Source of the DNA: Tritonibacter multivorans
GTDB taxonomy: Bacteria; Pseudomonadota; Alphaproteobacteria; Rhodobacterales; Rhodobacteraceae
Assembly (NCBI RefSeq): GCF_001458415.1
Contig: NZ_CYSD01000039.1
Span: 62,001 to 126,000 of the forward strand
Direction: 5' to 3'
Length of the DNA: 64,000 bases
Numbering within the stretch: position 1 is the stretch's first letter; every line of letters begins with the position of its first letter. Shown here piece by piece: positions 1-64,000 of this stretch. Below the pieces are notes generated by a model. It made no database searches and was not told the origin of the DNA. It worked only from the letters and a program-made list of their open reading frames with translations. Both the position numbers and the translations under genes were made by a program.

Positions 1-530
1 GGCACATCGGGGAAATGCGCCCGCATCGCCCGCAGCGCATCGGGATTGCGCAGGCCCTGACCGGACCCAATGGGCGCCCCCCAGGGCATCAGCACCTCGC
101 AGCCCGCGTCGATCAGTTTCTCACCCACCACCAGATCGTCGGTCGTGTAGGGAAAGACCTGAAACCCGTCGTCGGTCAGGATCTTGGCGGCTTCGACCAG
201 ACCAAAGACATCCGGCTGCAGGCTGTCGCCATGGCCAATGACCTCCAGCTTGATCCAGGGCGTGCCAAAGATCTCGCGTGCCATCTGCGCCGTGGTCACG
301 GCCTCTTGGACGCTGTGGCAACCGGCTGTGTTGGGCAGAATGCGGCAGCCCAGATCACGCAGCAGGTCCCAAAACGCGGCGCCCGTGCCACCGGTGGTTT
401 CACGGCGCAGCGATACGGTGATCACCTCGGCCCGGCTGACCTTGATCGCGTCCTGCAGGATCGCGGGCGAAGGGTACTGCGCGGTGCCCAGAAACAGGCG
501 CGAGGATAGCTCTTCTCCGTAGAATTTCAT
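1..530 (-). CDS. thiG: Thiazole synthase ThiG (3' end cut by window edge)
   Basis: Forms the thiazole phosphate ring of thiamine from deoxyxylulose phosphate, dehydroglycine and the thiocarboxylate sulfur carried by ThiS. The protein begins [20 protein letters not shown], and the recognisable ThiG core follows, with an active-site lysine expected in the [17 protein letters not shown] stretch. The TIM-barrel segment [16 protein letters not shown] is visible before the window ends. About 176 residues are present, so roughly the last third is missing. It starts 3 bases after the thiS stop and is the fourth gene of a thiC-thiO-thiS-thiG operon. The identification is firm. Confidence 0.95.
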
Positions 531-533
531 CCC

Positions 534-727
534 TCAGCCCCCCTGCATTGGCGCCAGCACTTCGAGCCGGTCGCCATCGTTCAGGGACTGGCCGTCGCGC
601 GCATCGCGGGCCACGAACTGGCCGTTCAACGCGGTCGCCATGGCCGGACCTGCAAAGCCCAGCTCGACCAATGCGTCAGACAGCGTCGTTGCCGCAACCT
701 CGCGCGGTTCGGAATTCACAATGATCT

Positions 728-731
<4 letters not shown>
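534..731 (-). CDS. thiS: Sulfur carrier protein ThiS
   Basis: Small ubiquitin-fold sulfur carrier of 65 residues. It ends in the diagnostic Gly-Gly (LAPMQGG), the site that is adenylated and converted to a thiocarboxylate before sulfur transfer to ThiG. The beta-grasp pattern MKIIVNSEPREV at the start and LNDGDRLEVLAP near the end are typical. The start codon overlaps the thiO stop as ATGA, and thiG starts 3 bases downstream, so translation of the three genes is probably coupled. Confidence 0.95.
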
Positions 732-3504
<2,773 letters not shown>

Positions 3505-3672
3505 TCACTTCGGTTTCAACACCAGTTGAGTGAGCGAAAGGAAAAGCGGCGCGAGAGGGGGCCTCTCTCCATGCGGTCCGGACAAGCCCGGTTTTATGTC
3601 GCGCCGGTGTACGAGGGGTGTACGGCCGGTGCACGCATGGTGCCATGTCAGAACGCGCGCCTTCCGGGGCGT

Positions 3673-3786
3673 CCCTAGCTTCCTACGCCAGTGTCAACTG
3701 GGTCAGGTTCTAAGGGTCGCATCACCGGACATATGTCCCGTCAGCCTCTCAGTCCCCTTGGCGGGACTCCCCTGCGTGCCCTAGGG
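3673..3786 (-). promoter_or_regulatory. TPP riboswitch (THI element)
   Basis: On the minus strand the conserved THI-box sequences are present: CTGAGAGG at 3745-3752 and GAACCTGA ending at 3703. Near the 3' end lies GGCGTAGGAAGC. The closing P1 helix is CCCTAG (3781-3786) paired with CTAGGG (3673-3678). It sits about 180 nt upstream of thiC in the same orientation. A GAGAGAGG/CCTCTC hairpin followed by a T-rich stretch (about 3530-3570) could serve as expression platform. Binding of thiamine pyrophosphate should shut off thiCOSG. Confidence 0.93.
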
Positions 3787-3959
3787 GTAGGGGGCAGGAG
3801 GGGGCGCGGTCAATGGGGAAAATTCGCTGGCCCGGATTTGGGGGCAAACTGGACCTAAGGCTGGCACCATGTGCGACACTGGCGGCATGACGTGCCACTG
3901 GAAACCCGTCGCGCCAATCGCTAGCTTGGCCGTCAGGGAACGCAATACAGGACGAAACC

Positions 3960-4481
3960 ATGCAGCTTGCCTATGTCATGACCGAAGAGCGCGGAGAGAC
4001 TGACCGCTTGCTGAGCGCACTTGCCAAAGCGCTGGAGGCGCGCGGTATTCGTGCTGTTGGCATCGTTCAAACCAATGTCGAATGCTATGACAGTTCGCTT
4101 TGCGACATGGATGTGCGGGTGCTGCCGGGCGACCACGTCATTCGGATCTCGCAGTCGCTGGGTGAAGGGTCCAAGGGCTGCCGTCTGAACCCCGAAGCCT
4201 TGGAAGAAGCGGTGGGGCTGGTCACTCAGAGCCTCGATGAGGATGCGCCGCAGGTTTTGGTTGTGAACAAGTTCGGCAAACACGAGGCCTTCGGTCGCGG
4301 CATGCGCCCCGTCATCGGAGAAGCGTTGGCGCGGGACATTCCGGTCGTGACCGGCGTGAACGGTATGAACCTTGAGGCGTTTCAATCCTTCTCCGAAGGT
4401 CTGGCCGAAGAAATTGAGGGCCGTCTGGAGCCGATTTTGGCCTGGATCGAATCTGCGATTTCCGCCAGCGAAGCGACCTGA
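3960..4481 (+). CDS. DUF2478 family protein
   Basis: A 173-residue soluble protein starting MQLAYVMTEERGETDRLL. It resembles the DUF2478 family, found in Rhodobacterales and relatives and often annotated as a THEP1-like or molybdate-associated nucleotide-binding protein. The alternating beta-strand pattern (IRAVGIVQTN, QVLVVNKFG, DIPVVTGVN) suggests a P-loop-like fold, but the usual GxxGxGK is not visible at the N-terminus, so ATP binding is doubtful. It includes two cysteine positions (ECYDSSLCDMD) and the segment NKFGKHEAFGRGM. It is transcribed away from thiC and followed by a terminator-like hairpin. The biochemical function is unknown. Confidence 0.8.
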   Translation: MQLAYVMTEERGETDRLLSALAKALEARGIRAVGIVQTNVECYDSSLCDMDVRVLPGDHVIRISQSLGEGSKGCRLNPEALEEAVGLVTQSLDEDAPQVLVVNKFGKHEAFGRGMRPVIGEALARDIPVVTGVNGMNLEAFQSFSEGLAEEIEGRLEPILAWIESAISASEAT

Positions 4482-4522
4482 CCATCGACCGTCAGTTTTC
4501 ACGCCCAAATTTTGGAAGATCC

Positions 4523-4560
4523 AAACCAAACGGTCCTTTTCGGGGCCGTTTTTGGTTTCG
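4523..4560 (+). terminator. Terminator after the DUF2478 gene
   Basis: AAACCAAACGG at 4523-4533 pairs with CCGTTTTTGGTTT at 4546-4558, with a two-base bulge. The 3' arm is T-rich. It lies 40 bases after the stop. Confidence 0.55.
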
Positions 4561-4787
4561 GGGAAAGGTCCATAAGGGGTGCGGAGAGGGGTGTCTCTGG
4601 GCTGCCTGACGCGCTGTGAATGGGGCGAAATCGCAGAAAAACAGAGCCCGGATCAAGGCGCGGATCAAGGTTTGTCGCAGGTCAAAAACTATGCAACACT
4701 GCCCGAAGGGGCGTTTGCTTTATTTTGCTTTCGTTTGGAAAAATCCACTCATCTCAACCCGTTACCTCGCATTGCGAGGGGGGGAGA

Positions 4788-4871
4788 TGGTGGGCGACCC
4801 TGGAATCGAACCAGGCGTGCGTCTCCGCGAGGGAGTTACAGTCCCCTGCCACACCTTGCGGCCTGTCGCCC
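4788..4871 (-). tRNA. tRNA-Tyr (GTA)
   Basis: Class II tRNA with a long variable arm. The acceptor stem GGGCGAC/GTCGCCC is a perfect 7 bp, followed by A73 and an encoded CCA. The anticodon loop CTGTAAC contains GTA. The T arm is CCTGG-TTCGATT-CCAGG. A sigma70-type promoter lies just upstream (4907-4935). Confidence 0.93.
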
Positions 4872-4906
4872 ACTGTCAGATGTTTGTTGCACCTGATGTG
4901 GAGGCG

Positions 4907-4935
4907 TGATTACTAGCGCCACCAACCGGCGTCAA
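4907..4935 (-). promoter_or_regulatory. Promoter of tRNA-Tyr
   Basis: Minus strand TTGACG (4930-4935), a 17-base spacer, then TAATCA (4907-4912), which ends 36 bases before the tRNA 5' end. Confidence 0.7.
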
Positions 4936-4990
4936 CAGGAAAAGCGAAAGTTTTTCACAGAACGCCAATTTTATTTTGCCGGAGACCGGA

Positions 4991-5791
4991 ATGAGCAAGA
5001 CACCCGCCAAGAAACCCCACAAAAAGCCGCAGTGGGTGATCGAAAAAGAACAAGCCAAAAAGGCAGGGGCGAAGGAAACCGTCTGGCTGTTTGGTCTGCA
5101 TGCGGTGCGCGACGCGTTGATGAACCCGAAACGCGAAAAACTGCGTCTTATGGTGACCTTGAACGCCCAGAGCAAACTCGAAGACGCGATTGTTGCCTCG
5201 GGTGTGGAACCCGAAGTCTGTGACCCGCGCAAGTTTAATCCCCCCATTGATCCCGGCTCTGTCCATCAGGGCGCGGCGCTGGAAGTGAAGCCGCTGAACT
5301 GGGGGTCGCTGGACGAAAACTGCATTGGCGCCGAGGTGCCGCGCGTGCTGCTTTTGGACCGTGTGACCGATCCGCATAACGTCGGTGCGATTCTGCGGTC
5401 GGCCGAGGTGCTGGGCGCGTCGGCCGTGATTGGCACGCGCCACCACTCTGCGCCGGAAACCGGGGCACTTGCCAAAACCGCATCGGGCGCGCTGGAACGT
5501 CAGCCCTACCTGCGGATGCGCAACCTGTCAGACACCATCGTTGAACTGCAGAATATGGGCTACCTTGTGCTGGGGCTGGATGGTGAAGCGGAAGAGACCA
5601 TTGAACAGGCGGTTGCGGGGCGCACCTCTGACCCGGTTGCGCTGGTTCTGGGCGCAGAAGGCCCGGGCCTGCGTCAAAAGACCAAGGAAACCGTCGACAA
5701 GCTGGTCAAAATTGACGCAGCACGGGGGTTTGGTTCTCTCAACGTCTCAAATGCGGCGGCGATTGCCCTATATGCATCCCTAAGAGGCTAA
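4991..5791 (+). CDS. rlmB: 23S rRNA (guanosine-2'-O)-methyltransferase, SpoU/TrmH family
   Basis: Methylates a ribose 2'-OH in structured RNA, most likely G2251 of 23S rRNA. The N-terminal substrate-binding part begins near WLFGLHAVRDALMNP, typical of RlmB. The C-terminal SPOUT knot shows all three motifs: DPHNVGAILRSAEVLGA, LVLGAEGPGLR and SLNVSNAAAIALY. The ATG at 4991 (MSKTPAKK) is preferred over an in-frame ATG 15 bases upstream because it has GGAGA at the right distance. It has 266 residues, with a lysine-rich N-terminus. The zinc-ribbon gene follows after 10 bases and is probably co-transcribed. Confidence 0.9.
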   Translation: MSKTPAKKPHKKPQWVIEKEQAKKAGAKETVWLFGLHAVRDALMNPKREKLRLMVTLNAQSKLEDAIVASGVEPEVCDPRKFNPPIDPGSVHQGAALEVKPLNWGSLDENCIGAEVPRVLLLDRVTDPHNVGAILRSAEVLGASAVIGTRHHSAPETGALAKTASGALERQPYLRMRNLSDTIVELQNMGYLVLGLDGEAEETIEQAVAGRTSDPVALVLGAEGPGLRQKTKETVDKLVKIDAARGFGSLNVSNAAAIALYASLRG

Positions 5792-5801
5792 GGGAACACA
5801 C

Positions 5802-6131
5802 GTGGGTCGCAAAAACATTTCCAAAGGCAAGGTCATTACCTGCTGTTATTGCGGTGTTGAGTCGGCGTTTCTGCCCGACAAGGCGCTGCATACTTTGGTC
5901 TGTGCGACCTGCGGCGCACCATTGAAAGCGCAGAAACAACGTCCTCTGGCCCCCAAAAAGGGGGCCAAACATCCCGATACGCGCGGTGTTCACAATATCC
6001 CCGCGGGTCTTTCGCAGTTGGAAAAACCCATGAAGCGGAAGAAGGGGAAGAAGAAAAAATCCGGCTGGAAAAAGATGTTAGGCAAATCCTTTGGCGAGGT
6101 TGCCGACCTGATCGAAGACATCTTTGACTAA
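5802..6131 (+). CDS. Small zinc-ribbon protein with basic tail
   Basis: A 109-residue protein with a GTG start. Two CxxC pairs (Cys14/Cys17 and Cys34/Cys37) form a probable zinc ribbon. The middle is basic (MKRKKGKKKKSGWKK) and the C-terminus acidic (EVADLIEDIFD). The lysine cluster suggests binding to RNA, DNA or ribosomes. It lies 10 bases after rlmB, which hints at a link to rRNA, but no function can be assigned from sequence. Confidence 0.75.
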   Translation: MGRKNISKGKVITCCYCGVESAFLPDKALHTLVCATCGAPLKAQKQRPLAPKKGAKHPDTRGVHNIPAGLSQLEKPMKRKKGKKKKSGWKKMLGKSFGEVADLIEDIFD

Positions 6132-6266
6132 GAGAGAGACCGCTCTGTGGCGGCGCAGCGCGCTCTGGGCTGCAAGATCACAGCCGAGTTACAGAGCGTT
6201 CACATTCTCGTTTCACGTCTTTTCCACGGTTGCAGCAAGCGGCATTGTCTGGATAAGCGAACCCTT

Positions 6267-6292
6267 GGGCGGCTTTCCGCCCATTTGTTCTG
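6267..6292 (+). terminator. Terminator-like hairpin after the zinc-ribbon gene
   Basis: GGGCGG-CTTT-CCGCCC followed by ATTTGTTCT, on the + strand between the zinc-ribbon and YHS genes. The T-run is weak. Confidence 0.45.
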
Positions 6293-6340
6293 TCCATATG
6301 CCCTACCTACGTGCCCTGCACAGCTGACCGGAGACTTTAC

Positions 6341-6886
6341 GTGCCCTTGACCACCACAGACCTGGCAAAACCGAACAGACGCCTGTTTCACCCTCTGACC
6401 CGAGGTGTGACCGGAGTTCTGTGCGTGCTGTGTTTGGGCGGGGTGGCCAGTGCAAACCCGGGTTTAGATCTGCGTGGCTTCATTGGGGCAGAGGCCCAGC
6501 AAGCTGCGGCGCTGGTAAATGTGCAGGAAGAAGGCCTGGCGCTTGGCGGTTTTGACGCGGTCTCTTTTCATGACCCCAGCGGCCCTTTGGTGGGGCTGCC
6601 TGCCTTCACGCTGATGTGGAAAGGGGCTTTGTGGCAGTTTGCCACGGCGGCCAACCTGAAAACCTTCGAAGCCAGTCCGCGCAAGTATGAACCCCGTTTT
6701 GGCGGCTACTGCGCCTATGCGATGGCAAAGGGTCGTCTGGCCGAAGGCAGCCCGCTGACCTGGAAAATAGAAGACGGGCAGCTGTATTTCTTCCACTCGG
6801 AACGGGCCGAGGCGTTGTGGGATGGGGATCAGTCGCAGATGATCCAATCCGCAGATGCCGCTTGGCCGGGCGTGTTGCGGAAGTAA
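6341..6886 (+). CDS. Exported YHS domain protein
   Basis: A 181-residue protein. A Sec signal peptide is clear: basic MPLTTTDLAKPNRRLFHPL, a hydrophobic core GVTGVLCVLCLGGVASA, and probable cleavage at ASA-NP. The mature part holds a YHS-like domain, with GFDAVSFHDPSGPLVG, then FATAANLKTFEASPRKYEPRFGGYCAYAMAKG. This is the arrangement of the family called YHS domain (seleno)protein, thought to bind metal in the periplasm. The GTG at 6341 is chosen because GGAG lies 7 bases upstream; an in-frame GTG 30 bases earlier has no ribosome site. Confidence 0.82.
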   Translation: MPLTTTDLAKPNRRLFHPLTRGVTGVLCVLCLGGVASANPGLDLRGFIGAEAQQAAALVNVQEEGLALGGFDAVSFHDPSGPLVGLPAFTLMWKGALWQFATAANLKTFEASPRKYEPRFGGYCAYAMAKGRLAEGSPLTWKIEDGQLYFFHSERAEALWDGDQSQMIQSADAAWPGVLRK

Positions 6887-7023
6887 GCTTTTGTTTAGGT
6901 TGAGAAATTCTTGGACGGGCAAGAAGTTGCCTGCTTTTTGAGCTTCGACTTCTGGTCCAAAAAAATCACAAAAACGCGAGCGCCCTTTAAACGTGGCGAA
7001 AAAGCCCCACATTCATAATCAGA

Positions 7024-7055
7024 CAGCGGCACTGGAACCGCCGCTGATCTTTTTC
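7024..7055 (+). terminator. Intrinsic terminator downstream of the YHS gene
   Basis: CAGCGGC (7024-7030) pairs with GCCGCTG (7040-7046), followed by ATCTTTTTC. Confidence 0.65.
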
Positions 7056-7077
7056 ACTGTCCCTCGTTCCATACCTT

Positions 7078-7110
7078 GCGCCCGGAGCTTTTGCTCACGG
7101 GCGCATTTTT
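7078..7110 (+). terminator. Second, stronger + strand terminator
   Basis: GCGCCCG-GAGC-TTTT-GCTC-A-CGGGCGC followed by ATTTTT. The T-run lies on the + strand, so it belongs to rightward transcription although hisE on its right is on the minus strand. It follows the first terminator after only 22 bases. Confidence 0.75.
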
Positions 7111-7117
7111 ATGAGGG

Positions 7118-7435
7118 TCAGGATGTCGGACGTGCGGCTTTTTCTGCAATGCCACTCAGGCCCTGACGTTCGGCAAGCACCGCCAGTACATCATCCAGCG
7201 CCACGTCGCGCGCCGCCAGCATGACGAGGAAATGATAAAGCACATCCGCCCCTTCAGAGGCGAGCTTGGCTTTGTCGTCCTTGATGGCCTCAATAATGGC
7301 CTCGATGGATTCTTCGCCAAATTTCTCGGCGCATTTTTCCGGGCCTTTGGCCAGAAGTTTGGCGGTCCAGCTGCTGTCGGGATCCGCCCCTTTGCGGGAC
7401 AGGATGGTGGTTTCAAGATCGTGCAGCAGACTCAT
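7118..7435 (-). CDS. hisE: Phosphoribosyl-ATP pyrophosphatase HisE
   Basis: Second step of histidine synthesis: hydrolysis of PR-ATP to PR-AMP. It has 105 residues, the usual length for a stand-alone HisE. The MazG-like motif [17 protein letters not shown] with the downstream [13 protein letters not shown] supplies the acidic metal ligands. Its start overlaps the hisF stop as ATGA, so the two are translated from one message. Confidence 0.95.
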
Positions 7436-8208
7436 GCGATGCTCTTTCTGTCAACGCGCATCGGAATGCCGGCGGCGATCATATGGTCTTTGGCTTCCTG
7501 CACCGTGTATTCGCCGAAGTGGAAGATCGAGGCCGCCAGCACGGCTGACGCCCCACCCTTGGTCACGCCTTCGACAAGGTGATCCAGATTGCCAACACCG
7601 CCCGAGGCGATGACGGGGATGTTCACGGCATCGGAAATCGCACGGGTCATATCGAGGTTGAAGCCGGACTTGGTGCCGTCACGGTCCATAGAGGTCAGCA
7701 GGATTTCACCGGCGCCCTTCTTTTCGACCAGTTTGGCAAATTCGACCGCATCAATGCCGGTCTCTTTGCGTCCGCCGTGCGTGAACAGCTCCCATTTGCC
7801 GGGAGAGACGGTTTTGGCGTCAATGGCGCAGACAATGCACTGGCTGCCGAACTGATCGGCGCTCTCCGAGATCACATCGGGATTGGCCACCGCAGCAGAG
7901 TTGAACGAGACCTTGTCGGCTCCGGACAGCAGCAATGCGCGCACGTCGTCTTTGGTGCGCACGCCACCGCCTACGGTCAGTGGCACAAAACACTGTTCGG
8001 CGGTCCGACGCACCATATCAAACATGGTGCCCCGGTTTTCGTGCGTGGCATGGATGTCGAGGAAGCAGATTTCATCTGCGCCCGCGGCGTCATAGGCGCG
8101 CGCGGCCTCAACAGGGTCGCCCGCGTCACGCAGGCCGACAAAATTGACGCCCTTGACCACACGGCCATCAGCGACATCGAGACAGGGAATGAGGCGGGTT
8201 TTCAACAT
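7432..8208 (-). CDS. hisF: Imidazole glycerol phosphate synthase cyclase subunit HisF
   Basis: Cyclase half of IGP synthase. It uses ammonia from HisH to convert PRFAR to IGP and AICAR. The (beta/alpha)8 barrel starts [20 protein letters not shown], with catalytic Asp11, and the second catalytic Asp is in CAIDAK. The second phosphate site is seen in [13 protein letters not shown]. It has 258 residues. Its partner hisH lies 2.4 kb upstream, with hisA and other genes between. Confidence 0.97.
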
Positions 8209-8250
8209 GGAGCCCTTATGGACCGGAAGGGCCGCGGGGGGAAGGGGGCT

Positions 8251-8706
8251 TTAGCCCGCGCGTGCCACCCGCGCCACGCCGTCGCGCACGATCAGCACAT
8301 GAAAGGGCATGATCAGAGTCAGATAGGCACGTCCCACAAGGTTGTTCACATGTACCCAGGTGGACATGTAAATGCGCCCGTCTTTCCTGAGCAAAGTAAT
8401 GCGAAAGTTGAGGTGGCTGTCGTCGAGGCCGTATTGCACTTCGTTTTCACGCTGGAAGGTGATGGGGAAGGCGCTGGGGGTGAGCTCTTCCTCTGTGGTG
8501 CCGGTTTTGAGGCCAAGCGGGGCGACCAGTTTGTTGCGAAGCGTCATAAGGGCGCTGGCCCAGCCGGGCATTTGAAACGCCTGTGCTGCGGCCTCTTCGA
8601 CACCGAGCGAGGATTTGCAGCTGTAGCAGTCCAAAAAATCGCCGGGGGCACATTTGGCGTGGATTGCAGCTTCGGGCGGTAGGGTGGATCTGATGACGTC
8701 TGGCAT
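8251..8706 (-). CDS. DUF2867 family protein
   Basis: About 151 residues with DUF2867 features: SSLGVEEAAAQAFQMPGWASALMTLRNKLVAPLGLKTG, then a beta-rich end, DDSHLNFRITLLRKDG and LVGRAYLTLIMPFH. The ATG at 8706 (MPDVIRSTLPP) has GGAGG 7 bases upstream, so an earlier in-frame start is rejected. It sits between hisA and hisF on the same strand but has no known histidine role. The function is unknown; the fold is thought to resemble lipid- or ligand-binding START-like proteins. Confidence 0.75.
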   Translation of the reverse strand: MPDVIRSTLPPEAAIHAKCAPGDFLDCYSCKSSLGVEEAAAQAFQMPGWASALMTLRNKLVAPLGLKTGTTEEELTPSAFPITFQRENEVQYGLDDSHLNFRITLLRKDGRIYMSTWVHVNNLVGRAYLTLIMPFHVLIVRDGVARVARAG

Positions 8707-8800
8707 CTGGCGGCCTCCGAATCTGAGATGGCGGCAGGCAACCATAGGGTGACGGGCGGCACCAGAGGGCAGGGTGTCACAGGGAGGGCATCACGGGTGA

Positions 8801-8875
8801 GCGGGGAGGGGCTTTGCCCCTCTTGCCGGGCAAAGCCGGCAATTCACCCCAGAGTTTTTTGGGCCAAAAGAAGGA
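8801..8875 (-). repeat. Intergenic palindromic repeat, copy A (after hisA)
   Basis: Read on the minus strand from the hisA stop: TTCTTTTGGCCCAAAA, ACTCTGGGGTGAATT, then GC-rich hairpins GCCGGC..GCCCGGC and GAGGGGC..GCCCCTC. The same order occurs after murD (37054-37128) and, inverted, near 11940-12010. It probably acts as a terminator or mRNA end. Confidence 0.7.
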
Positions 8876-9598
8876 TCAGGCCTTCAGAACGTTGAGCGCC
8901 TCGGCCAGGTCAATGGCGCCGTCATAAAGCGCGCGGCCGGAGATCGCGCCATTGAGCGCAGCGCCGCAGGATTTCAGCGCGCGCAGATCGTCGAGCGAAG
9001 AGACACCTCCGGAGGCGATGACCGGGATGGACACCGCGTTGGCGAGATCCGCGGTGGCCTCGACGTTGGGGCCTTTCATGGCGCCGTCGCGCATAATGTC
9101 GGTATAGATGATGGCTGCCACGCCTGCGTCTTCAAAAGATTTGGCAAGATCGGTGACCATGACATCGGTTTCTTCAGCCCAGCCTTTGGTGGCAACGCGG
9201 CCGTTGCGTGCATCAATGCCCACGGCAACCTTGCCGGGGAATGCGCGGGCCGCTTCGCGCACCAGATCGGGGTTTTCCACCGCAACCGTACCGAGGATCA
9301 CACGGGCGAGCCCCTTGTCGATCCAGGTCTCGATTGTTTTCATGTCGCGGATGCCGCCGCCCAGCTGCGCGGGAACTTTGGTTTGCTTCAGGATTTCTTC
9401 TACGGGGGCTGCATTGACAGGTTCGCCTGCAAAAGCGCCATTAAGGTCAACAAGGTGCAGCCATTCGCAACCTGCCGCGACGAATTCCAGCGCTTGGGCA
9501 GCAGGGTTGTCGTTGAAGACCGTGGTTTTGTCCATGTCCCCATGCAGGAGGCGCACGGCCTGGCCGTCTTTGAGGTCAATCGCGGGATAAAGGATCAT
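8876..9598 (-). CDS. hisA: Phosphoribosylformimino-5-aminoimidazole carboxamide ribotide isomerase HisA
   Basis: Amadori isomerisation of ProFAR to PRFAR. TIM barrel of 240 residues starting [21 protein letters not shown], with catalytic Asp8 and, later, [15 protein letters not shown]. The phosphate-binding loop [13 protein letters not shown] is present. A longer frame extends 52 codons upstream, but the ATG at 9598 matches the universal HisA N-terminus. It is paralogous to HisF, which lies downstream on the same strand. Confidence 0.96.
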
Positions 9599-9770
9599 GG
9601 GCGCGGGCTTTCCTGCTGGAGCTTTTTGGTTCGGCGGTCTTTTGCACCAAGCGGGGGCGTTTTGCAATCTCGGCGCGGTTTTGTCGTCAGGCAGGGTGAC
9701 CCAAGGACAATCTTGCCTGCAGGCGGCGGGCTTTGCCAAGGTGTTCGCATTCATTGGGAGGAGAGAGACG

Positions 9771-10169
9771 ATGAAACGTATTATTGCGGCGGCTGCGGCT
9801 GCTATTGCCTTTGGAACTGTGGCGGCAGCGGATCCGGTTGCGGGTACTTGGCAGACCGAAGCGGGCGATACGGGTGGCTATCTGCATGTGGCGATCGCAC
9901 CCTGTGGGTCGGACATCTGCGGCACGATTTCAAAGGCATTTGATGCCAGCGGCTCTTCTGACGGGGCCTACGAGAACCTCGGGAAAAAGCTGATTTGGGA
10001 TATGAAATCCAGCGGCAATGGGGATTACGCCGGTGGTAAAATCTGGGCGCCGGATAGCGACAAGACCTATGTGTCGAAAATGGCCCTCAATGGCAATAAA
10101 CTCAAGGTCAAAGGCTGCGTCGCTGGCGGCTTGATCTGCCGCGGTCAAACCTGGACGCGCGTGAAATAA
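9771..10169 (+). CDS. Secreted DUF2147 protein
   Basis: A 132-residue protein with a clear signal peptide ([20 protein letters not shown], cleavage near AAA-DP). The mature part has the DUF2147 pattern: [24 protein letters not shown], the CGSDICGTI cysteines, an [21 protein letters not shown] core, and a second cysteine pair CVAGGLIC near the end. Probably a small periplasmic beta-barrel. A GGGAGGAGAGAG ribosome site precedes the ATG at 9771. It is transcribed opposite to the his genes on both sides. The function is unknown. Confidence 0.85.
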
Positions 10170-10188
10170 GTCTGCTCGCGGGGTGTTC

Positions 10189-10434
10189 TCAGAACAACCC
10201 CATCTGGACCGGGATCGGCACGAAGCCATGCTTCACTTGCCGGTCCCGTGTCGTTTCAAACAGCTGCATGGCCTCGGCGTGAGAGGCAAAATAGTAGCGT
10301 TTTTGGTTGCCGCCCGAGGCACCAATCGGCCCCGAGGCCCGTTCCACGCACCAGTCCCCAAACAGGGTCCGGCTCAGGCTCAGCATGCAATAGCGGTGAT
10401 GGCCGTCGCGGTAGTCGTATTTCTCAAAGCGCAT
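10189..10434 (-). CDS. Stand-alone WGR domain protein
   Basis: An 81-residue protein consisting almost entirely of one WGR domain: MRFEKYDYRDGHHRYCMLSL, GDWCVERASGPIGASGG, then KRYYFASHAEAMQLFETTRDRQVKHGF. WGR domains bind nucleic acid ends in PARPs and occur alone or fused in many alphaproteobacteria. The canonical Trp-Gly-Arg is loosely kept here (GDWCVER). The frame extends further upstream, but the MRFEKYDY start fits the domain boundary. It ends 20 bases from the end of the convergent DUF2147 gene. Confidence 0.75.
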   Translation of the reverse strand: MRFEKYDYRDGHHRYCMLSLSRTLFGDWCVERASGPIGASGGNQKRYYFASHAEAMQLFETTRDRQVKHGFVPIPVQMGLF

Positions 10435-10547
10435 GTTCACGGGAGTAGGGGGCCTGCGAGGGGTTTCGTGTCGGGGTCTTTTGCCTGCGCGGCGCCCGAG
10501 TGTCCATGGCAGAAATATCTGCCGCAGGGGTAAGGATCGGGTAAATT

Positions 10548-10590
10548 GGGGCAGGCGCATCGCTGGGAAAATATGCGCCTGCCCTTTTTG
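10548..10590 (-). terminator. Hairpin after hisH
   Basis: GGGCAGGCGCAT (to 10560) pairs with ATGCGCCTGCCC (10573-10584), a 12-bp stem. It lies just after the hisH stop. The longer T-run (CTTTTTGG) is on the + strand, so it may work in both directions. Confidence 0.6.
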
Positions 10591-10592
10591 GA

Positions 10593-11231
10593 TTAGGGCT
10601 TCCAGGTCAGGAAGTTGCCGATCATCCGAAGGCCAATATCCTGGCTTTTTTCCGGGTGAAACTGCATGCCCAACATGGTGTCGCGGCCAATCACAGCGGT
10701 GACATCCCCGGCATAATCCACATGTGCCAGCCGTTCGGCCGGGTTTGTGACCCGGAAATGATAGCTGTGTACGAAATAGGTGTGATCGCCCGACTGGATG
10801 CCGTCGAACACCGGGTGGTCATGGTCGATCACCAGATTGTTCCAGCCCATGTGGGGCACCTTAAGGCTGGGGTCATTGGGCGTGATTTTCACCACATCCC
10901 CCTGCACCCAACCCAGCCCCGGGGTTTCTTCATATTCGTGACCGGTGGTGGCCATCAGCTGCATGCCGACGCAGATGCCCAGAAAGGGCCGCGCTTTCTG
11001 CTCGACCGCCTCAACCATTGCCTCATAGATGCCTTTGTGCCCGCGCAGTTCCGCTGCGCAGGCCGGGAAGGCACCATCGCCGGGCAAAACCAGACGATCG
11101 GCGCGCGCCACAACCTCTGCATCCGAGGTCACCACAACCTCGCCCGCATCCATTTCCCGCGCCATGCGCTGGAAGGCTTTTTCGGCCGAGTGCAGGTTGC
11201 CGCTCTCGTAGTCGATGATCGCAGTCAGCAT
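10593..11231 (-). CDS. hisH: Imidazole glycerol phosphate synthase glutaminase subunit HisH
   Basis: Class I glutamine amidotransferase that feeds ammonia to HisF. It has 212 residues starting MLTAIIDYESGNLHS. The nucleophile elbow FLGICVGMQL holds the catalytic Cys, and MQFHPEKSQDIG gives the His and Glu of the triad. The ATG at 11231 is chosen from the family N-terminus; the longer frame runs into hisB. The hisB stop is 2 bases upstream, so the two genes are co-transcribed. Confidence 0.96.
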   Translation of the reverse strand: MLTAIIDYESGNLHSAEKAFQRMAREMDAGEVVVTSDAEVVARADRLVLPGDGAFPACAAELRGHKGIYEAMVEAVEQKARPFLGICVGMQLMATTGHEYEETPGLGWVQGDVVKITPNDPSLKVPHMGWNNLVIDHDHPVFDGIQSGDHTYFVHSYHFRVTNPAERLAHVDYAGDVTAVIGRDTMLGMQFHPEKSQDIGLRMIGNFLTWKP

Positions 11232-11232
11232 G

Positions 11233-11820
11233 TTACAGCGCGCCTTTGGTCGAGGGGATGGCGTCGGCTTTGCGCGGGTCGGTCTCAACTGCAGTGCGCA
11301 GGGCGCGGGCCACGGCTTTGAAAGCCGCTTCGGCAATATGGTGGCTGTTCACGCCGTGGATTTGGTCCACGTGCAGGGTGATGCCGCCATGTGTCGCAAA
11401 CCCTTGGAAGAACTCGCGCACCAGTTCGGTGTCGAAGTTGCCAATTTTCTGGGTCGGCAGGTCAACATTCCAGACAAGGAAGGGGCGCGCGGACAGATCC
11501 AGCGCCGCGCGCACCTGCGCGTCATCCATCGGCAAGTGGCATTCGCCGTAACGGTTGATGCCTTTCTTGTCGCCCAGGGCCTCCACCAATGCCTGACCCA
11601 GCGCGATGCCGGTGTCCTCCACGGTGTGGTGGTCATCGATGTGATAATCACCCTTGGCGCGGATTGTGAAATCGATCAGCGAGTGGCGCGACAGCTGGTC
11701 CAGCATATGGTCAAAGAACCCGACGCCGGTCTGGTTGTCATAAGCACCGGTGCCGTCGAGGTTGATTTCAACCGAAATCTCGGTCTCGGCGGTCTTGCGG
11801 GTCACTTTTGCTGTGCGCAT
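11233..11820 (-). CDS. hisB: Imidazoleglycerol-phosphate dehydratase HisB
   Basis: Dehydrates IGP to imidazole acetol phosphate. It has 195 residues, a monofunctional HisB without the phosphatase domain. The manganese-binding repeats are visible: [37 protein letters not shown], and [20 protein letters not shown]. The start [15 protein letters not shown] at 11820 has a GGAAA site upstream. It is the first gene of the his run (hisB-hisH, then hisA and hisF-hisE after intervening genes). Confidence 0.96.
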
Positions 11821-11909
11821 GGGCAATTTCCTTGATTTGACGCCCGCGCTTATAAGCCCTTGGAGGGGGTAGGCCAAGCCTTGCTGTGGTTTGCGAGGCT
11901 CTGCCTCGC

Positions 11910-12008
11910 GCTCCGGAGTATTTTTCGCCAAAAGAAACGGGACCATGCTTCTTTTGGCCCGAAAACTCCGGGGTGAATGGGCCCTTGGGTCCAGAGGGGC
12001 AGAGCCCC
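11910..12008. repeat. Intergenic palindromic repeat, copies B and D (inverted pair)
   Basis: CTCCGGAGTATTTTTCGCCAAAAGAA (about 11913-11938) faces TTCTTTTGGCCCGAAAACTCCGGGG (about 11950-11974) as an inverted repeat. GTGAATGGGCCC and GAGGGGCAGAGCCCCTT follow. These are the same blocks as in the copies after hisA and murD. The inverted pair lies between the aminotransferase stop and hisB and could form a long hairpin terminator. Confidence 0.65.
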
Positions 12009-13355
12009 TTAAATGTGGCCTTCGTGGCGCAATTCCTCATAAGCGGCGTCCATGCCCAGTTTGGCGCGCTGCAGCATATCATCCACCTGATCCGTGGTGA
12101 TGATCAGCGGAGGGCAGAACGCCAGCGCATTGCCAGCCACCGCACGCAGGATCAGCCCGTTTTCCTGGCAGTGTCTCACCGCAGCGGCCCCGCCTTTACC
12201 GCCAGGAATGGTTGCGCCGGTGGTTTTGTCTGACACCAGTTCCAATGCGGCGATCAGCCCTTTTCCGCGCACTTCTCCGACCAGGGGGTGATCGTTGAAC
12301 ATCTTGCGCAGCTGATCCTGAAGATAGGCTCCGACTTCAGCAGCGTGATCAAACACTTTGTCACGTTCGTAGATTTCCAATGTCTTGAGCGCTGCGGCGC
12401 AGGCGACTGGGTGGCCGGAATAGGTATAGCCGTGCCCGAACACGCCTACCTCATTGGTTTGCGCCACAATCGCCTCGTACATCCAGCCTGGGATGATCGC
12501 CGCAGAGATCGGCACATAGGCCGATGACAGTTGTTTTGCAAGGCTCATGAGGTCTGGTTTGATCCCCATGGTGGTGCAGCCAAAATCCGCACCGGTGCGC
12601 CCAAAGCCGCAAATGACCTCATCGGCCCAGACCAGAATACCGTATTTGCGCAGCAGGGATTGTAGCCCTTCGTAGTAGCCATCAGGCGGGACTATAACGC
12701 CGGAGGCACCGGTTATGGGTTCGACAATCATGGCAGCAATGGTGTCGGGGCCTTCCGCGAGGATCAGCTGTTCCAGATTGTTCAGGATGCGTTCAACAAA
12801 TTGCGCTTCGGTCTCATTTCCCTGACGGCCGGTATAGTAATGCGGCGCATCTGTGCGGTGGATGTTCAGGGCCTCAAGCGGTGCGTCGAAATGCGCAAGG
12901 TTGGCGGGCAGCGAGGTGAGCGATCCAGCGGCAACTGTGACGCCGTGATAGCCGCGTTCGCGGGTCAGGATTTTGCGTTTTTCGGGCTTGCCGATCGCGT
13001 TGAAGTAATAGCGCAGCATTTTCAGGTGGCTGTCATTGGCGTCTGAACCGGAATTGCCAAAGAAAACATAGGCATCTTCAACCGGAACCATGGCTTTCAG
13101 CTTTTCGGCAAGGGCCATGACGGGCCTGTGTGTCTTGCCGCCAAACGTGTGCTGGAAGGGCAGTGCGTTGACCTGGGCTGTGATCGCATCAATAAGCTCT
13201 TGGTTGGAATATCCCAGCGACGTGCACCATAGGCCGGCCAGCCCTTCGATATATTTGCGGCCCTCGGCGTCATAGACATAGATGCCTTCGCCGCGTTCCA
13301 ACACAAGCTGCTCGGTCGCGGTGAAATTGGTGGTGGGATAGATCACGGATGCCAT
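12009..13355 (-). CDS. Class III PLP-dependent aminotransferase (omega-amine/amino acid:pyruvate type)
   Basis: A 448-residue fold-type I aminotransferase. PLP phosphate is bound by [11 protein letters not shown] (about 98-108), the cofactor-stacking Asp is D245 in [13 protein letters not shown], and the Schiff-base lysine is K274 in [10 protein letters not shown]. The sequence resembles roseobacter omega-transaminases and taurine- or beta-alanine-pyruvate aminotransferases, where pyruvate is the usual acceptor. The amino donor cannot be decided from sequence. It stands alone, between inverted repeats and the tRNA-Gly genes. Confidence 0.88.
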
Positions 13356-13459
13356 GGGAGCTCCTTCCTGCGTCGCTGTGGGAAGGATTGCGTCAGTCGG
13401 CCCTTAGGTCAAAGGAAATTTGATCAAATGTATAGGGCGTTTGGGGGCGTGCTGAAAAC

Positions 13460-13489
13460 ACAAACGCCGCCCCGAAGGGCGGCGTTTTG
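13460..13489 (-). terminator. Terminator of the tRNA-Gly pair
   Basis: On the minus strand AACGCCGCCC-TTC-GGGGCGGCGTT followed by TGTGTTTT. It lies directly downstream of the tRNA-Gly copy at 13501-13575. Confidence 0.8.
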
Positions 13490-13500
13490 TGATGTGTGAA

Positions 13501-13575
13501 TGGAGCGGGCGAGGCGATTCGAACGCCCGACCCTAACCTTGGCAAGGTTATGCTCTACCCCTGAGCTACGCCCGC
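13501..13575 (-). tRNA. tRNA-Gly (GCC), copy 1
   Basis: Acceptor GCGGGCG/CGCCCGC, anticodon stem-loop CCTTGCCAAGG with GCC, T arm with GTTCGAATC, U73 and encoded CCA. It is identical to the copies at 13622 and 15810. Lying 46 bases behind copy 2 with no promoter visible between, it is probably processed from a dimeric precursor. Confidence 0.96.
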
Positions 13576-13621
13576 ATACCAGTCACATATGTCCGCCAGC
13601 TGGGTGGTCTGGCTTCCGAAT

Positions 13622-13696
13622 TGGAGCGGGCGAGGCGATTCGAACGCCCGACCCTAACCTTGGCAAGGTTATGCTCTACCCCTGAGCTACGCCCGC
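13622..13696 (-). tRNA. tRNA-Gly (GCC), copy 2
   Basis: Same 75 bases as copy 1, including the encoded CCA and GCC anticodon. It is preceded by its own TTGCGG/TAGAAC promoter. Confidence 0.96.
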
Positions 13697-13714
13697 TTCC
13701 TTTCGGTGAGGCGG

Positions 13715-13743
13715 GTTCTAGGCAATACCGCCGAGGGCCGCAA
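13715..13743 (-). promoter_or_regulatory. Promoter of the tRNA-Gly pair
   Basis: Minus strand TTGCGG (13738-13743), 17-base spacer, TAGAAC (13715-13720). The spacing and the -35 hexamer are shared with the third tRNA-Gly copy. Confidence 0.6.
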
Positions 13744-13797
13744 GAGGAAAATGACAAAAAGGCAAAAACTTTTTCACTTATCCGTAAAATCAATGGG

Positions 13798-14697
13798 TTA
13801 GGTGGGTGTGTCGACCCTGTGACCGGCCTGTGCAGCAAGGTTTATCTGCCGTGGATCCAGCAGTTTGCAGGAGATGAATTCAGAGCCTGTGCAGGCTGGA
13901 AGACCCAGGGCACGGATCAGCTGCGCGTCCTTCCGGCCTTCTAGGACAACGATGTTTTCCCGGGCCAGAACATCCCGTGTGCCATTGCCGCCATCGGAAC
14001 GTATCCGGCGCATGAAGTCCTTTTGGCGGGCCACGGCCTCGACCACGTCGCGGGGAATGATGTGGGACTGCACGCGGCGAAACAGGGTCGCCATACGTAG
14101 ATTTCCGGTGTCGCCGGCAAAGATTTCGTCCACGACCTCGGCGGCAAGATCGCGCCAGAAATTTGCGGGGTAGGGCTGTTCTTTCAAGAGCCACAGGATA
14201 TGACCAAAGCCGGTGGCTGAAATGCTGGCCTTGGAGTCCTTGTTCTTACCGGTCGTCAGGTATTCGGGGCGGGCCACAATCAGACCCAGATAGCAGCGTG
14301 CGCGCTGTTCGTCGGCCGCGACCAGAAGGCAGGGGTGATCCAGCGCTTCGGTTGGGATCATCCAATTGGTGCCCATGGTGTGTTTGATGTCCACATCCTG
14401 ATCCAGGATCAGCGTGTCCAAGCGCCCCTTGCGCAGGCGCAGCAACGCGCGCAGTTCAATCTCGACCCGTGTGCCGATATAAGTCTTCTCGGTTTTTTCC
14501 AGATCTTCATAGGCGCGGCGTCCGGTTTTGGCGGTCATGATCACCGCATCAATGCAGTCGCGCAGCATGGCAGGGAATTGTCGCTCCAACTCGAGTGGGC
14601 CACCTGCGCGGGCGGTGATTTCATCGGCCAATGCGCGCAGACGGTCAAAGTCCGGGTGGCCATCGACCACCAGACTTTCGGGAAGCTTCTGTTTCAT
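13798..14697 (-). CDS. NaeI-like type IIE restriction endonuclease
   Basis: A 299-residue protein resembling R.NaeI, which cuts GCCGGC and needs a second bound site. The N-terminal endonuclease domain has the segment KTEKTYIGTRVEIELRA, followed by LD and DVDIKHTMG. These give a catalytic set E79, D94, D103 and K105, with nearly the same spacing as Glu70, Asp86, Asp95 and Lys97 of NaeI. The NaeI-like continuation NWMIPTEALDHPCLLVAADE follows, and the C-terminal half fits the effector DNA-binding domain. It starts 6 bases after the methyltransferase stop, on the same strand. The recognition site is inferred from homology only. Confidence 0.85.
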   Translation of the reverse strand: MKQKLPESLVVDGHPDFDRLRALADEITARAGGPLELERQFPAMLRDCIDAVIMTAKTGRRAYEDLEKTEKTYIGTRVEIELRALLRLRKGRLDTLILDQDVDIKHTMGTNWMIPTEALDHPCLLVAADEQRARCYLGLIVARPEYLTTGKNKDSKASISATGFGHILWLLKEQPYPANFWRDLAAEVVDEIFAGDTGNLRMATLFRRVQSHIIPRDVVEAVARQKDFMRRIRSDGGNGTRDVLARENIVVLEGRKDAQLIRALGLPACTGSEFISCKLLDPRQINLAAQAGHRVDTPT

Positions 14698-14703
14698 GTG
14701 GGG

Positions 14704-15663
14704 TTAAGAGCCGACGACGCGCAGCGCGGGTTTGGCAATGGCGGCCTTCAGCTGCGTTGCAACGGCTTGGGCGACGGGCGGCGGAAACGCGTTGCCGACC
14801 TGACGGTACGCGTTGGTTTTTGCACCGGTGAAGTGCCATTCATCCGGAAATCCCTGAATGCGCGCGACCATGCGCACGGTCAGGCGCGGCATGTCATTGT
14901 GGAAGGGGTCCGGTGCCTCATAGGCGATGGTGCGTCCTTCGACCCCCAAGGCGGCCCAAGCGCGCCGCGCACGGGTCGGACCCAGGTCGGGGCCGCCATG
15001 TTTCTTTGACCCGCCAACGATAGTGGGCGCGATTTCGTTGGCTTGGTCTTTCCAAGCATCCGCACCGCGCCAGCCGCGTTCTTTCATCAGGTCAATCAGT
15101 GTTTCGCCGACGGTGGGCGGGTTGTGCGGCAGGGCTTCGGGCCAGGCGAACTGGCCGGAAAATTCCTTGCGCAGGGCCACGATCACCACGCGGGGGCGCA
15201 ATTGCGGCACGCCGAAGTCCGAGGCATTCAAAAGCCGCCAGTCGGTCTCGTACCCCAGCTTGCCCAGTTGCGTCTTCAGCTTTTCGCGGTAGTCCAGAAA
15301 CACCGCATCCAGAAAGCCGCGGACGTTTTCGATCATCACCGCGCGGGGACGGGTGGCGTCAACGATTTCCAACGCATCGTCAAACAGGTTGCGTTCGTCT
15401 TTTTCGCCGAGCTGCTTGCCTGCCACCGAGAAGGGCGGACAGGGCAGGCCACCCGCAAGCAGATCAATGCCACGATAGTCGCCTGCGACCTCTTTGAACT
15501 TGCGCACGTCTTCTTCCAGAACGTTCCAATTGGGACGGTTGTGGCGCAGGGTGGCGCAGCAGTGCTTGTCAATTTCGACCAGAGCTGTGTGGTCAAAGCC
15601 GGCTTTTTCCAGACCCAAGGCCTGACCGCCTGCACCTGCACAAAGTTCCACCGATGACAGCAT
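14704..15663 (-). CDS. DNA (cytosine-5)-methyltransferase of the NaeI-like system
   Basis: A 319-residue C5 methyltransferase that should protect host sites from the adjacent endonuclease. It has motif I CAGAGGQALGLEKAGF at the N-terminus, motif IV GGLPCPPFS with catalytic Cys75, motif VI ENV (112-114), motif VIII QLRPRVVIV and motif X RQVGNAFPPPVA. The start MLSSVELCAG at 15663 has an AAGAGAGAGAGA site; longer in-frame starts exist upstream. It lies downstream of tRNA-Gly copy 3 in the same direction and upstream of the endonuclease, so methylase is made first. Confidence 0.93.
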   Translation of the reverse strand: MLSSVELCAGAGGQALGLEKAGFDHTALVEIDKHCCATLRHNRPNWNVLEEDVRKFKEVAGDYRGIDLLAGGLPCPPFSVAGKQLGEKDERNLFDDALEIVDATRPRAVMIENVRGFLDAVFLDYREKLKTQLGKLGYETDWRLLNASDFGVPQLRPRVVIVALRKEFSGQFAWPEALPHNPPTVGETLIDLMKERGWRGADAWKDQANEIAPTIVGGSKKHGGPDLGPTRARRAWAALGVEGRTIAYEAPDPFHNDMPRLTVRMVARIQGFPDEWHFTGAKTNAYRQVGNAFPPPVAQAVATQLKAAIAKPALRVVGS

Positions 15664-15725
15664 TTCTCTCTCTCTTGCCCTTCGCCGCGCCACAGGGTGC
15701 GGAGTTCTCATTCTGTTCGCAGACA

Positions 15726-15755
15726 GTGATACCGTCAGCCGCTTGGTTAATGCAA
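15726..15755 (-). promoter_or_regulatory. Possible promoter of the restriction-modification operon
   Basis: Minus strand TTGCAT (15750-15755), 18-base spacer, TATCAC (15726-15731), about 60 bases before the methyltransferase start. Read-through from tRNA-Gly copy 3 is an alternative. Confidence 0.4.
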
Positions 15756-15809
15756 GACTGCTGCGATCCAAAATCTGTGGATGAAACATGTATCTTTGGG
15801 AGGACCGAT

Positions 15810-15884
15810 TGGAGCGGGCGAGGCGATTCGAACGCCCGACCCTAACCTTGGCAAGGTTATGCTCTACCCCTGAGCTACGCCCGC
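15810..15884 (-). tRNA. tRNA-Gly (GCC), copy 3
   Basis: Identical in sequence to copies 1 and 2, with GCC anticodon and encoded CCA. It lies upstream of the NaeI-like operon in the same orientation. Confidence 0.96.
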
Positions 15885-15903
15885 TTCCTTATCGGTGAGC
15901 GCT

Positions 15904-15932
15904 GATTTATGGCTATTCGCCGAGCGCCGCAA
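15904..15932 (-). promoter_or_regulatory. Promoter of tRNA-Gly copy 3
   Basis: Minus strand TTGCGG (15927-15932), 17-base spacer, TAAATC (15904-15909). The -35 and spacing match copy 2. Confidence 0.6.
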
Positions 15933-16100
15933 GTGGAAAATGCACAAGATGCGCATTTTTTTGGCCCTCCAGATGTGTAGAAAGAAACCGCTCACCCATC
16001 GGTAGAGTGTTCTTAATGAGTTCTTGTTTTGCTGGCTCTTTGAGAAATATTCTAATTTTTGCACGTGTTTTACGCGGCAAGGTGAGGGTGAGGAATAGGC

Positions 16101-16607
16101 ATGTCCCAAGAGGCGACACAGGTTGGGGAAAGCAAGCTGACGGAAATCGAGATCAGATTGGACGAGATTTCCGGTCAAGACACCCTGAGTATTGACGATA
16201 AAATTCAGGCCATCCTGCAAGAGGGCAATGCCCATTTTGGGACGGCTTTTGCCTTGGTCAGCGAAATCAAGGGTGACGTGTATCGCGTGGTGTTTTCCGA
16301 GTCCGATATTGCACCGGCAGAACCGGGCACCGAATTTCCGCTGGGCGAAACCTATTGTCTGCAAACCATGCGGGCCGGTGGGCCTGTTGCCTATCATGCG
16401 GCGGGGGCGTCTGATCTGTCGGATCACCCCTGTTATAGTGTTTTCCAGCTGGAGACTTATATCGGTGCGCCGATGATGCAGGGCACGCAGGTGTTGGGAA
16501 CGGTGAATTTCACCAATATCGAAGCCCGCGCCCCTTTTTCTGCGCAGGATCTGGCAACCATCTCCGGGATTGCCTCGCGGGTTCAGGCGCTGCTGAAGGC
16601 GGCGTAA
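16101..16607 (+). CDS. GAF domain protein
   Basis: A 168-residue single-domain protein. After a polar N-terminus of about 30 residues comes one GAF domain: IQAILQEGNAHFGTAFALVSEIKGDVYRVVFSES, then GETYCLQTMRAGGPVAYH, YIGAPMMQGTQVLGTVNFTN and an end helix ISGIASRVQALL. The CLQTM and GAPM segments resemble bacterial small-molecule GAF sensors. No output domain is attached, so it may act with a separate partner. The ligand is unknown. It converges with the MAPEG gene, with 12 bases between stops. Confidence 0.82.
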   Translation: MSQEATQVGESKLTEIEIRLDEISGQDTLSIDDKIQAILQEGNAHFGTAFALVSEIKGDVYRVVFSESDIAPAEPGTEFPLGETYCLQTMRAGGPVAYHAAGASDLSDHPCYSVFQLETYIGAPMMQGTQVLGTVNFTNIEARAPFSAQDLATISGIASRVQALLKAA

Positions 16608-16619
16608 ATAAGTCCCGCG

Positions 16620-17003
16620 TTACAAGGCGACGAAAAGTAAGCGTAGCCCGGCCATGGCGAGCATTGTAAAGGTCATGACCATGCCAACAATGCGCGGGCG
16701 CAAGGATTTTTCGTCACCGCTGACGCCGATAAAGTGACTGACCCGGCCAAAAAACAGCAGCGCTCCGAACAGGTGGATTTGCCATCCGGGCACACCTTGG
16801 GCTTCGCATAGCCCCATCAGGATCAGGCCAAGCGGCACATATTCCGAAAAATTGCCTTGAACACGCGTGGCCCTGAGCAGGGCTTCGCTTTGGCCTGTGC
16901 CAATTGCAACGCGTTCGCGGTTGCGCAGAACAATCACGCGGGCCGACAAAAACAGCAGCATCGCGGTTAGCAGGGCGGCATAGAGAGAGGTGGTGGCAAG
17001 CAT
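16620..17003 (-). CDS. MAPEG family membrane protein
   Basis: A 127-residue protein with four predicted membrane segments (about 4-26, 51-68, 75-92 and 105-125) in the MAPEG/YecN pattern. It keeps the signature RNRERVAIGTGQSEALLRATRVQGNFSEYVPLGLILMGLCE, which in MAPEG proteins forms part of the glutathione-linked active site. The exact reaction of bacterial members is mostly unknown. The ATG at 17003 follows a short AG-rich stretch. Confidence 0.85.
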   Translation of the reverse strand: MLATTSLYAALLTAMLLFLSARVIVLRNRERVAIGTGQSEALLRATRVQGNFSEYVPLGLILMGLCEAQGVPGWQIHLFGALLFFGRVSHFIGVSGDEKSLRPRIVGMVMTFTMLAMAGLRLLFVAL

Positions 17004-17217
17004 GTGCGCTCCGAACTTGAGGAAATCCGGATTGATCTTAGGGCGTCAGCGCCCCAAGGCGAGGCCAACCCGCAGAAAAAAGCCAATTTTTGCGACCTGA
17101 CAACCTGTTCAAATCGCCGCGGATGTTGGGGGATTACGGGCTTGTTAAGCAGATGTGGCTATCCGTGGTTGGGTCAGATCGAATTTAGATCAAATCCTAC
17201 ACGCCCAGGAGGTCAGA

Positions 17218-17997
17218 ATGACGTTACAGCCCAAAGAATTTCGGATCGATTTCCCAGACGGGACGTCTTCGGTCGTTGATGACCGTGTGATGGGAATTCT
17301 TCGAACTTTGCAGAGCCAGGCTGCGGCGGTCCAGCGCGCGCAGCCGTCCACGCCACGTCATTGCAGCGTCTGCGATTATCACGGCGATTTCCGTCCCACG
17401 GGTTTTCCGCAGCGCGTCGATGCAAGCTGTCCCAAATGCCACTCGGTTGAGCGGCATCGGCTCATCATGCTGGCGGTGAAACGTGGGCAAGTGCTGGGAG
17501 ATGCGGATGAAAACAGCCGTGTTCTTCATTTTGCGCCCGAGCCAATGCTTTCGGATTACTTCCGGTCCCGGTTCCAGCACTATGTCACTGCTGATCTCGC
17601 AGCGGGCTTTGATTTGCAACTGAACATGGAAAACATTGATCTGCCGGATGCGCAGTATGATGTCATTATGGCCAATCATGTTCTGGAACATGTGGATGAT
17701 TTCAAAGCCGCGCGTGAACTGCATCGGATTCTGAAACCGGGCGGGGTTTTGCTGTGTACTGTGCCGCTGATTGAAGGCTGGGAAGAAACCTACGAGCCCG
17801 AAGGTATCGACAGTGATGCAGAACGGCTTCTGCACTTCGGGCAGCATGATCACGTTCGGATGTATGGCAGGGATTTCCGCGACCGCATTCAATCTTGCGG
17901 GTTCGCCCTGGAAGCAGAGATCACTTCTGAGGGCGCAGATGTGGTCAAATACAGCCTGCTGCGCGGGGAAAAGCTGTTCCTGTTCCGCAAGGCCTGA
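17218..17997 (+). CDS. Class I SAM-dependent methyltransferase with N-terminal cysteine cluster
   Basis: A 259-residue protein. An N-terminal Cys pair (HCSVCDYHGDF) and a second one (ASCPKCHSVERHR) form a probable zinc site. The methyltransferase part follows: SRVLHFAPEPMLSDYFRSR, the strand and acidic loop YVTADLAAGFDLQLNMENIDLP, then YDVIMANHVLEHVDDFKAARELHRILKPGGVLLCTVPL. The layout is like methyltransferases of cell-surface polysaccharide or lipid loci, but the substrate is unknown. The ATG at 17218 has AGGAGG 5-6 bases upstream. A strong terminator follows. Confidence 0.8.
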   Translation: MTLQPKEFRIDFPDGTSSVVDDRVMGILRTLQSQAAAVQRAQPSTPRHCSVCDYHGDFRPTGFPQRVDASCPKCHSVERHRLIMLAVKRGQVLGDADENSRVLHFAPEPMLSDYFRSRFQHYVTADLAAGFDLQLNMENIDLPDAQYDVIMANHVLEHVDDFKAARELHRILKPGGVLLCTVPLIEGWEETYEPEGIDSDAERLLHFGQHDHVRMYGRDFRDRIQSCGFALEAEITSEGADVVKYSLLRGEKLFLFRKA

Positions 17998-18036
17998 GCC
18001 AATGCGCGGCCTGTTGCATCAGGCCAAAGTTGAGGT

Positions 18037-18076
18037 CTCCAAGCCCCAGAACGGTTCCGGGGCTTGGAGGTTTTTC
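18037..18076 (+). terminator. Terminator between the methyltransferase and pyc
   Basis: CTCCAAGCCCC (18037-18047) and GGGGCTTGGAG (18059-18069) form a perfect 11-bp stem, followed on the + strand by GTTTTTC. It may also stop the convergent pyc message, which has no T-run. Confidence 0.85.
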
Positions 18077-18077
18077 A

Positions 18078-21000
18078 TTATTCCAGTTCGATCAGCAGAT
18101 CTTTGGCGTCGATCTGACCACCCGCTTGCGCGTGGACGGCTTTGATCACGGCGCTGCGTTCGGCGTGGATACCGGTTTCCATCTTCATCGCCTCGATCGT
18201 CAGCAGCAGGTCACCTTCGGTGACTTGCTGGCCAACGCTGACCGCGACCGAGGACACAACACCCGGCATCGGCGCACCGATGTGGTTGGCGTTGCCAGCT
18301 TCGGCTTTCGGGTTGGCCGCTTGCGTTGCCACAACCTTGCGGTTCTGAACGCGGATCACACGCGGTGCACCGTTCAGTTCGAAGAAGACTTTGACCTCGC
18401 CTTTGTCATCGGTTTCACCAATGGCCTGCAGGCGGATTTCCAGTGTCTTACCGGGGTCAATTTCAGCCGCGATCTGCTCGCCCGGTTCCATGCCGTAGAA
18501 GAAGGTCTTCGTCGGCAGGACGCGAACCGGACCATAGGTGCGGTGACGGCCCATGTAGTCGAGGAAGACTTTGGGGTACATCAGGTAACCGTTCAGATCC
18601 TCGTCATCGACTTTGAACCCTTCGAGTTCCGAGGACAGCTCTGCGCGGGTCGCTTCGAGGTCGATCGGCTCCAGATGGGCGCCGGGGCGTTCGGTGTTCG
18701 GGGCATCGCCCTTTAGCACCTTGTCGACGATACCAGCCGGGAAGCCGCCCGGAGGCTGGCCCAGATTGCCGCGCATCATATCTACGACAGAGTCGGGGAA
18801 GGCCACATCGGTCTTGGGATCTTCGACTTCCGCACGGGTCAGGTTCTGGGACACCATCATCAGCGCCATGTCGCCAACCACTTTGGAAGACGGGGTCACT
18901 TTGACGATGTCACCAAACATCTGGTTCACATCCGCATAGGTATGGGCAACTTCGCTCCAGCGGTCTTCGAGACCGAGCGAACGCGCCTGTGCCTTGAGGT
19001 TGGTGAACTGACCGCCGGGCATCTCGTGCAGGTACACTTCCGATGCAGGCGCCTGCAGGCCGGACTCAAATGCCGCGTATTGCGCGCGCACCTGCTCCCA
19101 GTAGCCGGAAACCTCGCGGATGCTTTCGATGTCCAGACCGGTGTCGCGGTCGGTGTTGCGCAGGCCTTCGACAATGGAGCCAAGGCAGGGCTGCGAGGTG
19201 CCACCAGAGAAGGCATCCATAGCAGCATCCACAGCATCCACACCCGCATCCGCCGCGGCCAGAATGGTCGCACCGGCAATGCCAGAAGTGTCATGCGTGT
19301 GGAAGTGGATCGGCAGGCCGACCTCTTCTTTCAGCGCTTTCACGAGGATACGGGCAGAGGCCGGTTTCAACAGACCCGCCATGTCCTTCAGGCCCAGAAC
19401 ATGAGCGCCAGCGGCTTCCAGTTCTTTGGCCATGCCGACATAGTATTTGATGTCATACTTGGCGCGGTCCGGGTCGAGGATGTCGCCGGTGTAGCAGATG
19501 GTGCCTTCGCAGACCTTGCCGGATTCAACGACGGCATCCATGGCGACGCGCATGTTTTCAACCCAGTTCAGCGAGTCAAAGACGCGGAATACATCGACGC
19601 CGGTTGTTGCGGCCTGACGGACAAATTCCTGCACCACATTGTCGGGGTAGTTGGTATAACCAACGCCGTTCGATGCGCGCAGCAGCATTTGGGTCATCAG
19701 GTTCGGCATGGCTTCGCGCAGATCGCGCAGACGCTGCCAGGGGCATTCCTGCAGGAAGCGGTAGGCCACGTCGAAGGTTGCGCCCCCCCAGCATTCAACC
19801 GAGAACAGCTGACTGAGGTTCTGAGCATAAGCCGGTGCAACCTTGATCATGTCGTGGCTGCGCATACGGGTTGCCAGCAGAGACTGGTGACCATCGCGCA
19901 TGGTGGTGTCGGTCAGCAGCAGTTGACGCTGCGCCTTCATCCAGTCTGCGACGGCCTGTGCGCCCTTTTGCTCCAGCAGGTTGCGGGTGCCATAGGGCAG
20001 GTTGCCGGGTTCGGTCTTGGGCGCGCGCGGTTCCTTCAGGTCAGCGGCCGGTTTGGCGCGCCCTTCGGTCTCCGGATGGCCGTTGACGGTGATGTCGGCA
20101 ATATAGGTCAGAACCTTGGTACCGCGGTCCTTGCGCTTGGCAAAGTGGAACAGGTCCGGCGTGTCGTCGATGAATTTGGTGGTGTATTCATTCGACAGGA
20201 AGATCGGGTGCTTCAGCAGGTTTTCCACAAAGGCGATGTTGGTGCTGACTCCGCGCACACGGAATTCGCGCAGCGCGCGGTCCATGCGGGAAATCGCCTT
20301 TTCGGGTGTCGGCGCCCAAGCGGTTACCTTGGTCAGCAGCGAGTCATAATACCGCGTGATGACCGCACCAGAGTAAGCGGTGCCACCATCCAGACGGATG
20401 CCCATGCCGGTGGCCGAACGGTAGGTGGTGATGCGACCGTAATCCGGAATGAAGTTGTTCAGCGGATCCTCAGTCGTCACACGGGTCTGCAGCGCGTGGC
20501 CGTTCAGACGGATGTCGTCCTGCGAAGATTTGCCGGTGGCTTCCGCAATGGATTTGCCCTCGGCGATCAGGATCTGGGCCTGAACGATGTCGATGCCGGT
20601 CACCTCTTCGGTGACGGTATGTTCCACCTGAACGCGGGGGTTCACTTCGATGAAGTAGAACTTGCCGGTGTTCATATCCATCAGGAATTCGACGGTGCCC
20701 GCGCATTCATAGTTCACATGGGCGCAGATCTTGCGGCCCAGCTCACAAAGCTCGGTGCGCTGTTCGTCGGACAGATAGGGGGCAGGGGCGCGTTCCACGA
20801 CCTTCTGGTTGCGGCGCTGAACGGAACAGTCCCGCTCCCAGAGGTGATAGATCTCGCCGTGCTTGTCGCCCAGGATCTGGACCTCGACGTGGCGGGCGCG
20901 GGTGATCATCTTTTCCAGATAACCTTCGCCATTGCCAAAAGCGGCTTCGGCTTCGCGGCGGCCTTCAAGGACTTTTTCTTCGAGCTCTTCCTCGGCGAGG

Positions 21001-21521
21001 ATCGGGCGCATACCGCGACCACCACCGCCCCAGGAGGCTTTGAGCATCAAGGGATAGCCGATCTCGGCTGCCTCTTTTTTGATGGCGGCCATGTCATCGC
21101 CCAGAACCTCGGTCGCGGGGATAACCGGCACACCGGCTTCAACCGCAACGCGGCGGGCCGAGGCCTTGTCGCCAAGGGCGCGCATGGTCTCGGATTTGGG
21201 ACCAATGAAGGTGATGCCGTTGCGGGCACAGGCATCTACAAAATCCGGGTTCTCGGACAGCAGGCCGTAACCAGGGTGAATCGCATCTGCGCCGGATTCT
21301 TTGGCGACGCGAATGATCTCGTCGATGGAGAGGTAGGCCTGAACAGGGCCCATACCTTCGCCAATGCGATAGGCTTCGTCAGCTTTGAAACGGTGTAGGC
21401 CGAGTTTGTCTTCTTCGGCATAGACTGCAACTGTCTTTTTTCCCATTTCGTTGGCAGCCCGCATCACACGGATGGCGATCTCGCCGCGGTTGGCGATCAG
21501 GATCTTATTGAAGTCGGTCAT
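18078..21521 (-). CDS. pyc: Pyruvate carboxylase
   Basis: Anaplerotic, biotin-dependent conversion of pyruvate to oxaloacetate. It has 1147 residues in one chain. The biotin carboxylase part (about 1-450) starts FNKILIANRGEIAIRVMRAA and has the ATP-grasp loop SWGGGGRGMR and EVNPRVQVEHTVTE. The carboxyltransferase barrel (about 530-800) has LLTDTTMRDGHQSLLATRMR. The biotinyl domain at the end has EAMKMETG with Lys1113. The start MTDFNKILI at 21521 has GGGGGAGAG just upstream; an ATG 33 bases earlier is less likely. It is monocistronic. Confidence 0.97.
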   Translation of the reverse strand: MTDFNKILIANRGEIAIRVMRAANEMGKKTVAVYAEEDKLGLHRFKADEAYRIGEGMGPVQAYLSIDEIIRVAKESGADAIHPGYGLLSENPDFVDACARNGITFIGPKSETMRALGDKASARRVAVEAGVPVIPATEVLGDDMAAIKKEAAEIGYPLMLKASWGGGGRGMRPILAEEELEEKVLEGRREAEAAFGNGEGYLEKMITRARHVEVQILGDKHGEIYHLWERDCSVQRRNQKVVERAPAPYLSDEQRTELCELGRKICAHVNYECAGTVEFLMDMNTGKFYFIEVNPRVQVEHTVTEEVTGIDIVQAQILIAEGKSIAEATGKSSQDDIRLNGHALQTRVTTEDPLNNFIPDYGRITTYRSATGMGIRLDGGTAYSGAVITRYYDSLLTKVTAWAPTPEKAISRMDRALREFRVRGVSTNIAFVENLLKHPIFLSNEYTTKFIDDTPDLFHFAKRKDRGTKVLTYIADITVNGHPETEGRAKPAADLKEPRAPKTEPGNLPYGTRNLLEQKGAQAVADWMKAQRQLLLTDTTMRDGHQSLLATRMRSHDMIKVAPAYAQNLSQLFSVECWGGATFDVAYRFLQECPWQRLRDLREAMPNLMTQMLLRASNGVGYTNYPDNVVQEFVRQAATTGVDVFRVFDSLNWVENMRVAMDAVVESGKVCEGTICYTGDILDPDRAKYDIKYYVGMAKELEAAGAHVLGLKDMAGLLKPASARILVKALKEEVGLPIHFHTHDTSGIAGATILAAADAGVDAVDAAMDAFSGGTSQPCLGSIVEGLRNTDRDTGLDIESIREVSGYWEQVRAQYAAFESGLQAPASEVYLHEMPGGQFTNLKAQARSLGLEDRWSEVAHTYADVNQMFGDIVKVTPSSKVVGDMALMMVSQNLTRAEVEDPKTDVAFPDSVVDMMRGNLGQPPGGFPAGIVDKVLKGDAPNTERPGAHLEPIDLEATRAELSSELEGFKVDDEDLNGYLMYPKVFLDYMGRHRTYGPVRVLPTKTFFYGMEPGEQIAAEIDPGKTLEIRLQAIGETDDKGEVKVFFELNGAPRVIRVQNRKVVATQAANPKAEAGNANHIGAPMPGVVSSVAVSVGQQVTEGDLLLTIEAMKMETGIHAERSAVIKAVHAQAGGQIDAKDLLIELE

Positions 21522-22002
21522 CTCTCCCCCGGAAGTTATGGTTGGGATGGGCATGTGCTAGCGGGTTAATGGCATGTCGTACATCGGTACTATTGGGTAT
21601 CTGCGACATGGTTGCGCTCACGAACGCCGCAAAGTTACATTTACGTCATGTTTTTTCGGATTTTGCCCCGTTATCGACGTGGTTTACCTTCGAAAACGAC
21701 AGGAATTGCCGCTTTTCAAATTTTGGTAACGCTAACATTCTGCGCGTGCGAAGGGAAGCTTTTCGTAGCGGGAAGTAAGTGACGCAATTTGTCCGCTAGA
21801 TGGCGCCAATTATACGCCAAGTTCTGACCCCAATACGGATGGCGCGTTAACCACTCTTTAGGATAGTTCACCCCTTCCAACGGTTTTCAGTTAAATTTGA
21901 ATCAACGCCGAAGGGATCAGCTCCCGGACAAAACAGCGTCCGCGCAGAAGCCGCAAACAACTGCAAAACGATCCCATCATTCATTTAGCCGGAGGCCATG
22001 CC
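21522..22002. other. Intergenic region between pyc and the BLUF gene
   Basis: 480 bases between two divergent genes, locally AT-richer than its neighbours. I see no ORF with coding character. It must hold both promoters, but none stands out. TTAACCACTCTTTAG at 21847-21861 is one base short of a CtrA box (TTAA-N7-TTAA). Confidence 0.5.
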
Positions 22003-22437
22003 ATGCATCGTTTCATCTACACCAGCACCGCAGCAGCCCCGCTCAGCGCACAGCAGCTGGCGGATATTGCAGGCGCATGCCATCGGAACAACCGCCGCGC
22101 GGGCCTGTCGGGTCTGCTGGTCATGCATCAGGGCAAGTTCCTGCACGTGCTTGAAGGTGAAGAAAGCCGGATCCGCAAAGTCTGCGAGCGCATCCAGCAC
22201 GATCCGCGCCATGCGAATTTCAAAGTGATCGAAATGGCCGAAATCAATGAGCGCGCCTTTGATCGCTTTAGCGTCGTCCATGAGGCACCGCAGGCGCTGC
22301 CGCTTTTGGGCAATGAAAACGTCCTGCCGCTGGCAGCCTTGATGCCCTCGAACTCCAAAGAGCGCGGCTCTGTTCCATCCGTACGCAAAGCGGTTCGCGA
22401 TTTCCTCGCCAGCTTTGCCGTGCTCTGCGCCGCATAA
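22003..22437 (+). CDS. BLUF-domain protein, non-canonical
   Basis: A 144-residue single-domain BLUF (blue light using FAD) protein: MHRFIYTSTA, CHRNNRRAGLSGLLVMHQGKFLHVLEGEE, RIQHDPRHANFKVIEMAEINERAFDRFS. The flavin-facing Tyr6 and Asn29/30 are kept. The conserved Gln of F-x-Q-x-LEG is His48 (FLHVLEG), and the later Trp position of R-x-F-x-x-W-S is Phe. In studied BLUF proteins the Gln is needed for the photocycle, so this one may be light-insensitive or have another role. GGAGG lies 7 bases before the ATG. A terminator follows, so it is monocistronic. Confidence 0.87.
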   Translation: MHRFIYTSTAAAPLSAQQLADIAGACHRNNRRAGLSGLLVMHQGKFLHVLEGEESRIRKVCERIQHDPRHANFKVIEMAEINERAFDRFSVVHEAPQALPLLGNENVLPLAALMPSNSKERGSVPSVRKAVRDFLASFAVLCAA

Positions 22438-22475
22438 GGGCAAAAATGCCCAAGCCCCCTATCGGGAGGGGATGT

Positions 22476-22510
22476 AAACGCGGTCTCTTTATATAGAGAC
22501 CGCGTTTTGC
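22476..22510 (+). terminator. Terminator after the BLUF gene
   Basis: AAACGCGGTCTCT (22476-22488) pairs with AGAGACCGCGTTT (22495-22507), 13 bp, followed by T. Confidence 0.85.
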
Positions 22511-22661
22511 TGTTTCAGAGGGCTCCCTGTGATCTTGCAAAACCAACGCCAATGCGCTTTGTCGCGGGGACTGGGCAGGTTTTGGCTGCCCGCCGCTGGG
22601 CTGGGAACGGAGTGTGAACATTCCCTTTCCGCCTGATGTGAAACAGGCTAGGATGACCGCC

Positions 22662-25100
22662 ATGAGCAGCTTTGACGAAATGGACGCCTTTGAGGGCGCA
22701 TCGCTTTCTTCCCGGGCCATGGCGGCGCGGCCGAAACCTTATATGGATGGTCTGAACGACGCCCAACGTGAGGCGGTGGAATGTTTGGACGGCCCCGTCC
22801 TGATGCTTGCAGGCGCAGGCACCGGCAAAACCAAGGCACTGACCACGCGCATTGTGCATTTGCTGAGCACGGGCCGCGCCCGCACCAATGAGATTTTGGC
22901 GGTCACCTTCACCAACAAAGCCGCGCGCGAGATGAAAGAACGCGTGGGCGGTATGCTGGGCCAGCCGGCCGAAGGCATGCCATGGCTGGGCACGTTTCAC
23001 TCGATCTGTGTGAAACTGCTGCGCCGCCATGCGGAACTGGTGGGGCTGAAGACCAATTTCACCATTCTCGACACCGATGATCAGATCCGTCTGCTCAAGC
23101 AGCTGGTTCAGGCGGCAGGCGTTGACGACAAACGCTGGCCCGCGCGGATGCTGGCGAATATTATTGATGACTGGAAAAACCGCGCCTTGGTGCCGGGCAA
23201 AGTGCCTGCGGGCGACGCCACGGCCTATAACGGGCGCGGCATTGATTTCTATGCGCAGTATCAGACCCGCCTGCGGGAACTGAACGCTGTCGATTTTGGC
23301 GACCTGCTTTTGCATATGGTCACCATCTTTCAGGACAACCCCGACCTGCTGGCGCAATACCACCGCTGGTTCCGCTATGTGATGGTGGACGAATATCAAG
23401 ACACCAATATCGCCCAATATCTGTGGCTGCGGCTGTTGGCGGGCGGGCATAAGAATATCTGCTGTGTCGGGGATGACGATCAGTCGATCTATGGCTGGCG
23501 CGGGGCCGAGGTGGGGAACATCCTGCGGTTCGAGAAGGACTTTCCCGGTGCGAAAGTGGTGCGTCTTGAGCAGAATTACCGGTCGACCGAACATATCCTC
23601 TCTGCCGCCTCTGGTGTGATCCGTGGCAATGAAGGCCGTTTGGGCAAAGAACTGTGGACCGCGGCCGAGGGCGGCGAGAAGGTGCGCCTGATCGGTCACT
23701 GGGACGGCGAGGAAGAGGCGCGCTGGGTCGGTGAAGAAATCGACGCCATGCAGCGCGGCACCCGTGGGATGCGCCCGATTGGCCTGAACGAAATGGCAAT
23801 TCTTGTGCGCGCCTCCCATCAGATGCGCGCGTTTGAGGACCGGTTCCTGACCATCGGCATGCCCTATCGCGTCATTGGTGGGCCACGTTTTTACGAGCGG
23901 TTGGAGATCCGCGATGCCATGGCCTATTTCCGGCTGGTGGTCTCGCCCGAGGATGATCTGGCGTTTGAGCGCATTGTGAACACCCCCAAACGCGGCCTTG
24001 GTGACAAGGCGCAGCAGACGATTCAAACCGTGGCGCGGGCCAATGGTGTTTCGTTGGTCGAAGGCGCAGCAATTGCGGTGCGTGATGGGATGATCAAGGG
24101 CAAAGGGGGCAGCGCCCTGCGCAAGCTGGTCGAGGATCTGGCGCGCTGGCGCAAGATGACCCAGCCCGCCCGTGTTGTGGTCGAAAATGACGAGGTTCTG
24201 GACAATGAGGCGGTAGAGCTGCCGCTGGGCGAGCCCGATATCAGCCATATGGAACTGGCCGAGATCATCCTTGATGAAAGCGGCTATACCACCATGTGGC
24301 AGAACGACAAAAACCCGGACAGCCCGGGCCGTCTTGAAAACCTCAAGGAACTGGTGAAGGCGCTCGAGAATTTTGAGAACCTGCAAGGTTTCCTCGAACA
24401 TGTCAGCCTGGTGATGGACAATGACAAGCAGGACGCCGAAGAAAAAGTGTCGATCATGACGCTGCACGCCGCCAAGGGGTTGGAGTTTCCGGCGGTGTTC
24501 CTGCCGGGCTGGGAGGATGGGTTGTTCCCGTCGCAGCGATCCATGGATGAGAGCGGCCTCAAGGGACTCGAGGAAGAACGGCGACTGGCCTATGTCGGCA
24601 TCACCCGCGCCGAAGAGGTCTGTACCATTTCTTTTGCAGGCAATCGGCGGGTGTTTGGCCAGTGGCAATCGCAGCTGCCGTCGCGGTTTATTGATGAGCT
24701 TCCGGAGGAGCATGTTGAGGTGCTGACGGGCTCTGGTGGTTATGGGGCGTCGGCGCAGTCTGCTTATGGCGGCTTTGGAGATGCGGCCGACAGCTATGGG
24801 CGGTCATCGATCGAGGAGCGGATGTCCAAGGCGGATGGCTATAATTCGCCCGGCTGGAAGCGGTTGCAGTCCCGGTCCAGTCAGCGCGGCCTAAGCCAGC
24901 CGAAGGAAAGCCGCCATCAGACCATCGACGTGACTGCGGTGTCGTCGTTTACGCTGGGCGAGCGGGTGTTCCACCAGAAGTTCGGCTATGGCGCGATTGT
25001 GGGGATCGAGGGCGATAAGTTGGAAGTGGATTTTGAGAAGGCGGGGATCAAGAAAGTTGTGTCACGCTTTGTCACCGCCAGCGATGATGTGCCGTTCTAG
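22662..25100 (+). CDS. uvrD: UvrD/PcrA-type ATP-dependent DNA helicase
   Basis: 3'-5' SF1A helicase for nucleotide excision and mismatch repair and for clearing RecA. About 812 residues. Motif I is AGAGTGKTK (about 50-58), Ia VTFTNKAAREMKERV, II VMVDEYQDTN, III CCVGDDDQSIYGWRGA, IV RLEQNYRST, V MTLHAAKGLEFPAVFLPG and VI RRLAYVGITRAEE. The C-terminal end HQKFGYGAIVGIEGDKLEVDFEKAG is the Tudor-like RNA polymerase-binding tail of PcrA/UvrD. The start MSSFDEMDAF at 22662 is chosen from its AGGA site. In-frame starts at 22614 (GTG) and 22653 are possible. Confidence 0.95.
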   Translation: MSSFDEMDAFEGASLSSRAMAARPKPYMDGLNDAQREAVECLDGPVLMLAGAGTGKTKALTTRIVHLLSTGRARTNEILAVTFTNKAAREMKERVGGMLGQPAEGMPWLGTFHSICVKLLRRHAELVGLKTNFTILDTDDQIRLLKQLVQAAGVDDKRWPARMLANIIDDWKNRALVPGKVPAGDATAYNGRGIDFYAQYQTRLRELNAVDFGDLLLHMVTIFQDNPDLLAQYHRWFRYVMVDEYQDTNIAQYLWLRLLAGGHKNICCVGDDDQSIYGWRGAEVGNILRFEKDFPGAKVVRLEQNYRSTEHILSAASGVIRGNEGRLGKELWTAAEGGEKVRLIGHWDGEEEARWVGEEIDAMQRGTRGMRPIGLNEMAILVRASHQMRAFEDRFLTIGMPYRVIGGPRFYERLEIRDAMAYFRLVVSPEDDLAFERIVNTPKRGLGDKAQQTIQTVARANGVSLVEGAAIAVRDGMIKGKGGSALRKLVEDLARWRKMTQPARVVVENDEVLDNEAVELPLGEPDISHMELAEIILDESGYTTMWQNDKNPDSPGRLENLKELVKALENFENLQGFLEHVSLVMDNDKQDAEEKVSIMTLHAAKGLEFPAVFLPGWEDGLFPSQRSMDESGLKGLEEERRLAYVGITRAEEVCTISFAGNRRVFGQWQSQLPSRFIDELPEEHVEVLTGSGGYGASAQSAYGGFGDAADSYGRSSIEERMSKADGYNSPGWKRLQSRSSQRGLSQPKESRHQTIDVTAVSSFTLGERVFHQKFGYGAIVGIEGDKLEVDFEKAGIKKVVSRFVTASDDVPF

Positions 25101-25106
25101 GCAGGA

Positions 25107-25148
25107 GGCAACCTGAGAGCGGCAACCTGAGAGAGACAACCTGAGAGG
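25107..25148 (+). repeat. Three tandem 14-bp repeats
   Basis: GGCAACCTGAGAGC, GGCAACCTGAGAGA and GACAACCTGAGAGG in perfect 14-base register, starting 6 bases after the uvrD stop. Confidence 0.85.
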
Positions 25149-25149
25149 T

Positions 25150-25224
25150 GTCGGATTGCTGCGCAATCCGACCGGGGGCAGCGGGGGCGCGGATCCTATG
25201 GATCCGCGCCCCCGCTGCCTTTTG
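25150..25224 (+). terminator. uvrD terminator: two successive hairpins
   Basis: The first hairpin is GTCGGATTG-CTGCG-CAATCCGAC (25150-25172). The second has a perfect 20-bp stem, 25177-25196 with 25200-25219, a TAT loop and GGATCC at the top, and is followed by TTTTG. Confidence 0.85.
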
Positions 25225-25289
25225 CCGCTCGCTTCAACGCTATGTGGATCGGTCGGCGCGGCGCGTGGATGTTAAATGAGGGCTCCAAA

Positions 25290-25332
25290 ACAGAAAACGG
25301 CGGTGCCAGGGAGGAGGAGAGGCACCGCCGTT
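25290..25332 (-). ncRNA. ccsR4: CcsR-type small RNA 4 with terminator
   Basis: Minus strand stem AACGGCGGTGCC/GGCACCGCCGTT (25296-25307 with 25321-25332), with loop TCTCCTCCTCCCT carrying the CCTCCTCCC motif. The T-rich TTTCTGTTTTGG follows, so this last hairpin probably also ends transcription. Confidence 0.8.
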
Positions 25333-25339
25333 CTGACTA

Positions 25340-25371
25340 GCACCGGAAAAAGGGAGGAGGAGCTCCGGTGC
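25340..25371 (-). ncRNA. ccsR3: CcsR-type small RNA 3
   Basis: Stem GCACCGGA/TCCGGTGC (25340-25347 with 25364-25371). The loop carries CTCCTCCTCCC on the minus strand. It is one of four consecutive hairpins with the same loop but different stems. Confidence 0.8.
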
Positions 25372-25401
25372 GTCTCGGCCCGGCTTTCGCCGGAATAAGG
25401 T

Positions 25402-25435
25402 GCGGTGACATCAGGGAGGAGGAAGATGTCACCGC
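25402..25435 (-). ncRNA. ccsR2: CcsR-type small RNA 2
   Basis: Stem GCGGTGACATC/GATGTCACCGC (25402-25412 with 25425-25435), with loop TTCCTCCTCCCT on the minus strand. The stem is an 11-bp perfect match. Confidence 0.8.
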
Positions 25436-25441
25436 GAAGCA

Positions 25442-25472
25442 CAGGTCCCAAGGGAGGAGGAGAAGGGACCTG
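25442..25472 (-). ncRNA. ccsR1: CcsR-type small RNA 1
   Basis: Stem CAGGTCCC/GGGACCTG (25442-25449 with 25465-25472), with loop TTCTCCTCCTCCCTT on the minus strand. It lies 17 bases after the DUF1127 stop, so it is cut out of the same transcript. In Rhodobacter sphaeroides four such RNAs follow the DUF1127 gene and act in oxidative and membrane stress. Confidence 0.8.
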
Positions 25473-25488
25473 AACCCGTTGTTCTATG

Positions 25489-25701
25489 TCATTGGTCGCC
25501 GTAGGCGGCTGCATAAGCAGCAGAGCGCAGGTTGGATCGGTTCAGGCCAAGATCAGCGAGGTCGCGACCCGAGAGCTCGGAAAGCTCGTTCAGGGTTTTG
25601 CGGTAGACGCTGTAGCGGACCCATTTGTCTTTCAGAGCCTGAAGGAAACCAGCGCCTGTGGCGTTCGATTTCAAAACTTGGATCTGGTCAACAGCAGTCA
25701 T
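25489..25701 (-). CDS. ccaF1: DUF1127 small RNA-binding protein (CcaF1-like)
   Basis: A 70-residue basic protein ending in the DUF1127 motif: WVRYSVYRKTLNELSELSGRDLADLGLNRSNLRSAAYAAAYGDQ, with the characteristic L-x-x-L-S-x-R-x-L-x-D-L-G-L-x-R. Four CCTCCTCCC-loop hairpins follow on the same strand, which is the arrangement of the R. sphaeroides locus of CcaF1 (DUF1127) and CcsR1-4. There the protein promotes maturation of the RNAs and the locus is driven by RpoH-type sigma factors. Here that role is inferred from synteny and family. The ATG at 25701 has only a weak ribosome site. Confidence 0.85.
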   Translation of the reverse strand: MTAVDQIQVLKSNATGAGFLQALKDKWVRYSVYRKTLNELSELSGRDLADLGLNRSNLRSAAYAAAYGDQ

Positions 25702-25773
25702 ATCGCGTCTTACTCATTCGTCATCTTGGTGGTGCGATCCGCACCCGGCGCCGTCTTGGCGTCCTTGAGAATT

Positions 25774-25801
25774 AAAATACGCTATTGCTGCGTTTGCACA
25801 A
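25774..25801 (-). promoter_or_regulatory. Candidate promoter of the ccaF1-ccsR operon
   Basis: Minus strand TTGTGC (25796-25801), 16-base spacer, TATTTT (25774-25779), about 70 bases before the ATG. It is uncertain whether sigma70 or an RpoH-type factor reads it. Confidence 0.4.
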
Positions 25802-25974
25802 TCCGGTGGTTGGTCATTTCTGCTATGCAGCAAGTGCATACGTTCCTCGAGGGAAAAACCGGAGTTGCTTAATTTCGCGCCGGTCTGACGTGCCACTTGC
25901 CCCCTCGGTGGGCGCAGAGTGATTTTGCGGTGTGTTTTTTGTGGGAAATCCCGCCGTCGGTGTAGCGGATGGGC

Positions 25975-26003
25975 TTGGGGTAGGGCGACTCACGGCCTAT
26001 ATC
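25975..26003 (+). promoter_or_regulatory. Promoter of apbC
   Basis: TTGGGG (25975-25980), 17-base spacer, TATATC (25998-26003), giving a 5' leader of about 20 nt. Confidence 0.6.
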
Positions 26004-26028
26004 GCCCGCAACATGAAGGAGAATTGAA

Positions 26029-27093
26029 ATGGCCGTTACTGCGGAACAGATTCGCGAGGCTCTGGAGCGCCTGGCGCTGCCGGATGGCGGGACGTTGGTG
26101 TCGCGCGATATGCTGCGGGCGTTGCAGGTCGAAGGTGGGCAGGTGCGCTTTGTCATTGAGGCGCCGACGCCAGAGATTGCAAAACTTATGGAACCCCTGC
26201 GCAAGGCGGCGGAGGCCTCGGTTCAGGCCTTGCCGGGCGTAGAGAGTGTTTCAGTTGCGCTGACCGCCCATGCAGGCGCGCCGAAAGCCCCAAGCCTGAA
26301 AGTGGGAGGTCATCCCAAACCGCAAGCGGAGCCCCTGCGCCCGGCGGGTGTGAAAAAGATTATTGCGATCGGGTCCGGCAAGGGCGGCGTCGGAAAGTCT
26401 ACGGTCAGTGCCAACCTTGCCGTGGCTCTGGCAAAACAGGGCCGCAAGGTCGGTTTGCTGGATGCGGACATTTATGGGCCCAGCCAGCCGCGCATGATGG
26501 GGGCCTCTGGGCGGCCGGGCAGCCCGGATGGCAAAATCATCGAACCTCTTACGGCCCATGGGGTCACGTTGATGTCGATTGGCCTGATGGTTGAAGAACG
26601 CAAGGCTGTGGTGTGGCGTGGGCCCATGTTGATGGGGGCGATGCAGCAGATGCTGGGCCAGGTGAACTGGGGCGAGCTGGATGTGCTGCTGATCGACTTG
26701 CCACCGGGGACCGGTGATGTGCAACTGACACTTTGCACCAAAGCAGAGATGGACGGTGTGATTGTTGTCTCGACCCCGCAGGATGTGGCGCTGATCGATG
26801 CGCGCAAGGCATTGGATATGTTCGAGACCATGAAAACGCCGGTGCTGGGCTTGATTGAGAATATGTCCTTCTTCACTTGCCCGGATTGCGGCAGCAGTCA
26901 CGAGATCTTTGGCAATGGCGGCGTTGCGGATGAAGCCAAAGAGATGGGGGTTCCGCTGCTGGGCACCTTGCCGATTGATCTGGAAACCCGCTTGGCCGGG
27001 GACGCAGGCACCCCGATTGCAGCCGGGGAGGGGCCTATGGCTCAGGCTTATGCCCGTATCGCTGAGGGGCTTGTCGCGGGCGGCATGGCCTAA
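26029..27093 (+). CDS. apbC: Iron-sulfur cluster carrier protein ApbC (Mrp)
   Basis: P-loop ATPase that carries and transfers Fe-S clusters in the cytoplasm. It has 354 residues. An N-terminal MIP18/DUF59-type domain (about 1-80) is followed by a linker and the deviant Walker A GKGGVGKST (117-125). Next come DADIYGPSQPRMMG, the Walker B-like LLIDLPPGTGDVQLT, and the C-terminal cluster-binding FFTCPDCG with the CxxC pair. It has a strong GGAGAA ribosome site and its own promoter and terminator, so it is separate from the dcw operon that follows. Confidence 0.95.
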   Translation: MAVTAEQIREALERLALPDGGTLVSRDMLRALQVEGGQVRFVIEAPTPEIAKLMEPLRKAAEASVQALPGVESVSVALTAHAGAPKAPSLKVGGHPKPQAEPLRPAGVKKIIAIGSGKGGVGKSTVSANLAVALAKQGRKVGLLDADIYGPSQPRMMGASGRPGSPDGKIIEPLTAHGVTLMSIGLMVEERKAVVWRGPMLMGAMQQMLGQVNWGELDVLLIDLPPGTGDVQLTLCTKAEMDGVIVVSTPQDVALIDARKALDMFETMKTPVLGLIENMSFFTCPDCGSSHEIFGNGGVADEAKEMGVPLLGTLPIDLETRLAGDAGTPIAAGEGPMAQAYARIAEGLVAGGMA

Positions 27094-27127
27094 GGCACCC
27101 CTAACCTGTTCCCGATATGGGTTTTGA

Positions 27128-27158
27128 TGGCGTTCCCGCAGCAGGGGGCGCCATTTTT
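27128..27158 (+). terminator. apbC terminator
   Basis: TGGCGTTCCC (27128-27137) pairs fully with GGGGGCGCCA (27144-27153, two G-U pairs), followed by TTTTT. It separates apbC from the dcw control region. Confidence 0.8.
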
Positions 27159-27177
27159 CATGCTGAAACGGCACCCC

Positions 27178-27350
27178 GTGGGAATGCGTGGGGGCTGTGG
27201 GAAAGCATGGGACGGGAATTTATGGGCGCTGTGGGAAATCATGGGGCCAGCGTGTCAGCTGTGGTGCGCGGAGGGTTTTCCCAAAAAACGAATCACTTTG
27301 TGGGGGCTATTTGGGGCTCGCCGACGGAACAATATGGGAACATGGTGGGG
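27178..27350 (+). promoter_or_regulatory. TGGG-box array, probable MraZ operator
   Basis: TGGG starts at 27179, 27189, 27198, 27208, 27223, 27232 and 27242, a 9-10 bp rhythm with one 15-bp step. A second group starts at 27301, 27312, 27335 and 27346. Several are the longer GTGGGAA. In Escherichia coli MraZ binds direct TGGGN repeats with a 10-bp period upstream of its own gene, mraZ, which lies about 500 bases downstream here. CGGGAA/AGGGAA at 27376-27392 may be degenerate members. Confidence 0.65.
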
Positions 27351-27541
27351 CGCGAGCTGATCTCAGAGAGAATCGCGGGAAACTAAGGGAAAAAACTTTG
27401 GGCTGCAAACACTTCATATATGTGGTGTGTGGCGGTCAAAGCTTGTCTATCCATTGTGTCAGAACCGGTTGGTGAGCATAGAATCGGCGCGAATCTGCGA
27501 GTCTTGGCACCCCGAATCCTCGCGAATCCGGCAAAAACATG

Positions 27542-27570
27542 TTGCGGGGCCATACTTTCCCATAGTATCC
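27542..27570 (+). promoter_or_regulatory. Candidate dcw promoter
   Basis: TTGCGG (27542-27547) with TAGTAT (27563-27568, 15-base spacer) or GTATCC (27565-27570, 17-base spacer). The -35 matches that of the tRNA-Gly promoters. A start near 27577 gives a leader of about 268 nt to mraZ. Confidence 0.45.
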
Positions 27571-27576
27571 CTTACT

Positions 27577-27782
27577 CATCCGATGAGGACGAAGAGCAAG
27601 GGCAACAAACGACCCTAACCAAATAATAAAGCAGGTTTCATACAGGCCTTCGATTTCATCAACAAGAGATCCGGCGCGCGGGCGAGCAGACATCCCCCCA
27701 GGTGGCGCGCGCAGTCGGACACCCCGCTCAGCGGGCAAGGCGGTGGGTTGATCAGTGGCAGCGGATCAGCCCGCCCCTTTTA
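27577..27782 (+). ncRNA. upsM: UpsM-like small RNA in the mraZ 5' leader
   Basis: Non-coding leader between the candidate promoter and mraZ. It ends at a strong terminator (27739-27753 pairing with 27764-27775, then CCTTTTAG). In Rhodobacter sphaeroides the dcw operon has a leader of about 268 nt whose first roughly 206 nt accumulate as the small RNA UpsM after partial termination. Both lengths fit this locus, although the 5' end here is only inferred. Other hairpins, such as CCCGCTCAGCGGG at 27723-27735, are present. Confidence 0.65.
27739..27782 (+). terminator. Leader terminator (attenuator) before mraZ
   Basis: GGCGGTGGGTTGATC (27739-27753) pairs with GATCAGCCCGCC (27764-27775), followed by CCTTTTAG. 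It lies about 60 bases before mraZ, so dcw transcription must read through it. Confidence 0.75.
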
Positions 27783-27844
27783 GTTTTAAGGCCCCTCTTT
27801 TGGGAGTTGGGGTCGGGACGTGTGAGAAAGAGGACGGCAGAGAA

Positions 27845-28348
27845 TTGGGCCGCAGGTTCAGAGGCGAAAGCCAGCACAAGGTCGATACGAAGGGGCGGGT
27901 GTCTATCCCAGCCTCTTTTCGGCGTGTGCTGGAGGCCTCGGATCCGAACTGGCAGCATGGGGATAACCCCGAGCTTGTGATCGTCTATGGCGATGCCCGC
28001 CGTCAGTATCTTGAATGCTATACAATGGAAGCCATCGAGGAAGTGGACGCAAAGATTGCGAACCTGCCCCGTGGCTCTATGGCGCGTAAAGTGCTCGAGC
28101 GTATGTTCAACGGCCAATCTTTGCCGACCACGGTCGATGAGACGGGCCGCCTTGTGCTTCCCGCGAAGCTGCGCAAAAAGATCGGCCTGGATGGGGAAGC
28201 TTTCTTCATCGCAGCCGGTGACACCTTCCAGATCTGGAACCCGGACACCTTTAATGAGGTTGAGGCCGCCGAGGCCGAGAAGCTCCTTGAGGAACTGCCC
28301 GAGGGAATGGACCCGCTGGAACTTTTGGATGGCACTGGAGGCCTATAA
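27845..28348 (+). CDS. mraZ: Transcriptional regulator MraZ
   Basis: Dodecameric AbrB-fold regulator of the dcw cluster, 167 residues. Two MraZ half-domains are visible: GRRFRGESQHKVDTKGRVSIPASFRRVLE and LPTTVDETGRLVLPAKLRKKIGLDGEAFF. The TTG at 27845 is the likely start, because it puts GRRFRGE at the N-terminus as in the family. The only in-frame ATG, 90 bases upstream, lies in the leader terminator. Together with the TGGG array upstream this suggests autoregulation. rsmH follows after 3 bases. Confidence 0.92.
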   Translation: MGRRFRGESQHKVDTKGRVSIPASFRRVLEASDPNWQHGDNPELVIVYGDARRQYLECYTMEAIEEVDAKIANLPRGSMARKVLERMFNGQSLPTTVDETGRLVLPAKLRKKIGLDGEAFFIAAGDTFQIWNPDTFNEVEAAEAEKLLEELPEGMDPLELLDGTGGL

Positions 28349-28351
28349 GAC

Positions 28352-29341
28352 ATGACGGACCGCAACGCTGCTTCCTCCGGTCCCCATATCCCAGTTCTGC
28401 TGAAGCCGCTGCTGGAGGCCGTGGCCCCTGTGTCTGGTCGTTGGCTGGACGGCACCTTTGGGGCAGGGGGCTATACCCGTGGATTGCTGGCGGCGGGTGC
28501 GGATCACGTGACCGGTGTGGACCGCGACCCGCTGGCCTTTGATCTGGCCAAACCTTGGATCGATGACTTCGCCGGTCGCATCACCCTGCAGGCAGGCGTC
28601 TTTTCCCGCATGGATGAATATGCGTCGGACCTTGACGGTGTGGTGCTGGACCTTGGGGTTTCTTCCATGCAGCTGGATCTGGCAGAACGCGGCTTTTCGT
28701 TTATGAAAGAAGGCCCGCTGGACATGCGTATGTCGCAGGATGGGCCCTCGGCGGCGGATCTGGTGGCAGAGCTGACCGAAGTGCAGCTGGCAGACATTAT
28801 TTTCAATTTCGGCGAAGAACGCGCCAGCCGCCGCATCGCCAAGGCTATCGTGAGAGAACGCGCCGTGGCGCCGATCACCACGACCCTGCAACTGGCCGAA
28901 ATCGTTGCAAGCTGCCTGCCGCGCCCCAAGCCGAACCAGTCGCATCCTGCGACCCGTACCTTTCAGGCGCTGCGGATTGCCGTGAACGCCGAATACGAAG
29001 AACTCTACGAAGGGCTGCTGGCCGCTGAACGCGCGCTGAAGCCCGGTGGTCTGCTGGCGGTTGTGACCTTCCATTCCGTTGAGGATCGTATGGTGAAACG
29101 GTTCTTCCAGCACCGGGCGGGCAAAACCGGCCGGGCCAACCGTTGGGCGCCTGAACTGGACGAACAGCCAGCGCAGTTTGAACTGGTCACCCGCAAGGCA
29201 GTTGGTCCCGATGATGACGAGCTGGCGCAGAATCCGCGGTCCCGGTCTGCCCGCCTGCGCGTCGGTCGTCGCACCGATGCCGCGCCCGCTCCGATCTCTG
29301 GCAAGGAACTCGGCATGCCGCAGCTGAAGGAGACCCGCTGA
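28352..29341 (+). CDS. rsmH: 16S rRNA (cytosine(1402)-N4)-methyltransferase RsmH
   Basis: Also called MraW; N4-methylates C1402 of 16S rRNA. It has 329 residues. SAM-binding segments are [20 protein letters not shown] and [11 protein letters not shown], followed by [25 protein letters not shown] and, near the end, [19 protein letters not shown] and RSRSARLRV. The stop overlaps the ftsL start (TGATG), as is usual in the dcw operon. Confidence 0.97.
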
Positions 29342-29691
29342 TGCGCACGCTTGCTTATCTCTTTACTGTGCTTGCGGTTTTTGCTCTGGCCTTTTGGGCC
29401 TATCAGGAAAACTACGCCACGCAGCAGGCCCTGAAAGAAACCCGCAAGCTGCGGGTTGAGATTGCAGAAGCCCAGGTGCGGCTGAATATGCTGAAGGCCG
29501 AATGGGCCTATCTGAACCGCCCCAATCGTCTGCGCGAATTGGCAGAGCTGAACTTTGCCCGGCTGGGTTTGTTGCCGCTGCGGCCCGATCAGTTTGGGGC
29601 CGTTGATCAGGTGGCCTATCCTGTGCTCGAGGAATTGGTCATTGAAGACGGGGTAATGGTCTCCTCGCTCAATGGAGGAGAGCGCGAATGA
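29341..29691 (+). CDS. ftsL: Cell division protein FtsL
   Basis: Single-pass divisome protein of 116 residues. It has a membrane segment LAYLFTVLAVFALAFWAY at the start and a periplasmic coiled coil EETRKLRVEIAEAQVRLNMLKAEWAYLNRPNRLRELAE-type region with the conserved W-x-x-L-x-R/P. It would form the FtsQLB complex that activates FtsWI. It was identified by position between rsmH and ftsI, length and topology, since FtsL sequences are poorly conserved. It overlaps ftsI by 4 bases. Confidence 0.9.
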   Translation: MRTLAYLFTVLAVFALAFWAYQENYATQQALKETRKLRVEIAEAQVRLNMLKAEWAYLNRPNRLRELAELNFARLGLLPLRPDQFGAVDQVAYPVLEELVIEDGVMVSSLNGGERE

Positions 29692-31472
29692 TCCGCACGC
29701 CCCTGCGTCCGCTGGCCCGCGTCCTGCAGGCCCGAGCCCGGGGCGAAAACCCCGATCTGATCGAACGCGAGAACCTCGCGCAGCGACATCGGGACATGGA
29801 AGGCAAGGCGCGCAATCAGGCGCAGGGTCGCCTGCTGGTTATGGCGGGCTTTTTTGTATGTGCCTATCTTGCCATCGGCGGGCGCATGGCGGTCATGGCG
29901 ACCTCTGAACCGGCCGAGCCGACGTCTTATTATGCGGGCAGTGGCATTGCCAATCAGCGGGCCGACATTGTCGACCGCGAGGGCCGTATTCTGGCGACCA
30001 ATTTTGAAACCCACTCGCTTTATGCGCAGCCGCCGCAGATGATCGAACCGCTTGTCGTGGCGGACAAGCTGATTGAGATTTTCCCGGATCTGGACCGCGA
30101 ACGTCTGGTCAAAGACTTCACCGGAAAGCGCAAGTTCCTGTGGATTAAGAAGAAAATCAGCCCCGAACAGATGCAGGCCGTGCATGATATTGGCGATCCG
30201 GGCCTGATGTTCGGCCCGCGCGAAATGCGCCTCTATCCGAACGGGAAGCTGGCGGCCCATGTGCTGGGCGGGGCGTCTTTTGGCAAAGAGGGTGTCAGCG
30301 CAGCCGAGGTGATCGGCGTTGCAGGCGTGGAAAAGCAATTCGACGACTACCTGCGCGATCCGGCCAATGGCGGCAAGCCGCTGGCCCTGTCTCTTGATCT
30401 GTCGGTGCAGGATGCTTCTGAACAGGTTCTGGCGGGCGGCATGAAGCTGATGAACGCCAAGGGCGCGACCTCGATCCTGATGGATGCCTTCACGGGCGAG
30501 GTCATTTCGGTTGTGTCTTTGCCGGACTTTGATCCCAATGAGCGCCCGCGCCCGCCGACCTCGGGCTTTGATCCTTCAGAGAGCCCGCTGTTTAACCGCG
30601 CGGTTCAGGGCGTTTATGAGCTCGGCTCGACGTTCAAGATCTTTGCGACGGCTCAAGCGATGGAGCTGGGTCTGGTCGGGCCTGAAACCATCGTCGACAT
30701 CCGTGGTCCACTGCGTTGGGGACGCCATAAAATCCGGGATTTTCATAACTACGGCAAAGAATTGTCGGTCACCAAGATCATCGTGAAATCGTCGAACATC
30801 GGCACCGCACGTCTGGCGCAGCAGATCGGGGTAGAGCGTCAGAAAGGCTTCCTTGATCGTCTGGGTATGCTGGAGCCCACCCCGTTTGAGATTGTCGAAG
30901 CCAAGGGTGGTAAGCCCCTGTTGCCGCCGAACTGGTCCGAACTCTCTGCAATGACGATTTCTTATGGGCACGGTATTTCGACCACGCCGATGCATCTGGC
31001 GGCAGGCTATGCGACGTTGGCCAATGGTGGGTATTACGTGGCGCCAACCATCCTCAAACAAAACGGCCCGCAATTGCAGGGCCGGGTGATGAGCACACGC
31101 GTGGCCGAAGACAGCCTGACCATGCTGCGCAAGGTGGTGAGCGAAGGCACGGCTTCTTTTGCCGAGGTGCCTGGATATTCCGTTGGAGGCAAAACCGGCA
31201 CCGCAGACAAGCCCAAACCCCGTGGTGGCTATTATGACGACAAGGTCATTGCGACGTTTGCCAGCGTCTTCCCAGTGCATAATCCGCGCTATGTGCTGGT
31301 GGTGACACTGGATGAGCCTGAAATCCTTGCGCATGGGGAAAAGCGCCGCACCGCCGGTTGGACAGCGGCCCCTGTGGCGGCTGAGATGGTCAAACGCATC
31401 GCGCCGCTTCTTGGTTTGCGTCCGCACATTGAACCTGCTGCCCAGAGTAGTGTAACCCTCACCTCGAACTGA
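29688..31472 (+). CDS. ftsI: Septal peptidoglycan transpeptidase FtsI (PBP3)
   Basis: Class B penicillin-binding protein that cross-links septal peptidoglycan with FtsW. It has 594 residues. A cytoplasmic tail is followed by one membrane segment (about 48-65) and the pedestal domain, with RADIVDREGRILATN. The transpeptidase domain has the three active-site motifs: STFK with catalytic Ser314, SSN (368-370) and KTGTA (502-506). The start overlaps ftsL as ATGA. Confidence 0.97.
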   Translation: MIRTPLRPLARVLQARARGENPDLIERENLAQRHRDMEGKARNQAQGRLLVMAGFFVCAYLAIGGRMAVMATSEPAEPTSYYAGSGIANQRADIVDREGRILATNFETHSLYAQPPQMIEPLVVADKLIEIFPDLDRERLVKDFTGKRKFLWIKKKISPEQMQAVHDIGDPGLMFGPREMRLYPNGKLAAHVLGGASFGKEGVSAAEVIGVAGVEKQFDDYLRDPANGGKPLALSLDLSVQDASEQVLAGGMKLMNAKGATSILMDAFTGEVISVVSLPDFDPNERPRPPTSGFDPSESPLFNRAVQGVYELGSTFKIFATAQAMELGLVGPETIVDIRGPLRWGRHKIRDFHNYGKELSVTKIIVKSSNIGTARLAQQIGVERQKGFLDRLGMLEPTPFEIVEAKGGKPLLPPNWSELSAMTISYGHGISTTPMHLAAGYATLANGGYYVAPTILKQNGPQLQGRVMSTRVAEDSLTMLRKVVSEGTASFAEVPGYSVGGKTGTADKPKPRGGYYDDKVIATFASVFPVHNPRYVLVVTLDEPEILAHGEKRRTAGWTAAPVAAEMVKRIAPLLGLRPHIEPAAQSSVTLTSN

Positions 31473-31487
31473 CGAGGCGAGGATCCC

Positions 31488-32972
31488 ATGGTCAAAAACA
31501 TCAACCTTCCGCTCAGCCAGCTTGGCCTTACGGCCCGGGGCGGTGCAGACCCGATGATCCGTGGCGTTGCTGTGGACAGTCGCGAGGTCGGGCGCGGGTT
31601 CCTGTTTGCGGCGCTGCCCGGTGTGCATGCGCATGGGGCAGACTATGTGCAGCAAGTGCTGGAGGCCGGTGCCGCAGCGGTCCTGACCGACCAGAAGGGG
31701 GCAGAGATCGCAGGCGAAGCTGTTGTGGATGCAGGTGCCGCATTGGTCGTGGCCGAAGATCCGCGTCAGGCCTTGGCCGGTGCAGCTGCCCTTTGGTTTG
31801 GCGCGCAGCCTCCCGTGATTGCCGCCGTCACAGGCACCAATGGCAAAACATCCGTTGCCACTTTCCTGCGTCAGATCTGGACCGAACTTGGCTATGAGGC
31901 GGTGAACCTTGGCACCACCGGCGTTGAAGGCGCTTGGAGCCATCCGCTGGCCCATACCACGCCAGAACCCGTAACCCTGCACAGCGCCCTTGCTGCGGCG
32001 GCCGAGGCGGGCGTGACCCATGTCGCGATGGAGGCCTCTTCTCATGGGCTGGACCAACGCCGTCTGGATGCGGTGCAGCTGGTGGCCGCTGGTTTTACCA
32101 ACTTTACGCAGGACCATCTGGACTACCACGAAACCTTCGACGCCTATTTTGCCGCCAAGGCAGGGCTGTTCCGCCGGGTGCTGCCGGAAGAGGCCGTCGC
32201 GGTGATCAATATGAACGACCCGCGTGGCACCGAAATGCGCGCGATTGCTGCGGCACGCGGCCAAGAGATCCTTGCCGTCGGGCGCGGTCTTGGTGACCTA
32301 AGCCTTGTGGGCGTGCGGGTCGACGCCAGCGGGCAGGATATCCGTTTCAACTGGCATGACCGCCCGTTTCAGGCGCGCCTCAATCTGATCGGTGGATTCC
32401 AGGCGGAAAACGTTCTGGTTGCTGCCGGTCTGGCAATCGCCAGCGGCGAGGACCCCGAGCGCGTCTTTGAAACCCTGCCGCATCTGGGCACTGTCCGGGG
32501 CCGGATGGAATTGGCCGCGACCCGCGACAATGGCGCCACAGTCTTTGTGGACTATGCGCATACGCCGGATGCGGTTGCGACCGCGATCAAAGCCCTGCGC
32601 CCACATGTGATGGGGCGATTGGTGGCGATTGTCGGCGCCGGGGGTGACCGTGACCGCACCAAACGCCCGTTGATGGGGCAGGCGGCTCATGAGCACGCGG
32701 ATGTGGTGATCGTCACCGATGACAACCCACGCAGCGAAGACCCAGCCGCCATCCGCGCGGAGGTCAAAGGCGGTGCGCCCGACGCAGTCGAAGTTGGTGA
32801 CCGAGCCGAGGCGATCCTGCGCGGTGTAGATCTGCTTGGCCCCGGCGACGCTTTGCTGATCTGTGGCAAGGGTCATGAAACCGGGCAGATCGTCGGCGAC
32901 GATGTGCTGCCCTTTGATGATGTAGAGCAAGCCAGCATGGCTGTCGCCGCTTTGGACGGGAAACTGGTATGA
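31488..32972 (+). CDS. murE: UDP-MurNAc-tripeptide ligase MurE (meso-DAP adding)
   Basis: Adds the third amino acid of the peptide stem. It has 494 residues. The ATP loop is GTNGKTS (116-122). The carbamylated lysine region is YFAAKAGLFRRVLPE. The motif DDNPRSEDP contains DNPR, which marks enzymes that add meso-diaminopimelate rather than lysine. The Mur-ligase C-terminal domain ends LICGKGHETGQIVGDDVLPFDD. It lies 15 bases after ftsI and overlaps murF by 4 bases. Confidence 0.97.
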   Translation: MVKNINLPLSQLGLTARGGADPMIRGVAVDSREVGRGFLFAALPGVHAHGADYVQQVLEAGAAAVLTDQKGAEIAGEAVVDAGAALVVAEDPRQALAGAAALWFGAQPPVIAAVTGTNGKTSVATFLRQIWTELGYEAVNLGTTGVEGAWSHPLAHTTPEPVTLHSALAAAAEAGVTHVAMEASSHGLDQRRLDAVQLVAAGFTNFTQDHLDYHETFDAYFAAKAGLFRRVLPEEAVAVINMNDPRGTEMRAIAAARGQEILAVGRGLGDLSLVGVRVDASGQDIRFNWHDRPFQARLNLIGGFQAENVLVAAGLAIASGEDPERVFETLPHLGTVRGRMELAATRDNGATVFVDYAHTPDAVATAIKALRPHVMGRLVAIVGAGGDRDRTKRPLMGQAAHEHADVVIVTDDNPRSEDPAAIRAEVKGGAPDAVEVGDRAEAILRGVDLLGPGDALLICGKGHETGQIVGDDVLPFDDVEQASMAVAALDGKLV

Positions 32973-34351
32973 CACTTTGGACAGCGAAAGAGGCCGAAGC
33001 AGCAACCGGTGGACGTGCGCAGGGCGACTGGTCTGTGAACGGCATATCGATCGACACTCGTACCATCGCGCAGGGAGATCTGTTTGTTGCGCTGAAAGCG
33101 GCACGCGATGGCCATGATTTCGTGGCGCAGGCGTTGGAGAAAGGGGCGGGTGCGGCGCTGGTGTCGCGCATTCCCGAGGGCGTGGCAGACGATGCGCCGC
33201 TGCTGATTGTGGATGACGTACAAACCGGGCTTGAAGCGCTTGGTGCGGCGGGCCGTGCGCGCACGGACGCCAAGGTTGTTGCGGTCACGGGTTCTGTCGG
33301 AAAAACCTCGACCAAGGAAATGCTGGCCTGCATGTTGGGCGATCAGGGCCGCACCCATGCGGCAGTGGCCAGCTATAACAACCACTGGGGCGTACCGCTG
33401 ACACTGGCGCGGATGCCGCAGGATACCGAATTCGCAGTGATCGAGGTGGGCATGAACCACCCCGGCGAAATCGCGCCTTTGGCCCGCCAGGCCCGCCCAC
33501 ATGTGGCGATGGTGACCACAGTTGCGGCTGTGCACCTCGAGGCGTTTGAGGATGTGGCCGGAATTGCCCGCGAAAAGGCTGCGATTATGGAAGGGCTGGA
33601 ACCCGGTGGCGTGGCCGTCCTGAACGCTGATTTGGCCGAAACCCCGGTTCTCGCGGAAGAAGCGGATCGCATGGGGGCAATAACCCGCTGGTTCGGCACC
33701 ACGTCGCAGGATTACCATTTGGGAGCTGTCACGCTGACCGGGGAAGAAACCCGCGCCGAGGCAACCTGCGCGGGTGTGTCGAAAACCCTCTCGATCCAAT
33801 CTCTGGGGACGCATTTCGCGATGAATGCCCTGGGTGCATTGGCTGCGGTCGAAGCATTGGGAGCGGACATTGATCTGGCCATTCAAAGCCTTTCGCGCTG
33901 GTCGCCGGTCAAAGGGCGCGGGGCGCGCCTGTCTGTTGCCGTCGATGGGGGGACGATCACGGTTTTGGACGACAGCTACAATGCAAACCCGACCTCGGTC
34001 GCTGCGGCCTTGGCCGTTCTGGCCGCAAGCCCTGCGCAAGGGCGGCGGATTGCCTGTCTGGGCGATATGGGGGAGCTGGGCGAAGACGCGGCAGCACTGC
34101 ACGCCGGGCTGGCCACTGGTGACGCCATGACACATGTGGATGCGGTTTATTCCGTGGGGCCTTTGATGCAGAACCTGCATGCGGCCTTGCCACAGGGGCA
34201 TGCGGGAAAATGGTTTGAAACCAGCACCGACGCTGCGGAGGCCTTGACCCATGAACTGGCTGCCGGCGATATCCTGCTGGTCAAAGGGTCGAACTACATG
34301 CAGCTGGTGCGCGTGGTTGACGCGCTGCGGGAAATGGGCCAAGGCAGCTGA
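32969..34351 (+). CDS. murF: UDP-MurNAc-tripeptide:D-Ala-D-Ala ligase MurF
   Basis: Adds the D-Ala-D-Ala made by Ddl, completing the UDP-MurNAc-pentapeptide. It has 460 residues. The N-terminal substrate domain (DTRTIAQGDLFVALKAARDGHDF) is followed by the ATP loop GSVGKTSTK (108-116), NHPGEIAPLARQARP, and the C-terminal VLDDSYNANPTSVAAAL with GRRIACLGDMGELG. The ATG overlaps the murE stop, and the stop is 89 bases before mraY. Confidence 0.97.
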   Translation: MTLWTAKEAEAATGGRAQGDWSVNGISIDTRTIAQGDLFVALKAARDGHDFVAQALEKGAGAALVSRIPEGVADDAPLLIVDDVQTGLEALGAAGRARTDAKVVAVTGSVGKTSTKEMLACMLGDQGRTHAAVASYNNHWGVPLTLARMPQDTEFAVIEVGMNHPGEIAPLARQARPHVAMVTTVAAVHLEAFEDVAGIAREKAAIMEGLEPGGVAVLNADLAETPVLAEEADRMGAITRWFGTTSQDYHLGAVTLTGEETRAEATCAGVSKTLSIQSLGTHFAMNALGALAAVEALGADIDLAIQSLSRWSPVKGRGARLSVAVDGGTITVLDDSYNANPTSVAAALAVLAASPAQGRRIACLGDMGELGEDAAALHAGLATGDAMTHVDAVYSVGPLMQNLHAALPQGHAGKWFETSTDAAEALTHELAAGDILLVKGSNYMQLVRVVDALREMGQGS

Positions 34352-34440
34352 TCTTCCGGCACGCCTGTTGGATTGCAGCTAAAAACCGGCATCTGACCGG
34401 AACAAAATAAGACGCTTAAAAAGACGAGGGACCGTCTGAG

Positions 34441-35523
34441 ATGCTTTACTGGTTGACCGCACTGTCGGATGGGGGGGATTTTTTCAACCTCTTCCGCTAC
34501 ATCACCTTTCGCGCAGGCGGCGCGTTTTTGACCGCGCTGATTTTTGGCTTTGTCTTTGGCAAGCCGCTGATCAATGTGCTGCGCAAAAAGCAGGGAAAAG
34601 GGCAGCCGATCCGCGATGACGGCCCGGAAGGTCATTTTGTCAAAGCGGGCACCCCAACCATGGGGGGCTTGCTGATCGTCGGTGCGCTTTTGACCGCGAC
34701 ACTTCTGTGGGCACGCTGGGACAACCCTTTTGTCTGGATGGTGATGTTCGTCACGCTGGCCTTCGCGCTGATCGGCTTTGTCGATGACTACGCCAAGGTC
34801 TCAAAACAGAACACTGCGGGCGTGCCGGGCAAAGTGCGCCTGGCGCTGGGCGTGGCGATTGCGGCAGCGGCTGCGGTCTGGGCCAGCTGGCACCACCCCG
34901 ACGCCCTGCAGAACCAACTGGCATTGCCGGTGTTCAAAGACGTTCTGCTGAACCTTGGCCTGTTCTATATTCCCTTCTCCATCATTGTGATCGTCGGGTC
35001 AGCCAATGCGGTGAACCTGACGGATGGTCTGGATGGGCTTGCCATTATGCCGGTGATGATCGCGGCGGGCACCTTGGGCATTATTGCCTATGCCGTTGGC
35101 CGCGTGGACTTTTCAGAATACCTGGACGTGCACTACGTGCCCGGCACCGGTGAAATTTTGATCTTTACCGCGGCCCTCTTTGGCGGTGGTCTGGGGTTCC
35201 TGTGGTACAACGCCCCGCCTGCGGCTGTGTTTATGGGCGATACCGGGTCGCTGGCCCTCGGCGGTGCTCTGGGTGCAATTGCAGTGGCCACCAAACACGA
35301 GCTGGTTCTGGCCATTGTCGGCGGTCTGTTCGTGGTCGAGGCGCTGTCGGTGATTATTCAAGTCCTGTACTTCAAACGCACGGGGCGCCGCGTGTTTCTG
35401 ATGGCGCCGATCCACCACCACTATGAGAAAAAGGGCTGGGCAGAGCCGACCATTGTGATCCGCTTTTGGATTATCTCGCTCATTCTTGCGATGATCGGTC
35501 TGGCGACCCTAAAGGTCCGCTAA
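34441..35523 (+). CDS. mraY: Phospho-MurNAc-pentapeptide transferase MraY
   Basis: Integral membrane enzyme that attaches phospho-MurNAc-pentapeptide to undecaprenyl phosphate to make lipid I. It has 360 residues and about ten membrane segments. Signature loops are [35 protein letters not shown] (the DDY aspartates), [13 protein letters not shown] and [12 protein letters not shown], with a late [14 protein letters not shown] hairpin CGGCCCGG/CCGGGCCG (35555-35578) lies between it and murD but has no clear T-run. Confidence 0.97.
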
Positions 35524-35639
35524 CGCGCCTCTCCGCAGATACCTCTTGATACATCGGCCCGGCCTAAACGCCGGGCCGCTTGCATTTCTGTACCTGCCCT
35601 GTACAGGGTAGGCGGCAATCAAAAGGCGGAGGCGAGGCA

Positions 35640-37052
35640 ATGATCCCGGTCAGAGGTTACAAAGGCGCAAACGTAGCAGTGCTGGGACTTGGTCGATCGG
35701 GCCTTGTGGCGGCGCGGGCGCTGTCAGCAGGCGGGGCAAACCCGATCTGCTGGGATGACAACCCCGCCGCACGCGAAACGGCAGAGAGCGAAGGGTTCAC
35801 CTGCCGTGATCTGTCCAAACAGGGGGCGTTTGAAGGGGTAGCCGCGCTGATCGTCTCGCCCGGTATCCCCCATTTATACCCAAAACCGAACCCGGTGGTG
35901 CGTGCGGCGCTTGAGGCAGGCGTGCCGGTGGACAATGACATTGGCCTGTTCTTCCGCTCCGTTGCCACGCCTCAATGGGACAATTACGAACAGCCCCCGC
36001 GCATCATTGCGGTCACGGGGTCGAACGGGAAATCAACCACGGTTGCGCTGCTGCAGCACATTCTGGAAAGCGCAGGCCGAGAAAGCCAGCTGGCCGGCAA
36101 TATTGGTCGTGGGGTTCTCGACATTGATCCCCCCGGTGACGGCGGCATTGTTGTGCTGGAGCTGTCGTCCTATCAGACCGATCTGGCCCGGGCACTGACC
36201 CCGGACATTGCGGTCTTTACCAACCTGTCGCCGGACCATCTGGACCGCCATGCTGGTATGGGTGGTTATTTCGCCGCCAAACGTCGACTGTTCGCCGAAG
36301 GCGGCCCGGATCGCGCGATCATCGGAATTGACGAAGAGGAAGGCCTGTATCTCGCGGGGCAACTCAGCGAAGGCAACGGCGATGACCGGGTCATTCGTCT
36401 GTCGAACACTCGCAAGCTGACCGGCGCAGGCTGGAACGTCTTTGCCCGCAAGGGCTTCCTGTCGGAATACCGCAAGGGCAAACAGGCCGCGTCGATCGAT
36501 CTGCGGGCATTCACCGGCCTACCGGGCGCACATAACCATCAAAACGCCTGTGCCGCTTATGCGGCGGCGCGCTGTCTGGGCCTTGCGCCCCGTCTGATCG
36601 AAGGGGCGCTGGAAACCTATCCGGGTCTCCCCCATCGCAGCCAGATAATCGGCGACGCCAAGGGTGTTCGCTATGTGAACGACAGCAAAGCCACGAATGT
36701 TGACAGCGCCGCCAAGGCGCTTGGTGCTTTCAAAAAGATCCGCTGGATTTGCGGCGGGCTGGAAAAGGACGGCGGGCTTGATGGGCTGAAAGGGGCTGCA
36801 GGCAATGTGACCAAGGCTTATGTCATTGGCCGCGAGGCGGCGCAGTTCGCCATGCAGCTGGATGTGGAGGCCGAAGTCTGCACCACAATGGAGCGCGCGG
36901 TTGCCAAGGCAGCGGCAGAGGCCGAGGCAGGCGATACGGTGCTTCTGGCCCCCGCCGCGGCGAGCTTTGATCAATACGACAGCTTTGAAAAACGCGGCGA
37001 AGACTTCATCGCGCAGGTAGAGAAACAGCTAAACGCAAAGTCGGGCGCTTAA
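35640..37052 (+). CDS. murD: UDP-MurNAc-alanine:D-glutamate ligase MurD
   Basis: Adds D-Glu to UDP-MurNAc-L-Ala. It has 470 residues. An N-terminal Rossmann domain ([17 protein letters not shown]) precedes the ATP loop GSNGKST (127-133), [24 protein letters not shown] with the carbamylated Lys, [22 protein letters not shown], and C-terminal [22 protein letters not shown]. The ATG at 35640 has GGCGGAGGCGAGG before it, so an earlier in-frame start is rejected. A palindromic repeat follows its stop directly. Confidence 0.97.
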
Positions 37053-37053
37053 T

Positions 37054-37128
37054 CTTCTTTTGGCCCAAAATACTCCGGGGTGAATTGGCCGTAAGGCCAA
37101 GAGGGGCTGGCCCCTCGTCCCCTCGCCC
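37054..37128 (+). repeat. Intergenic palindromic repeat, copy C (after murD)
   Basis: TTCTTTTGGCCCAAAA, TACTCCGGGGTGAATT, GGCCGTAAGGCC, then GAGGGGC..GCCCCTC, in the same order and orientation (relative to the gene) as the copy after hisA. It lies within a few bases of the stop, suggesting a terminator or mRNA-end role. Confidence 0.7.
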
Positions 37129-37136
37129 CCGGTCAT

Positions 37137-38345
37137 TCAAGATTTTTGCGCGGCAATTGCCTTGCCGGCCGCATGACCAGAGGCCCAGGCCCATTGGAAA
37201 TTGAACCCGCCCAACCAGCCGGTCACATCCACGGCCTCACCAATCGCAAAAAGCCCGGGCACAGATTTTGCCTGCATGTCCTTGGACGACAGCGCTTCGG
37301 TATCAATCCCGCCCAGCGTCACCTCGGCGGTGCGATACCCTTCGGTGCCTGATGGGGTCAGCTCCCAGGCTGACAATTTTTCACAAAGCGCCTGTAGGGC
37401 CGTATCGGATTGATCCGCCAAACGCCCTTTCAGCCCCCAAAGCGGGGTGATGTGATCCACCAGTCGCGCGGGCAGATGGCGGGCGAGCTCGGTCTTCAGA
37501 TCCTTGCCGCCGCCTTTCTGACGTTGATCGCGCAGCGCGCCAAAGAGATCCATTTCGGGGATCAGATTGGCCGAAACGCTCTCGCCTTCGCGCCAGTAGC
37601 TCGACAGTTGTAACACCGACGGGCCAGACAGGCCGCGATGGGTGAACAGCAAGGCCTCATCAAAGCTCTTGCGGGCATTGGACAGGCGCGCGGGCAGGGC
37701 GACGCCCGACAGATCCTTGAACCGCGCATCCGAGAAGGTGAAGGGCACAAGGGCGGGCCGCGTGTCAGTGACCGGCAGATCGAACTGATGTGCAAGATCA
37801 TAGGCCAGACCGGTTGCGCCCATTTTGGGAATCGACTTGCCGCCGGTGGCCAGCACCAGATTGCGGCAGTGCACTGTAACCGGGGTGCCATCGCGTTTCA
37901 GGCGCACATGGAAGCCGTCGCCCTCGCGCGATACGGCCTCGACGGAGGTCTGCACCCATAGATCCGCGCCTGCGGCTTTTAGCTCTTCCACCAGCATGGC
38001 CACGATCTGTTTTGCCGATCCATCGCAGAACAATTGGCCCAGCGTTTTTTCGTGCCAGGCAATGCGGTGCTTGTCGACAAGCGCAATGAAATCCCACTGG
38101 CTATAGCGCGCCATGGCAGATTTGCAGAAATGTGGATTGGCCGACAGGTAGTTGTCTGGCCCGGCATACATATTGGTAAAATTGCAGCGCCCCCCGCCCG
38201 AGATGCGGATCTTTTCACCCGGAGATTTGGCGTGGTCCACCACCAGCGTGCCGGGGCCCGCGTGGGCCGCACACATCAGGCCAGCGGCGCCGGCGCCAAG
38301 GATAAGCGTGTCAAGAATCATCGGATCGTTCTGCATGGTTTGCAT
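37137..38345 (-). CDS. HI0933/YhiN-family FAD-dependent oxidoreductase
   Basis: A 402-residue flavoprotein. The FAD-binding N-terminus is LDTLILGAGAAGLMCAAHAG, then KIRISGGGRCNFTNM, the family signature. NLVLATGGKSIPKMGATG is mid-protein, and the C-terminus PGLFAIGEAVDVTGWLGGFNFQWAWASGHAAGKAI closes the FAD site. The family (HI0933, YhiN) has no firmly established substrate. It lies on the opposite strand inside the dcw cluster, between murD and ftsW, so it splits the cluster into two transcription units. The start could also be 9 or 24 bases further in. Confidence 0.9.
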   Translation of the reverse strand: MQTMQNDPMILDTLILGAGAAGLMCAAHAGPGTLVVDHAKSPGEKIRISGGGRCNFTNMYAGPDNYLSANPHFCKSAMARYSQWDFIALVDKHRIAWHEKTLGQLFCDGSAKQIVAMLVEELKAAGADLWVQTSVEAVSREGDGFHVRLKRDGTPVTVHCRNLVLATGGKSIPKMGATGLAYDLAHQFDLPVTDTRPALVPFTFSDARFKDLSGVALPARLSNARKSFDEALLFTHRGLSGPSVLQLSSYWREGESVSANLIPEMDLFGALRDQRQKGGGKDLKTELARHLPARLVDHITPLWGLKGRLADQSDTALQALCEKLSAWELTPSGTEGYRTAEVTLGGIDTEALSSKDMQAKSVPGLFAIGEAVDVTGWLGGFNFQWAWASGHAAGKAIAAQKS

Positions 38346-38586
38346 CCATCACGGAACCGCCAGCGGCGCAAGGGCGGGGCGCGGCTTTGCTCAATCGTGA
38401 CGGTCAATGCAAGCGTCAAGTGCCTGTGCCGCAAACCTCCGCGAAAAGCCGCCCAAGCGGCGCGTCGCCCCAAGAAGAGGCTGGCTTGACCACTGCTTTC
38501 GCGTTAGGCTTTTGGCAATATCCCGCGAACGGGACCAAAAAGGCCGTCAAAACGGTCGAACAAGAGGCAGAAACGGCAGATTTACC

Positions 38587-39756
38587 ATGACTGAAATGGT
38601 CTATGGCGCGCTTCCCGCGCAAGAGGGGGAGCCGATCCTTCCCAAATGGTGGCGGACGCTGGACAAGTGGACGCTCTCTTTCATTGTGGCGCTTTTTGTC
38701 ATTGGCCTTTTGCTGGGGCTTGCGGCCTCTGTGCCGCTGGCTGCGCGCAATGGGTTCGACAACTTCCACTATGTTCAACGCCAGCTGATTTTTGGCGGCG
38801 CAGCGCTTGTGGCGATGGTTCTGACCTCGATGATGTCGCCGAAACTGGTGCGACGTCTGGCTGTGGTTGGGTTTATCTGTTCGCTGGTTGCGGTGATGCT
38901 GCTGCCGGTCCTGGGCACGGATTTCGGCAAGGGCGCGGTGCGCTGGTATTCGCTTGGCTTTGCCTCTGTGCAACCGTCCGAGTTTCTGAAGCCCGGATTT
39001 ATCGTTGTCTCGGCCTGGCTGATGGCGGCAAGCCGCCAGATTTATGGTCCGCCGGGCACGCTGATTTCTTTCTGCCTTTGTATTCTGGTCAGCACCTTTC
39101 TGGTGATCCAACCTGACTTTGGCCAGACCTGCCTGATCCTGTTTGGCTGGGGGGTGATGTATTTCGTGGCGGGCGCGCCCATGCTGCTGCTCGTTGGCAT
39201 TGCCTCCGTGATCGTTGTCGGCGGTGTGCTGGCCTATTCCAGCTCTGAACACTTTGCGCGCCGGATTGATGGGTTCCTGAACCCCGATCTCGATCCGACA
39301 ACCCAGCTTGGCTATGCCACCAATGCAATCCGCGAAGGCGGTCTGTTTGGGGTTGGCGTGGGCGAGGGCCAGGTGAAATGGTCGCTGCCCGATGCGCATA
39401 CCGATTTCATTATTGCGGTTGCCGCCGAAGAATACGGTCTGATCCTCGTGAGTGTGATCCTGTTCCTCTATGGCGGCATTGTGGTCTGTTCTCTGTTCCG
39501 TCTGATGAAAGAGCGCGACATGTTCATCCGTCTCGCGGGCACCGGTCTGGCCTGTGTGTTTGGCGTGCAGGCGATGGTGAACATGGGAGTTGCGGTGCGG
39601 CTGCTGCCTGCCAAAGGCATGACACTGCCATTTATCAGCTATGGCGGCTCGTCTCTGATTGCAGGCGGTATTGCGGTGGGCATGCTTCTGGCCTTTACCC
39701 GCTCGCGGCCTCAGGGCGAGATCGCAGACTACCTTCGCGGTCGCGGCAGAGGCTGA
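38587..39756 (+). CDS. ftsW: Septal peptidoglycan glycosyltransferase FtsW
   Basis: SEDS-family polymerase that works with FtsI at the septum. It has 389 residues and about ten membrane segments. Characteristic are [37 protein letters not shown] (with the conserved Asp), [35 protein letters not shown] and the end [31 protein letters not shown]. The ATG at 38587 gives the usual N-terminus. The frame is open for 60 more codons upstream but lacks FtsW features. It needs a promoter of its own: TTGACC at 38486-38491 is a candidate -35 without a good -10. Confidence 0.96.
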
Positions 39757-39787
39757 GGCTGGGGCGCGGATAAGAAAGGCCAACGTG

Positions 39788-40879
39788 ATGAAACAGAAAC
39801 TCCTCCTGATGGCTGCAGGCGGGACCGGTGGCCATATGTTCCCGGCTCAGGCCCTGGCCGAAGCCATGCTGCGCAAGGGCTGGCGGGTGAAGCTGTCGAC
39901 CGATGCGCGTGGCGCGCGTTATACCGGTGGCTACCCGCATATGACGGAAATCACCCAAGTGCCTTCGGCAACCTTTGCCCGTGGCGGTCTGCTGGCCAAG
40001 GCGCTGGTGGGGCCAAAAATCGCGGCGGGGGTTGCCTCTATGGCGATGCAGATGCGCAAGGATCGCCCCGATGTGGTGGTGGGTTTTGGCGGCTACCCGT
40101 CGATCCCGGCGCTGGGGGCGGCGACGCTTTTGGGGCTGCCGCGCATGATCCACGAACAAAACGGGGTTCTGGGCAAGGTCAACAAGCTGTTTGCGCGCCG
40201 GGTCGCCGGCGTGGCCTGCGGGGTCTGGCCAACCGACCTGCCCGAAGGGACAGAAACCGCACATGTGGGCAACCCGGTGCGCGCCAGCGTTCTGGAACGC
40301 GCAGGCGCGGCTTATATTCCGCCCGGTGACTATCCGATGTCGATCCTTGTGATCGGCGGCAGCCAGGGTGCGCGTATTCTGTCGGATGTGGTGCCCGCGG
40401 CCATTGCAGGGCTTCCCGATCACATGCGCCGCAACCTGCGGATTGCCCATCAGGCGCGCGGCGAAGACGAGGCGCGCGTGCGCGACTTTTACGACGCGCA
40501 TGGGATCGCTGCTGATGTGAAACCCTTCTTTGACGACGTGCCCACCCGCGCATCTGAGGCACAGCTGGTGATTTCGCGGTCCGGCGCGTCATCTGTCGCC
40601 GATATTGCGGTGATTGGCCGCCCGTCGATCTTGATCCCCTTTGCGGCGGCGGCTGGGGACCACCAGACCGCCAATGCGCGCGGGTTGGTCGATGCGGGCG
40701 CGGCAATTCTGATCCCGGAAAGCGCCCTTGACGCGGCAGCGCTAACAGAGCAAATCCACATGGTCCTGAGCAACCCTCAGGGCGCGACCCAAATGGCGAA
40801 TGCGGCCTTGTCCGTCGGGATCCCAGATGCGACTGACCGTCTGGTCGCGCTGGTCGAAGACCTTGCAGGCAACAGCTGA
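39788..40879 (+). CDS. murG: Lipid II synthase MurG (GlcNAc transferase)
   Basis: GT28 glycosyltransferase that adds GlcNAc to lipid I. It has 363 residues. The glycine-rich loop [12 protein letters not shown] (9-20) binds the lipid-linked acceptor side. The second loop [16 protein letters not shown] and the UDP-sugar site [34 protein letters not shown] are present. The ATG at 39788 is chosen; a GTG one codon upstream is also possible. It lies 31 bases after ftsW. Confidence 0.97.
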
Positions 40880-40906
40880 CCATCCGGAAAGAGGAAGAAG
40901 AGACAC

Positions 40907-42304
40907 ATGACCCCAGCCACAAAGCTCCCCGGTGACGTCGGCCCGATCCATTTTGTCGGCATTGGCGGCATTGGCATGTCCGGCATTGCCGAAGTGCTGT
41001 TGAACCTTGGCTATGTGGTGCAGGGCTCGGATCTGAAATCCTCCAAGATCACCCAGCGGTTGGAAAAGCTGGGTGCAACGATTTTTGAAGGGCAGCGCGC
41101 GGAAAACCTTGAAGATGCCGAGGTTGTGGTGATCTCTTCTGCGATCAAACCGGGCAATCCGGAACTGGATGAGGCGCGCCTCAAGGGGCTGCCGGTTGTC
41201 CGCCGCGCCGAGATGCTGGCCGAACTGATGCGCCTGAAATCCAATATTGCGATTGCAGGGACGCACGGCAAAACCACCACCACCACCATGATGGCCGAGC
41301 TGATGGTGCACGGCAAATTCGACCCGACCGTTGTGAACGGCGGCATCATCCATGCCTATGGTTCGAACGCGCGCATGGGGCAGGGCGAATGGATGGTGGT
41401 CGAAGCCGACGAGAGCGACGGTACCTTTAACCGGCTGCCCGCAACCATTGCGATTGTGACCAATATTGATCCTGAACATATGGAGCACTGGGGTTCGATC
41501 GAAAACCTGCGCCAGGGGTTTTATGATTTCGTGTCCAACATCCCCTTCTACGGGATTGCGGTGTGTTGCACCGATCACCCCGAGGTGCAGGCACTTGTTG
41601 GTCGGATCGAAGACCGCCGGGTGGTGACCTATGGGTTCAATGCCCAGGCCGATGTGCGCGCGGTGAACCTGACCTACAAGGGTGGTGTGGCCCATTTCGA
41701 CATCCAGCTTCAGGGCGAAGACAAGCTGATCGAAGGCTGCACCCTGCCGATGCCGGGGGACCACAATGTGTCCAACGCGCTGTCTGCGGTGGCTGTTGCG
41801 CGTCATCTGGGTATGCGGTCCGAGGAAATACGCGAAGCCCTTGCCAAATTCGGCGGCGTCAACCGCCGCTTCACCAAAGTTGGTGAAGTGGGTGGCGTCA
41901 CGATCATTGATGACTACGGCCACCACCCGGTGGAGATTGCAGCCGTGCTGAAAGCCGCGCGTCAGGCTAGCGAAGGGCGCGTGATCGCCGTGCACCAGCC
42001 ACACCGCTATTCCCGCCTGTCGAACCTGTTTGATGATTTCTGTGCCTGCTTCAACGAGGCCGATGTGGTCGCCATTGCCGAGGTCTTTGCTGCTGGCGAA
42101 GCCCCGATCGAAGGCGCTGGACGCGATGATCTGGTGGCGGGTTTGATCCGCCATGGCCACCGCCATGCCCGTGCAATCCTGAGCGAAGAAGACCTGGAGC
42201 GTCTGGTCCGCGAACAGGCCCGTCCGGGTGATATGGTTGTCTGCCTTGGGGCGGGTACGATTTCCGCCTGGGCCAACGGCCTGCCGGAGCGTCTGAGCAA
42301 GTGA
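40907..42304 (+). CDS. murC: UDP-MurNAc:L-alanine ligase MurC
   Basis: First amino-acid ligase of the Mur series. It has 465 residues. The N-terminal Rossmann motif [17 protein letters not shown], typical of MurC and Mpl, precedes the ATP loop GTHGKTTTT (118-126), [14 protein letters not shown], and the C-terminal [20 protein letters not shown] and [27 protein letters not shown] ribosome site precedes the ATG. It lies 27 bases after murG. Confidence 0.97.
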
Positions 42305-42338
42305 CGCGTTTTGGAAATATCCGGATGGAGGGTCGCCC

Positions 42339-42587
42339 ATGACCCTCTCTTTGACCTTGGCCTGTGTCTGGGCCATTGCCGCCAATGTTCTGGCGTTGTT
42401 GCCCAGTCGCGACAACCACTGGACGCGGGCCTATGTGCTGATTGCGCTGGGCATTCCGCTGCTGGGCTATGTGACATATGAAAATGGCCCCTGGTGGGGG
42501 TTGGCGATCCTGATTGCCGGCATGTCTGTGCTGCGCTGGCCGGTGATCTTTCTGTGGCGCTGGGTCAGCACAATCCGCGAAACCTGA
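42339..42587 (+). CDS. DUF2484 small membrane protein
   Basis: An 82-residue protein with three predicted membrane segments (about 2-20, 29-45 and 50-72) and W/R-rich ends. It matches the DUF2484 family of Rhodobacterales, which sits between murC and murB in this order of bacteria. GGATGGAGGGTCGCCC supplies the ribosome site. Position suggests a cell-wall or division accessory, but no function is known. Confidence 0.8.
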   Translation: MTLSLTLACVWAIAANVLALLPSRDNHWTRAYVLIALGIPLLGYVTYENGPWWGLAILIAGMSVLRWPVIFLWRWVSTIRET

Positions 42588-42662
42588 GCCACATTGCGGG
42601 CGCAGGCGTAAATGCGCTATGCGAACGGCGCGCATTCTTTCTCTGACAGGGCTGACTTCACC

Positions 42663-43607
42663 ATGCACACTGCCGATCTTCTTGATGCTTTGACTGACAT
42701 TCGCGGCAGGCTCACCGAAGGGCGGGCGCTGGCCGATCTGACATGGCTGCGCGTGGGCGGTCCGGCAGAGCTGCTGTTTCAGCCCGCAGACCTTGAGGAT
42801 CTGCAGGCCTTCCTGCGGCAACTGCCCGACGCGGTGCCGGTCTTTCCAATGGGCGTGGGGTCGAACCTGATCGTGCGCGACGGCGGTCTGCCCGGTGTTG
42901 TGATCCGGCTGGGGCGCGGCTTTAACGGGATTGAATTTGAAGGTGACACTGTAACTGCCGGGGCGGCAGCACTGGACGCGCATGTGGCCCGTAAGGCGGC
43001 GGATGCGGGGCTGGATCTGACCTTTTTGCGCACCATTCCCGGATCTATCGGTGGCGCGGTGCGGATGAATGCGGGCTGCTATGGATCCTATGTCGCGGAC
43101 GTCTTTGTGTCGGCCACGGTTGTCCTGCGCGATGGGAGCTTGCGTGAAGTCACCGCTGACGATCTGAACTTCCAATACCGCCAAAGTGATCTGCCTGACG
43201 GGGCGGTATTGGTGGCCGCCACCTTCAAGGCTGACGCGGGCGCGCCCGAGGCGCTGCATGCCCGGATGACGGACCAGATCGCCAAGCGTGATTCCTCGCA
43301 GCCCACCAAAGACCGGTCGGCCGGATCCACCTTCCGCAACCCGGCCGGGTTTTCATCGACCGGCCAGGCGGATGATGTGATGGATCTGAAGGCCTGGAAG
43401 GTCATTGATGACGCTGGCATGCGCGGCGCAACCCTTGGCGGTGCGCAGATGAGCGAGATGCATTCGAACTTTCTGATCAATGCGGGTGGCGCAACCGCCG
43501 CAGATCTGGAAGGGCTTGGCGAATTGGTGCGAAAAAAGGTTTACGACAACTCTGGCATCTGGCTAGAGTGGGAAATCAAGCGCATCGGGAAAGCGCTGGC
43601 AGACTAA
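42663..43607 (+). CDS. murB: UDP-N-acetylenolpyruvoylglucosamine reductase MurB
   Basis: FAD enzyme that reduces enolpyruvyl-UDP-GlcNAc to UDP-MurNAc. It has 314 residues. N-terminal FAD segments are [17 protein letters not shown] and [23 protein letters not shown], then [22 protein letters not shown]. The substrate domain has the catalytic Ser in [12 protein letters not shown] and the final Glu in LEWEIKRIG. The ATG at 42663 ([10 protein letters not shown]) is preferred; an in-frame ATG at 42612 is possible. It ends the ftsW-murG-murC-murB unit. Confidence 0.96.
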
Positions 43608-43704
43608 TTCAAAACATTGCTGATTTTCAGGGACTTGCCGAGCAGCGCGTCCTGAGGGTCGCAGCCCGATATGGCGCATTTTTTTAGCGTCTTTGGTAAA
43701 TGGG

Positions 43705-43731
43705 TTAAGTCTTTGTTAACGCCGCATTAAC
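43705..43731 (+). promoter_or_regulatory. Tandem CtrA binding sites
   Basis: Three TTAA half-sites with exact 7-base spacing: TTAA 43705-43708, GTCTTTG, TTAAC 43716-43720, GCCGCA, TTAAC 43727-43731. This is two overlapping perfect CtrA boxes (TTAA-N7-TTAAC), about 160 bases before the ddl start. The AATGACGC/GCGTCATT hairpin (43760-43779) lies just after. Confidence 0.7.
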
Positions 43732-43891
43732 CATTGTGGCGGTACTGTCCCGAAGCGTTAATGACGCGCTTGCGTCATTGGCATCACAGGTGCCGTAAGA
43801 GGTGAGGGGCCGTTTTTGGGCCCATATGAGGGCGCAAAGACCCTCGGGAAAACACAGGGCCATAAGGTCCGCGGGATTTGAGGCAGTGATC

Positions 43892-44812
43892 GTGGGTGCA
43901 TCGAGCAAGTCACCCCTGAAGGTTGTGGTTTTGATGGGAGGTCCCTCTGCTGAGCGCGAGGTTTCCCTGTCGACCGGGCGCGGCTGCGCCGAAGCACTTC
44001 GGGGCGAAGGATACGAGGTTGTGGAGCTTGATGCTGGCGCTGACCTTGTGGACCGCCTGGGCGAAATCAAACCCGATGTCGTGTTCAATGCGCTGCATGG
44101 CCGCTGGGGCGAAGATGGCTGCGTGCAGGGTATTCTGGAATGGCTGCGCATCCCCTATACCCATTCCGGCGTGCTGGCCTCGGCCCTTGCGATGGACAAA
44201 GAACGCTCCAAGGTGGCGTTCCGTGCCGCTGGGCTGCCGGTCTGTGAAAGCCGAATTGTCACCAAGGAAGACGCCCAAGCGGATCACGTCATGGCACCGC
44301 CTTACGTGGTGAAACCCAATAATGAAGGCTCCAGCGTAGGGATCTATATTGTGCAGGAGGGGGCAAATTCGCCGCCAACCCTGTCCGACAATATGCCTGC
44401 GCAGGTGATGGTGGAAACCTATGCGCCCGGCCGCGAGCTGACCACCACCGTGGTGGGTGACCGCGCCTTGCTGGTGACCGATATTATCACCGACGGCTGG
44501 TATGATTATGACGCGAAATACGCCGCCGGCGGATCGCGCCATGTGATCCCGGCGGATCTGCCCGAAGAGATTACCGCCATCTGTTTGGACTACGCACTGC
44601 GGGCGCATAACGCGCTGGGGTGTCGCGGCGTATCGCGCACCGATTTCCGCTGGGACGAAACCCGTGGTCTCGACGGGTTGATCATTCTTGAGGTCAACAC
44701 CCAGCCCGGCATGACGCCCACTTCGCTTGTGCCCGAACAGGCGGAACATTCTGGGATGACCTTTGGCCAGCTCTGCGCCTGGATGGTTGAGGATGCCTCA
44801 TGCGAGCGCTGA
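43892..44812 (+). CDS. ddl: D-alanine--D-alanine ligase Ddl
   Basis: ATP-grasp ligase that supplies D-Ala-D-Ala to MurF. It has 306 residues. N-terminal [20 protein letters not shown] carries the first D-Ala-binding Glu. The middle has [19 protein letters not shown] and [19 protein letters not shown], and the C-terminus has RTDFRWDE and [25 protein letters not shown], with metal-binding Glu and Asn. The GTG at 43892 has TGAGGC 6 bases upstream and gives the standard length; the frame is open to an ATG at 43802. It overlaps ftsQ by 13 bases. Confidence 0.95.
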
Positions 44813-45705
44813 GACGATCCCCCAAGGCCGAGATGCCCGCCAAAGGACGCGCGGATCCGGCGCCGTCGCGCCTGAAGTATCGCCTGCAGCGCTGGATGCT
44901 GACACCCGGTGTGCGCTCGGGGCTGCGCTATGGTTTGCCACTCGTTGCCGTTCTTACCGGAATTGGTGGCTATTTTGCCGATCAGACCCGTCGCGACGCG
45001 GTTGTGGCCCAGTTTCAGGCTTTGCGCGACGATTTTGAACAGCGCCCAGAGTTTATGGTCAATGTCATGGCCATTGATGGGGCGGATAAGACTGTTGCCG
45101 CCGACATTCGCGATGTGCTGAGCCTTGATCTTCCGATCAGTTCCTTTGATCTGAACCTTGAAGCCCTGCGGGACCGGATTGTGGATCTGGATCCCGTGAA
45201 AACCGCGGCCGTGCGCATTCGTCCGGGCGGCATTCTGCAGGTCGATGTCGAAGAACGCACGCCTGCGGTTGTCTGGCGCACCCGTGAAGGGCTGGAGCTT
45301 TTGGATGACAGTGGCATTCACGTTGCCGAACTGGGCCACCGTGGTCTGCATCCGAACTTGCCGCTGGTGGCGGGCGCCGGGGCGGACAGCGTGGTGCCCG
45401 AAGCGCTGCGGCTGATGCGTGCGGCGCGGCCTCTGGGCAAGCGCCTGCGCGGTTTGGTCCGTGTGGGGGAGCGTCGCTGGGATGTGGTGCTGGATCGCGG
45501 ACAGCGCGTGATGCTGCCGGAAGAGGCACCTGTTGCGGCGCTCGAGCGCATGCTGGCCGTAGATCAGGTCAAGGATTTGCTGGAACGCGATGTCGCTGTG
45601 GTCGATATGCGTCTGGCTTCGCGCATGACCGTGCGCATGAGTGACGCCGCCCTCACCGATTGGTGGCGAATTAAAGAATTGAATTCGAGTGGTTTTTCAA
45701 GATGA
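44800..45705 (+). CDS. ftsQ: Cell division protein FtsQ
   Basis: Bitopic divisome scaffold of 301 residues. A basic cytoplasmic tail of about 45 residues is followed by one membrane segment ([17 protein letters not shown]), the POTRA domain ([75 protein letters not shown] region) and the FtsQ domain ending [18 protein letters not shown]. It overlaps both ddl (13 bases) and ftsA (4 bases). Confidence 0.95.
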
Positions 45706-47036
45706 CGGATCTGTATCAGTCCCAACGTGCCATGCGGCAGATGCGCAAGCAGGCCCTGCAACGCGGTGTGGTGGCAATTCTGGATATTGGCAGTTCAAAG
45801 ATCTGCTGTCTGGTTCTGCGGTTTGACGGGGCGGGGCGGCTGAGCGAGGACAACTCTATTGGCTCGCTGGCGGGGCAGTCCGGGTTCCGGGTGATTGGTG
45901 CCGCGACCACGCGGTCGCGCGGGGTGCGTTTTGGTGAAATCTCTGCCATGCAGGAAACCGAACGTGCCATTCGCACGGTGGTGCAGTCGGCGCAGAAAAT
46001 GTCCGAGGTGCGCGTCGATCACGTGATCGCCTGTTTTGCAGGGGCGCATCCGCGGTCTTACGGTCTTGATGCGCAGGTGGAACTGGAAACGCAGGAAGTT
46101 ACCGAAAACGAAATCGCCCGCGTGCTGGCGGCCTGCGAAGTGCCGGAATATGGCGCGGATCGCGAAGTGTTGCATGCGCAGCCTGTGAACTTTGCCCTTG
46201 ATGGGCGCTCTGGTCTGGCGGATCCGCGGGGGCAGATGGGGCAAGAGCTGGCGGTGGACATGCACATGCTGACCGTGGATGCGGTGTCTGTGCAAAATCT
46301 GGTCCGCTGCATTCAGCGCTGCGATCTGGAACTGGCGGGGATTGCATCCTCGGCCTATGCGGCCGGGATTTCCGCGCTGGTCGAGGATGAACAGGAACTG
46401 GGTGCGGCCTGTGTCGACATGGGCGGCGGCACCACCAGCATCTCAATTTTTATGAAAAAGCACATGATCTACGCCGACGCTGTGCGTATGGGCGGCGATC
46501 ACATCACCTCTGATATCTCTATGGGGCTTGGGGTGCCGCAGGCGGTGGCCGAACGGATCAAAACCATGAGCGGTGGCGTACAGGCGACTGGCGCGGATGA
46601 CCGCGACTTCATCGACATTGGGGGCGACACCGGGGATTGGGAGCATGATCGACGCGCGGTCAGCCGCGCTGAGTTGATCGGGATTATGCGCCCGCGTGTC
46701 GAAGAAATCCTCGAAGAGGTGCGCGTGCGTCTGGATGCTGCGGGCTTTGACAGCCTGCCGAGCCAGCAGATCGTACTGACAGGCGGGTCCAGTCAGATCC
46801 TTGGGCTGGACGGGTTGGCAGCGCGCATTTTGGGCCAGCAAGTGCGTTTGGGCCGGCCAATGCGCGTGCATGGTCTGCCGCAATCGGTGACCGGTCCGGG
46901 CTTTGCGTCTGCTGTGGGTCTAAGCCTGTTTGCTGCACATCCGCAGGATGAGTGGTGGGATTTTGAGGCGCCCGTGGATCGTCAATCGTCCAGTTCGTTC
47001 CGTCGCGCTGTGCGCTGGTTTCGCGACAATTGGTGA
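45702..47036 (+). CDS. ftsA: Cell division protein FtsA
   Basis: Actin-like ATPase that anchors FtsZ to the membrane. It has 444 residues. Phosphate 1 is AILDIGSSKICCLVLRF, the 1C subdomain follows, phosphate 2 is AACVDMGGGTTSISIF, and the adenosine motif is IVLTGGSSQILGLDGLAARIL. The C-terminal amphipathic helix SSSSFRRAVRWFRDNW is the membrane-targeting sequence. The ATG overlaps the ftsQ stop. A 405-base gap separates it from ftsZ. Confidence 0.97.
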   Translation: MTDLYQSQRAMRQMRKQALQRGVVAILDIGSSKICCLVLRFDGAGRLSEDNSIGSLAGQSGFRVIGAATTRSRGVRFGEISAMQETERAIRTVVQSAQKMSEVRVDHVIACFAGAHPRSYGLDAQVELETQEVTENEIARVLAACEVPEYGADREVLHAQPVNFALDGRSGLADPRGQMGQELAVDMHMLTVDAVSVQNLVRCIQRCDLELAGIASSAYAAGISALVEDEQELGAACVDMGGGTTSISIFMKKHMIYADAVRMGGDHITSDISMGLGVPQAVAERIKTMSGGVQATGADDRDFIDIGGDTGDWEHDRRAVSRAELIGIMRPRVEEILEEVRVRLDAAGFDSLPSQQIVLTGGSSQILGLDGLAARILGQQVRLGRPMRVHGLPQSVTGPGFASAVGLSLFAAHPQDEWWDFEAPVDRQSSSSFRRAVRWFRDNW

Positions 47037-47441
47037 GCAGATAGATCTGTGACCCGGGCGCCTGACCTGACTGTCGCAAAAATGAATCACCTCGGCGTGA
47101 AGCCCCGTGACAATCAGGGCTGCAGGGGTTAACAAGACACAAACCGCACCGAAAAATCGGTGCCCGCGAGGCTGAGCAGTCTCCGAACTTAACAGTCAGT
47201 GCCCTTGCGTGAGCGATTTGCCGCGCGAGCATGCGTTGCCTGAATTGGTGTAGTCTGCTCAACTTACGCTAGATTTCGCCGATCCTGCGAGATGCGGCGT
47301 GCATTCCGCCTTAGAATGGGCATATTTTGTGTCTCGCTGCGCTTTTGGGGATGACGAAACTCGTCTCGCGCGGTAGGATTGTAGCAATATTTTGTTAATC
47401 GATGCCCTTGCGGGAGGGCTAAAAACACAGGCGGAAAGAGC
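47037..47441 (+). other. ftsA-ftsZ intergenic region
   Basis: 405 bases without a plausible gene. It should carry an ftsZ promoter. It contains a GAATC (GANTC, CcrM methylation type) at 47084-47088, single TTAAC half-sites near 47128 and 47188, and a 6-bp hairpin GCACCG/CGGTGC near 47148-47165 without a T-run. I cannot name a convincing -35/-10 pair. Confidence 0.5.
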
Positions 47442-49169
47442 ATGGCTTTGAACCTTTCGATGCCCGATAATGACGAACTGAAGCCGAAGATCACGGTCTT
47501 TGGCGTTGGTGGGGCAGGCGGTAATGCCGTCAACAACATGATCGCCAAACAGCTTGAAGGTGTGGAGTTCGTCGTTGCGAACACCGACGCGCAAGCTCTG
47601 CAGCAGAACGCAGCCCAAAGCCGCGTCCAGCTGGGTGTGAAAGTCACCGAAGGTCTGGGCGCGGGTGCGCGTCCTGCCGTGGGCTCTGCCGCAGCCGAAG
47701 AAAGCATCGAACAGATCGTTGACCATCTGGCGGGGGCACATATGTGCTTTATCACCGCTGGTATGGGCGGTGGCACCGGCACCGGTGCGGCGCCGATCAT
47801 CGCGCAGGCCGCACGCGAGCTGGGTGTTCTGACGGTTGGTGTTGTCACCAAGCCGTTCCAGTTCGAAGGCAACAAGCGCATGCGCCAGGCCGAAGAGGGT
47901 GTCGAAGCCCTGCAGAAGGTCGTGGACACGCTGATCATTATCCCGAACCAGAACCTGTTCCGTCTGGCCAATGAAAAGACCACCTTTACCGAGGCGTTCT
48001 CCATGGCGGATGACGTTCTGTACCAAGGTGTCAAAGGTGTGACCGACCTGATGGTCCGTCCCGGCCTGATCAACCTCGACTTTGCGGATGTGCGCGCCGT
48101 GATGGACGAGATGGGCAAGGCAATGATGGGCACCGGTGAAGCCGAAGGCGAAGATCGCGCCATTCAGGCCGCCGAGAAGGCCATTGCCAACCCGCTCTTG
48201 GACGAAATCAGCCTGCGCGGCGCCAACGGTGTTCTGATCAACATCACCGGCAGCCACGACCTGACCCTGTTTGAACTGGATGAAGCCGCCAACCGCATTC
48301 GCGAAGAAGTGGACCCGGACGCGAACATCATCGTTGGTTCCACCCTCGACACCGGCATGGAAGGCAAGATCCGCGTGTCTGTTGTGGCCACCGGCATTGA
48401 TGCGTCCCACGTCCAGAGCGATATTCCGGTCCCGCGCCGGTCCATGTCTGCGCCGCTGAAATCCACCGTTTCTGTCGAGGAAAAGCAGGCAGAGCCGTTG
48501 GAACTGTCCCAGCCGATCGCTGAACCCGCTCCGGCACCGGCTCCGGCCGCAGCTGTCGCAGAAGCGGCGCCTGCACCAGCACAGGAAGAGCCTTCGCTGT
48601 TTAACAACCTCGACACCGATCAGGTCGAGGCTCCGGCCGCGTATCAAACTCAGACCGATGGTCTGCCGCCGCCGGCCTATCAGCCTGCCGCACAGCAGCC
48701 CGTCGCTCAGCCGGCACCCCAACAGCCTGCACCGCAGCCCATGATGCAACAGCCTGCACCGCAACCCGCGGCACCAGCACCGGCTCCGCAAGCGGCGGAA
48801 GAGACATTTGTCGCACCGCGCGCGCCTGCGCCGGGCACGCCGTCTCCGGAAGCGATTGTACGTCTGCAGCAGGCAGCGCAGCGTCACCAAGCCCAGGCTC
48901 CGGCGCCGCAGCAGCCTGCCGCGCAACCTCAGCAAACCGCCGAGGAAGCTCAGGAGCAGCGCCGCTTTGGTCTGAATTCGCTGATCAACCGTATGACGGG
49001 TCAGCAAGCCGCTGAACAACCGGCCCCGGCCCCGCAGCCGCGCGCCACACGTGTGCAGCCCAGCATGCAGCCGGTTCAGGCGGCACAGCCGCAGCAAGCG
49101 CCGCAGACCTATGACGAAGATCAGGAGCGGATTGAAATCCCCGCCTTCCTGCGCCGTCAGGCCAACTAA
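47442..49169 (+). CDS. ftsZ: Cell division protein FtsZ with long linker
   Basis: Tubulin-like GTPase that forms the Z ring. It has 575 residues, longer than the roughly 383 of E. coli. The GTPase domain (about 10-320) has [13 protein letters not shown] (21-33), the tubulin signature GGGTGTG (109-115) and [16 protein letters not shown] Pro/Gln/Ala-rich disordered linker follows, about residues 340-555, and then the conserved C-terminal peptide [14 protein letters not shown] that binds FtsA. Long linkers are usual in alphaproteobacteria. A terminator follows. Confidence 0.98.
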
Positions 49170-49202
49170 ATCCTCGGTTTTGTTTCACAAGCTGAAATGA
49201 GA

Positions 49203-49227
49203 GGGTCGCCTTTGGCGGCCCTTTTTG
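49203..49227 (+). terminator. ftsZ terminator
   Basis: GGGTCGCC-TTT-GGCGGCCC (one G-U pair) followed by TTTTT, 34 bases after the stop. Confidence 0.85.
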
Positions 49228-49388
49228 CTATTGTGAACAAGGGTTTATCTCTGGATTGGCGATGTTTTGCGCATCTGTTACATCCATGTTTCATTCGGTT
49301 ACAAAGATTGAATTGAGGCTTAGAGCCCGAGCGCTTAGGTGTATGCCAGCGGTTTTCGTGACCGTTAACAACCATAATGAGGCACCCC

Positions 49389-50327
49389 GTGCAGAACACA
49401 CTGAAAACGTCCGTTTCCTTTGATGGCGTTGGTTTGCATTCCGGCAAACCGGCTCGCATGGTTCTGCATCCGGCTCCGGCTAATCACGGCATCCGGTTCA
49501 AGCGCACAGACATTGCCCTGGGGGACACCATGATCCCCGCCCGCTGGGATTTTGTCGAACGCACCGCGCTGTGCACCCGTCTGGTCAATGCCGCAGGTGT
49601 TTCGGTTTCCACCGTTGAACACATTATGGCGGCCCTGGCTGGCTGCGGCGTGCACAACGCGCTGATCGAACTCAACGGCCCCGAAGTGCCGATTATGGAT
49701 GGCTCCTCTGCGGATTTCCTGCGCGAGATTATGGCGGTTGGTATCGAACGTTTGTCGACCCCGGTGCGCGCTTTTGAGGTTCTGAAGCCAGTCACGGTTG
49801 AGGCAAATGGCGCACAGGCGACCCTGCTGCCCTGTGATCGCCTGAAGATCGATTTTAATATCGACTTCGCAGAAGAGGCGATCGGCCAGCAGAGCCGGAC
49901 ACTGGATCTGCGCAATGGGGCCTTTGCCCGCGAGCTTTGCGACAGCCGCACGTTCTGTCGTCGTGTGGATGTGGAAAACATGCAGGCCAATGGGCTTGCG
50001 CTTGGTGGCGTGCCGGGCCGCAATGCCGTGGTCTTTGATGGCGCCGTCGTTCAGGCAGGTGATCAGGGCCTGCGTCACAGCGATGAACCCGTGCGTCACA
50101 AGATGTTGGACGCGCTGGGGGATCTGGCGCTGGCAGGTGGTCCGATCTTTGGACACTACATCGGCGACAAATCCGGCCATTCGCTGACCAATACGCTGCT
50201 GCGTGCCTTGTTCGCGGAACCGGGTGCTGTGCGCGAAGTGGTCTGTGACGCGGTGATGACTGCGCGCCTTCCGGGCCAGGGCCTGATCTGGAGCGAGATC
50301 CCCGAACAGGTGCGCCAAGCGGCGTAA
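49389..50327 (+). CDS. lpxC: UDP-3-O-acyl-N-acetylglucosamine deacetylase LpxC
   Basis: Zinc deacetylase and committed step of lipid A synthesis. About 312 residues. It starts VQNTLKTSVSFDGVGLHSG. Zinc ligands are the His of STVEHIMAALAG and the HKMLDALGD His/Asp pair; PEVPIMDGSSADFL and GPIFGHYIGDKSGHSLTN are conserved. The GTG at 49389 has GAGG 6 bases upstream and matches the family N-terminus; the ATG at 49377 lacks a ribosome site. Placement after ftsZ, ending the dcw cluster, is conserved in proteobacteria. Confidence 0.96.
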   Translation: MQNTLKTSVSFDGVGLHSGKPARMVLHPAPANHGIRFKRTDIALGDTMIPARWDFVERTALCTRLVNAAGVSVSTVEHIMAALAGCGVHNALIELNGPEVPIMDGSSADFLREIMAVGIERLSTPVRAFEVLKPVTVEANGAQATLLPCDRLKIDFNIDFAEEAIGQQSRTLDLRNGAFARELCDSRTFCRRVDVENMQANGLALGGVPGRNAVVFDGAVVQAGDQGLRHSDEPVRHKMLDALGDLALAGGPIFGHYIGDKSGHSLTNTLLRALFAEPGAVREVVCDAVMTARLPGQGLIWSEIPEQVRQAA

Positions 50328-50657
50328 TCGGCGCTTCTTGCTTTCCGGTTTTCTCTGACAATCAAACGACTACAAGAGCCCCGCATCTGGACTGCGGTGG
50401 CTCCTTTTCTGTGTCGATTGCGGCCTTTTGAACACCAGTTGAACCAGAGGCTGCGACTGCAATCTTGACCCGCGCCCAGAAACTCTGCCAATTGCAGCAG
50501 AGAGGCTCTGAAAGGCGTTTTGCGCGTCAAATGAATGTGCTAGACCCGAGCAGAGCCCATATGCCCTAAGCGCTCCTTCGGGGGCGGGCTGGTGAGATCG
50601 GCGGTTGCCAATCAGGCCATGTCAGGGGCGAGGGGGAACTTTGAAGGTGAGGCACGA
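50328..50657 (+). other. lpxC-bamD intergenic region
   Basis: 330 bases without a supported gene. It holds the lpxC terminator near its left end and presumably the bamD promoter, which I could not identify. An open frame upstream of bamD (from 50592) only extends the BamD frame. Confidence 0.5.
50376..50410 (+). terminator. lpxC terminator
   Basis: GAGCC-CCGCA-TCTGGAC-TGCGG-TGGCTC followed by CTTTTCT. Confidence 0.75.
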
Positions 50658-51509
50658 ATGATCGGCATCAACAGAGCGGCCAAAGGCATTGGGGTGGTTT
50701 TCCTGATGGCGGCCCTCGCTGCATGTGGCGGTGCGGACGGGGATGCGAAACGGCGGTCAGAGGACCTTCAGGTCTTTACCCCCGACCAGATTTTTGAACG
50801 CGGCGAATTTGAGATGGCCCGCAATCGTCCTGAGGACGCGGCCTATTTCTTCTCCGAGATTGAGCGTCTTTACCCCTATTCGCAATGGGCACAGCAGGCG
50901 CTGATTATGCAGGCCTATGCTTTCCATCAGGGGCGTGATTATGAAAACAGCCGTGCAGCCGCACAGCGTTTCATTGATTTCTACCCTGCGGAAGAAGATG
51001 CGGCTTATGCCCAGTATCTGCTGGCGCTGAGCTACTATGATCAGATCGACGAGGTTGGCCGGGATCAGGGGCTGACTTTCCAGGCGCTGCAGGCGCTGCG
51101 CACGGTGATCGAAGTCTACCCTGACAGTGAATATGCCTCATCGGCGATCTTGAAGTTCGACCTTGCCTTTGACCATCTGGCGGGCAAAGAGATGGAAATC
51201 GGCCGCTACTATCTGCGCGGACAGCATTATGCTGCGGCGATCAACCGCTTCCGCGTGGTTGTAGAGGACTTCCAGACCACGTCGCATACCCCCGAGGCGC
51301 TGCACCGTCTGGTGGAGGCCTATCTGTCGCTGGGTCTGAATGACGAAGCGCAGACCGCGGGCGCGATTCTGGGGCACAACTACCGCTCTACCGATTGGTA
51401 TGAAGACAGTTTCAAGCTGTTGACGGGGCAGGGGCTGAAGCCGCGCGATCTTGGTGGCAACTGGCTCAGCACGATCTACCGCCAGTCGGTCAAAGGACAA
51501 TGGCTCTGA
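50658..51509 (+). CDS. bamD: Outer membrane protein assembly factor BamD
   Basis: Lipoprotein of the BAM complex that inserts outer-membrane beta-barrels. It has 283 residues. The lipoprotein signal MIGINRAAKGIGVVFLMAAL ends in the lipobox LAAC, with Cys23 as the lipidated residue. TPR-like repeats follow: TPDQIFERGEFEMARNRPEDAAYFFSEIERLYPYSQWAQQALIMQAYAF, then RFIDFYPAEEDAAYAQYLLALSYYDQI. The ATG at 50658 with GGTGAGG upstream places the signal peptide at the N-terminus. Confidence 0.95.
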   Translation: MIGINRAAKGIGVVFLMAALAACGGADGDAKRRSEDLQVFTPDQIFERGEFEMARNRPEDAAYFFSEIERLYPYSQWAQQALIMQAYAFHQGRDYENSRAAAQRFIDFYPAEEDAAYAQYLLALSYYDQIDEVGRDQGLTFQALQALRTVIEVYPDSEYASSAILKFDLAFDHLAGKEMEIGRYYLRGQHYAAAINRFRVVVEDFQTTSHTPEALHRLVEAYLSLGLNDEAQTAGAILGHNYRSTDWYEDSFKLLTGQGLKPRDLGGNWLSTIYRQSVKGQWL

Positions 51510-51544
51510 GGCTTCGGCCGGGGCAAATAGCTTAGGGCGGGGCC

Positions 51545-53194
51545 ATGCTGCGCGCGCTTGATATTCGCGACCTTCTGATTATCGACCATCTGGAGCTGAG
51601 CTTTCAGTCGGGTCTGAATGTGCTGACCGGTGAAACCGGTGCGGGTAAGTCCATCCTTTTGGACTCGCTGGGCTTTGTTCTGGGCTGGCGCGGGCGTGCC
51701 GACCTTGTGCGCCAGGGCGCTGCACAGGGCGAAGTGGTCGCAGAATTTGACCTGCCGGAAGGCCACGCCGCCCATGCCATTTTGGCAGAGGCCGGGCTGC
51801 CGGGAGGCGACACGCTGATCCTGCGCCGGGTCAACACGGCCGAGGGGCGCAAAACCGCATGGGTCAATGACCGGCGCTGTTCGGGTGACGTGCTCCGCGC
51901 GCTCTCGGACACGTTGTTAGAGCTGCATGGCCAGCATGATGATCGGGGTCTTTTGAACCCACGCGGCCACCGCGCCATGCTGGATGCCTTCGCCGGAGCA
52001 GAGCCTGAGCTTGCCAAAACTCGCAGCACCTGGGCCGCAATGGCCAGCGCCCGCAAAGATGTGAGTGCCATTCGCGAGGCACTGGAAGCCGTGCGCGCGG
52101 AAGAGGGATTCCTGCGCCACGCTGTGCGCGAACTGGATGATTTGAACCCGGAACATGGCGAAGACGAAGCGCTTGATAGCCGTCGTCGGCACATGCAGGC
52201 CGCAGAACGCATCCGCGGCGATATTGCCCGTGCACATGGGTTGCTGACCGAAGGTGCAGAGCAGGCGATGGGCGAAGCGCAACGCTGGCTCGAGGCGGTG
52301 GCAGGGGATGCGGCCGAAGGGCTCGATGCGCCGTTGGCCGCCCTGTCACGGGCGATGATCGAATTGGGCGAAGCACAGGAAGGTGTGGAAACCTTCCTCT
52401 CTGCGCTGGATTACAACCCGCTGGATCTGGAAGCCTGCGAAGAACGCCTGTTTGCGATCCGAGCCTTGGCGCGCAAACACGACCGGCAACCGGATGAACT
52501 GGCGGGTTACGCGGAGTTCCTGCGCGAAAAACTGGCGGCGCTGGATGCGGGCGATCAGAGCCTTGCGGAAAAAGAACTGGCCCTGAAAGAAGCTGAGGCC
52601 GCCTATGCCAAAGCGGCAGAGGCGCTGCGTGCCAAACGGTGCAAAAGTGCAGCCGCCTTGGATCAGGCTGTGATGGCTGAACTTGCGCCGCTCAAGATGG
52701 AGCGCGCGGTGTTTGAAACGCTGGTGAGCGAAGGCGACGCAGGGCCAGACGGCACCGATGCTGTCGCCTTTACCGTCGCCACCAACCCGGGCGCGCCTGC
52801 GGGGCCGCTGAACAAGATTGCTTCGGGCGGTGAATTGAGCCGTTTTCTTCTGGCGCTGAAGGTCTGCCTGCGCGGGGATGACACCGCCAAAACGCTGATT
52901 TTTGACGAAATCGACCGCGGGGTTGGGGGGGCGACCGCAGACGCCGTGGGCCGTCGCCTGAAATCGCTGGCCGATGGCAGTCAGGTTCTGGTGGTAACCC
53001 ATTCGCCGCAGGTGGCCGCGCAGGGCGCGCATCACTGGCGGGTGCAGAAGTCTGTAGAGGCGGGTGTCACACTGTCGCGCGTTGTTCCCCTTGCCGAAGG
53101 CGATAGGGTGGATGAAATTGCGCGAATGGTGTCAGGTGATCGCATCACCCCCGAAGCCCGCGCGGCAGCGAAATCCCTGCTTCTCGCCGAGTGA
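51545..53194 (+). CDS. recN: DNA repair protein RecN
   Basis: SMC-like ATPase acting early in double-strand break repair. It has 549 residues. Walker A is GETGAGKS (29-36), and the long central part is coiled coil. The C-terminal half carries the signature IASGGELSRFLLALK, Walker B TLIFDEIDRGVGG and the His switch LVVTHSPQVAAQG. It starts 35 bases after bamD on the same strand. No LexA box of the usual form was noticed upstream. Confidence 0.96.
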   Translation: MLRALDIRDLLIIDHLELSFQSGLNVLTGETGAGKSILLDSLGFVLGWRGRADLVRQGAAQGEVVAEFDLPEGHAAHAILAEAGLPGGDTLILRRVNTAEGRKTAWVNDRRCSGDVLRALSDTLLELHGQHDDRGLLNPRGHRAMLDAFAGAEPELAKTRSTWAAMASARKDVSAIREALEAVRAEEGFLRHAVRELDDLNPEHGEDEALDSRRRHMQAAERIRGDIARAHGLLTEGAEQAMGEAQRWLEAVAGDAAEGLDAPLAALSRAMIELGEAQEGVETFLSALDYNPLDLEACEERLFAIRALARKHDRQPDELAGYAEFLREKLAALDAGDQSLAEKELALKEAEAAYAKAAEALRAKRCKSAAALDQAVMAELAPLKMERAVFETLVSEGDAGPDGTDAVAFTVATNPGAPAGPLNKIASGGELSRFLLALKVCLRGDDTAKTLIFDEIDRGVGGATADAVGRRLKSLADGSQVLVVTHSPQVAAQGAHHWRVQKSVEAGVTLSRVVPLAEGDRVDEIARMVSGDRITPEARAAAKSLLLAE

Positions 53195-53308
53195 TCGGGA
53201 AAAGAGGCATTTAAGACTAGGGTTTAATGCCCTGCTAAGGCTTCAAACGTTATTTTTGCGCAGGGCTTATGCCCGTGCAGTTTCAGACTTCGACCCGGAG
53301 ACCCTTGG

Positions 53309-55015
53309 ATGCCGCCCAAGATCAAATCGGCCCTTAATTCGCAAGTCGCCCAAGGGAAATCCGCCCTACACAGCGGTTGGTCCGTTCTCAAGCATCGCGG
53401 GCCCAGCCAGTTTCAGTTTTGGCTGATTGCATTGCTGATCGGGATTGTCGCCGGTTTCACAGCGCTGAGTTTCCGTAAGGGCATCACGGCGTTGCAGGGT
53501 TTGGTCTATGGGGCCGAAGACGTCGATTACCTGCATTCATTCGCTGCGACCATGCCGTGGTACATGCTGGTGATCATCCCGGTTCTGGGCGGGCTGGTGG
53601 TTGGGGTAATCCTGCACCGGTTCACCGAAGATGCGCGCGTGCGTTCGGTATCTGATGTGATCGAAGGCGCGGCGCTGCGGGATGGGCGGGTGGAAACCCG
53701 CGAAGGGCTGGCCTCTGCCTGTGCCTCCTTCCTGACCCTGTCTACTGGTGGGTCTTCGGGGCGGGAGGGGCCGGTGGTGCACCTTGCCGCAGTTGTCTCA
53801 AGCTGGGTCAGCGACCGAATTCGGGCGGACGGCATTACTGCGCGCGATCTGCTGGGATGTGCGGTGGCAGCGGCTGTGTCTGCCAGCTTTAACGCCCCCA
53901 TTGCCGGCGCGCTTTTTGCGATGGAGGTGGTGCTGCGCCATTTTGCGGTCAATGCTTTTGCCCCCATCGTGATTGCAGCGGTGGCAGGTACGGTGATCAA
54001 CCGCCTGGAATATGGCGATGTGACCGAATTCAGCCTCGAAACCCCAGGCGCGCTGCAATTCTACGTCGAATTGCCTGCGTTCCTGATCCTGGGTCTGATT
54101 TGCGGCGTTGTGGCCGTGGTGCTGATGAAGTCGATCTTCTTCGCCGATAAGGTGGGTGTCATGGTGCAAGAGGCCATTGGCCTGCCGCGCTGGCTGCGCC
54201 CGGCGGGGGCGGGGCTGATCTTGGGCATTATGGCGGTGTGGTTCCCGCACATTATCGGTGTCGGCTACGAGACCACGGTTCTGGCGCTGAGCGGCGGTCT
54301 GGTGGCCTCGCAGGCGATCCTGTTTGTCATGGTGAAAACCGCGGCTGTGGCGGTGACCATGGGCGGGCGCATGGGGGGCGGGGTGTTTTCCCCGTCGCTG
54401 ATGATCGGCGCGTTGACAGGGCTGGCTTTTGGCCTGATTGCCACCTCGATCCTGCCGGAGGTGTCCGGGACGCCGACGCTTTATGCGTTCACCGGGATGG
54501 GCGCCGTGGCCGCCGCAGTTCTGGGCGCGCCGATTTCGACCACTTTGATTGTGTTCGAGCTGACCGGTGACTGGCAGATCGGCTTGGCGGTTATGGTGTC
54601 GGTGTCGATGTCCACCGCCCTGGCCAGCCGTATGGTGGACCGATCCTTCTTTCTGACGCAGCTTGAAAAGCGCAACCTGCATTGTGCGGCGGGCCCGCAA
54701 GCCTATCTTCTGTCGAGCATCAAGGTCGGCACCCTGTGTCATGCAGCCCATACGCTGGACGATGATCTGCGTGCGCGTCTGGAAGAGCTGGTCGAAAATG
54801 GGGTTTCTGTCTGTGCCTCGGCCAGCCTAGAGGCCGCCCTCCCGGTTTTTGACCGCAGTGGCGAGGATGTGATTCCCGTGCTCGCGCATCTGCCGGAAGG
54901 TGCGAATCCCGATGGCGCGGCAGGGTCAAACCTTTTTGGTGCGCTGCGCCATGTGGATTGCCTGCAGGCATATAACCGCGCATTGGTGGCGGTTGCTGCG
55001 GAAGAACACCGCTGA
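53309..55015 (+). CDS. ClC-family chloride channel
   Basis: A 568-residue membrane protein with the ClC double-barrel fold. The gating motif GREGP is at 151-155 with the gating Glu153, preceded by STGGSS. The second conserved segment NAPIAGALFAMEVV (195-208) has Val207 where the CLC-ec1 antiporter has the internal proton Glu203. GRMGGGVFSPSLMIGALTG and GAPISTTLIVFELTGDW follow. The cytoplasmic end (about 455-568) resembles a CBS pair. Val at the proton site is typical of ClC channels, so passive chloride flow is more likely than H+ exchange. Confidence 0.92.
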   Translation: MPPKIKSALNSQVAQGKSALHSGWSVLKHRGPSQFQFWLIALLIGIVAGFTALSFRKGITALQGLVYGAEDVDYLHSFAATMPWYMLVIIPVLGGLVVGVILHRFTEDARVRSVSDVIEGAALRDGRVETREGLASACASFLTLSTGGSSGREGPVVHLAAVVSSWVSDRIRADGITARDLLGCAVAAAVSASFNAPIAGALFAMEVVLRHFAVNAFAPIVIAAVAGTVINRLEYGDVTEFSLETPGALQFYVELPAFLILGLICGVVAVVLMKSIFFADKVGVMVQEAIGLPRWLRPAGAGLILGIMAVWFPHIIGVGYETTVLALSGGLVASQAILFVMVKTAAVAVTMGGRMGGGVFSPSLMIGALTGLAFGLIATSILPEVSGTPTLYAFTGMGAVAAAVLGAPISTTLIVFELTGDWQIGLAVMVSVSMSTALASRMVDRSFFLTQLEKRNLHCAAGPQAYLLSSIKVGTLCHAAHTLDDDLRARLEELVENGVSVCASASLEAALPVFDRSGEDVIPVLAHLPEGANPDGAAGSNLFGALRHVDCLQAYNRALVAVAAEEHR

Positions 55016-55176
55016 CCGCTTGGGAAGTGGGTTGAATAGGCACAACCTGTGGCATTTCTGCATGGCCGCCATCTGTCCTGTACTAATTCGTTAATAACCG
55101 GTTGCGAGCACCTCACGCGTTGTTCACATTTCCTAACAAAAGATAAAAATCTTTAGTGATCGGGCGGATCGGAACA

Positions 55177-55377
55177 ATGCAGGCAATGGATACCATGTCT
55201 CAGGCAACAGACGGCTTTGGCCGCGACGATGCACAGGCCAACGAGCGTGCCGCGCTCGAGGCATTGATCAACTATGTCGCAGACATGGGGTCTGGTGCGC
55301 AGGGGCGGGACCGCCATGGTCAGGCCGACGCACTGCGCCGTTCATTGCGCGATGTTCTGGACCCGAAGTTCAGCTAA
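55177..55377 (+). CDS. Small conserved-looking hypothetical protein
   Basis: About 66 residues, MQAMDTMSQATDGFGRDD..., rich in Asp, Arg and Ala, with a helical C-terminal part (ERAALEALINYVADMG, ADALRRSLRDVLDPKFS). No membrane segment or known motif. I do not recognise the family. It has its own intergenic space on both sides and a strong terminator, which supports expression. The start is uncertain: a GTG lies 21 bases upstream and another Met six codons downstream. Confidence 0.55.
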   Translation: MQAMDTMSQATDGFGRDDAQANERAALEALINYVADMGSGAQGRDRHGQADALRRSLRDVLDPKFS

Positions 55378-55431
55378 GTTGGCTTAATCACGCTGACGCA
55401 GGCAGTTTCCAAAGACCATTCGCACGCACAT

Positions 55432-55472
55432 CAAAAAACCGGGCACTGGGCCCGGTTTTTGTGTTTTTACGG
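55432..55472. terminator. Bidirectional terminator
   Basis: A-run, CCGGGC-ACTGG-GCCCGG, then TTTTTGTGTTTTT. A-runs and T-runs on both sides let it serve the small + strand gene and the convergent DUF427 gene. Confidence 0.85.
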
Positions 55473-55485
55473 GTTGGAACGCAGG

Positions 55486-55827
55486 TCAGACCTTCTCAAC
55501 CTTGACGCTGGCGCTCTCGACAAACGCGATATAGTCCTTGATCTCTGCAGCGGCCTCCAGCGGTGCTTCATAGCTCCAGGCGGCGTCTTCGGTCACCGAA
55601 GATTTATTGGCAATCGAGAAGTAGGTGGCGTCGCCCTTGCTGGCGCAGCTGGTGGTTTTCTCGGATCGGTCGAGGAAGGCCATGGCAATGTCCCCGCGCG
55701 GGAAATAGATCACCGGCGCCAGATCGCCTTCGCTCAGTTCCAGTGCATTGGTGCTTTCGCCCAGAACGGCGCCGCCAGAGCGGACCACCCAGGTGCCTTC
55801 AACCTTGCGAATGCGAATGTTTGTCAT
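55486..55827 (-). CDS. DUF427 family protein
   Basis: A 113-residue protein with the DUF427 pattern: VEGTWVVRSGGAVLGESTNALEL, then APVIYFPRGDIAMAFLDRSEKTTSCASKGDATYFSI, and a C-terminal WSYEAPLEAAAEIKDYIAFV. The family is a small beta-rich single domain found widely in actinobacteria and proteobacteria; its function is unknown. One cysteine lies in the conserved SCASKGDA loop. It lies 60 bases before the aminopeptidase gene's stop, on the same strand. Confidence 0.88.
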   Translation of the reverse strand: MTNIRIRKVEGTWVVRSGGAVLGESTNALELSEGDLAPVIYFPRGDIAMAFLDRSEKTTSCASKGDATYFSIANKSSVTEDAAWSYEAPLEAAAEIKDYIAFVESASVKVEKV

Positions 55828-55887
55828 GTTTATCCCCTAATTCTTATTTCTGAGCGGCTTGTGCCTGCTGAGTGTAACAATTGTATA

Positions 55888-57672
55888 TCAAAGCGGCGCG
55901 CACGCGGTCTTGAGCCATTCCGCCGCACCAGCGCTCAGCTGCGGCAAAATCTTCTCCAGAACCTCTGCGTGATAGGCATTCAGCCAGTCTTTTTCTGCGG
56001 TGCAGAGACTATCTGCATCAATCAGGCGTCTGTCAATCGGAACGAATGTGAGCGTACGCCAAGACAACATGTCACGACCTTGGTCACTTGTTGGCAGGGC
56101 TTCTGCCGGGGTGACAACAATGAGGTTCTCGATCCGAATACCAAACGCGCCTTCACGATAGTACCCAGGTTCGTTTGACAGGATCATACCCGGTTCCAGC
56201 GGCACATGGCTCATCCGGCTCAGGCGCTGTGGGCCTTCGTGGACGCTCAGGTAGGCGCCAACCCCATGGCCAAGCCCGTGGTTGAAGTCCTGCCCCGCAG
56301 ACCACAGCGGCACCCGTCCAATCGCTTCGATATCGCGCCCGGCCAGCCCACGCGGCCAGCGCAGGCGCGATATGGCGATCATGCCTTGCAGGACACGGGT
56401 GAAGGCGGCGCGTTCTTCGTCACCGGGCGTGCCGACGGCCAGTGTGCGGGTAATGTCGGTGGTGCCGTCCAGATATTGGGCACCACTGTCCAGAACCAGA
56501 AGATCGCCCGCGGCGAGGGTGCGGTTGGTTTCCTCCGTCACGCGGTAATGGATCACCGCGCCATTTGGTCCGGTGCCAGAGATGGTTTCAAAGCTGATGT
56601 CGCGCAGGGCATTGTCCTGACGGCGCTGGTCTTCGAGGTGTTTGACCACGTCGATTTCAGTGATCGTGCCGGGGGGCTGTGCATCGAGCCACGCCAGCGT
56701 TTCCACCACGGCCGCCCCGTCGCGCAGATGCGCTGCGGCAGAGCCTTCGATTTCGGCCGTGTTTTTGCGTGCCTTGGGCAGGGCGCAGGGGTCCCCGGCA
56801 GGTTCCAGCGTGGCTGCGCAGGCGTCAGCGACGGCTTGGGGGAGGGTGGTCTCATCCACGGCGACCGTGCCGGTAAGCGCCGCAACGGCTTCTAAAAAGG
56901 TCTCGGGCGCATGCAGCGACACAGGCTCAGGCAGCGTGATTCCCGCCAGCTTGTTCGCATCCATAAACAGATCGACCCGCGCGTCGGCATGCAGGATGGC
57001 AAAGCCATGTGCCACGGGATTACGGGCAATGTCGCTGCCGCGCAGATTGAGCAGCCACATCAGGTTGTCTGGCAGGGTGACAATCGCCGCTGATTGGCCT
57101 GCTGCGCGCAGGCTTGCGGCAAGGCGGGTGATCTTGCTCTCTGCGGTTTCACCGGCATAGTCCAAGGGATGGGGGAAAACCGGATTGGCAGGGGCTGCAG
57201 GCTGATCGGTCCAAACCCGATCGACGAGGTTCTCGGTCTGCGTCAGGAGGATGCCCTTCGGGGCGAGACGGGCGGTGAGCTCGCGGATTTCCTTGGTGGG
57301 ATGCAGCCAAGGGTCATAGGCCACAGAGCCCCCGTTTGGCAGCTGTTCGATCAACCAGGCTGCCAGAGAGACCTCGGGCCAGGAAACAGGCGTGTAGACA
57401 TCGGCAACTTGCTGTTTCACCTGTGTGCGGTATCGGCCGTCAATGAAAACACCTGCAATATCGTGCAGCGCAGCGCAGAAGCCGGCAGACCCGGTGAACC
57501 CGGTGAGCCAGGACAGGCGCTCGTCGCGGGGGGCGACATATTCGCCCTGATGGGCATCTGCACGCGGAACCAGAAATCCATCAACCTCTTTGCGAGACAG
57601 CTCTGACCGGAGCGCCTCCAGCCGGTCCGGCCCCTGCTCAGGGCGCGCGGTGACGTCAAAGGATTGAAACAT
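55888..57672 (-). CDS. pepP: Xaa-Pro aminopeptidase (aminopeptidase P family, M24B)
   Basis: A 594-residue metallopeptidase that removes N-terminal residues preceding proline. Two creatinase-like N-terminal domains (about 1-300) precede the pita-bread catalytic domain. Metal ligands are the two Asp of LVLDSGAQYLDGTTDITRT, the His of NHGLGHGVGAYLSVHEGP, and the Glu residues of ILSNEPGYYREGAFGIRIENL. A C-terminal tail has the family-specific ending WLNAYHAEVLEKILPQL. The ATG at 57672 has GGGAGA upstream; the longer frame is rejected. Confidence 0.92.
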   Translation of the reverse strand: MFQSFDVTARPEQGPDRLEALRSELSRKEVDGFLVPRADAHQGEYVAPRDERLSWLTGFTGSAGFCAALHDIAGVFIDGRYRTQVKQQVADVYTPVSWPEVSLAAWLIEQLPNGGSVAYDPWLHPTKEIRELTARLAPKGILLTQTENLVDRVWTDQPAAPANPVFPHPLDYAGETAESKITRLAASLRAAGQSAAIVTLPDNLMWLLNLRGSDIARNPVAHGFAILHADARVDLFMDANKLAGITLPEPVSLHAPETFLEAVAALTGTVAVDETTLPQAVADACAATLEPAGDPCALPKARKNTAEIEGSAAAHLRDGAAVVETLAWLDAQPPGTITEIDVVKHLEDQRRQDNALRDISFETISGTGPNGAVIHYRVTEETNRTLAAGDLLVLDSGAQYLDGTTDITRTLAVGTPGDEERAAFTRVLQGMIAISRLRWPRGLAGRDIEAIGRVPLWSAGQDFNHGLGHGVGAYLSVHEGPQRLSRMSHVPLEPGMILSNEPGYYREGAFGIRIENLIVVTPAEALPTSDQGRDMLSWRTLTFVPIDRRLIDADSLCTAEKDWLNAYHAEVLEKILPQLSAGAAEWLKTACAPL

Positions 57673-58017
57673 GGCGGCTCTCCCAAAAATTGCGGGTCTA
57701 AAGATGGTTGCGGCCTTTGTTCCATGCAACCAATGGCAGTGCAAGCGTGCAGCCGTCGTAACTGGGGGCTCCCGTCGGTTTGCTCCTGTTCAAAGAACAG
57801 GCACAAACCCTTGGGCATGGCGCAGCGCCTGCGGCCCGGCGCGGCCTCGCAGAATAGCTAACATGGACGAAAACGCGGCGGGATCATGAGACCCGCGCAC
57901 CGAAGGTGCGCGTGGCCCAAGGCTTATGCGAGCATCTTCGATGCTCGGAAAAGGCGCGGGAGCGGACCCGCTCCCCGCAGGGGCGGTCGGCCCCGCCGAC
58001 CTGATGCGCCGACCTGA
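57673..58017. other. Hairpin-rich region between the aminopeptidase and cobT
   Basis: 345 bases without a gene. It holds CGCGCACC-GAA-GGTGCGCG (57894-57912), CGAGCATC-TTC-GATGCTCG (57929-57947), GGGAGCG..CGCTCCC (57958-57975) and a GGTCGGC..GCCGACC stem near the cobT stop. On the minus strand the GGGAGCG stem is followed by GCGCCTTTTCC, the best candidate for a cobT terminator. Confidence 0.55.
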
Positions 58018-59895
58018 TTAGCCGACCTTGCGCATTCCCATAACACGGGCGCGTGCACGTGGGTCACTGTCAAAGAGCGCCGCGAGCTGTTCGGTCATCG
58101 CGCCCGCCAGCTGCTCGACATCGGTGATGGTCACGGCGCGGTCATAGTAGCGGGTCACGTCATGGCCAATGCCGATCGCAAGCAGTTCGACCTGTTTGCG
58201 CTTCTCGACCATGGCGATCACATCGCGCAGGTGTTTTTCCAGATAATTCGCCGGGTTCACCGAAAGCGTGGAGTCATCCACCGGCGCCCCATCCGAGATC
58301 ACCATCAGAATTTTGCGCGCCTCGGGCCGGGACAACATCCGCTTATGCGCCCACTCGAGCGCCTCGCCGTCGATGTTTTCTTTCAGCAGGCCCTCTTTCA
58401 TCATCAGGCCCAAATTCGGACGCACGCGCCGCCAGGGGGCATCGGCCCCCTTGTAGATGATGTGGCGCAGGTCATTCAGACGGCCCGGCAGCTGCGGACG
58501 GCCCTGATTGAGCCATTCTTCGCGCGCCAGCCCGCCTTTCCAGGCACGGGTGGTAAAGCCGAGGATTTCGACCTTCACATTGCAGCGCTCCAGCGTGCGG
58601 GCCAGTACATCGGCACAGATGGCGGCGATGGAAATGGGACGTCCGCGCATGGAGCCTGAATTGTCCAAGAGCAGCGTCACCACAGTGTCGCGGAATTCGG
58701 TGTCTTTTTCGATCTTGAACGACAGTGGCGTGGTGGGGTTTGCCACCACACGGGCCAGACGGCCTGCGTCCAAAATGCCCTCTTCGAGGTCAAACTCCCA
58801 CGATCTGTTCTGCTGGGCCTGCAGGCGACGCTGCAGCTTGTTGGCCAAACGGGACACAGCGCCTTTCAGCGGCTCCAGCTGCTGGTCCAGATAGGCGCGC
58901 AGACGCTCCAGCTCTTGTGGTTCTGCCAGATCTTCAGCTTTGACCTCTTCGTCATTGCTGTCGTCAAACACCTTATAGTCCGGGTCAGCCTCGGAAACCG
59001 GGGGCGGTGCCGGCGGTTCGAGCGGGGCTTCGCCATCGGGCATCTCCATCTCGTCGGACAGCTCATCTTCGGCCATCTCATCCGAGGAGACCTGCGCCTG
59101 CGACTGGTCCTGCTGCTGTTCCTGTGCCTGTTCCGGGTTGGCTTCAACGTCGTCTTCGTCGCTGTCGTCCTGCCCAGAGCTTTCCGGCTGTTCTTCTTCT
59201 TCCGAGGTTTCCTCGGCCGTTTCATCCTGCTCGTCTTCCAGCTCGTCCGGATCATCGCCCAGCTGGTCGCCATAGCCGAGGTCCGAAATCACCTTGCGGG
59301 CAAATTTGGCAAAAGCCGCCTGATCGGACAGCATCCCGTCCAGATCCTCAAGCGTATCTCCCGCCTGATTTTCAATGAACCCGCGCCACAGGTTCATGAC
59401 ATTGTCTGCGGCTTCGGGCAGGGGGCGGCCGGTGGCCAGATGGCGGATCAGATAACCTGCCGCGACGGGCAGGGGGGCCTCTGAGGCGGTTTTGACCTGA
59501 TCATATCCACGGCGCAGGGCTTCGTGCTGAATTTTCACATCGATGTTCGACGCCGTGCCCGGCATGACGCGTGCGCCCATGGCTTCGCAGCGGGCGTGTT
59601 CCATCGCCTCGTATAGTTCGCGGGCCATATCCCCATTGGGGACATAGCGCGCGTGGGTCGCGTCGTCATGGAACCGCTGGCGCATCGCCAGCGCATCGGC
59701 TGTGCCGCGCGCCATCAGCACCTCTTCACGGGTCATCCGACGCGAGACCTGCGGCAGGCGCATGGCATCGCCGGTCATGCCCGAGGGGTCGACCGTGTAA
59801 TTCACCGACAGTTCGGCATTATTGGCCATGACCTTGGTGGCCTCGGCCAAGGCTTTCTTGAACGGATCTGCCGGGTTGTCGTTCGGTTTGCTCAT
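58018..59895 (-). CDS. cobT: Cobaltochelatase subunit CobT
   Basis: Large subunit of the CobNST complex that inserts cobalt into hydrogenobyrinic acid a,c-diamide. It has 625 residues. An N-terminal CobT domain (about 1-215) is followed by a very acidic linker (about 225-330, runs of E, D and Q). The C-terminal VWA domain has the [19 protein letters not shown], with [13 protein letters not shown] later. This architecture matches CobT and the related ChlD. The start overlaps the stop of the racemase-like gene as ATGA. Confidence 0.96.
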
Positions 59896-60593
59896 GTCTT
59901 TATAGCCACTTCATCAAGGCTCAGCCGGTCGCAGGCGAGGTCGGCCAGAACCGACACATGCACGTCCAACGCATCTATTACTTTATAGCCCGGATCCAGC
60001 CCGTCAAAGGCCAGGTTCAGGTCGGTCCCTGCAAGCACAATGGCGTCCGCGCCTTGGTCTTCGACCATTTGGCGGCCGGCCGCCACAAACACTTCGCGCT
60101 GCGACGGGGTACAGTGTCCGGCAACCGCCATGTCCAGATAGGCCTGACCAATATGGTCAATCTCGCTGTCCACGGCCACGGCTTCGGTCTGTGCCAGCTG
60201 ACCATAAAGGCGGCTGGCCATCACCCCGCGGGTGCCCAGAAGCCCGATCCGTTTGATCCCTTCGCGCGCAAAGTAGCCGTCCAAAGGTGCGACGCCCGAA
60301 ACGACGGGCAGAGCAGACAGAGTGGCCATTTCATTCACGCAAAAATGCGCCCCAAGCGAGGTCAGTGCGACGCAGTCACATCCGGCGGCTTTCAGCCGGT
60401 CGATCTGGACTGCGAACCGTTCGGCCTGCGGCTGGCGCGCATCAGCGAGGTTGTTTTGGATCAGGGTCTGAATGTCGCCATGGCTGATGGTGAGATCAAG
60501 CGTCGTGCCGCGCTCTGCCACCGCGGCAGTCAGCCGCTGGTAGTAGACGATAGTGGCGGCAACGCCGATCCCCCCGATCAGGCCAATGTGCAT
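59892..60593 (-). CDS. Aspartate/glutamate racemase homologue lacking both catalytic cysteines
   Basis: A 233-residue protein of the Asp/Glu racemase superfamily: [22 protein letters not shown] at the start (the GGxG..ST/AT-Y signature), then two alpha/beta halves. Cofactor-free racemases need a Cys in each half (PCNTAH and LGCTEL). Here the positions read ALTSLGAH and LAGTDL, so neither Cys is present. It may have another activity or a binding role. It lies exactly between cobS (15 bases upstream) and cobT (4-base overlap), so it is translationally coupled to cobT. Its relation to cobalamin is unknown. Confidence 0.82.
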
Positions 60594-60608
60594 TGTCAGG
60601 TCCCGTTC

Positions 60609-61595
60609 TTAGCCAAGGCTCACGTTTGCTGCGCTTTCCGGCAGTTCTTCATCAAAGCAACGCTGGTAGAACTCCGCCACGGTCTGGCGCTCCAGCTCGT
60701 CACATTTGTTGAGGAACGACAGGCGGAAGGCATAGCCCACATCGCGGAAAATCTCGGCGTTCTGCGACCAGTTGATTACGGTCCGGGGCGACATCACGGT
60801 GGACAAATCGCCGTTCATAAACGCGGTCCGGGTCAGGTCTGCGACGGTGACCATCTGGCTGATGGTCTTGCGGCCTTCGGCGGTGTTGTAATGCGGCGCT
60901 TTGGACAGAATGATCGCCGCCTCGGCATCGTGGCTGAGGTAGTTCAGCGTCGACACCAGCGACCAGCGGTCCATCTGGGCCTGGTTGATCTGCTGGGTGC
61001 CGTGATACAGGCCGGTGGTATCGCCCAGACCGACGGTGTTTGCGGTGGCAAACAGGCGGAAGTTCGGGTTGGGGGTGATGATCTCGTTCTGATCGAGCAG
61101 GGTCAGCTTGCCGTCATGTTCCAACACGCGCTGGATCACAAACATCACGTCCGCGCGGCCCGCGTCATATTCGTCGAATACAATCGCGACCGGGTTGCGC
61201 AGCGCCCAGGGCAGGATGCCTTCGTGGAATTCTGTGACCTGCTTGCCGTCGCGCAGCTTGATCGCATCCTTACCGATTAGGTCGATCCGAGAGATGTGGC
61301 TGTCGAGGTTCACACGCACAGAGGGCCAGTTCAGACGGGCTGCGACCTGTTCGATATGGGTGGATTTACCTGTGCCGTGATAGCCTTGGATCATCACACG
61401 ACGGTTGTGCGAGAAACCGGCGAGGATCGCCAGCGTGGTGTCACGGTCGAACTTATAGGTGGGGTCCAGCGCGGGCACGCGGTCAGAGCCTTCTGCAAAG
61501 CCCTTCACAGTCATATCGCTGTCGATCCCAAAGACCTCGCGTACCGAAATGGTCTCGGTCGGTTTCGCGTTCATGTCGAGGAGGCCGTCGGTCAT
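60609..61595 (-). CDS. cobS: Cobaltochelatase subunit CobS
   Basis: AAA+ ATPase of the CobNST complex that drives cobalt insertion. It has 328 residues. An N-terminal segment ([24 protein letters not shown]) precedes Walker [10 protein letters not shown], Walker [17 protein letters not shown] and sensor 1 [14 protein letters not shown]. The C-terminus [19 protein letters not shown] is typical of CobS. The ATG at 61595 ([11 protein letters not shown]) gives the usual length; the longer frame is rejected. First gene of cobS - racemase-like - cobT. Confidence 0.96.
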
Positions 61596-61750
61596 TCCAT
61601 CTGTCCTTATCAAAACTTTGCGGTGTGGTCGCGTCGGACGCACAATTCGCAGGATTGGTGCCCCATTCCGCGCCCAAGGGCAAGGGCTGCGTATTGTTAT
61701 GACACAGGAAAGACGGAGCGTCTCAGTCCAGCGCTGTGGTCTTGATCATA

Positions 61751-61811
61751 CCAAACCGGGCCAAACCGGGCCAAAGCGCGCCAAACCTGTCCCAAACCCG
61801 GCCAAAACAAG
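61751..61811. repeat. Six decaying 10-bp tandem repeats
   Basis: CCAAACCGGG, CCAAACCGGG, CCAAAGCGCG, CCAAACCTGT, CCCAAACCCGG and CCAAAACAAG, nearly all in exact 10-base register. The array lies upstream of cobS, between it and the terminator of the AhpD-like gene. Confidence 0.85.
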
Positions 61812-61840
61812 TGCGCCGCCCCGATTGCCAGGAGCGGCGC
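61800..61840 (-). terminator. Terminator of the AhpD-like gene
   Basis: Minus strand GCGCCGCTCC (61831-61840) pairs with GGGGCGGCGC (61813-61822), followed by ACTTGTTTTGG. Confidence 0.7.
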
Positions 61841-61865
61841 TGTTTCCGTGAGTGGGAAATAGGAG

Positions 61866-62420
61866 TTATTTTGACCGGGTCCAGGCGAATTTCTGGAACG
61901 GTTCGTCAACCGGGGTCTGGGCCATGTGGTTGACGTAATTCGACATGATTTTCTGAGAATAGCCCAGCACCACCTCGAGCATGTTTTTGCGGGTGTAGCC
62001 TGCCTCAAGGAAGGCCGACACGGTGGCGTCGCTCAGGAAGCCACGGTCGCGCACCACGCTCAGGGTGAAGCTGCGCAGCGCTTCCAGTTTCGGATCCGCC
62101 AGCGGGGTCTCATCACGCAGCGCGTCGATGATCGCCGGATCCACCTTCATCATATGCGCAATGCCGGTGTGGGCGGGCACACAGTAGTGGCATTCGTTTT
62201 CCACATTGATGGTCTGCCACACCACGGTCAGCTCTTCTGCATTGAACGAGGTCTTCTGAAACAGCGCGTGGGCCGTCTGGTAGGTTTCCAGCAGTTCCGG
62301 GCTTTCCGCCATAACCGAATGCAGACCGGGCAGGCGGCCAAAGGTGGCGATGGAGCGTTCGATCAGCGGTTTGGAGGCTTCTGGGGCGGTTTCAGCGGTG
62401 TGGAACGGGAAGTCAGACAT
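61866..62420 (-). CDS. Carboxymuconolactone decarboxylase/AhpD-like peroxidase-related protein
   Basis: A 184-residue helical protein of the CMD/AhpD superfamily. The active-site motif is ECHYCVPAH, with Cys77, Cys80 and His84, the E-x-x-x-C-x-x-C-x-x-x-H pattern of alkylhydroperoxidase D-like proteins. The preceding ATFGRLPGLHSVMAESPELLETYQTAHALF and the later GYTRKNMLEVVLGYSQKIMSNYVNHM are family-like. It probably acts in peroxide or thiol redox stress. It is divergent from a TetR gene, with two palindromic operators between, so it is the likely target of that repressor. Confidence 0.88.
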   Translation of the reverse strand: MSDFPFHTAETAPEASKPLIERSIATFGRLPGLHSVMAESPELLETYQTAHALFQKTSFNAEELTVVWQTINVENECHYCVPAHTGIAHMMKVDPAIIDALRDETPLADPKLEALRSFTLSVVRDRGFLSDATVSAFLEAGYTRKNMLEVVLGYSQKIMSNYVNHMAQTPVDEPFQKFAWTRSK

Positions 62421-62482
62421 ATCGGAATCTCCGGGGTTAAGCGCCGGGCGGTGTGCTCCGGCTGACAGGGAACTTAGATAGT

Positions 62483-62523
62483 TTGAGCGATCACTCAATG
62501 GGATAATTTGAGCGATCACTCAA
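62483..62523. promoter_or_regulatory. Twin TetR operators
   Basis: Two identical 16-base near-palindromes, TTGAGCGATCACTCAA, at 62483-62498 and 62508-62523, 25 bp centre to centre. They lie between the divergent AhpD-like and TetR genes. One mismatch breaks perfect symmetry. Confidence 0.8.
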
Positions 62524-62588
62524 ATGTGAAGCGGCGGATTGACGGGCAGGGGGAAGACAGCGGCGGTTTGCTGCCGTAAATAGAAGGT

Positions 62589-63179
62589 ATGAGCCGTGCC
62601 CAACCCTATGACCGCCAGACCGCGATTGATGCTGCCATGACCTTGTTCTGGGAGAAGGGCTATCATGCGACCTCGCTCAAGGATCTGGAGGCGGCGCTGC
62701 AGATGAAACCGGGCAGCATCTATGCCGCGTTCAAAAGCAAAGAGGGCCTCTATCTCGAGGCGCTGGCTTATTATGGCGAGAGTTTTGAACAGCGTCTCGG
62801 CGCCGTGGCCGAAGTCTCTGACACACCGCTCAAGACGCTGGCCAATTTCATGCGCAGCCAGGTGAAGGCGGATGAAAAGGGCGTTTTGCGGGCCTGTATG
62901 GTGGTGAAAACCCTGTTGGATCTACCGCTGGCCGATGGGCCGATTGGCGCCGCCGCGCGGGCGCAATACGACCACACGCGCAACGCCTTTGCCGACCTGT
63001 TCCGCGCCGCCCAAGCGCAGGGGCAATTGGCGGCGGATGCCGACGCCGAGGTGCTGGCCAAACGCTACCAAATGGCGATCACCGCCCTGCGGATCGAAGC
63101 GCAGCGAACCCCGAACGACCCGCTGGTGGCTGAGTTGGCCGAGACGCAGGCAGCGGAGATTGAGGGGCTTGCCGTTTGA
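62589..63179 (+). CDS. TetR/AcrR-family transcriptional regulator
   Basis: A 196-residue repressor. The N-terminal helix-turn-helix domain is AIDAAMTLFWEKGYHATSLKDLEAALQMKPGSIYAAFKSKEGLYLEALAYY. The C-terminal ligand domain is all-helical with one Cys (LRACMVVKTLLDLPLA) and resembles the TetR_C group near AcuR and NemR, where electrophiles or peroxides may be sensed. It likely represses the divergent AhpD-like gene and itself through the twin operators. The ligand is unknown. Confidence 0.9.
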   Translation: MSRAQPYDRQTAIDAAMTLFWEKGYHATSLKDLEAALQMKPGSIYAAFKSKEGLYLEALAYYGESFEQRLGAVAEVSDTPLKTLANFMRSQVKADEKGVLRACMVVKTLLDLPLADGPIGAAARAQYDHTRNAFADLFRAAQAQGQLAADADAEVLAKRYQMAITALRIEAQRTPNDPLVAELAETQAAEIEGLAV

Positions 63180-63329
63180 GGGTGGCCTGCGATCTGTTGT
63201 TGGAGGCAAGCCAAAGCCAACAAAGAAAGCAAAATGAAGTGTGACTTGTCGATGGCGCGAAAAGCACTTCGCTGACGGCTCAGGATACTGAAGCCGCCGC
63301 ATTTGCAGCGAAAAGTCATCTTTGTGCCT

Positions 63330-63692
63330 TCAGTGGCTGACGCTGCGCTTTGCGCGAGCGCCTGCTTTTCGAAGCGTAGTCAAAATCCAAACTATGACTC
63401 CGACCCAAATTGCCGCTTCTAAATGAAAGAACATTCGATCCCGTAAGCGCTCTAGTTGGTAGAACTCATCGCAATACTCTTGGCCAATCGGACAAACAGC
63501 GAAGTCTGATAGACCGGCTGCATCCACGGACCAAATGTGGATTCCGAACGGCAACGCAATGACGATCATTTGGACAATAAGCATTGCCGCGAAAAGTCTA
63601 GTGCTTAGTTTCTGGGCTGTTGCCTGACGCACAAGACACCAAATCGCCAGAGCGACCCAAAGCATAGGACCAAGTGCAAGCACAAATATCAT
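63330..63692 (-). CDS. Small membrane protein of unknown function
   Basis: About 120 residues with three predicted membrane segments (about 2-22, 33-54 and 90-110). A periplasmic-type loop with two Cys lies between (FAVCPIGQEYCDEFYQLERLRDR). It ends in a basic tail (RKAGARAKRSVSH). The ATG at 63692 follows AAGAGA; an in-frame TTG at 63743 is an alternative. The region is less GC-rich than its neighbours, which may mean recent gain. I do not recognise the family. Confidence 0.6.
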   Translation of the reverse strand: MIFVLALGPMLWVALAIWCLVRQATAQKLSTRLFAAMLIVQMIVIALPFGIHIWSVDAAGLSDFAVCPIGQEYCDEFYQLERLRDRMFFHLEAAIWVGVIVWILTTLRKAGARAKRSVSH

Positions 63693-63878
63693 GAGTCTCT
63701 TCGTGTCGACCTTTTGGCGGTTAACATAAGCCAAGTTTCGCAACGATGAAAATCATCATCTTTCAACGAAAGTATCGGCTGTCTTTGCCCTAAATTTCAA
63801 AAGCCGCCATTGGCGCAGCCGCAGCGAAAGAGCGGTTTGTCCGCGACCTGTCATTCAATTTTGAATACCAATGTCGCC

Positions 63879-64000
63879 TCACAGCCCCGCGCGGAGGCGT
63901 TCTAGGCTGCGTTCGTCGACAAATCGCGGGGTGGACTTCATGTAGTCGGCAAAGGCCGCTCCGTATCCCTTCAGGAGCCAGCGTTCCTCGTTCAGGACGA
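63879..64000 (-). CDS. Isoprenylcysteine methyltransferase-like protein, C-terminal end
   Basis: Only the last 40 residues lie in the window: VLNEERWLLKGYGAAFADYM, then KSTPRFVDERSLERLRAGL and a TGA stop at 63879-63881. The pattern E-E-x-x-L-x-x-x-(F/Y)-G-x-x-(Y/F)-x-x-Y followed by PRF is the C-terminal signature of ICMT/PEMT-type membrane methyltransferases. The start and the membrane segments are outside the window. Identification is moderate because so little is visible. Confidence 0.6.
   Translation of the reverse strand, partial: VLNEERWLLKGYGAAFADYMKSTPRFVDERSLERLRAGL

Follow-up and report, generated by a model that had tools for sequence, protein, structure and literature searches.

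A likely CIN1-type (cuckoo/CcsR) locus behind a DUF1127 gene in Tritonibacter multivorans, with a LysR-type box upstream and predicted targets rich in transport genes

Four hairpins with near-identical loops follow a DUF1127 gene on the minus strand of a stretch of 64,000 nucleotides from Tritonibacter multivorans, here called the window. We consider it likely that this locus is a stress operon of the CIN1 type (cuckoo/CcsR) that works in the following way. Under stress, one transcript of ~480 nt would be formed and, as in the relative from Rhodobacter sphaeroides, RNase E helped by the DUF1127 protein would cut it into two RNAs of ~80 nt. By analogy to the rhizobial RNA NfeR1, each RNA would display two anti-Shine-Dalgarno loops, and these would pair with extended ribosome sites of the form GGGAGGAG and block translation. 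With less certainty, a LysR regulator of the LsrB/VtlR class would switch the operon on via TGCA-N6-GCAT boxes. The locus itself belongs to a known family; new, as leads, are the upstream LysR-type box and the target set.

Anatomy of the locus

An initial annotation had noted a DUF1127 gene followed by four hairpins on the minus strand. The feature is real and was correctly noticed: the open reading frame spans 25489-25701 and the hairpins lie within ~200 nt downstream. In the order of transcription, the features are:

25825..25838, minus strand: LysR-type box 1, TGCA-N6-GCAT (TGCACTTGCTGCAT), recognized by form and conservation
25785..25798, minus strand: box 2, imperfect (TGCAAACGCAGCAA), overlapping the -35 region; TGCA-N6-GCAT in many relatives
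25774..25801, minus strand: putative promoter core, TTGTGC (25796-25801), 16 nt, TATTTT (25774-25779), from position and upstream conservation
25489..25701, minus strand: DUF1127 protein gene, 70 aa, CcaF1-like (Pfam PF06568, E 2e-10; 22 relatives)
25397..25476, minus strand: CcsR-like unit 1 (H1 and H2); Rfam RF02791 CcsR1, positions 1-83 of 83, 43.5 bits
25442..25472, minus strand: H1, type A, 8-bp stem, loop 25450-25464 (stem search, fold)
25402..25435, minus strand: H2, type B, 11-bp stem (stem search, fold, covariation)
25380..25393, minus strand: small hairpin CCGGC-GAAA-GCCGG in the spacer between the units (fold), a possible processing region
25292..25381, minus strand: CcsR-like unit 2 (H3 and H4); Rfam RF02791 CcsR1, positions 1-83 of 83, 41.7 bits
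25340..25371, minus strand: H3, type A, 9-bp stem (stem search, fold)
25294..25334, minus strand: H4, type B, 14-bp stem, terminator-like, with a T-rich tail at 25286-25293

The locus is neighboured by genes with Pfam domains of a UvrD/PcrA-type helicase (22614-25100, plus strand) and an mrp-type ATPase (26029-27093, plus strand), which we take from these domains to be pcrA and mrp. In the 22 named relatives mrp adjoins the locus 21 times and pcrA 16 times, L005 being cut by a contig end. Between the end of pcrA and the RNA locus lies an inverted repeat of 20 bp, perfect in both arms, with 3 nt in the loop (GGCAGCGGGGGCGCGGATCC-ATA-GGATCC..., 25177-25219) and without a T-run; L001 has a different stem in a similar place. 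It could act as a shared terminator or represent a repeat element.

The claim of almost the same loop on all four hairpins was borne out. The loop CUCCUCCUCCCU (minus strand) is near-identical in all of them, the 9-mer CCTCCTCCC is present in four of four, and CTCCTCCTCCC is exact in three, H2 having TTCCTCCTCCC instead. Within three loops stands CUCCUCCUCCC, with the counterpart UUCCUCCUCCC in H2. The T-rich tail assigned to the last hairpin was also found: the terminator-like H4 ends in TTTTCTGTTTT. Folding of the 221-nt stretch yielded -99.3 kcal/mol in comparison to -63.5 kcal/mol (sd 4.5) for shuffled sequences (z -8.05), and none of 200 shuffles was as stable. An over-representation of CCTCCTCCC in the genome was not clear (20 sites versus 16 for the reversed word). 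Five of these 20 sites lie in the loop of a stem with at least 8 bp: the four of this locus and a fifth that follows another DUF1127 gene (C20, L047). At the remaining 15, the best uninterrupted stem has at most 6 bp, and one of them (L027) lies inside a longer interrupted hairpin. The unusual feature of the motif is its placement, rather than its frequency in the genome. The hairpin in L027 (~1460-1540; C18:46727-46735, minus strand) is long and terminator-like, presents the motif in its loop and stands directly upstream of a gene that by eye resembles a transporter binding protein; its occurrence could be fortuitous, or it could be a leader of an unrelated kind.

The hairpins had been read as four small RNAs. 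Most likely they form two CcsR-like units of two hairpins each, thus two RNAs rather than four, because of the spacing, the order of the stems, two full-length matches to CcsR1 and the two stem loops of the R. sphaeroides RNA RSs0680a (PMC3927594). Distances between the motifs are 38, 62 and 43 nt, a short-long-short pattern shared by 13 of 13 close relatives (L001-L013), and in each pair of the window a weaker A stem precedes a longer B stem. In Shimia L018 and L020, four pairs of this kind are present. A covariance search against the CcsR family had been proposed; in a permissive scan the model CcsR1 (83 nt, two hairpins) matched twice from end to end, both times below its gathering score of 65.3. 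Matches in the other loci searched were likewise below this score (best 51.3), and a scan of the window at the gathering threshold returned three tRNAs and no match at the locus. The same loop on four hairpins would also be expected if these were independent sRNAs of one hairpin each, corresponding singly to the members of CcsR1-4, and irregular arrays speak against a strict pairing in some relatives (Paracoccus L014-L016 and L019; also L062, L072, L077, L079 and L080). Against this, the short-long-short spacing, the succession of a type A and a type B stem, and the two matches over the full two-hairpin model make four separate RNAs quite improbable. Of the earlier assignment to a CcaF1/CcsR-type locus, the family (cuckoo, CIN1) stands; the equation of the four hairpins with CcsR1-4 was given up for two units.

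The known relatives agree with this picture to different degrees. The CcsR/cuckoo RNAs have two to four adjacent hairpins with the CCUCCUCCC loop motif on variable stems, behind a short DUF1127 gene of the same strand, and the locus here shows both features. CcaF1-CcsR1-4 of R. sphaeroides, as far as described in the accessible text, combines a DUF1127 protein of nearly equal length (71 aa versus 70 here) with two-hairpin units with CCUCCUCCC loops and a terminator-like end; it differs by four reported units versus two here, by the subthreshold Rfam scores of the window and, in the same text, by the lack of a mentioned LysR box. For R. sphaeroides, stress induction via RpoHI/RpoHII, co-transcription of ccaF1 with CcsR1-4 and processing by RNase E were reported (PMC10253847), together with RNA binding by CcaF1 (PMC12501420, PMC10253847) and an Hfq dependence of CcsR1-4 (PMC7866481, PMC8307010). 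The accessible descriptions of the cuckoo RNA family and the CIN1 locus (Reinkensmeier and Giegerich 2015) place short DUF1127 genes beside CcsR-like RNAs (PMC4504443, PMC10253847). The stems of H2 and H4 are partly alike here, and membership is compatible with all tests. NfeR1/ar14 of Sinorhizobium and relatives (RF02344) shares the loop, the variable stems, the TGCA-N6-GCAT element upstream at a similar distance and candidate targets rich in transport genes. In the accessible text it differs by three hairpins, a reported sigma-70 core and the lack of any mention of a DUF1127 gene. The ar14 model matched three of the four hairpins (48.0 bits, gathering 58.8), and the window, with four hairpins in two pairs, stays outside RF02344, a three-hairpin RNA at its curated threshold; the Paracoccus relative L015 exceeded the gathering score (61.6). 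The AbcR1/AbcR2 sRNAs are a different RNA from the CcsR-like units.

Conservation and distribution

Selection on stems and loops was studied in aligned units. A first alignment (A2) comprised 33 of 43 listed units, with two A-stem types mixed, and served for the B stem only. Both the model and the counting of pairs rest on a later alignment (A3) of 18 of these 33 units, 15 having been excluded before counting. In these 18 units (17 distinct rows), 98.5 % of the cells form a standard pair, and pairing fell to 28-52 % when the partner was shifted by one to three columns. Changes on both sides were seen in 11 of the 16 pairs; they amounted to 50 cells versus 14.4 in shuffles, none of 500 being as high. 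Further pair types, another measure of covariation, were barely elevated in the 18 units (22 versus 19.6, with 48 of 500 shuffles as high). The second unit was compared across 14 orthologues (window and L001-L013). Of its 24 loop columns, 23 are invariant; the A stem has two invariant columns of nine on its 5' side, the B stem 10 of 14 on one side and 11 of 14 on the other, and the 5' flank none of 10. The alignments indicate that the stems covary and the loops are held fixed. The earlier proposal of selection on the loop is supported by these numbers, and the opposite pattern, unconserved loops beside conserved flanks, did not appear in the 14 second units. The statement that constant loops sit on unrelated stems held for the loops; the stems of H2 and H4 are alike at the base, and 'unrelated' is also at odds with the conservation of the stems among relatives, where changes compensate each other.

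The 18 rows were used to train a covariance model of the unit (R1); 10 of them come from the window and nine of L001-L013, six from Shimia L018 and L020, and two from L022. At E<=0.01 it matched 122 of 149 Rhodobacteraceae genomes, each from a different genus, of which some may be close to the training rows due to the origin of these rows. Matches numbered 1 to 10 per genome, three in Tritonibacter multivorans. In a class sample of 289 genomes, of unspecified family make-up and searched with stricter filters, four matched at E<=1e-4, all of them Rhodobacteraceae including the own genome. With the unit model present in 122 of the 149 genomes from its family, the locus is regarded as an ordinary case of the cuckoo/CIN1 kind already known.

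A second set comprised 33 loci, namely the top-scoring locus from each of 30 family genomes, the window being one of these loci, and three from the class search. A DUF1127 hit was present in 26 of them; seven have hairpin units and none was detected within the stretch covered. Among the latter, L058, L060, L063 and L064 combine hairpins with the upstream box pair and resemble the free-standing NfeR1 of rhizobia. In another family genome (L084, 993-2858), four DUF1127 hits are interleaved with hairpin motifs.

The Tritonibacter multivorans genome holds six DUF1127 genes. Among the five other loci, searched on both strands at E<=1, only C20 matched the unit model. There (C20:20100-20353; L047, 1423-1754), a second DUF1127 gene is followed by two hairpins with a similar loop, the last with a stem of 16 bp, and TGCATTTGATGCAT lies upstream; a TTGTGC 37 nt beyond TGCATTTGATGCAT was looked for and is absent. 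By its sequence, this is a second CIN1-like locus with one unit.

Upstream boxes and a candidate regulator

The region upstream of the DUF1127 gene is strongly conserved in the alignment. Box 1 is centred near -64 of a start at ~25767 and stands 37 nt before TTGTGC; this start and the RNase E sites were placed by inference only. A scan for the sigma-70 consensus between 25100 and 26030 found no promoter on either strand and is therefore uninformative on the operon's own promoter. The pair TGC-N7-GCAT and TTGTGC, 36-37 nt apart, was found in the window and in 19 of the 22 named relatives, 13 of them with the strict TGCA-N6-GCAT; in L003, L018 and L020 it is absent in the form counted. For the second set, the pattern allowed three further TTG words and a gap of 35-38 nt, and was devised after the first set had been seen. 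It occurred on the sense strand of 25 of the 33 loci (18 with the strict TGCA), on the antisense strand of none and in two of 660 loci with shuffled mononucleotides; in eight of the 33 it was not found in the form counted. The exact pattern TGCTGCATAGC has one site in the own genome, the locus itself, and therefore revealed no further regulon.

TGCA-N6-GCAT is the form of the LsrB box published for the rhizobial nfeR1 promoter, in the accessible part of that work, and the window shares with ar14/NfeR1 such an LsrB-type box upstream of the promoter. A LysR box at a CcsR locus was not met in the literature covered, and may already be described in the central papers of the family. To judge from similarity, a regulator of the LsrB/VtlR class is encoded in the genome. 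The vtlR gene was reported next to trxB (PMC12595884, in the text accessible). The search via trxB synteny failed in the own genome, where the neighbour looks by eye like an Lrp/AsnC-type and not a LysR gene. Thirty trxB loci were fetched from 53 matching genomes; a LysR gene adjoins trxB in 11 of these 30, and the alignment of the 11 proteins served as search profile. It identified C42:410567-411433 with 374 bits (next best 178), the product sharing ~52 % identity over 296 residues with the closest of the 11 proteins. A match with E<1e-100 was obtained in 29 of 31 family genomes, and LsrB-like matches also occur in genomes lacking a unit match, e.g., G001 and G004. The literature is divided on the range of LsrB: a section heading reads 'LsrB is a LTTR unique to Rhizobiales' (PMC11975290), and the abstract of another paper has VtlR/LsrB occurring in many Alphaproteobacteria (PMC7486931). 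Similarity searches are insufficient to settle this point.

An LsrB-class protein may thus activate the operon through the TGCA-N6-GCAT boxes, as proposed above with less certainty. A considerable chance, somewhat short of even, has to be given to the alternatives that another LysR-type protein binds the boxes or that the conserved upstream DNA is only a promoter for RpoHI/RpoHII. The work on R. sphaeroides assigns the ccaF1 promoter to RpoHI/RpoHII, its accessible text making no mention of a LysR regulator (PMC10253847); the quoted heading restricts LsrB to Rhizobiales; the LsrB-like gene of the own genome does not adjoin trxB; and the pair as counted is missing from three of 22 relatives and eight of 33 family loci. 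The position of box 1, ~64 nt upstream of the proposed start and so beyond the core promoter, its LsrB form and the LsrB-like protein in 29 of the 31 family genomes searched argue for the LsrB-class regulator. LysR-type control and an RpoHI/RpoHII promoter are compatible.

Predicted targets and the role of the loops

The loop is complementary to GGGAGGAGGAG. The word GGGAGGAG followed by ATG after 3-11 nt has 29 sites in the genome, one being the array itself, versus five for the reversed pattern, and a frame of at least 60 aa opens at 25 of the 29. Eight of these 25 frames encode solute-binding proteins according to Pfam (L095, L103, L104, L106, L107, L111, L112 and L118), three subunits of molybdenum hydroxylases (L108, L116 and L117). 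One frame each was assigned to Nitrate_red_del (L101), the GFO/IDH/MocA oxidoreductases (L097), the sulfide-dehydrogenase flavoproteins (L123), the acyl-CoA dehydrogenases (L115) and the AMP-binding enzymes (L119). For nine, Pfam gave either no family or a family whose function is unknown. As control, GAAGGAGA at the same spacing gave 38 places, of which 30 were fetched, with 24 frames of at least 60 aa and 18 after merging of duplicates; 17 were scanned by Pfam and the 18th is mrp. The control set contained two transporter permeases and no solute-binding protein (8 of 25 versus 0 of 18, one-sided Fisher p 0.0075, from small counts, one control word and uncurated start codons). In a second genus (G141), 13 sites led to 11 frames, of which 10 were scanned, and four of the 11 encode solute-binding proteins. 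Four of the 25 own candidates recur in G141 as close homologues (66-91 % identical), in comparison to none of 24 control frames; a fifth pair is merely 25 % identical. For the most part, the predicted targets would be periplasmic binding proteins that serve ABC and TRAP systems, in addition to genes for molybdenum hydroxylases and sulfide oxidation. The enrichment could also arise if transport genes with high expression generally favour ribosome sites of this kind. A transporter-rich set fits the reports on the relatives: in the accessible texts, candidate targets of NfeR1 were mostly ABC transport systems, two of which were tested and confirmed (PMC10746234), and CcsR1-4 modulate C1 metabolism (PMC10253847).

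The loops had initially been seen as sponges. A direct pairing with ribosome sites is more likely, in view of the NfeR1 loops, which silence ntrB, with reporter tests in support of pairing at ribosome sites (PMC10746234, accessible part). It is unlikely that the RNAs act as ribosome decoys, with loops that mimic the anti-Shine-Dalgarno tail of the 16S rRNA, occupy mRNAs with strong Shine-Dalgarno sequences and broadly lower translation under stress. The loop does include the anti-Shine-Dalgarno core CCUCC, as given in a published abstract, but the loop columns outside this core are invariant as well, and the genes behind GGGAGGAG sites are functionally skewed and in part recur as orthologues in the second genus. 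CsrB titrates CsrA. A comparable array binding a protein, either the DUF1127 protein or a titrated repressor, would account for a single-stranded motif that is repeated and invariant, sits on variable stems and lies next to a gene whose family has an RNA-binding member, CcaF1. Such a role in place of base-pairing is improbable in the light of the match of the loops to extended ribosome sites, the seven of 33 loci with hairpin units and no DUF1127 gene detected in the stretch covered, and, according to the accessible text, an NfeR1 variant mutated in three loop motifs that no longer lowered the ntrB reporter (PMC10746234).

To a broader and tentative idea we give somewhat less than even chances: one ancient circuit may extend across two alphaproteobacterial orders. 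In it, an LsrB/VtlR-class regulator acting on TGCA-N6-GCAT boxes would drive cuckoo RNAs with anti-Shine-Dalgarno loops, which in Rhodobacterales mostly follow a DUF1127 gene and in rhizobia stand alone, and these RNAs would lower periplasmic binding proteins and genes of C1, CO and sulfur oxidation via a shared GGGAGGAG ribosome-site code. If an LsrB-class regulator drives the CcsR RNAs in Rhodobacterales, then CcsR and the symbiosis RNA NfeR1 would represent one conserved module of transcription factor and sRNA. The inducing signal of the cuckoo RNAs and the reason for their constant loops would thereby become directly testable.

On contig C21 (44594-46628; L100, L101 and L102), three GGGAGGAG-ATG sites lie within ~2 kb on both strands. 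They surround a short Tat-type protein and the Nitrate_red_del protein; as judged by eye, this may be a formate dehydrogenase cluster.
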